This document shows positions 1 to 33,169 of a stretch of 33,169 bases of DNA, one piece after another. The notes below the pieces were generated by a model. It saw only the letters and a list, made by a program, of their open reading frames with translations. It searched no databases and was not told the origin of the DNA. The stretch's first letter is position 1. Every line of letters starts with the position of its first letter. The translations under genes and the position numbers were made by a program. Source of the stretch: Hyphomicrobiales bacterium (GTDB lineage Bacteria > Pseudomonadota > Alphaproteobacteria > Rhizobiales > Beijerinckiaceae); assembly GCA_003244015.1 (NCBI GenBank), contig QHBR01000167.1, positions 1 to 33,169 of the forward strand. Reading direction: 5' to 3'.

Positions 1-291
1 ATATTTTTCGAGGTGCCCAAAGGTACCTTCATCGTTTCTCAAAAAGCTTTGCCGTCGGCGAATATTTTCCCCAGTCCGCCCGGAGTCCTCCCCGAATCAA
101 CGACTGGCGCTAAGGTCGATCCCGTGCAGATCTATCACCTTGGTATTTGGTTCAATGGTGCGAACGATGCCGTGAAGGCTGGCTGCCCTGGCAATCAGAG
201 GCCGTTCACGAGCAACCATGATGCCGGCATTCAGATCCTCAACACAGGAAATTTCCCTGATGACCATGGGCCATTGTTAGATCTCCAATAG
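1..291 (+). CDS. C-terminal part of a hypothetical protein (runs off left edge); paralogue of the sequence at about 500-943
   Basis: Open frame continues to base 1 (IFFEVPKGTFIVSQKALPS...). The C-terminus QIYHLGIWFNGANDAVKAGCPGNQRPFTSNHDAGIQILNTGNFPDDHGPL closely matches the downstream copy. Confidence 0.65.
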   Translation: MFFEVPKGTFIVSQKALPSANIFPSPPGVLPESTTGAKVDPVQIYHLGIWFNGANDAVKAGCPGNQRPFTSNHDAGIQILNTGNFPDDHGPLLDLQ

Positions 292-358
292 CCAGCAAAG
301 ACGCTTCCCATCCCTCGCCTAAACCAGCTCTCCTCCGGCTGGGCGAGGACGCAGAGTG

Positions 359-404
359 GCGGCCGCGGAGACAACGCCCATTTGTCCCGCGGCCGCTCTT
401 TTTT
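359..404 (+). terminator. Rho-independent terminator after the first paralogue
   Basis: GCGGCCGCGG(359-368)-a-GACAA...TTGTC-CCGCGGCCGC(387-396) followed by TCTTTTTT (397-404). Confidence 0.85.
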
Positions 405-499
405 GCGGAAGGGAAACGCGACACTTGTGTCCGCGGCAACGGCGTCTATGTCGGGCCTCATCTGGAAATAGCACACGCGCGTCATTGAGTCACCGGATA

Positions 500-943
500 C
501 CTCATGTCACCTTCGGGCCCGTCGAAAGGCTGCATGTCGAACTTTTTAATATGCCGCCCAACAATGATTTCGGCATCTTTATCATTCAGGTTCCCAACGC
601 ACCTTTCGGGCTGGCCTGGTATAACGGAGATATCTTGACCGACGGCGACGGTCGCGGCGTCGGTGACTTTGTCGGACGCTTCAGCACCGGGACCTTCATC
701 CTTTCCCCGGGCGCCGTTCCGTCGCCCCCGGTTTTCCCGGATGATTCAAAAACAGGCGTGAAGACCGCGCCCGTGCAAATCTACCACGTCGGAATTTGGT
801 TCAACAACGTGGCCGAAGCTAACGCGGCCGGCTGTCCACCCAACGTTGTAACTCCGTTCACAAGCAATCACCAGGCCGGCATTCAAGTCCTGAACACCTC
901 GACCTTCCCGGACGACTTCGGTCCTCTCCGCCACGTCCAATGA
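500..943 (+). pseudogene. Second copy of the hypothetical protein, probably 5'-truncated or frameshifted
   Basis: Homologous C-terminus (QIYHVGIWFNNVAEANAAGCPPNVVTPFTSNHQAGIQVLNTSTFPDDFGPL). The ORF-track start at 356 lies inside/before the terminator hairpin. No signal peptide or clear in-frame start is visible. Confidence 0.5.
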
Positions 944-1004
944 CACACCGGGATGAAGAGAGTTAATTCTTCCCCATAGTAACAAAGCCGATCATCAATG
1001 TTGG

Positions 1005-1030
1005 ACCCGGCCAAGCTGGCCGGGTCTTTC
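1005..1030 (+). terminator. Rho-independent-type hairpin after the second paralogue
   Basis: Perfect stem ACCCGGCCA-AGC-TGGCCGGGT followed by CTTTC; T-run is short. Confidence 0.65.
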
Positions 1031-1051
1031 TGTAAGTGGCTCGGTTTTTGA

Positions 1052-1651
1052 CTATTTTTTAAAAGACAAGCTTTGCAGCTTGCTCCCCGGCGGCGCGCCC
1101 TCCGGAAAAATTTCAAAAGCGTAAACTGCTCCAGTTGCGTCGGTTGGAAAATCGACGGTCCGCCCGGCATTGCCGCTGGCGTCGGTTCGAAGGGTTCCGA
1201 GCTGGCGGAAGCATTTCAAGAAAATACGGTAACTCGTGTTGGGAGATACACCCGCAAGGCGTATGGCGGCCGTGGATGTGGTACTCGTGCCGGTAGACAC
1301 CGTCGCGGACCCGCCGACGATGGCTGAACCGGTGTCGCCGACGTTGTCATTGGTGCAGCTGCCTTCGTCCTGGCGGACAAGGGCAACCGTCGTCGCCGTC
1401 TTCGTCGAGAGCGGGAGCTGAACCGGACAAGCGGTGCCGTCCCGCGCCGAAATCGTGTAGGAATATGTCTTGTCGCCGCTGCCGGCCTTCACGACACTCC
1501 CGATTGTTGCACCGGCCGGAGCGCCATCGGCCGAGGTGAAATCGGCATGGTCGTTGTACCAGCAAGTCAGCGGTTGATTTTGCGCAATTGCCACACCCGC
1601 GCCCGGTAAAATCACCGTCGCGGTCAAAATGCTCTTCCACATGGTTTTCAT
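1052..1651 (-). CDS. Hypothetical secreted protein
   Basis: Start at MKTMWKSILTATVILPGAGVAIAQ (signal-peptide-like). Good coding character; not recognised. Confidence 0.65.
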   Translation of the reverse strand: MKTMWKSILTATVILPGAGVAIAQNQPLTCWYNDHADFTSADGAPAGATIGSVVKAGSGDKTYSYTISARDGTACPVQLPLSTKTATTVALVRQDEGSCTNDNVGDTGSAIVGGSATVSTGTSTTSTAAIRLAGVSPNTSYRIFLKCFRQLGTLRTDASGNAGRTVDFPTDATGAVYAFEIFPEGAPPGSKLQSLSFKK

Positions 1652-1852
1652 GGCGTTCCGATTTTTGATGAGAGCCTTTCCCGACGGCGCTTGAACCGGT
1701 TCGGGCCGGAAAATGCAACAGGACAAACACGGCGAATCGATTCACGATTTTCTCAAGGCGCCGCCAAGAAGGCAATCTTAGGGTGAAGTCCATAGCACGG
1801 CCGGGATCGCTTGGATATTCCCGCGCCCCGCCGGGCCTCGGCGGAGACGCTA

Positions 1853-1910
1853 ATATGTGGGGAGATTGTACACATATCAGCTAACTATCGTGACGGGGCC
1901 GATTCCCGTC
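1853..1910 (+). promoter_or_regulatory. Two tandem hairpins in the pyrB leader
   Basis: ATATGTG(1853-1859)/CACATAT(1871-1877) and GACGGG(1892-1897)/CCCGTC(1905-1910), both just upstream of the ATG at 1927. Confidence 0.35.
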
Positions 1911-1926
1911 CTATAGAACAGGATCG

Positions 1927-2877
1927 ATGGTCAACCCGGCGAAAGAGCCCGCATTTCCACACCGGCATCTGCTCGGGATCGAGGGGCTTTCCGCGCAAGA
2001 CATCAGCTTTCTTCTCGATCTCGCCGAGGCGGCGATCGAAGTGTCGCGCCAGGTCGAGAAAAAGCGCTCGACCTTGCGCGGGAGGACTTTGATCAACCTC
2101 TTTTTCGAGGCTTCGACCAGGACCCAAGCGTCCTTCGAACTCGCCGGCAAGCGTCTCGGCGCCGACGTCATGAACATGCCGGTGGCAACCTCGAGCGTCA
2201 AGAAGGGCGAGACGCTGATCGATACGGCGATGACGCTGAACGCGATGCGGCCCGACATTATCGTGGTGCGCCATGCCCAGGCCGGCGCGGTGCATCTTTT
2301 GGCGAAGAAGGTCGATTGCGCGGTCGTCAACGCGGGCGATGGCGCGCATGAGCATCCAACCCAGGCGCTGCTCGATGCGCTCACGATCAGGCGCAACAAG
2401 GGCAGGATCGAAGGTCTCACGGCCGCGATCTGCGGCGACATTCTCCACTCGCGTGTCGCGCGCTCCAATATATTGCTGCTCTCGGCGCTCGGCGCGCGGG
2501 TGCGCGTTGTCTCGCCATCGACGCTGCTGCCGCCGGGAATCGAACGCATGGGGGTCGAGGTATTCCGCGACATGCGTGCCGGGCTCGAAGGCGCCGACAT
2601 CGTGATGATGCTCCGCTTGCAGCGCGAGCGGATGCAGGGCGGCTATGTCCCTTCGGCCAAGGAGTATTTCCGCTTTTTCGGCCTCGACGAGGCAAAGCTT
2701 TGTTTCGCCAAACCCGATGCGCTGGTGATGCACCCAGGACCGATCAACCGCGGCGTCGAAATCGATTCCGCCGTCGCCGACGGGCCAAGGAGCCTCATCC
2801 GCGAGCAGGTCGAGATGGGCGTCGCGGTGCGGATCGCCGTTTTGGAGGCCCTGGCGCAGCATTTGCCCAATGGCTGA
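1927..2877 (+). CDS. pyrB: Aspartate carbamoyltransferase catalytic subunit
   Basis: [55 protein letters not shown]. Confidence 0.95.
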
Positions 2878-4210
2878 GAGTGAGTTTCGCGTGAAAAGTT
2901 CCTCGACCACCGCCATTGCCCACCGGCCGCTCGTTCTCGTCAATGCAAGGCTGATCGATCCGGCGAAACTCAGCGAGACCATGGGCGGAGTCCTTGTCGC
3001 CGATGGTTTGATCCGCGATTTTGGCCCAGCCATTGCGTCGGCAAATCTTCCCGCCTACGCGCGAATCATCGATTGCGGCGGCGATTGCGTGGCGCCCGGC
3101 CTTATCGACATGTGGGCGTTCATCGGCGAGCCCGGCGCCGAACATCGCGAGACGATCGCGACCGCGACCATGGCGGCGGCGGCGGGCGGCATCACGACCG
3201 TCCTTGCCCGCCCCGATACCAATCCGCCGGTCGACGAGGCGGCGGTGGTCGATTTTCTGTTGCGCCGCGCACGCGATACCGGCCGCGTGCGGGTGCTTCC
3301 CTTGGCGGCTTTGACGGCCGGCCTCGACGGCGCGGAGATTGCCGAGATCGGTCTGTTGCAACTGGCGGGCGCGGTGGCGTTCAGCGATGGCGCGCGAGCG
3401 ATCCGCAACGCGCGTGTCATGCGCCGCGTCATGCAGTACGCCCGCGATTTCGATGCTCTCGTCATCCATTACGCGGAGGATCGCGATCTAGCGGGCGAGG
3501 GCGTGATGAACGAAGGCGAATTCGCCTCGCGCCTCGGCCTTGCCGGAATTCCGCGCGAGGCGGAAGCAATCATGCTCGATCGCGACATAAGGCTCGCGAA
3601 CCTTACCGGCGCGCGCTACCATGCCGCGCTCGTCACGACGGCGCTTTCCTTGGACATTATCGCCAAAGCCAAGGCCGATGGCTTGGCCGTAACCTGCGCC
3701 ACCTCGATCAACCATCTGACCCTCAACGAAAACGACATCGGCGATTACCGGACGTTTTTGAAACTCGCGCCGCCGTTGCGCCACGAAGACGAGCGGCGCG
3801 CGATCGTCGCGGCTTTGGAGTCGGGCCTCATCGACGCCGTCGTTTCGGACCATAACCCGCAGGATGTTGAAACCAAACGCCTGCCGTTCACCGAGGCGGA
3901 AGCTGGCGCGATCGGCTTGGAGACCATGCTTTCCGCGGGCCTGCGGCTCGTTCATTCCGGGGAAATTCCGCTCGGGCGTCTCATTGCCGCCATGACCATC
4001 CGGCCGGCCGAGATCCTCGGTCTGTCGCAAGGAAGGCTTGAAGTGGGCGCGCCCGCCGATCTCATCCGCTTCGACCCCGACGAGCCTTTTGTCGTCGATC
4101 CGGCGAAACTGCATTCGCGCTGCAAGAACACGCCGTTCGACGAGGCCCGCATGGAGGGCAAGGTAAAGCTCACCATGGTCGCGGGCGAGATTGTTTTCGA
4201 GGCCAAGTGA
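2870..4210 (+). CDS. pyrC: Dihydroorotase-like protein (PyrC/PyrX type), HxH metal motif missing
   Basis: Overlaps pyrB by 8 bp. Amidohydrolase fold features: [47 protein letters not shown]. The usual GLIDxHxHxREPG is replaced by [13 protein letters not shown]. Confidence 0.85.
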
Positions 4211-4333
4211 AGATCGCCGGCAACTCCCGTAAGCGCCGCCAGCCATGGAGAGTTTGCGGTTTTCGCGGGACAGCCTTAAGAAGATTGACGTAACCCGCGC
4301 GAAAACGGGCCGAGGCAACGGAAGGAGGGAGCG

Positions 4334-4876
4334 ATGAAGCACACGCTCGTAATGCTGACCGCTGGTTTGTCCTTTGTGGCCGCCATTGGGGTCGCGGCCA
4401 CGGAGCCCGCCGTGGCGACGGACCAGGAACTCATGGACAAATTGAAGGACGCCGCCCCGGCCGCGGTGTTGAAGGGCGCGACAATTTTCAATATGGGCGC
4501 CGACGGGCAAATGAAGGCCATCCAGACGGGCACCAACGGCTGGACCTGTATGGACCCGCATGGTGCCCCCATGTGCGCCGACGAGGCCGCCATGGAATGG
4601 GCAAAGGCCTGGCAGGCGAAGGGACCAGCACCGCAAAAGCTGGGTTTCATCTACATGCTGAGGGGGGACAACGGAACCAGCAATACCGACCCGTATGCCA
4701 CGGAGGAGACCCCGGACAACAACTGGGTCACGACGGGCTCGCATGTGATGATCGTGGGCGCCGAGGCCAAGAGCATGATGCGGGGCTACCCGAGGGACGC
4801 CAAGCCGGACCCCACAACACCCTATGTGATGTGGCCGGGAACACCCTACGAACATTTGATGCTTCCAGTTAAGTAA
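4334..4876 (+). CDS. Hypothetical secreted protein
   Basis: N-terminal signal peptide MKHTLVMLTAGLSFVAAIGVAATEPAVA; RBS-like GGAGGGAG upstream. Confidence 0.75.
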   Translation: MKHTLVMLTAGLSFVAAIGVAATEPAVATDQELMDKLKDAAPAAVLKGATIFNMGADGQMKAIQTGTNGWTCMDPHGAPMCADEAAMEWAKAWQAKGPAPQKLGFIYMLRGDNGTSNTDPYATEETPDNNWVTTGSHVMIVGAEAKSMMRGYPRDAKPDPTTPYVMWPGTPYEHLMLPVK

Positions 4877-4959
4877 GGATGCGTGGCGGATCAGGAGCTC
4901 GAACAGCGATTGCAACGGCGGCGAATACGGCGGGCGATCGCCGTGGTGTTCCCAGTCTT

Positions 4960-6009
4960 TCAGATCGAGAAATCCTCGTCGAAGGACCTTGTGTTGCGCA
5001 GCCTTATGAACACTCTGTCATCGGGTTTTAGCCCAAGGTCCTTGTAAGCGTGCGCGGGGAGAGCCGCATCGACGACCGTGTCGTTGTCGATGCGGGCGAG
5101 TTCGACATTTACCAAGGATCCCGCGAAGCCAATGTGGTTGATTCTGGCGGCGATGCCAAAGCCGTCGGAGTTCTCGCGCCTTATTTCAATGTCGTGCGGA
5201 CGCACGAAAGTCACGCCGCCGGCGTCAGCCGGGCTTGCCGCCACGGCATCGCCGGCATTTGTCTTGCGGGCATGGAAAAGATTGTAACTGCCCAAAAACT
5301 TGAAGACGAACGGATTGGCCGGGCTGTCGTAGATTGCTTCCGGCGAGTCGAATTGCTCGATTCTCCCTTCGTTCATGACCGCAACCCTATCCGACACGTC
5401 AAGCGCCTCTTCCTGGTCGTGGGTGACAAGGACGGTCGTCACATGAATCCTGCGGTGCAATTTGCGTAGCCAGCGTCTCAGCTCGCGGCGGACGGTCGCG
5501 TCGAGGGCGCCAAAAGGTTCGTCGAGCAAAAGGACGCGAGGCTCGACCGCGAGCGCACGGGCCAGCGCCACCCGTTGCCGCTGCCCGCCGGAGATCTGGG
5601 ATGGATAGCGCTGCGCGAAGTTTTGCAGCTGAACGAGTTGCAAAAGCTCGCCGACCTTGGCGCGGATTTCCGCCTCCTTGGACCTCAGGCGCCAGGGCTT
5701 CGCGCGCAGCCCGAACGCGACGTTCTCGAAAACGCTCATGTGCTTGAACAGCGCATAGTGTTGGAAGACAAAGCCGATGCGCCGTTTGCCGGCCTCCTGA
5801 GCGGAAACGTCGCGGCCGTCGAAGAGGATCGGCCCGCTGCCGGGGTCGGCGGCTTCGATTCCCGCGATCACCCGCAAAAGCGTCGTCTTGCCGGAGCCGC
5901 TCGGCCCGAGAAGGGCGACGAGTTCGCCGGTCTCGACCTTGAGGCTAACTTTGTCGAGCGCCTTGAACTGATTGAAGGTCTTGTTGACCGAGCACACCTC
6001 GATGCTCAT
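4960..6009 (-). CDS. cysA: Sulfate/thiosulfate ABC transporter ATP-binding protein
   Basis: [46 protein letters not shown], signature [15 protein letters not shown], Walker [13 protein letters not shown]; overlaps cysW in ATGA. Confidence 0.93.
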
Positions 6010-7046
6010 TGCGTCCCTTCTTCCTCTACCTGGCGCATTTCGCTCTTGCCGGTTTGGCGCTCGACGATGGTCTGGACGATCAAGGTGACGATCGCCAGAA
6101 AGGCCAGCAATGACGCAACGCCAAACGCTGCCTGGTTGTTGTATTCGTTCCACAGTTTCTCGATGCGCAGCGGCATTGTATCGTTGGAGTCGATGTGTCC
6201 CGAGACTACCGAGACCGCGCCGAATTCGCCAAAGACGCGCGCCGTGCAGAGGATTACGCCGTAAAGTAACGCCCATTTTACATTGGGCAAGGTAACCTTC
6301 CGGAACGTGCGCCAGCCCGAGGCGCCAAGCGAGAGGGCCGCCACCTCTTCGTCGGAACCCTGGGCTTCCATGAGCGGAATCAACGAGCGCGCGACAAACG
6401 GAAAGGTGACAAAGATCGACGCGAGCACGATCGCCAAAGGCGTAAAAATGATGCCAGTGAAGCTTCTGGTGAAGGCGAGCGGCCACCAATCCTGCGCAAA
6501 GCCACGCCAATGCAGCGAGAAAGGGTCGGGCCAAGTAAAGCTCGAAGCCCACGCGCCGAGCACGCCGCTGCGGCCAAGTAGCAGGACGAAGATGAGGCCC
6601 GCGATAACCGGCGACACCGAAAAAGGCAGGTCGATCAGCGCGATCAAAAAGGCGCGGCCCTTGAACCGGAATTTTGTCACCGACCATGCGGCCGCAAGCC
6701 CGAAGACGATGTTGAGGGGAACGACGATGACCGCAATGCCCGCGGTCAGCCTGATCGAACTCCAGGTCTTCTCGGCCTGACCGCGCTCCGCCGCGAGTTT
6801 GCGCCGCTCGGCCGGGCTAAGCCGCGCGCCAACGGGCGGGCCGGCCACATGCAATACTCTGACATACGCGTCAACCCCCTTGGAAAGAGCCTGGGCGAAT
6901 ACGTTCACCACCGGTATCACAATGAAGAGGGTGAGAAAGATGACCGTCGTCGCGACCATGACGCGGCGGATAAGCGGATGGCCCGACGGGGGCGGGTTCC
7001 CGAACGCTCCGGTCGTCTGAGTTTGGGCCGCCAACTCTTCCGCCAT
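6006..7046 (-). CDS. cysW: Sulfate ABC transporter permease
   Basis: [20 protein letters not shown] and [28 protein letters not shown] (EAA loop); operon context. Confidence 0.92.
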
Positions 7047-7102
7047 GAACCAGTCCTCGTTGCAAAAATGCGATTGATGCGGGTGGAACCACTCGCATTA
7101 CC

Positions 7103-8035
7103 TCACGTCGCCCGTTCGCGACGGCGCATCCACCATTCGAGGCCATTGATCGCAAGCAACATAAGGAGCGAGAAGAAAAGCAAAACGATGCCAATAGCGG
7201 TCGCTTCCGCGGTGCGAAAATCGTCGAGCTTGGTGACGATCTGCAAGGGCGCGATCTGCGACTTGCCAGGAATATTTCCGGCGATGAAAATCACCGAACC
7301 ATATTCGCCGATCGCGCGGGCGAAGGCCAACGCCAATCCGCTGAGCCACGCCGGCAAGATTGCAGGGAAGATAACGCGCCGCAAAATCGTCGCCCTACTG
7401 GCCCCCAGGCTCAACGCGGCGTGTTCATATTCCGTATCCCAATCGCGCAGTACCGGCTGGACCGTCCGCACCACGAAGGGCAGTCCAACGAAGATCAGAA
7501 CGAGCACGATTCCCGTATTGGTGTTGGAATAGGGAAAACTTAGCCACGATAGGGCATCGGCGGACAAAACCTCGCCAAACCCGGCGAGCCTCGCCACCCC
7601 GTTGATGGAGCCCGCGACATGGCGGCCCAATCCGCCGATCCAACCATCCGCCAGATAAAGCGAACTGAACGTCAGACCGGCGACCGCGGTCGGCAGGGCG
7701 AAAGGAAAGTCGATGAGCGCGTCGAACAGCCGCCGCCCTAGGAAAGGCTCGCGCACGAGCACCCAGGCCACGATCAATCCGAAGACGCCATTGACAGCCG
7801 CCGCGATGGCCGAGGCAGTGAATGTAAGCCTGTAGGACGCGACGACGATCGGATCGGTGACGGTCTGCCAGAAGTCGCTCCAGCCGAGCTGAGCCGTCTT
7901 GAAAAGCATGCCGGCGAGCGGGATCAGGACCAGCACGGACAGATAAAAAAGCGTATAGCCGAGGGTAAGCGGCAGTCCAGGAACAAGCCGCGATGGGTGC
8001 GTCGTCGAGCGAAACGCCGCCGCGTTTTCGCTCAT
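7103..8035 (-). CDS. cysT: Sulfate ABC transporter permease
   Basis: LIDFPFALPTAVAGLTF and [31 protein letters not shown] (EAA loop); 4-bp overlap with the sulfate-binding gene. Confidence 0.92.
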   Translation of the reverse strand: MSENAAAFRSTTHPSRLVPGLPLTLGYTLFYLSVLVLIPLAGMLFKTAQLGWSDFWQTVTDPIVVASYRLTFTASAIAAAVNGVFGLIVAWVLVREPFLGRRLFDALIDFPFALPTAVAGLTFSSLYLADGWIGGLGRHVAGSINGVARLAGFGEVLSADALSWLSFPYSNTNTGIVLVLIFVGLPFVVRTVQPVLRDWDTEYEHAALSLGASRATILRRVIFPAILPAWLSGLALAFARAIGEYGSVIFIAGNIPGKSQIAPLQIVTKLDDFRTAEATAIGIVLLFFSLLMLLAINGLEWWMRRRERAT

Positions 8036-9228
8036 TTTGCCGGCCTGTAGATCCGGTCGAACAACGCGCCGCCGGCGAAGAACGCTTCATGCGCCTTCAC
8101 CCAGCCGCCATAGGTCTCGTCGATGGTGAAGAGCGGGATAGGCGGCAATTCCGCGCTGTATTTATTCAAGGCATCGACATCGCGCGGCCTGTAATGAAGC
8201 TGCGCCACGGTCTCCTGTGCTTCGGACGTATAGAGAAATTTCAAATAGGCTTCCGCGAGATCCCGCGTGCCTTTTTTGTCCACCACTTCGTCGACGACGG
8301 CAACCGGCGGCTCGCCGAGGATGCTGCTCGGCGGATAGACGATTTCGAACTTGTCCTTGCCGAACTCGTCCAGCGCCAGCCAGAGCTCGTTCTCCCAATT
8401 CAACAGGACGTCGCCAAGCTGCTTTTGCGCGAAGGTGACGGTCGCGCCGCGCGCGCCGGTATCCAGAACCGGAACGTTGTGGTTGTAGAACGTCTCGATG
8501 GCCGCGCGGGCTTCGGCGTTGTCATAGACCGGGAAGTCCCGCGCCGTTCGCGCCGCCGCCTGCGATTCCTTCAATCCCTCCAGCGTGGAGGGATCGTGGG
8601 TCTTCGCACCGGCGACCGCGCCAAAGAGCGCCAGGAACGCCCAGCGTCCGGCGCCGCTCGTCTTGGGATTGGCCACAATCACCTGCACGTTGGGCCCGGT
8701 CAAATCCTTCCAATCCTTGATGTTTTTCGGATTGCCCTTGCGCACGAGAAAGCCGACCGTCGAAGTGTAAGGGCAGGAGTTGTAAGGCAGTTTCTCCTGC
8801 CAGCCAGGCTTGATCAGCCCGGCGCGCTCGATTGCGATAATATCCCAGGCGAGGGCCAAAGTGACGACGTCGGCTTGCAATCCATCGATCACCGAACGCG
8901 CTTGTTTGCTCGATCCCCCATGGGACTGTTCGAAGAGCACGCTCGCACCCGTGTGGGATTTGTAGCGCTCCGCGAACAAAGCGTTGATTTCCGTATAGAG
9001 TTCCCGCGTGGGATCGTAGGAAACATTGAGGAGCTTCGCCTCCTCGCTCATCGCCGGAAGCAAAGCTGCGGCAAACCACAGGGTCAAGCAGGATATCCAC
9101 ACTGCTGCGCGGAATGAACGGGCACCCAAATTGGGCAATGCTTTCGCGAATTGCCGGCCTTGCCGCGCCGCTACGACCGCGGAGATCGCGGCGAAACCGC
9201 CCAACGAGAATGCAAACTTCCGGATCAT
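8032..9228 (-). CDS. sbp: Sulfate-binding periplasmic protein
   Basis: LLNVSYDPTRELY, SHGGSSKQARSVIDGLQADVVTLAL, NPKTSGAGRWAFLALFGA, NWENELWLA. Start uncertain (ATG 9228 chosen; ORF extends to 9300). Confidence 0.92.
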   Translation of the reverse strand: MIRKFAFSLGGFAAISAVVAARQGRQFAKALPNLGARSFRAAVWISCLTLWFAAALLPAMSEEAKLLNVSYDPTRELYTEINALFAERYKSHTGASVLFEQSHGGSSKQARSVIDGLQADVVTLALAWDIIAIERAGLIKPGWQEKLPYNSCPYTSTVGFLVRKGNPKNIKDWKDLTGPNVQVIVANPKTSGAGRWAFLALFGAVAGAKTHDPSTLEGLKESQAAARTARDFPVYDNAEARAAIETFYNHNVPVLDTGARGATVTFAQKQLGDVLLNWENELWLALDEFGKDKFEIVYPPSSILGEPPVAVVDEVVDKKGTRDLAEAYLKFLYTSEAQETVAQLHYRPRDVDALNKYSAELPPIPLFTIDETYGGWVKAHEAFFAGGALFDRIYRPAK

Positions 9229-9539
9229 GAGCTTGTCCGATCCTATTATTTTTAAAGATTTTCCTGACACCGAAGCCGTCGCGGAGGATTTTTCTGGCAT
9301 GCGGCATGCTTTTTATGACTAAGTCTATGGAAAAAGGGATTGTCAATAGCCGGAGCGCCGCGGGCCACGGAATTCGTTTCAAGGAGCGCCTTTGCGCTTT
9401 CCGGCCACGCAAGTCGATCAACTTTTTTTGGACATGCTCCAAGTGACCTCATTGATCGACCTTTGGCGTGGAACTTGACCGCGCGGCCGACGTGTTGCAG
9501 CAACTGGACACGGATTGCTCTATTTGATTGGAGAGTGTC

Positions 9540-10010
9540 GTGTCCAGCACGCGCCCGCCTCTGCCGCCCTTCACGCGCGAAACCGCGGTGGCAAAAGTGC
9601 GCCTTGCCGAAGACGCATGGAACACCCGCGACCCTGCCCGCGTCGCGCTTGCCTATAGCGGGGACAGCCGCTGGCGCAACCGCTCGGAATTTTTTGCCGG
9701 ACGCGCGGCCATCGTCGAATTCCTGACCCGCAAATGGGCAACTGAATTTGATTACCGGCTCATCAAGGAGCTTTGGGCATTCCACGAAAACCGCATCAGT
9801 GTCCGCTTCCAATATGAGTGGCGCGATGACGCAGGCCATTGGTTTCGCGCGCATGGCAACGAGCAATGGGAATTCGATGGCGATGGCCTGATGCGCCGCC
9901 GGGATGCAAGCATCAACGATTTGGCGATCGCGCCGGAAGACCGCAAATTCCTGTGGCCCGCCGGACCGCGTCCCGCCAGCCATCCAGGCCTGAGCGAACT
10001 CGGTCTATGA
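9540..10010 (+). CDS. NTF2/SnoaL-like protein, DUF1348-type
   Basis: [81 protein letters not shown] precedes GTG at 9540 (TTG 9528 possible). Confidence 0.82.
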
Positions 10011-11336
10011 GCCCTTGCTTTCCCTCTGGGCGCCGCTTCGCCCGACGCTGGAATAGACAAAACCCCGCCTTGCCATGTTCTCCGGGTCGTAAATGTTGCG
10101 CAGATCGATCATGACGGGCGCGGCGAGAGCCGATTTGACGCGATCGAGATCGAGCGCGCGAAACGCATCCCATTCGGTCACGATGACCAGCGCATCGGCC
10201 TTGTCGCAGCAGGAATAGGGGTCGTAGAAAAAGGTGAGACCGTCAAGAACAAGGCGCGCCTGATCCATGCCTTCGGGATCGAAGGCATGGATCCGCGCAC
10301 CCCCATCCTGCAGCGCGGTGATGATCGAAATCGCGGGGGAATAGCGCATGTCGTCGGTATTCGGCTTGAAAGTGAGACCCAAAACCGCGATCGTCTTGCC
10401 GCGCACCGTCCCGCCGCAGGCCGCCAAGACTTTGCGGGCCATGGCGCGCTTGCGCTGGTCGTTGACCGCGGCGACCTCTTCGACGATCCGGACCGGCGCG
10501 CCATGATCCTGGGCGGTCTTGATCAGAGCCTGGGTGTCCTTCGGAAAGCAGGAGCCGCCGTAGCCCGGACCCGCATGCAGGAATTTGGATCCGATGCGCT
10601 TGTCGAGGCCGATCCCGCGCGCCACCTCCTGGACATTGGCCCCGACCCGCTCGCAAAGATCGGCGATCTCGTTGATGAAGGTTATTTTCGTGGCGAGAAA
10701 AGCGTTGGCCGCGTATTTGGTCAGTTCCGACGTCCGGCGGCCGGTAAAAAGGAAGGGTGCCTGGTTCAGATAGAGCGGCCGATAGATTTCCGTCATGACC
10801 GCTTCGGCGCGTTTGTCCTCGACGCCGATGACAATGCGGTCCGGCCGCTTGAAATCGTCGATCGCCGCCCCTTCGCGCAGAAATTCCGGGTTGGAAACAA
10901 CCGCGAAATCGGCGTCCGGCCGGGCCTCGCGGATGATCCTTTCGACTTCGTCGCCGGTGCCGACGGGAACTGTGGATTTTGTCACGATCACCGTAAACCC
11001 ATCGAGCCCGGCGGCAATCGAACGCGCGGCCTGGTAGACGAAGGAAAGATCGGCATGGCCGTCGCCGCGCCTCGACGGCGTTCCGACCGCGATGAAGACT
11101 GCCTGGGACGAAGCTACCGCCGTGGCACGATCGGTGGAAAAGGAAAGCCGGTGTTGCCGCACATTATTTCCAACGAGATCGTGCAAGCCGGGTTCGAAGA
11201 TCGGCATTTTTCCGGCCTTCAAGGCCTCGATTTTTTGCCCATCGCTGTCAATGCAAACGACCGTATGTCCGAAATCCGCGAGACACGCCCCCGACACGAG
11301 CCCCACGTAGCCAGAACCGATCATTGCAATGTGCAT
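10005..11336 (-). CDS. ugd: UDP-glucose 6-dehydrogenase
   Basis: [73 protein letters not shown]. Confidence 0.93.
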
Positions 11337-11556
11337 CTTTTGCCCCCAAGGCGCCGGTAACGTCCAACGCGGCCATAGCACGATTGCAAGCGGGGTGGCA
11401 CCCGTCACCGCTGCGCGGCGGCGTTTGGCGACGTACGAAAATTGCGCGATCTGCCCGGAAATGCTGTAAAACCCCGCCTGCGGGAAATAATTTTATCGAT
11501 TTTCATGCGAATGAACCCATGACCGGCAAGCGGCAATTGAGCGAGGGCGCAACGCC

Positions 11557-13072
11557 ATGAACGCGGACCTGCCGCCCGATCTATGTATCATCGGCGGAGG
11601 CCCAGGCGGTTTCTCGCTGGCGCTTGGGGCGGCGGCTAGCGGCCGGTCCGTGGTCCTCGTCGAAAAAGGCGCGCTTGGCGGCCGCGGGCTTACCCATGCC
11701 ATTCCGCGCCATGCCTTGCTGGCGGCGAGCCGTGCCGCCGCTTTGGCACGCGGCGCCGCCAATTCCGGCATTGTCGCCCTAGCGCCGCAAATTGCCCAAG
11801 CGCCGCAAATCGATTTCGCCCGCGTGCGTCAACATGCCGCCGCCCTGCTTGCGGCGCTCGCGCCAAATTATACGCAAGCGCGTCTCGAAGCCATGAATGT
11901 GAAGGTCATTCGTGCGCCGGGACGCTTCACCCGTCCCGATACCTGCGAGGCGGGCGGCGAGAAAATCAAGGCGCGACGCTTCGTTGCCGCGACCGGATCC
12001 GTCGAGAGAATTCTGCCCATTCCGGGGCTCGACCTCGTGCGGCTGCTCGACTGCGCCGCGCTCTGCGCGTTGGAACATCCGCCCCGCTGTCTTATCGTCA
12101 TCGGCGCCGATCCGGATGGGCTCGCGCTCGCGCAAGCGCTGCGCCGGCTCGGGTGCGAGGCGATCGTGCTTCGCGGAGGGAGAAATATTCGTTTCGGAAG
12201 ACGAAGAACTTGCCGCGCCGGTGCGCGCCGCGTTCGCGCGCGACGGCGTCGTCGTGCATGAGGACGTGCGAATTTCGCGGATCGAGCCGCGCGGCGACGG
12301 CGTTCGTGTTTTCATCGCCGCCGCCGGGCATGAAAAACCCGTCGCGGGTTCGCACATTCTGGTCGCCGCCGGCCGTGCGCCGGCCGTCGAGGGCCTTGGT
12401 CTTGCCGCGGCGAGGGTGCGTTACAACGAAAGCGGCATCGAGACAGACGCCTCTCTTGTCACCAGCAACCGGCGCATCCACGCGATCGGCGCGGTCGTAA
12501 GAAGCGCGCGGCAGGGCGGCGCCGCCGAACAGCACGCCGGTCTCGTCCTGCGCACCGTTCTCGGATTGCCAGGCTCGCGAACGCATCGGCAGGTGGCCGC
12601 CCGGGTTATTTTGACCTCCCCCGCGATGGCCACGGCGGGACTGCCGGAAGCGCAAGCGCAGGCGGAGCATCGCCATATTCGCGTGCTCCGCTGGCCGTTC
12701 GCCGAAACGGAGCGTGCCCGTATCGAGCATCGGCGCGGCGGGCACGTCAAGCTTGTCACCAGCCGGAGGGGCGCCCTTCTCGGCGCCGGTATCGTCGGCC
12801 CGGGGGCGGAGGAGTTGATCAACCTCTTTACGCTCGCCATATCGAAAGGCATGACCGCCAGCGATCTAGCCTCGCTGATGGTTCCTTATCCGGCGCTGGC
12901 CGATGCGGCGCGGCGCGCCGCAATGACGTTTCGGGACAGCCGGCTTGACGCCCCGTTAGGGCGCTTTCTGATAGAATGGAACCGTTCGATCAAACTGCAA
13001 ACTTTCAGAATCAGAGAGCTGGTGTGGTTGCTTATGGAAAAAGCCGGGCAAGTTTTCCCCGATCCAACGTAG
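11557..13072 (+). pseudogene. FAD/NAD(P) disulfide-oxidoreductase-like flavoprotein, frameshifted near 12168-12182, redox cysteines absent
   Basis: Frame 1 (11557) encodes DLCIIGGGPGGFSLALGAAASGRSVVLVEKG...CEAIVLR; homology continues in frame 2 as EGEIFVSEDEELAAPV...PDPT to 13072. Removing one G from cgcggaggg gives continuous VLREGEIFVSEDEE. Confidence 0.75.
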
Positions 13073-13217
13073 CGCACGATCATAAAAAGGTCCATAACTG
13101 TTGGACACAATCGGGTAAGAAAACAAATAAGTAGTGGCGTGGGCGATTCGACGTAAAGCGATCGTGGCCGAGTGGAACAGTGCCGCGCCTCTGGCGTTGA
13201 TTCGAATTGGGGTTGCC

Positions 13218-14696
13218 ATGAGCGATCTCGTGATGCCTCCGGGCGAGGGTCTCGCGGCGAACGGAATCCTCGCGAAAAAGCGCCGGACGGTCCGTTTCGG
13301 CCTGGCGACGCGGGTGCTTCTGTTAAACACCGCTTTCGTCATCGCCGCGGCAACGATGATCTACATCCCCGCCATTGCCACCTATCGCGAGAATTGGTTG
13401 TGGCAACGCCTCAGCGCCGCCTATACGGCCGCGCTCGTGCTCGATGCGGCGCCCAAGGCCATGGTGCCTCCCGAATTGTCGCGGAAATTGCTGGATAGCG
13501 TCGGCGCGCGAATCATCGTCCTCAGCAAACATGGCACGAAACGAATCCTCGCCGCTTCCGAGTTGCCTCGCCGCGTGGATGAAGTTTACGATTTTCGCCA
13601 GTCTGCTTACCAGCCCCTGCCCGAGGCGATTGCCACACTAATGGCGCCGCCAGGGCGTGTCATCACGATCGTCGGCGAAGCGCCCACGGGCGGCGAATGG
13701 ATCGCGATCACTATGGACGAGGCGCCGCTGATCAAAGCCATGCGCGCCTATTCGCTCCGGCTCTTGGCGGTTACCCTCATCATGTCGTCGATCGTCGCGA
13801 ATCTCGCAACCGTCGCGATTGTCGTCATGGTGCTTCGCCCGGTGCGGCGGCTCACCGACAATTTGATCGAATTCGGCGCCAATCCCGAGAATTCCTCCCG
13901 CCGCATCATCGTCCCGTCTGGCGGCAATCACGAGATTGCTTATGCCGAAGAGGAACTCGCCATAATGCAGCATGTTCTCGTCCGCGAGTTGCAAGAGAAA
14001 AAACATCTAGCCGCGCTTGGGCTCGCGGTTGCCAAGATCAATCACGACATGCGCAACATGCTGGCGTCGGCGCAGCTTTTGTCTGACCGCCTCGCGAATG
14101 CCGACGATCCGCTCGTCCAACGGCTCGCGCCCAAGCTCGTCGCCACGCTCGACCGCGCGATCCGTTTCTGTCAAGCGACGCTGACCTATGGCCGCGCCGC
14201 CGACGATCCGCCAAAATCGACGCGCTTTCCGTTGCACGGGCTCGTCGCCGAGGTCATGGAGATGATCGGGCTCGAAGCGCGGGGCGAGATCGAGTTCGTC
14301 AACGCGGTCGCCGCCGATTTCGAGCTCGCCGCGGATCGAGAGCAAATGTTTCGCGTGCTTATGAATCTTCTTCGCAACGGCGCCGAAGCGCTGGAGAACG
14401 CCAGGGCGGAGCCCGGACGGCCGAAGCGAATCCGGGTCTTGTCCTGGCTTGAGGACAAAACCGCGGTGATTGAAGTCGCCGATACCGGACCCGGCGTGCC
14501 GGCAAGCGCGCGGGCGCGGCTCTTCACCGCCTTCAGCTCAAGCCGTTCCGGCGGGTCCGGCCTCGGCCTCGTGATCGCGGCCGATCTCGTGCGCGGCCAT
14601 GGCGGTGCCATCACGCTGGTCCCCGGCGCCGATGACGAGAATTCGGGCGCGAAATTTCGTGTTACCCTACCCCAGGCCGCTATTGGCACGCACTAA
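13218..14696 (+). CDS. Membrane sensor histidine kinase
   Basis: Two TM segments. H-box KINHDMRNMLASAQLLSDRL, N-box MNLLRNGAEALENA, G1 IEVADTGPGVP, G2 GGSGLGLVIAADLVRGHGG. No response regulator nearby. Confidence 0.88.
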   Translation: MSDLVMPPGEGLAANGILAKKRRTVRFGLATRVLLLNTAFVIAAATMIYIPAIATYRENWLWQRLSAAYTAALVLDAAPKAMVPPELSRKLLDSVGARIIVLSKHGTKRILAASELPRRVDEVYDFRQSAYQPLPEAIATLMAPPGRVITIVGEAPTGGEWIAITMDEAPLIKAMRAYSLRLLAVTLIMSSIVANLATVAIVVMVLRPVRRLTDNLIEFGANPENSSRRIIVPSGGNHEIAYAEEELAIMQHVLVRELQEKKHLAALGLAVAKINHDMRNMLASAQLLSDRLANADDPLVQRLAPKLVATLDRAIRFCQATLTYGRAADDPPKSTRFPLHGLVAEVMEMIGLEARGEIEFVNAVAADFELAADREQMFRVLMNLLRNGAEALENARAEPGRPKRIRVLSWLEDKTAVIEVADTGPGVPASARARLFTAFSSSRSGGSGLGLVIAADLVRGHGGAITLVPGADDENSGAKFRVTLPQAAIGTH

Positions 14697-14830
14697 AGCG
14701 ATAGCATTTCCCCGCCCTGGCCCCTATTGCCAGGAGGATGCCGAGCGGTTAAGTCTCGCACCGGTTTCCGCGCGTCATTTCGTGAGGCGGGGGCGGCCAT
14801 ATTGGCCCCGAGTGGGCCATCCCGCCGGAG

Positions 14831-14907
14831 GCGCCCGTAGCTCAGCTGGATAGAGCACTAGACTACGAATCTAGGGGTCGGGAGTTCGAATCTCTCCGGG
14901 CGCGCCA
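14831..14907 (+). tRNA. tRNA-Arg (anticodon ACG), CCA encoded
   Basis: Acceptor GCGCCCG/CGGGCGC + G + CCA; anticodon arm CTAGA-CTACGAA-TCTAG; T-loop GTTCGAATC. Confidence 0.95.
14892..14907 (+). repeat. Putative att site copy 1 (3' end of tRNA-Arg)
   Basis: CTCTCCGGGCGCGCCA, identical to 16641-16656. Confidence 0.75.
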
Positions 14908-15169
14908 TTCTGCCACCACTCCAGAACAAAACTGGGCACCGTCCGTCCGGTCTGACCCCAAAAGCGGACGTTAGATGGGGCTGCTACATTGTAGCGCGCG
15001 AAGAAATCGCCAGCTGCAGGGGGGCTCAGTGCTGGATAACCCGAAAACTCCAAGATGGGCGCGGAAATTACTTCAGGGGATTACTTACTGGATCGGCCAT
15101 CGACGAAGCCTCTATGACCAGTACCCACTCGGGGAGTCGGCCTTCGCCGCAGAGTTCTGTAATCTCATC

Positions 15170-15352
15170 TACGCTCAATTATTGGTCGGCGGGACCGGCA
15201 CCGGCAAGACCCACCTTGCAATCGTCCGCAGCGGCTTCCGCGGACGGTTATACAGCGGGTCGATCTGGTCAACCGGCTCGAGACCGAGACCCGTAACGGA
15301 CGGCAGGGCCGGTTCGCCGAACATCTGACGCGCATGGACTTCATCGTCCCAA
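15170..15352 (+). pseudogene. istB: IS21-family IstB ATPase fragment
   Basis: LLVGGTGTGKTHLAI (Walker A) then, after a frameshift, VDLVNRLETETRNGRQGRFAEHLTRMDFIV; both ends missing. Confidence 0.8.
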
Positions 15353-15361
15353 TGAACTCGG

Positions 15362-16289
15362 CTAGCGGTTTGCGTCAGCTCTCGCAGCCCCCGCAAGATC
15401 CTGCGCGGCGATTGCCAGAATCTCGTCGGCGTGAGAAATCGCGATGAAATGCCCGCCATCGGCGACTTCATGCCACACCGCTTCGGGCATCTGCTCGCCC
15501 AGCGGCTTGTTCACCGCCTCGGGTACAAGGGTGTCCGCTGCCCTGCCATAGATGAACTGGCCGATGGATAGCCGTGACGTCGAATGGCCACTCTTGGTAC
15601 AGCATCCGAGCGTCGCTCACGAGGCCTTCGGCTCCTTGCCGGAAACACTCGCGCCCAGACTCCACAATGACGTTCAGCACGTGCTCGTCAGCGAGCGCCT
15701 CGAGATCAGCAGGGCAGCCCGCTTTCAGCAGCCCCTGCTTGTACTGCTCTGGGAACCGAATTGCAGCCACATCGAGCAGGTCATACATGAGCTGGAATCC
15801 CGGACGAAAATGCAGCGCAAGGAAGCCACCCATCGCGTCGACTTTGGACAGATCCTTCGCCGCCCAGTTCGCTCCGAACGAGCCGTAAGACGCGCCGGCG
15901 ATGCTGGTGACGTGCACCAGCCTCGCCGGATCGAGGTACGCCGCTGCCGCGAGCGCCCAGGGGCCGCCCTCAGACCAGCCTGTCACCGCGAATGTATCGG
16001 CGCCAAGAGCGTTGGCTACCGCTTCCAAGTCAGCAGCCCAGCTGGCGAAGGTCCGGTCCCGCTGGGGATCTGATTTGCCCTGGCCAGGCCGATCGACGCA
16101 CACCAATCGCAAGCCAAGCTCACGCGCGCGGGGCTCGAAGACTTTCGCCTCAAGCCGACTGGAGGGCCCGCCGTGGTTGTGCAGTACCAGCGGGCCGCTG
16201 GGGTCCCCGACCTGGAGGTAGACCAGCGACCGATCGCCGATGCTGACTGACCCTTCGCCATGGGCCAGGGCGGTGCTTTTGGCAGCCAT
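15362..16289 (-). pseudogene. Alpha/beta hydrolase with an apparent frameshift near its 3' end
   Basis: HNHGGPSSRLEAKVFEP, VDRPGQGKSDP, GWSEGGPWALAAAAY. The catalytic His region (ADTLVPEAVNKPLGEQMPEAVWHEVADGGHFIAISHADEIL) is in another frame; shift near 15535-15550. RBS GGAGGA before ATG 16289. Confidence 0.75.
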
Positions 16290-16429
16290 TCTGCGTCCTC
16301 CGGCGGGCTCAGGCAGCAACCCTTGTAAGTCGCTTTGGATTTTCTGACTTCTGCAGGCTACTCAGCCGATTCCGGCCGAGTCAAATCAAAAGCTAGTCCT
16401 GCAGGCTGCTCGACCGCCCCGCGTGCAAG

Positions 16430-16580
16430 CGAGTCTTCGCCAAGTGGCGCGATGGTGCCGCTAACCGGGTTCTATGAATGGGAGACCACCGGCAAGCCAA
16501 AGCAGCCGTCGCGGTTCACGATGGCTGACGAACAGCCGCTTGCGCTTGCCGGGTTGTGGGAGTTTATGGCATGCAGCGCG
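16430..16580 (+). pseudogene. Fragment of SOS-response-associated peptidase (SRAP/YedK) gene
   Basis: PLTGFYEWETTGKPKQPSRFTMADEQPLALAGLWE matches the SRAP-type GFYEW...FAGLWE core; catalytic N-terminus and C-terminus absent. Confidence 0.7.
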
Positions 16581-16640
16581 ATTGGGGTGGCTCCAAAATT
16601 ATAGAGCCCATACAATGACATAGCGGTGCCCAGTTTCATC

Positions 16641-16656
16641 CTCTCCGGGCGCGCCA
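16641..16656 (+). repeat. Putative att site copy 2 (direct repeat of tRNA-Arg 3' end)
   Basis: CTCTCCGGGCGCGCCA exact 16/16 match to 14892-14907, plus AGTT at 16632-16635 in register with 14883-14886. Confidence 0.75.
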
Positions 16657-17353
16657 CTAATTTTCATGATTGCTTGAATAAATTTCTGCATACGCCTTAG
16701 CGTATCAGGCTCAGGCTGGGTCGTGTCGCCACCTGGCCGCCACGGCGTAGAATATTCAACAGCTTGGGCTTCTTTGACCTCGGACTTTTTTGGACACAGC
16801 CAAAGTGTCACCATCGCCAAAGGATGTCATGAACTCCAGCATATGGGGCGGGAGCGCCCGATCTCCGCGATGGGGCGAAACCTGGAAGCGAGAGCGCAAC
16901 GCCTCCAACTTGCGCAGACACCGTCTTGACCGGCGCCGGGCTCGATGTCACCTGCGGTCACTATCCCGGCATAATGGGCGAGGAGCGAATCGACCCCGAA
17001 GCCTCGAAGACAATGCGTGGCGTTGAAAGGCCCGGCACGCGGGGCAATCGGCGAGCGGGCCTGGCGCCATGCCACGCGGTTGGCGTTTGTCTCATCAAAG
17101 CCGCATTGCGGAAGCCGGCGGTTCCGCGCCAGCCCCGGAACACGCTGGCGGCGTATCGTTCCAGGTGTCGCCCCGTGGCACCCCCGGCCGAGCGGATTTG
17201 GTGCGATAGATGAACCAATTCGCAAAAACGCGCTTCCGCCGGGATCCTGCCTTTTTGTTTTCGCATTGACAAAATACGAGGACGGTTCAGCTTGATAGAG
17301 CGTTTCGCGCGGATCTCACCTCGCGCCGCGCCGGTTCGACAGGAGAAAACGAG

Positions 17354-18220
17354 ATGTTTCAAAAAGGTGGAATGCACGCCGCCGCCATTTGCGTCTTCCT
17401 TTTTGGAATTTCCGTTCAAGCGTCCGCGGTTCCGCTCTTCTCGCATAAACTGCCGGAGACTACGCCGCTCAAAGCCGTGCCGGTTGTCGTCTTCGGCAAG
17501 AACAGCCGGCGCAGCGTGGAGGAATTTGCGGCCGACCAGAAGCTCGACGCCGCCGAGCTTCGCGCCCGTTTTGCGGGCTCCGGCCTCATCGAATGCGGCG
17601 ATGCGCATGGCGCGGGCCAGCTCACGCTTGCCAATGACCTCGTAACAACCGCGGCCCATGTATTTTTCGACGAAAAGGGCGCTCCGCGAGCAAAGACCTG
17701 CTTTTTTTCCATCGAGGCTCGCGGCAAGGAGACGAGGGTGCCGATCGACCTCGGCTCGATCGTTGCGGGCAGCACCAATCCTTACGCGGTCGCGGCGGTT
17801 CATGACTGGGCCGTCGCGCGTTTGACGCATCCAATCGAAGGGATAACCCCCTATGGCCTTGCCGATGCGACGCGCTCCAACATGCCGGTCGAGTTCGTCG
17901 CGCGCGGCCACATCGACTGGGGCGATGGGCGCAGGCTTTCGATGGAAAAATGCCTCCTGCACGACCAATTGTCGGCCGGCGCGGAAGGAACAAGGGAATT
18001 TTCGTTCGATTGCGAAACCGGGGACGGCGCCTCCGGCGGCGCGCTCGTCATGGGAACAAACAAACCGGCGATCGGCGCGATTTTGGTCGGCTGGCGCAGC
18101 AACAAACCGTTACGCTCGGCGCCGTTTTCGCGATCCCACTATAATTTCGCCGTGACCATCGAAGGGGCTTTCAAGAGAGCCGTCGTTGCCGCCGCCAGCA
18201 AGGTCGTCGTCGCGAAATAG
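17354..18220 (+). CDS. Secreted trypsin-like serine protease
   Basis: Signal peptide; triad contexts LVTTAAHVF (His), HDWAVARL (Asp), CETGDGASGGALV (Ser). Confidence 0.8.
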   Translation: MFQKGGMHAAAICVFLFGISVQASAVPLFSHKLPETTPLKAVPVVVFGKNSRRSVEEFAADQKLDAAELRARFAGSGLIECGDAHGAGQLTLANDLVTTAAHVFFDEKGAPRAKTCFFSIEARGKETRVPIDLGSIVAGSTNPYAVAAVHDWAVARLTHPIEGITPYGLADATRSNMPVEFVARGHIDWGDGRRLSMEKCLLHDQLSAGAEGTREFSFDCETGDGASGGALVMGTNKPAIGAILVGWRSNKPLRSAPFSRSHYNFAVTIEGAFKRAVVAAASKVVVAK

Positions 18221-18385
18221 GCGCCGCTTCGTTGATTGTAGCGCAGGCTGACACGGCGATTGAAGCGCCAACTGTCGTTGCCGGTTTCGACGAGTCGCAG
18301 TCGGTCAAAGCCTCACCGATGGACGGGTCATAATCGTCGACCATCCAGCCAGGCCAGATTTCGGTTAGGTGCTGGACCCGCCGGC

Positions 18386-19438
18386 TCACCACCGCATCAA
18401 GGCACTGCCCCAAGCCATCCCAGCCCCGATCGCCATCATCGCGACGAGATCGCCCGGCTGAAGACGGCCCGCCCGGTTAGCCTCGTCGAGCGATATCGGC
18501 AGCGAGGCACTCGACGTATTGCCGTAACGCTCTAAGTTCAGCCAACATTTTTCGAGCGGAATGCCGAGCCTCGCCAGCACCGATTCGACAATCCGGGCGT
18601 TGGCCTGATGCGAGACAATGTGGTCGATGTCGCCGACTCTTAGCCCGTTCGCCGCGAGCGCTTCGAGAAGCGCTTGCGGCAGCGCGCGGACCGCGAACTT
18701 ATATATCTCGCGCCCGTTCATCGCGATCTTGTGCATGTTCTTGGCAAGCACTTCGGCGGACTGCGGATGCTGGCTGCCGCCGCCCGGTATCTTCAATATT
18801 CCAGCGGCGGTTCCGTCGGAATGAAGATGCGTCGATAGGAGGCCGCGTCCGGGATCGCGCGCCGGTCCGACGACCATCGCGCCCGCCGCATCGCCGAACA
18901 GCACGCAAGTGTTGCGATCGCTCCAATCGACGAGACGGCTCAAGAGCTCGGCGCCGATTACGAGCACCCGCCGGGCTTTGCCGGTCTTTATGAATTGGTC
19001 GGCGATGCACAACGCATAAAGAGAGCCCGCGCAAGCAGCGGAAACATCGAAGGCAAAGGCGCGCGCAGCACCGAGCTTGGCTTGAACGATAACCGCACAG
19101 GAAGGCAGCGGCATGTCGGCCGAGACCGTGGCGACGATGATCATGTCGAGATCTTCCGCTCTCGTGCTGGCCATCGCGAGCGCGTGCCTGGCCGCGACAA
19201 CGGCCATATCCGAAGTGACTTCTCCTTCGGCCGCGATCCGGCGCTCCTTAATGCCAGTGCGCTCGCTGATCCAGGCGTCGGTCGTATCGACCAGCTTTTC
19301 GAGATCTTGGTTCGTCAAAATCCGTTTCGGACAATAGGCGCCAGTCCCGAGAAGGTGCGAGTGTAACAACAAACCTGGCCCCTTTATGCCACCGCAATGT
19401 GGCCCCAAGGGAGGCCGCACCATTGAGCGCATAAACAA
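18386..19438 (-). CDS. 3-oxoacyl-ACP synthase III (FabH-type KAS III)
   Basis: DAWISERTGIKERRIA, DVSAACAGSLYAL (Cys), HQANARI (His), ERYGNTSSASLPI (Asn). Start uncertain (TTG 19438 or downstream TTG). Confidence 0.9.
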   Translation of the reverse strand: MFMRSMVRPPLGPHCGGIKGPGLLLHSHLLGTGAYCPKRILTNQDLEKLVDTTDAWISERTGIKERRIAAEGEVTSDMAVVAARHALAMASTRAEDLDMIIVATVSADMPLPSCAVIVQAKLGAARAFAFDVSAACAGSLYALCIADQFIKTGKARRVLVIGAELLSRLVDWSDRNTCVLFGDAAGAMVVGPARDPGRGLLSTHLHSDGTAAGILKIPGGGSQHPQSAEVLAKNMHKIAMNGREIYKFAVRALPQALLEALAANGLRVGDIDHIVSHQANARIVESVLARLGIPLEKCWLNLERYGNTSSASLPISLDEANRAGRLQPGDLVAMMAIGAGMAWGSALMRW

Positions 19439-19651
19439 TCAAATACGCCCAAACGGAACGATTCGCCAGCCGTCCCAAGCCCCACTGTTCGAAGAAGATG
19501 GGGGCAAACGTCAACACTCGCTAATATTTTGAGATATAGGGTTCCGGCGCATCGGCCTCGCATGAAGCACGGCTTGTCGCTATGGAACGATCCGCCAGAA
19601 AAAGTCTGTTTCGCGGCCAGGATCATGGAAAAACAAAGATGCGGATCGCTG

Positions 19652-19933
19652 CTAGCCGCGGCGTTTGTCGCGGCCTTGCGCCTCGCCGGGGATCAACCGG
19701 TAAGTTTGCTGCAGAACTCCGATCGTCTCGCGCGCGGCGCGCAGAGAGCGGTTATCTACACGCGGCCTGACCGCCGCCAAGGTCCAGTTGGCGGAACCTT
19801 CGGCGTTGTCACGCGGCTGGATTAAAATCTGATCGACCCGTTCAAACCCGCGGCATTGCTTCAGGGTGCGCAGACAAACCTCTTGGAGCTCCGCGGATGA
19901 ACGGACCTCGCGTCGTATAGTTTCACCGGTCAT
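19652..19933 (-). CDS. Small hypothetical protein
   Basis: 93 aa ORF, MTGETIRREVRSSAELQEVCLRTLKQCRGFERVDQILIQPRDNAEGSANWTLAAV; plausible globular composition. Confidence 0.5.
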   Translation of the reverse strand: MTGETIRREVRSSAELQEVCLRTLKQCRGFERVDQILIQPRDNAEGSANWTLAAVRPRVDNRSLRAARETIGVLQQTYRLIPGEAQGRDKRRG

Positions 19934-20310
19934 TGTGTCTCCTCATTTGGCGTTTTGAATACTTCTACCCGCGGAATCGAGCCGCGAGAACTCCGCCGCT
20001 CGCGTTGGGCCGGCGCATGAATTTAGACGTTGATTTCCCGGTCCTTGCTAAGGCATTCGAAGTCGCCCTGCTGCCGCATTAACAACTGGCCGACGGGTGA
20101 ACGCCGCAATGGCGATTCCGTTCCCTGACAGGCTGCCTGACCCCTTTCCTTTCGGTTGCGAGCCGGCGAAGTGTTTTTCCATCTTGCCTTCGCGCACGGA
20201 AATGACGCGCCGGGCTTGACCGGAAGCGAAAACAAAAGCTAGTGTGCGTCCGAGTCTTGGGGGAACCTCTCCAAGTCTTGAGGAATCGCTCTGGGCAAAA
20301 AGGGGCTTGA

Positions 20311-20520
20311 ATGCGCATGTTTTTCGGGATCATACTTGGCATAATCCTTACGGTCGGCGCGGCCTATGTGTCCGATTCGCTACGCAACACGAGCGGCGGC
20401 GAAGGCACCTTTGATCGTCCGATGGTCAATTGGGACGTGGTCAATCACGGCATCAAAGTCTTGTCGGCCACCGTTCAGGACGGCTGGGCGCGTTTGAGCG
20501 GGCATGCCAAAGACAATTAA
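20311..20520 (+). CDS. Small single-TM hypothetical protein
   Basis: 69 aa, MRMFFGIILGIILTVGAAYVSDSLRNTSGGEGTFDRPMVNWDVVNHGIKVLSATVQDGWARLSGHAKDN. Confidence 0.6.
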   Translation: MRMFFGIILGIILTVGAAYVSDSLRNTSGGEGTFDRPMVNWDVVNHGIKVLSATVQDGWARLSGHAKDN

Positions 20521-20769
20521 TCGAGCTTGGACGTAACGCTTCGCCCGCCGTTGCCACGTTGGAACATGGCTGGGGTCGGGGCACCGCGCAGTCGGGGGAA
20601 GCTCGCCAACGGCATCTCCGGGCCAATTGGCATGGGTCACCTCCACACGGCAAACCGCGAGAAAACAATGGTTCCGGCGGGCAATGCCTCGCGCGGCGGC
20701 GGCGGCGCGGAAGCCGTCCACCACGTCACCCAAGCGGAGCGGGGCGTCCGGTTTCCAGCGGGCGCCCGG

Positions 20770-21339
20770 TCATTCGATTTTTTCATTCGGATAGACGCCC
20801 CACAGATTCGATTGCTGGATGAATCCATCGAAGCCGTCTCCCGAGACGAGGCACCAGGCACCGTCGCAGCCGCGCACGCTTGCGATCACATTTGGCTGCA
20901 ACTTCGCGACCGGCGCCGATTTCAAGCTCGCCTTGCTGTAGAGGATCGAATCTATCCCCTTTTTCCAAGGCGCAACCAGAGCCGTGCGCCTTCCCGAAAG
21001 AAGCGAATGGAGCACCCAGCCCTCCGCGCCTTCGGAATCGCGGACCTTGCGCCAAATTTCAAATTCGGCGGTGATTTCGACGGGGAGTCCGGCGCGTTGA
21101 AAGATCCAAATGGTCCGATGGTCCTTGGAGGGGCCTTCGCGCAGGTTCACCCGATCGGACTTCAGGCTCACATAACGCGGAACCGGTAAACCGCTAGCGG
21201 AGCCGATCTGGTCGGCTTGCGCGGTTCCTCCAGCAGCCAAGGCACAAAAGGCCGCGGCCATGGCGAAAAGGGCGCAATGGAAGACTCTATTCCAATGCGG
21301 TGCAATTTGGCGCGTCCCGGCTACCAAGGTTCCCCTCAT
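20770..21339 (-). CDS. Secreted bacterial SH3-domain protein
   Basis: Signal peptide then YVSLKSDRVNLREGPSKDHRTIWIFQRAGLPVEITAEFEIWRKVRDSEGAEGWVLHSLLSGRR. Confidence 0.85.
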   Translation of the reverse strand: MRGTLVAGTRQIAPHWNRVFHCALFAMAAAFCALAAGGTAQADQIGSASGLPVPRYVSLKSDRVNLREGPSKDHRTIWIFQRAGLPVEITAEFEIWRKVRDSEGAEGWVLHSLLSGRRTALVAPWKKGIDSILYSKASLKSAPVAKLQPNVIASVRGCDGAWCLVSGDGFDGFIQQSNLWGVYPNEKIE

Positions 21340-21594
21340 CGGTGCGGCGTTCTTGTCTTTGACCGGCCATCTGCTACAGAAACCGCGAGGGGAGGCAATG
21401 AACGCGAAGACGACGCTCCTCTTGTGTGCCGGGTATCATTAACGCCCGGTGAAGACGGCGTGGCAAGTCCGCGCTGCTGGTCAGCAGGTGGCTTGGCCAG
21501 GCGCGATCGCGCCAAGAGAAAACCGGGCCTATTCGCACGATCCGGCGGTTGCTTTTAAAATAGCATCCGGCGAGCCTAAAGGACAAGGAAAAGA

Positions 21595-22590
21595 ATGGGC
21601 CGGAAAAAACTGCTCGTGATCGTGACCCGCAAATTGCCTGACGCCGTCGAAACCCGGATGTGCGAACTTTTCGATGCCCGGCTGAACATCGACGACAAGC
21701 CAATGCCGCGTAGCGCTCTCGCCGAGGCCATGCGTGCCGCCGAGGTGATCGTTCCCACCGTTACCGACAGAATCGATACCGAGCTGATAGGTCTAGCCGG
21801 GCAACAAATGAAGCTCATCGCCAATTTCGGCAATGGTGTCGACAATATCGACGTGACCGCCGCCTTGGGACGAGGCATGACCGTCACCAATACGCCAGGC
21901 GTCCTCACCGAGGATACCGCCGACATGACCATGGCGCTGATCCTCGCGGTCGCGCGGCGGCTCGTCGAAGGCGCAAGGGTAATTCCCGCCGGCGAATGGA
22001 CGGGCTGGGCGCCAACCTGGATGCTTGGACGCCGGATCAGCGGCAAACGGCTCGGAATCGTGGGCATGGGCCGCATCGGCCAGGCTCTCGCCCACCGGGC
22101 CAAGGCTTTCGGTTTGCAGATCCACTATCATAACCGGCGGCCCGCCGCCGCCCCGGTCGAGGAAGCGCTCGAAGCGACCTACTGGGAATCGCTCGATCAG
22201 ATGCTCGCCCGCATGGACATCGTTTCGGTCAATTGTCCGCATACGCCCGCGACCTATCATTTGCTGTCGGCGCGCCGGTTAAAATATCTGCGCCCGCATG
22301 CCATCCTCGTCAATACCGCGCGGGGCGAAATCATCGACGAGACCGCGCTGACACGTATGCTCGAGACAGGCGAGGTGGCTGGCGCCGGGCTCGACGTTTT
22401 CGAGCATGAGCCGGCAGTCTCGCAGAAGCTTGTCAGGCTAGCCAACGCCGGTAAGGTCACGCTTTTGCCGCATATGGGCTCGGCGACGGCCGAGGGCCGC
22501 ATCGATATGGGCGAGAAGGTCATTGTCAACATCAAGACCTTCATGGACGGCCACCATCCGCCCGACAGGTTGCTGCCCGCGATGCTGTAA
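21595..22590 (+). CDS. D-isomer specific 2-hydroxyacid dehydrogenase (glyoxylate/hydroxypyruvate reductase type)
   Basis: GNGVDNIDVTAALGRGMTVTNTPGVLTEDTADMTMALIL, GKRLGIVGMGRIGQALAHRAKAFG, LVNTARGEIIDE, LLPHMGSAT. Confidence 0.92.
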   Translation: MGRKKLLVIVTRKLPDAVETRMCELFDARLNIDDKPMPRSALAEAMRAAEVIVPTVTDRIDTELIGLAGQQMKLIANFGNGVDNIDVTAALGRGMTVTNTPGVLTEDTADMTMALILAVARRLVEGARVIPAGEWTGWAPTWMLGRRISGKRLGIVGMGRIGQALAHRAKAFGLQIHYHNRRPAAAPVEEALEATYWESLDQMLARMDIVSVNCPHTPATYHLLSARRLKYLRPHAILVNTARGEIIDETALTRMLETGEVAGAGLDVFEHEPAVSQKLVRLANAGKVTLLPHMGSATAEGRIDMGEKVIVNIKTFMDGHHPPDRLLPAML

Positions 22591-22642
22591 TCGCGCGTGT
22601 CATGGCGCGCACGAGCGCCGGCTCAATGCGGTGGACCTGCGC

Positions 22643-24682
22643 TCAGTGCTGCGAGTGAACATCCGGCGGAGGCGGGGCTGGCGGCTCGCGCGACAACATT
22701 TGGAGCTGGGTTTCGACGAACCCAAGATCGCTCCAACTATTGTCCTCCTCGGGCAGCCAACGCGCGCGGACGTAGCCGGAGCGGTCAATCAAGAACTCGG
22801 CATGCGTTTCGGGAACTCTTACCACGTCCATTTTCCGGTTGAGAAAGGTGCGCGTGAACAAGCCATATGTCGCGGCCACGTCCGCCGTGTCGCGATCGGC
22901 GATAAGGATCTTGCCCCTGGCGAGCTTGCGCAGCGGATCGCAGATCTTGCCTGGAGCAACCAAAATGATCTCGGCACCGAGAGCCGCGAGCTTGTCGCGG
23001 GTGGCTAACAGTTGTTCAAAGCGCGCTGTTTCTTGCGCGATGTTTGCTTCCACGCAGGAAAAAAGCACTACGAGCAGCGCGGACTTGCGCTGATAGTCGC
23101 TCAAAAGATTGGTATTGCCGGTTTCTTCGGTGACCTGGAAATCCGGCGGCCCCAGCCAGTACTGGCCGGGGTTGATCTTTGGTTCGATAATGCGGGCCTG
23201 GTAGCCGACGGCAAAAGCACCGAGAAAATTGATGATGTCCCAGCGATCGTCATTGGTGAGGACGTCGCCAAAGCCTGGCATAGGGGATCGTTCGATGCCA
23301 TGGGTAATCCACCAATAGAGGTCGCCTGCGGTGTGCAAGGCCGTGTGCGGAGCGGAAAGATCCGCAGGCTTTATAGGCAGGCTCGATGCAAGCGGTCCAT
23401 CCCCATGGCCACTCGCGCCATGGCAGCCGGTGCAATTTTGTTCATAGTGCCTGAGACCGGCTGCAAGCGACGGTGCAGCATAGGGAATATCCGTCGTGAG
23501 GTAGGTGTCCCGAAAGGCTTGCACCGATAGCGCCGGGAAGGCGACGGCGCTCCCGACCAACATCGTCACAATGCCGGCGGCAAGGCTGACGTTGCTCCTC
23601 ATCCGAAACCAGCTGGGCTTGAGGGACGGCGCCAAGCGGAAGACAAGCACCGCAAGGCCCGCCAAAATCACCACGGCGCCGCCGACGAACCGCGTTGGAA
23701 CCCAAGGAATCTTCCAAGTTGCTGCGAACGAAAAGCGGAACGGCAGCAGCCAGACAATATTTTCGTGCTCGGGGGGAGCCATACCCGCCATAACAGAGGC
23801 CACGACGACGATGAGGACCGCAATTGCCGTCTCAAGCTTGACGCGATTCCCATAGCTTCGAAGGACCGAATCGCGGGGCTTTAGCTCAAGCATAGGCAGG
23901 AGGTGCGCCTGCAGACTGCGCGCAATGGCCAGGACGCCACCCAGCAATGTGAGCTTGAGCACAAGCAGGTGTCCGTATTCCGTTCCGATCAAGGCCGGAA
24001 AATTGCGGACCAGAAACCAGGTCAACAGCACCCCGCTTGCTAGAATAACGCACATCGCGACCGTCGCGACCCGGGAAAAGCGGCGCAGGACAACTACCGC
24101 CAACCGTCGCGTGTCGTCGGGGACTGGTCCGGCTCCAATCACTAGGATGAGCGCGGGCAACCCGCCAAGCCAGGCAGCCAACGCAAACCGGTGCGCAATG
24201 GAGGATACGAGGCCCGCAACCTCCTGATCAAGCGTAACCGGATGGCTGTTAAAGGGGAACGTGGCGAGGCCAAGACCTGCGACGACCGCGGCGGACAATA
24301 AACCCAAGTCCGATATCAACGATTTCTTTAGCGTGACCCAGGCAATAACGGCGGGGATGCAAACCGCCACGGCGCAAACGATTTCGAAAATCGCGATCCG
24401 GCCGACCCCGGTTTTGGTGAGGTAGGTAGCCAACACCGTAGCATTGATCGAAAAAGCGCTGATTTCGGCCGCCGCGGCGGCGGCACCTACTGCACCGAGC
24501 CCTGTCGCGACAGCTCCGGCAAAGGCAGAAACCAATACCGACAAAACGACCCGGCGGCGCCAAACGGACCCTCCGGCTGGCGCCAGGGCGTCGCGCGTAT
24601 ACCAGACCAACATCCCAGAACCCAGGACGATGGCCGCCGCCAAGGTTGCAATGGCTCTTACAATTGCAAAGGGATCGATCAT
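22643..24682 (-). CDS. CopD-family membrane protein fused to cytochrome c and a redoxin-like domain
   Basis: N-terminal multi-TM CopD (SIAHRFALAAWLGGLPALIL); heme c CTGCHGASGHGDGPLA...MPGFGDVLTNDDRWDIINFL; C-terminal thioredoxin-like LLVVLFSCVEANIAQETARFEQLLA...HAEFLIDRSGYVRARW. Confidence 0.88.
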   Translation of the reverse strand: MIDPFAIVRAIATLAAAIVLGSGMLVWYTRDALAPAGGSVWRRRVVLSVLVSAFAGAVATGLGAVGAAAAAAEISAFSINATVLATYLTKTGVGRIAIFEIVCAVAVCIPAVIAWVTLKKSLISDLGLLSAAVVAGLGLATFPFNSHPVTLDQEVAGLVSSIAHRFALAAWLGGLPALILVIGAGPVPDDTRRLAVVVLRRFSRVATVAMCVILASGVLLTWFLVRNFPALIGTEYGHLLVLKLTLLGGVLAIARSLQAHLLPMLELKPRDSVLRSYGNRVKLETAIAVLIVVVASVMAGMAPPEHENIVWLLPFRFSFAATWKIPWVPTRFVGGAVVILAGLAVLVFRLAPSLKPSWFRMRSNVSLAAGIVTMLVGSAVAFPALSVQAFRDTYLTTDIPYAAPSLAAGLRHYEQNCTGCHGASGHGDGPLASSLPIKPADLSAPHTALHTAGDLYWWITHGIERSPMPGFGDVLTNDDRWDIINFLGAFAVGYQARIIEPKINPGQYWLGPPDFQVTEETGNTNLLSDYQRKSALLVVLFSCVEANIAQETARFEQLLATRDKLAALGAEIILVAPGKICDPLRKLARGKILIADRDTADVAATYGLFTRTFLNRKMDVVRVPETHAEFLIDRSGYVRARWLPEEDNSWSDLGFVETQLQMLSREPPAPPPPDVHSQH

Positions 24683-24699
24683 GATCGCGCAGCCTAAAT

Positions 24700-25092
24700 T
24701 TATGGAGCCTTGACTGTGAAGGTAAGCTTGTCATCGACCGTGTGACCATCGACGGACAACATATGATAGCCGATGACGACCGGCCCGGCTGGCAGATTAT
24801 CCGGAAGCGCAACGAGCAGAAGCCGCGGATTGGAACTGTCGCCATGGCTGGTCAAGGGGATCTGCGCTCCCTTTGCCGGGACGATCCACACCTTCGCGAA
24901 TGCCGGTTCGACCCCCTCGTTAAACCATAGCTTCAACTCCTTGGGCGCCGTATCGAGCACCGCGCGCGCGGAAGGATCGGATTTGACGAGACGCGAATGC
25001 GCCGCGGCTCCGGAGATCCCGAGGCCAAAGCCGAACAACACAACGAGATAAAAGAGTAGGGCCCGTTCCCTCCGGTCACTCGCACGCCTCAT
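24700..25092 (-). CDS. copC: CopC-family copper-binding protein
   Basis: Signal peptide ending GAAA|HSRLVKSDPSARAVLDTAPKELKLWFNEGVEP...GYHMLSVDGHTVDDKLTFTV; RBS-like GGAG before ATG 25092. Confidence 0.9.
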   Translation of the reverse strand: MRRASDRRERALLFYLVVLFGFGLGISGAAAHSRLVKSDPSARAVLDTAPKELKLWFNEGVEPAFAKVWIVPAKGAQIPLTSHGDSSNPRLLLVALPDNLPAGPVVIGYHMLSVDGHTVDDKLTFTVKAP

Positions 25093-25299
25093 CTGGCTGC
25101 TCCATGTTTGTTTTGGGTTTGTTTTGGCGTTTCCCTTGGCGGCCGGGATCGTGTTTCCCACGCCTTACCACAGCCCAGGGGTCTTGGAGCGTGGCAAAAA
25201 AGTCATAGTGCGCATCGAAAGCGTCCTGGCAAGCACTGATCGTTTGACAAAGAGTCAATATCGCGTGAACCGTAGAACATAAAACTGGAGGGAAAGTTC

Positions 25300-26034
25300 A
25301 TGACCGGTGCTATCAGAATTTGGGCCGCTGCTCTCATCGCAGCTCTCGCCATCACGCGTGCCGATGCCGCGGATTTGACTCCCCCGCTGGAGGCGCTTCC
25401 GCCGCCTCCGCCGATCTTCTACGTCCATGTCGGCGCCCTGGGTATCTTTTACTCGCCGCCCGACGCGCAGTCGACCGGAGGCGGGTTTTTGAAGTCAATA
25501 CCGGTCGGAGCCGCTACCGCAACATTAAATAACGTAGCTATCCCGCCAAGTTATACCCTGGGTTTGGAAGCGGGCTATTTCATCACGCCCAATATCGCGA
25601 TCGCGCTGTCCGCCGGCGTGCCCCCGCTCATCCATATCAAGGCGACTGTTTTCAATTTCGCAGGTGCCTTGGGAACGGACCGATTGGGAAGCGCGCGCGT
25701 TGGGCCCCTTGCGGGCCTCCTTCAATACCACTTCACCAATTTCGGTGCCTTTCAGCCTTATTTAGGCGCCGGCGCGGCCTATGTGATTCAATTCGCCAAT
25801 ACCAGCGACGGCATTCTTTCGAATTTCAGCATCGATCCGACTTTCACCTTCGTCCTCCAAGGCGGCTTCGATTATATGCTGACCCAAAACTGGGGCGTCT
25901 TTGTGGACGCGAAAAAGGCGATTTACCTCAATCCCAACTTTCAAGGGAATCTCCTAAACACGAATATCCACATCAAAACCCTTGGTAAGATCGATCCCTG
26001 GGTCGCGTCGGCAGGCATCACGTTCAAATATTAG
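25300..26034 (+). CDS. OmpW-family outer membrane protein
   Basis: Signal peptide; beta-barrel pattern PSYTLGLEAGYFITPNIAIALSAGVP, LLQYHF...FQPYLGAGAAYVIQF, VDAKKAIYL; terminal ITFKY. Confidence 0.88.
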   Translation: MTGAIRIWAAALIAALAITRADAADLTPPLEALPPPPPIFYVHVGALGIFYSPPDAQSTGGGFLKSIPVGAATATLNNVAIPPSYTLGLEAGYFITPNIAIALSAGVPPLIHIKATVFNFAGALGTDRLGSARVGPLAGLLQYHFTNFGAFQPYLGAGAAYVIQFANTSDGILSNFSIDPTFTFVLQGGFDYMLTQNWGVFVDAKKAIYLNPNFQGNLLNTNIHIKTLGKIDPWVASAGITFKY

Positions 26035-26081
26035 CCGAAGGCTTTGCGCCATAGGCTAAATGGACGCCGGCCAAGCCGCTC

Positions 26082-26130
26082 CGAACGAAAAAAGAACGCT
26101 TCCACGGACTATGTGGGAGCGTTTTCGTTC
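26082..26130. terminator. Bidirectional terminator between ompW-like and grpE
   Basis: AACGCTTCCAC-ggactat-GTGGGAGCGTT hairpin, T-run on both strands (TTTT on +, CTTTTTTCG on -); lies between convergent genes. Confidence 0.75.
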
Positions 26131-26735
26131 GCGGGTTTCGGACCGCCGCGGGAGACGCCGACCTTGGCGGGGCGAAGCACGCGATCGCCGATCGCGTAGC
26201 CATCCTCGACCACCTGCACGACCGTAGCATTCGGTGCTGTCTCGTCAGGCACCTCGAACAACGCCTCATGCAGATTGGGATCGAATTTGGCGCCAAGCGG
26301 TTCGAGCCTCTTGACGCCGTATTTGCCAATCCGCGACAGGAAGTCGCGCTCGGTGAGTTCAACTCCCTCGATCAAGGTTTTCAGTGCGGCCCCCGCCTGC
26401 TCGCGGGCATCGGGCGGCAGGCTTTCGAGGGCGCGCCGCAAATTGTCGGCGAATGTCAGCATATCGAGGGCAAACGAGGTCACGCCATAGATTTTGGCGT
26501 CGGCGACCTCGCGCTCGGTGCGGCGGCGCTGGTTTTCCATCTCGGCGAGGGCGCGCAGGACCTTGTCTTTCAGCGCCGCGTTTTCGCGCTGAAGATTTTC
26601 CAAGACAACGAAAGGATCCGGTTCTCCAGCCGGAGCTTGCGCGGCAGGGCCGGCGAACACCGCGCCGGCATCGCCGGTGGACCCGTCCGGGTTGATCGCG
26701 GCGGCTTCGTTTTCGGCTTTTTTTGAATCGTTCAT
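26109..26735 (-). CDS. grpE: Nucleotide exchange factor GrpE
   Basis: [86 protein letters not shown]. Confidence 0.93.
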
Positions 26736-26902
26736 GATCGCTCTTTGATAAATGACAAACCTCGATGACATGCTACGCCGGGATATCTGTTATCTAGCAA
26801 CCAAAATCAAGTTCACGCCGCCCGTGCCGCATTGAGATAGAGACTAGGGTGATCGGGTGAAGGACCCTCGTCCTCATGCTACTCGGGAGCGCAGTCGGCA
26901 AC

Positions 26903-27760
26903 TCAATGGCTGTGCGCCTGAAGCTGCCCGGGGCGCCACCGGCGCGAAAGGCCGCCGCTATCGAGCCATTTTCGCGTGCCGTCCGCCGCGCGTTGCATGA
27001 GATGATGCGACGCCGAGAAGTCATATGGCGATACAGTGAGCGGACAGAGCGTCGGCACTACGGTCACATCGATCTCGTCCGGGACCAGATCGAGATCACG
27101 GATGAGCTGCCAGGCGATCAACAGGTTGATTGCGTGCAAGGTCCTAGCGATCGCGCCTTTCGGAGGCTCTTTCACGGCGCAAGAATATCCAGTTGGAAGC
27201 ACGATAATTCGTGACGCCCCGAGGTCTGCCGCCACCCGAATGGGCGTGTTGGCGGCGATTGCGCCGTCCATCAGCGCTTGGCCGTCGATTCGAACGGGTG
27301 GGAAAATGCCCGATATCGCGGCGCTCGCGAGGACCGCGTCGATCGCGGGTCCCTTCGAGAGAAGAACCGGCATCCCCTGGACGTCGGTCGCGCAGACGTG
27401 AACTGGAATCGCCGCGTCCTCCAAGCGTGCGTAAGGCAAGTTGGTCTCGATCAGACGCCGTAGACCGCCGGGGTCGACGAAATGACCTTGATTCCTGAGA
27501 ATGCCGAATCCGCTGGCAAAGGTGAATGAAAAAATATCGCTGCGGCGCACGCTGGACCAGATTTCCGCGAGCCTCGCCGCGCCTTCCGCGTTGGGGGCCC
27601 CGGCGAAATAGCAGGCGTTGAGCGCGCCGACCGATGTGCCAATCACGAAATCCCGTTGCAATCCGGCGGATAACAGGACACCCAGCATTCCGACCTGGAT
27701 CGCGCCGAGACTCCCTCCGCCGGCAAACACGAATGCCGTCTTCTGTTCAGTCTGCATCAT
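26903..27760 (-). CDS. Patatin-like phospholipase
   Basis: FAGGGSLGAIQVG (oxyanion), GTSVGALNA (Ser), LMDGAIAANTP (Asp). Confidence 0.92.
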   Translation of the reverse strand: MMQTEQKTAFVFAGGGSLGAIQVGMLGVLLSAGLQRDFVIGTSVGALNACYFAGAPNAEGAARLAEIWSSVRRSDIFSFTFASGFGILRNQGHFVDPGGLRRLIETNLPYARLEDAAIPVHVCATDVQGMPVLLSKGPAIDAVLASAAISGIFPPVRIDGQALMDGAIAANTPIRVAADLGASRIIVLPTGYSCAVKEPPKGAIARTLHAINLLIAWQLIRDLDLVPDEIDVTVVPTLCPLTVSPYDFSASHHLMQRAADGTRKWLDSGGLSRRWRPGQLQAHSH

Positions 27761-27880
27761 AACAGCCCGCTTCGAATCTTCGCTCCATGGACGGAATTAG
27801 GCAACGGCGGCATTGTTAATTGGCCGGTGCCGGTCTGTCACGTATTTCTTCCTCCGATTGCCTTGGATGGCACTAGATAG

Positions 27881-27917
27881 AGACCATGAGCGGTTCATCT
27901 TGAAGCGCTCATGGTCT
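27881..27917. repeat. Perfect 12-bp inverted repeat overlapping the glnD stop codon
   Basis: AGACCATGAGCG(27881-27892) / CGCTCATGGTCT(27906-27917), 13-nt loop; no T-run after it on the minus strand. Confidence 0.8.
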
Positions 27918-30738
27918 AAGGTCCGGTGCCGATCGCAAGGACGCCATCCTTCGCCGGATCGAAAACTCCTAAAATCGCCCGCCGAATCGCTTCTTGCCTA
28001 TGCGCGGAAGTAATTTTCTCCCCGGTAATATCGGTCACATAAAACACGTCCGCCGCCTTTTCGCCGAATGTCGCGATATGGGCCGAGGCTATGTTGAGGC
28101 TGAGCCTGGACATAATCGCCGTCAATTCATAAAGCAGGCCGGGCCTATCGAGGCCGGTCACTTCGACAACGGTGAAGCGGTTGGAAAGCGTATTATCGAT
28201 CGATACTTCTGGATGGATGCGAAAAACATCGCGGTCCTCTCCGGCCTGTCGCGTCCTTGCGGCGACCATGTCCCGCAGCCTAACTTGTCCGCTGAGCGCG
28301 CGCTCGATTGCGAGCACGATGCTGCCCGCCCGGCGCAACTCGTCTTCGTCGTATCTGAAAGCGCGCGAAATGAAAATTGTGTCGACCGCCATGCCATCGG
28401 CCGTCGTAAATACCTGCGCATCGACAATATTGGCTCCAGTTGCCGCGCACGCGCCGGCGACGGTGGATAAAAGCCTTGCATGGTCGGGCGCAATGACGGT
28501 CAATCCGGTGACGCTACGGTCCCGATCAACGAGGATATCGGTTATCGGCGCGGGTATCTCGACTTCGGTCATATTCAAGAGTTTCGCGTGCAGAAGCTTC
28601 TGCTCCAGTGTGGCCTTTAGCCAGTAGGCTTGGGGAAGACGCGCGGCATAGGCCTCGAAATCGAGGTCTGACCACTTCGGCAGCGCGCGGCGCAGTTCCT
28701 CGCGGGCCTGGGCGACGCGCTGTTTGCGATCAGTCGTGGAGTGACCGCCTGAGAGCTCCACCTCGGTCTCCCAATAGAGGGTGCGCAGGAGCTCGGCCTT
28801 CCAATTGTTCCAGACCCCGGGCCCCACGGCGAGGATGTCGCAAACGGTGAGGACCAACAGCATCTTGAGGCGTTCAAGGGTCTGCACGCGGCTGGCGAAG
28901 GTCGCAATCGTTTTCGCGTCGCCAAGATCGCGCCGCTGCGCGATATCCGACATGACCAAATGGTTCGCGACAAGCCACGCGACCGTTTCGGTTTCGGCGT
29001 CGGTAAGGCCGAGACGCGGACAGAGCGTGCGCGCGACATTCACCCCGGCGGCCGAATGGTCTTCCACTCGCCCCTTGGCGAGATCGTGCAGGAAAAGCGC
29101 GAGAATCAGCGCCCTTCTATTGCCGATCGACGGCAAAATCTCATTTGCCAGGGGAAGTTCCGTGGCAAGCCTTTGCGCTTCGATCTCGGCGAGGTTTCCC
29201 ACCGCGCGCAAGAGATGTTCATCGACGGTGTAGTGATGATACATGTTGAATTGCACAAGCGCGACGATGCGGCCGAATTCCGGGATGAAGCGCCCGAGAA
29301 CGCCGGCTTCGTTCATGAGCCGCAGCACGATTTCGGGCTCGTTGCGCGACGTCAATATGTCTAGAAACAGCCGGTTCGCTTCGGGATCGGCACGCAACGT
29401 CGCATCGATACGTTTCAGCGCCAGGGTGACATGCCTCGTCGCGTCTGGGTGGATCGCAAGGCCATTGCGGTCTGCGACCCAGAACAGCCGGATGAGATTG
29501 ACCGGATCGCGGGCGAAGACCTCTGGTCCCGTGACCGTGACACGGCCGTTTTCAACTTCGAAATCTCCAGTCGCGATGGCTGCCCGCTTGCGCCGCCAAG
29601 GCCGGAACCGGTCGAGCCTGGCGAATGGTTTGGCTTGCTTTTCTTCGAGCGCGGCGCAGACGATCGCGGTCAAATCGCCGACATCCTTGGCAATCAGGAA
29701 GTAATGTTTCATGAACCGCTCGACGCTCGCGAGACCGCCTCTCGCCGAATAGCCGAGCCGGTCTGCTATCCGGCGTTGATGATCGAAGCTCAGTCTTTCT
29801 TCCGCCCTGCCGGTTAAAATATGCAGGTGGCAGCGGACTCGCCAGAGAAACTCCTCGCAACGGCGGAACAGTTTGTATTCGGAACGGGTAAACACGCCGG
29901 CGCCGACAAGATCGGCCGCTTCGCGCAGCCGGTAGACATATTTGGCGATCCAAAACAATGTATTGAGGTCCCGGAGGCCGCCTTTGCCGTCCTTGACATT
30001 CGGCTCGACGAGATAGCGCGAGCGGCCGGCCCGCGCGATGCGGCTGTCGCGTTCGGCGAGCTTCGCCGCGACGAATTCGGCGGCCCTTCCTTGCACGATC
30101 TTGCGCTCGAACCGCGTCCGCATGGTTTCGAAAAGCCCGCTGTTGCCGAGAATCAGGCGCGCTTCAAGGAGCGCCGTGCGGACGGTCATATCTTCGCGGG
30201 CATGAACCAGACATTCCTTGACCAAGCGTGTCGAATGGCCGACTTTTTGGCCGAGATCCCAAAGCATATAGAGCATCGCCTCGGCGATGCGTTCCCCGCG
30301 CGGCCGCGCCGCGGGAGAGAGCAGAAAAAGAAGATCGATGTCCGAACCAGGCGCAAGGGTCGCCCGCCCGTAGCCGCCCACCGCCGCGATCACGAAGGCT
30401 TCGCCGGCCGGGCCGTTTGCGGCCGGATGAACATAGGCCGTCACATAGTTGAAAATCTCGCGGATAAGCTCGTCTTCGATATGGGCGAGATGGCCGGCGC
30501 AGGCGAGGCCACCCCCATTGGCCTGGAATGTTTCGCGGGCGAGCGCGCGTCCTTGGTCCAAGGCGGCGCGAAAAAGCGCGACCGTTTGCTGGCGCACGAC
30601 ATGAGCCGGTTCGCCCCCCGCATGGAGCGCCGCGATTTTGGCGCGCAGGCCCGCGCGATGGAAATAGGCCCCATTCGGCAAGTTGATCCGATGGCGCCGG
30701 GGCAGGACCGGCGACGCAGTCTCGAGCATGGCGTTCAT
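27916..30738 (-). CDS. glnD: [Protein-PII] uridylyltransferase / uridylyl-removing enzyme
   Basis: [47 protein letters not shown] domain [19 protein letters not shown], two C-terminal ACT-like repeats ([37 protein letters not shown]). Confidence 0.95.
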
Positions 30739-31763
30739 GGATTCCGATGGCCTGGTGATCGGCGGATTCCGCGCGATTCCTCCAAGGTGGTTTCCGTTTC
30801 CGTGAATGACAAGGCCGAGCCACGGCGCAATTTTGCTTCGATCGCATCCCAGATCGCGACGGCGAGATCCGGACCGCCGAGCCGTTTGATCGCCCTGATC
30901 CCCGTCGGCGAGGTCACGTTGATCTCGGTCAGATTGCCGTCGATGACGTCGATGCCGGCAAAAAGCAAGCCGCGCCGTTTCAGTTCGGGGCCGATCACGG
31001 CGCAAATTTCACGCTCGCGCGGCGTAAACTCGGCCGCCGACGCGGTGGCGCCACGCGCCAGGTTGGCGCGGATGTCGTTTCCGGCCGGCACCCGGTTGAC
31101 CGCGCCCGCCGCCACGCCATCGACGAGGATGATGCGCTTGTCGCCATCTGCCACCCGCCGCAGAAAGCGCTGCACCACCCATGGCTCGCGAAAACTCGCC
31201 GCGAAGAGGTCGTAAAGCGAGCCAAAGTTTGGATCGCTGCGGGCAATTTTGAACACCGCCGCGCCGCCGTGGCCATGCAAGGGCTTCATCACGGCGTCGC
31301 CGTGCTGGTCAAGAAACGCTTCGATTGCCTCTCTATCGCGGGTGATAAGGGTCGGCGGCATAAGCTGCGGAAAATTCATGACAAAAAGCTTTTCCGGCGC
31401 GTTGCGCACGCTCGCCGGATCGTTGACGATCAGGACCCGTGGCTGCAATTGCTCAAGCAGATGCGTCGAGGTTATATAGGCAAGATCGAAAGGCGGGTCC
31501 TGACGCAAAAGGACGACGTCAAACAACCCGAGCTCTGTCGTTCTTGTGCCGCCCAGGGTGAAATGATCGCCTACGAGGTCGCGGACCTCAACCGGCGCCG
31601 TCTCGGCCACCACCCGGCCGTCGCGCAGCGAAAGCTTGTCGGGAGTGTAGTAAGATAGCCTGTGTCCCCGCGCGCGCGCCTCGATGAGGAGCGCGAAGGT
31701 CGAATCGCCCGCGATATTGATCTTGTCGATCGGGTCCATCTGGACGGCGACGTTCAAGGCCAT
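30735..31763 (-). CDS. gshB: Glutathione synthetase
   Basis: [86 protein letters not shown]; 4-bp overlap with glnD. Confidence 0.95.
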
Positions 31764-31830
31764 CGAAATCCTCTTGCACCGGCGCGGCTAACTCCCGCGT
31801 TGGCGCATGGCACATGGCCGGGAGGATTCG

Positions 31831-32895
31831 TCAAGGGTGCCGCCGCATTGATTTTTCCTCGACGGACCCCATGGTAAGCACGCATTTTCCGATCGTCAGC
31901 CCGGATTGAACATCGCGGTGTGCCAGAGCAGCTTGTTCGAGCGGGTAGCACCTCGTGGGTGGCGGGACCAGCCTCCCTTGATCGAAATCTGTCAGCAAAT
32001 TGCGCATGATCCGATCGAGGAGGGAGACCTCGTCGAATAAATAGCTTAAATTGAAGGCCATGACGCTCTTGTTTTCGCTGGCGAGCCGCAGAACACCAAA
32101 ACGAGGCAGGAGCGCATAACGTATCATGGCCGCCAACGCGCCGGTCAGCTTTCCGTTGCGCGGTAAAATCCCGTGCGCCCCGTAGGCGACCAGCCGCCCC
32201 ATGGGCGCCAACAATCGCAAGCTCTGGCGCAGGGTTCGCCCGTTGGCATCGAAGACGGCTTGATACCCATTCGGCGCGTGATGGCGAGCTGCCGCGAACC
32301 AATTCTCGCCTGAGGCATCGATGACCGCATGCGCGCCCGCATCATTTGCCGCCTGAAGCTTATGGGTGGACCCGACGACGCCCACCGCGTGGATGCCCCG
32401 CAGACGAGCGAGCTGCAGCAACGCCCCACCTACGCCGCCCGCGGCGGAGTGGACGAGCACGGTGCTTGCCGGCCGGGGCGCCGCAAGTTCGTCCAGCGCA
32501 TAGGCCGCCGTGAGAAACACGACGGCTATGGCAGCTGCTTGTGGAGTCGTCAGGCGGCTGGGACAAGCGAAAACTTGAGGGCGAGGAACCGTGACTTGTT
32601 CCGCGTACCCTCCGAAACGGGTGAGCGCGATCACCCGTTTCCCGATGTCGAGGCCGTGTACTCCCTCGCCGAGCGCGGACACGCGCCCGGCGACCTCGAA
32701 TCCAGGCGTAAATGGCCAACCAGCGTAGCGCCAGGAAGAAGCATAAAGACCAAGCCGCGCGACGCAATCGGCGAAGTTTACGCCAGCCGCTTCCACGTCG
32801 ATCACCACCATGCCGGGGCTTGGCGTGGGCTGAGGCGCACTTACCATCCTTAGAGCGCGAAAACCTCCGGGATGAAGGATAGAAATTTGCCGCAT
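31831..32895 (-). CDS. Zinc-type alcohol dehydrogenase / quinone oxidoreductase-like (MDR superfamily)
   Basis: VIDVEAAGVNFADCVARLGLY, GWPFTPGFEVAGRVSALGEGV, VLVHSAAGGVGGALLQLARLRG. Start at MRQISILHPGG. Confidence 0.9.
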   Translation of the reverse strand: MRQISILHPGGFRALRMVSAPQPTPSPGMVVIDVEAAGVNFADCVARLGLYASSWRYAGWPFTPGFEVAGRVSALGEGVHGLDIGKRVIALTRFGGYAEQVTVPRPQVFACPSRLTTPQAAAIAVVFLTAAYALDELAAPRPASTVLVHSAAGGVGGALLQLARLRGIHAVGVVGSTHKLQAANDAGAHAVIDASGENWFAAARHHAPNGYQAVFDANGRTLRQSLRLLAPMGRLVAYGAHGILPRNGKLTGALAAMIRYALLPRFGVLRLASENKSVMAFNLSYLFDEVSLLDRIMRNLLTDFDQGRLVPPPTRCYPLEQAALAHRDVQSGLTIGKCVLTMGSVEEKSMRRHP

Positions 32896-33169
32896 GGAAT
32901 GGTCTTGCTCCCCGGCCTTGCAAGCGAAAGTCAAGAATTATGTTGTGTGGGAATGTCCAATTTGGCCGGGTATTGGAGGTAATGCCTATCAGCCCAGCTT
33001 CAACTGCGACCAGGTTCGCTCCGTGCCATGAGGCCATTGTGAAGCTTATGTCTGTACTTGGTCAATGGTCCAATTGCTTGGCCATAATTCCATGCGTTCA
33101 AAGGAAAATACGAAGACGAATACTGGCTTAAAGACGACGCGTGCATTCCTAGTGGTCTGATTCATTCGG

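Follow-up and report, generated by a model that had tools for sequence, protein, structure and literature searches.

In the window, i.e. the whole stretch of 33,169 nucleotides that was analysed, an intact tRNA-Arg(ACG) gene is followed by a short interval of broken genes and a second copy of its own 3' end (Table 1). The last 16 bp of the gene, CTCTCCGGGCGCGCCA, recur exactly and on the same strand, 1749 bp away from start to start, as had been reported in an earlier note on this sequence. The in-register AGTT that the note placed upstream in the T-arm was real as well; it belongs to a match of 75% identity over 36 nt, which reflects the likeness of the left element half-site to the tRNA half-site. 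Just inside the two 16-mers lies a perfect 13-bp inverted repeat (AAACTGGGCACCG and CGGTGCCCAGTTT), which the note had overlooked and which identifies the recombination system (see below).

Table 1. Features of the tRNA-Arg(ACG) locus, in window coordinates, with the basis of each assignment.
Feature	Position	Strand	Basis
tRNA-Arg(ACG), intact target gene; putative attB left half, now within attL	14831..14907	+	ARAGORN; relatives
Left direct repeat CTCTCCGGGCGCGCCA, the tRNA 3' end	14892..14907	+	exact sequence match
Putative P' arm of attL, long-spacer type; includes 13-bp inverted repeat AAACTGGGCACCG (14929-14941)	14908..14941	+	matches LSR 3' ends, with an 11-bp insertion
istB (IS21-family helper ATPase) fragment	15183..15364	+	blastn against annotated istB on plasmids; relatives
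Alpha/beta hydrolase pseudogene	15362..16290	-	Pfam PF00561/PF12697; frameshift read from sequence
SRAP (SOS response associated peptidase) fragment, profile positions 99-138 of 214	16449..16568	+	Pfam PF02586
Putative P arm of attR, conserved AATTATA-N(8-9)-ACAATGACATAGCGGTGCCCAGTTTCATC; includes inverted repeat CGGTGCCCAGTTT (16624-16636)	16596..16640	+	30 copies, alignment
Right direct repeat CTCTCCGGGCGCGCCA	16641..16656	+	exact match; other P arms mostly have CTCTCCGGCGCGCCA here

The 16-mer was not common in the genome, a point that the earlier reading depended on: only these two sites were found in the 3.59-Mb draft (429 contigs), even when one mismatch was allowed. A second-order Markov model predicted 3.4e-6 copies per 2 kb on one strand and 0.013 per 3.59 Mb. 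Since three other, unrelated exact 16-mer repeats occur in this window, which is GC-rich, the weight rests on one copy being the exact tRNA 3' terminus. These other repeats and the base composition could speak for a chance repeat, yet the low expectation and above all the conserved arms flanking both copies (see next section) refute it, leaving chance with a negligible probability.

Outward from the tRNA, the P' arm is followed by about 240 bp without recognisable content, then by the istB fragment, the hydrolase, the SRAP fragment and the P arm. The broken state of the three genes was as previously described; the main frame of the hydrolase spans 15468-16319 on the minus strand and its C-terminal part carries on in frame 15362-15616. 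With a GC content of 0.617, the interval resembles its flanks (0.616 and 0.608). No LSR (large serine recombinase, see below), tyrosine integrase or transfer gene was detected in it, by Pfam on the tested frames and by LSR similarity, in agreement with the earlier statement that no integrase was visible. The remaining reading frames, both in the interval and in its right flank, had no Pfam matches. Farther away, a 34-47-bp stretch at 18254-18301 was 88-94% identical to DNA that, in several relatives and in contig C382 of the same genome, lies some 150-200 bp away from istB genes; it is possibly an IS21-related scrap, far from the istB fragment.

The istB fragment inside the interval could suggest that an IS21-related insertion, or some other duplication, copied the tRNA 3' end downstream. 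Its homology covers only about 180 bp and stops short of the repeats, and 16 bp is, to our knowledge, not an IS21 target duplication length. Moreover, this right end turns up in numerous genomes with different sequences around it, and its conserved P arm contradicts such an origin, which we consider very improbable.

Conserved arms at both ends of the interval

The interval and its right end were searched in relatives and plasmids, and many short matches piled up on positions ~16596-16656. Thirty distinct copies of this right-end motif were gathered from Hyphomicrobiales genomes and plasmids. Their alignment yielded a P-arm consensus composed of an AT-rich AATTATA-like block, 8-9 variable bases, ACAATGACATAGCGGTGCCCAGTTTCATC and then CTCTCCGGCGCGCCA. 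The core of the window copy contains an additional G and thereby matches the tRNA-Arg(ACG) end exactly. Over 68 bp, the right end of the interval shares 86.8% identity with the end of an island on pSymB of S. meliloti. A second P arm was encountered in the same draft genome (contig C367, 386-429), 97.8% identical to that of the window over 45 bp and with unrelated flanks.

Two other interpretations of the P arm were dropped. Most of the small inserts described below carry one inward gene, so a promoter within the arm that would drive inward cargo was considered; a common cargo orientation was sought across the 30 copies and was not found, the longer adjacent ORF pointing inward at only 12 of them. 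The recurrence of the motif at many sites brought an IS or transposon end into consideration, a reading that was rejected in view of the pairing of the motif with LSR genes at tRNAs.

This pairing is seen in S. meliloti ml21, where the P arm bounds an intact island of about 38.5 kb on pSymB (CP140937, ~413.8-452.4 kb). At its other end, a gene annotated as 'recombinase family protein' (WQP05272.1) runs into tRNA-Arg(CCG). The island further encodes a relaxase, a T4CP-like product, a type I R-M system and AbiE, as well as an internal tyrosine integrase, and enzymes of this latter type might thus contribute in some islands. A second intact pair of arms with the same layout, about 36.5 kb apart, was present in another genome (G029). 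At the near end of the intact islands lies a recombinase gene; its 3' terminal part extends over tRNA-Arg and carries the inverted partner of the P arm. These recombinases combine Resolvase, Recombinase and Zn_ribbon_recom domains and are therefore LSRs; five near-complete ones were aligned and displayed 67-79% identity to the first.

Among the best 80 homologues retrieved from contigs of one genome per species, ARAGORN placed a tRNA over the LSR 3' end in 59, indicating that this family targets tRNA 3' ends. The tRNAs were mostly Arg(ACG or CCG), with additional Arg(TCG, TCT), Glu and one Asn, and in many of the remaining homologues the 3' part of a tRNA was present in truncated form. The genome of the window also has a full-length LSR gene of this family (contig C81, L122, 308-1977), which adjoins a tRNA-Arg(CCG) 3' fragment; its similarity spans several frames, due to either frameshifts or draft errors, and it is followed by a 433-aa tyrosine-integrase-like ORF (2103-3401).

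The left end of the interval was recognised from the same genes. Read from the tRNA, the stretch that encodes the LSR C-terminus (GVPSFV) includes GAACAAAACTGGGCAC, which is the inverted counterpart of the P arm. In the window, this sequence occupies 14924-14939 and lies, according to the alignment, 11 bp farther from the tRNA than in LSR-bearing elements, i.e. the P' arm is about one helical turn longer; no LSR coding sequence is left in the window beyond the arm. The terminal inverted repeats are element-specific: CGGTGCCCAGTTT/AAACTGGGCACCG in the window (13 bp, CGGTG.../...CACCG) and AGGAGTGCCCAGTTT/AAACTGGGCACTCCT in S. meliloti (15 bp, AGGAGTG.../...CACTCCT), as would be expected if each pair represented the halves of a single attP.

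The long-spacing type of P' arm was also found in G008 (three places), G009, G013, G265, G333, G443 and plasmid 1 of Nitrobacter hamburgensis. LSR coding similarity ended at the arm in 9 of 10 such arms. G008 displays a complete P-core-P' of the window's spacing type (412876-413420) followed by a 3' LSR part, which is frameshifted with respect to intact genes. An LSR was also sought near the long-type arms of G333 and G443: none lay within ~57 kb downstream of the tRNA in G333, nor within 20 kb upstream and 40 kb downstream in G443, and a complete LSR was never seen beside a long-type arm. Since this spacing type has no complete LSR as neighbour, the exact recombinase that acted on it can only be presumed.

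A probable element remnant at tRNA-Arg(ACG)

The segment 14908-16656 is most probably what is left, in collapsed form, of an integrative element that a large serine recombinase had placed at the tRNA-Arg(ACG) 3' end. Both ends bear the target repeat and one of them an intact tRNA, the P arm is homologous to those of intact islands and the P' arm is inverted with respect to it. What distinguishes the segment from an LSR element is that no LSR gene adjoins attL, and for this reason it is referred to here as a remnant. Its attL and attR are of a type known from other elements, and no recombination or transfer genes were found in it, which makes it a candidate cis-mobilizable element (CIME).

An LSR of the resolvase/recombinase/zinc-ribbon type would have joined an attP, organised as P arm, GGCGCGCC core and P' arm with the arms forming an inverted repeat, to an attB corresponding to the tRNA 3' end. 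Crossover presumably took place within the core. Such a past integration would have generated attL, made of the tRNA, which stays intact, and the P' arm, and attR, made of the P arm and a copy of the tRNA 3' end. The recombinase gene, which in intact relatives overlaps with the P' arm and reads into the tRNA, would then have disappeared through internal loss, and the leftover passenger segment would have decayed. The remnant may have remained mobilizable, should a related LSR be supplied or a new element integrate into one of its ends.

Integration into tRNA genes is mostly carried out by tyrosine integrases, and the earlier note accordingly read the locus as the attL/attR remnant of a tyrosine-integrase element. 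Its att-site reading is kept, since both ends match those of intact tRNA-Arg islands, whereas the recombinase class, judged on the arm sequences, was almost certainly serine. In favour of a tyrosine-integrase island, tRNA genes typically serve as integration targets of integrases (e.g. PMC12884075), and some LSR loci contain incomplete tRNA-Arg fragments that begin close to the anticodon, which suggests that tyrosine elements used these tRNAs too. Yet both arms are those of LSR elements, and neither an integrase of this class nor a remnant of one was found in the interval or beside the tRNA in the frames tested with Pfam, which makes this origin improbable. The tRNA 3' fragments that start near the anticodon loop lie beside LSR arms in L133, L139, L153 and L155, where they are close to the LSR 3' end, and in L128 and L236 (~1655); they look as if the same tRNA had afterwards been split by tyrosine-integrase elements.

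The histidine kinase gene and tRNA-Arg(ACG) occur together in many relatives, and the DNA following the tRNA was different in every relative examined. One of them (G001) carries a decayed LSR element at this very locus, and weaker LSR similarity was detected in two others (G010 and G023). The element in G001 is evidence of the sort that the earlier note had named, a larger island with an integrase, although its enzyme is of another class. A one-copy empty site, also named there, was not found in relatives when 16641-18300 and the kinase-tRNA segment were used as queries. It could not be shown because, in relatives, DNA matching the right flank (from 16888 onward) lies elsewhere, and what follows the tRNA varies from one relative to the next. 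No relative was seen with the interval intact and lacking the repeat.

Small inserts at tRNA-Arg genes

Inserts of 0.8-2.6 kb, either devoid of LSR or with an LSR scrap only, were encountered in four other genomes. Those devoid of LSR are a 1.02-kb insert with an intact methyltransferase ORF, P arm and tRNA-Arg in G013, a 1.18-kb one with an intact AbiV-like (HEPN) ORF and an adjoining tRNA-Arg 3' fragment in G265 (L214/L236), a 1.26-kb one in G008 whose P side lies against tRNA-Arg in reverse orientation, and a 0.82-kb one with a 240-aa ORF in G349, where the P' arm was not recognised. The largest (2.56 kb, G008, 412-415 kb) carries a metallophosphoesterase-like ORF and has kept a 3' LSR remnant. 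The AbiV-like gene between LSR arms is a possible one-gene phage-defence insert. P arms abutting the 3' end of tRNA-Arg, or of a fragment of it, in opposite orientation were observed in L064 (13654-13764) and L224 (1501-1570). The core GGCGCGCC is palindromic, which may let elements insert in either orientation.

Such inserts raise the question of whether the window segment was itself a small non-autonomous cassette between LSR att sites, integrated by an LSR acting in trans and decayed afterwards. The comparable LSR-less inserts with P arm and tRNA-Arg in G013, G265, G008 and G349 argue for it, and so does the arrest of LSR similarity at nearly all long-type P' arms, as if the arm were a unit. 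On the other hand, the window insert holds unrelated gene fragments, as decay would give, no mini-insert with the same content was found in more than one genome, and the partial LSR in the G008 copy shows that most of an LSR can be lost. The unrecognised P' arm in G349 and the mixed ORF orientation at P arms also weigh against it, no conserved cassette architecture having been found. Shrinkage of a large island is therefore favoured over a small passenger moved in trans, and a cassette origin of the window segment is regarded as rather unlikely.

More doubtful still is the broader proposal that Alphaproteobacteria may carry essentially single-gene cassettes of ~0.8-2.6 kb with LSR arms that are mobilized in trans into tRNA-Arg. 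If true, these would be functionally similar to integron cassettes, with a large serine recombinase and tRNA targets instead, and the window would be a decayed example.

Relation to known systems

The kind of element described here is already known; the new details are the arms of this LSR family and the very small size of some inserts. Besides correcting the recombinase class, this analysis provides explicit attP half-sites for an LSR family that uses tRNA-Arg 3' ends in Hyphomicrobiales. These half-sites are useful for mapping islands that integrase-based searches miss, and are candidate integration tools. The analysis also shows that integrase-less mini-islands recur at tRNA-Arg genes, some with defence-like genes (AbiV). 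Tools that map serine and tyrosine integrases to their att sites, tRNA genes included, already exist (PMC12884075).

CIMEs keep attL and attR, lack integration and transfer genes, are products of decay and can undergo accretion when another element arrives (PMC5704250). The remnant in the window shares the att ends and the missing genes, and differs by its very small size and broken passenger genes. Within the same bacterial order, serine recombinases were described on IMEs and an ICE of Mesorhizobium, with tRNA-Arg among the occupied sites; the relevant passages of that report give no arm sequences for comparison (PMC8627217).

A close parallel in organization is found in Dehalococcoides, where islands with the serine recombinase DsiB lie at the 3' end of ssrA, a tRNA-like RNA gene (PMC3146451). 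There too, a direct repeat of the target gene marks the far end, the recombinase lies beside attL on the reverse strand, tandem copies occur, and islands without integration module were proposed to be cis-mobilizable (PMC3146451). These islands differ by their tmRNA target and by a CcrB-like recombinase accompanied by a second small recombinase (PMC3146451), whereas the present family uses tRNA-Arg (also Glu) and a different LSR, occurs in Hyphomicrobiales and includes inserts down to ~0.8-2.6 kb. The S. meliloti ml21 island, finally, has the same core as the window, the same tRNA-Arg target and an LSR at the tRNA end, but it is intact, spans 38.5 kb and displays a P' spacing that is 11 bp shorter.
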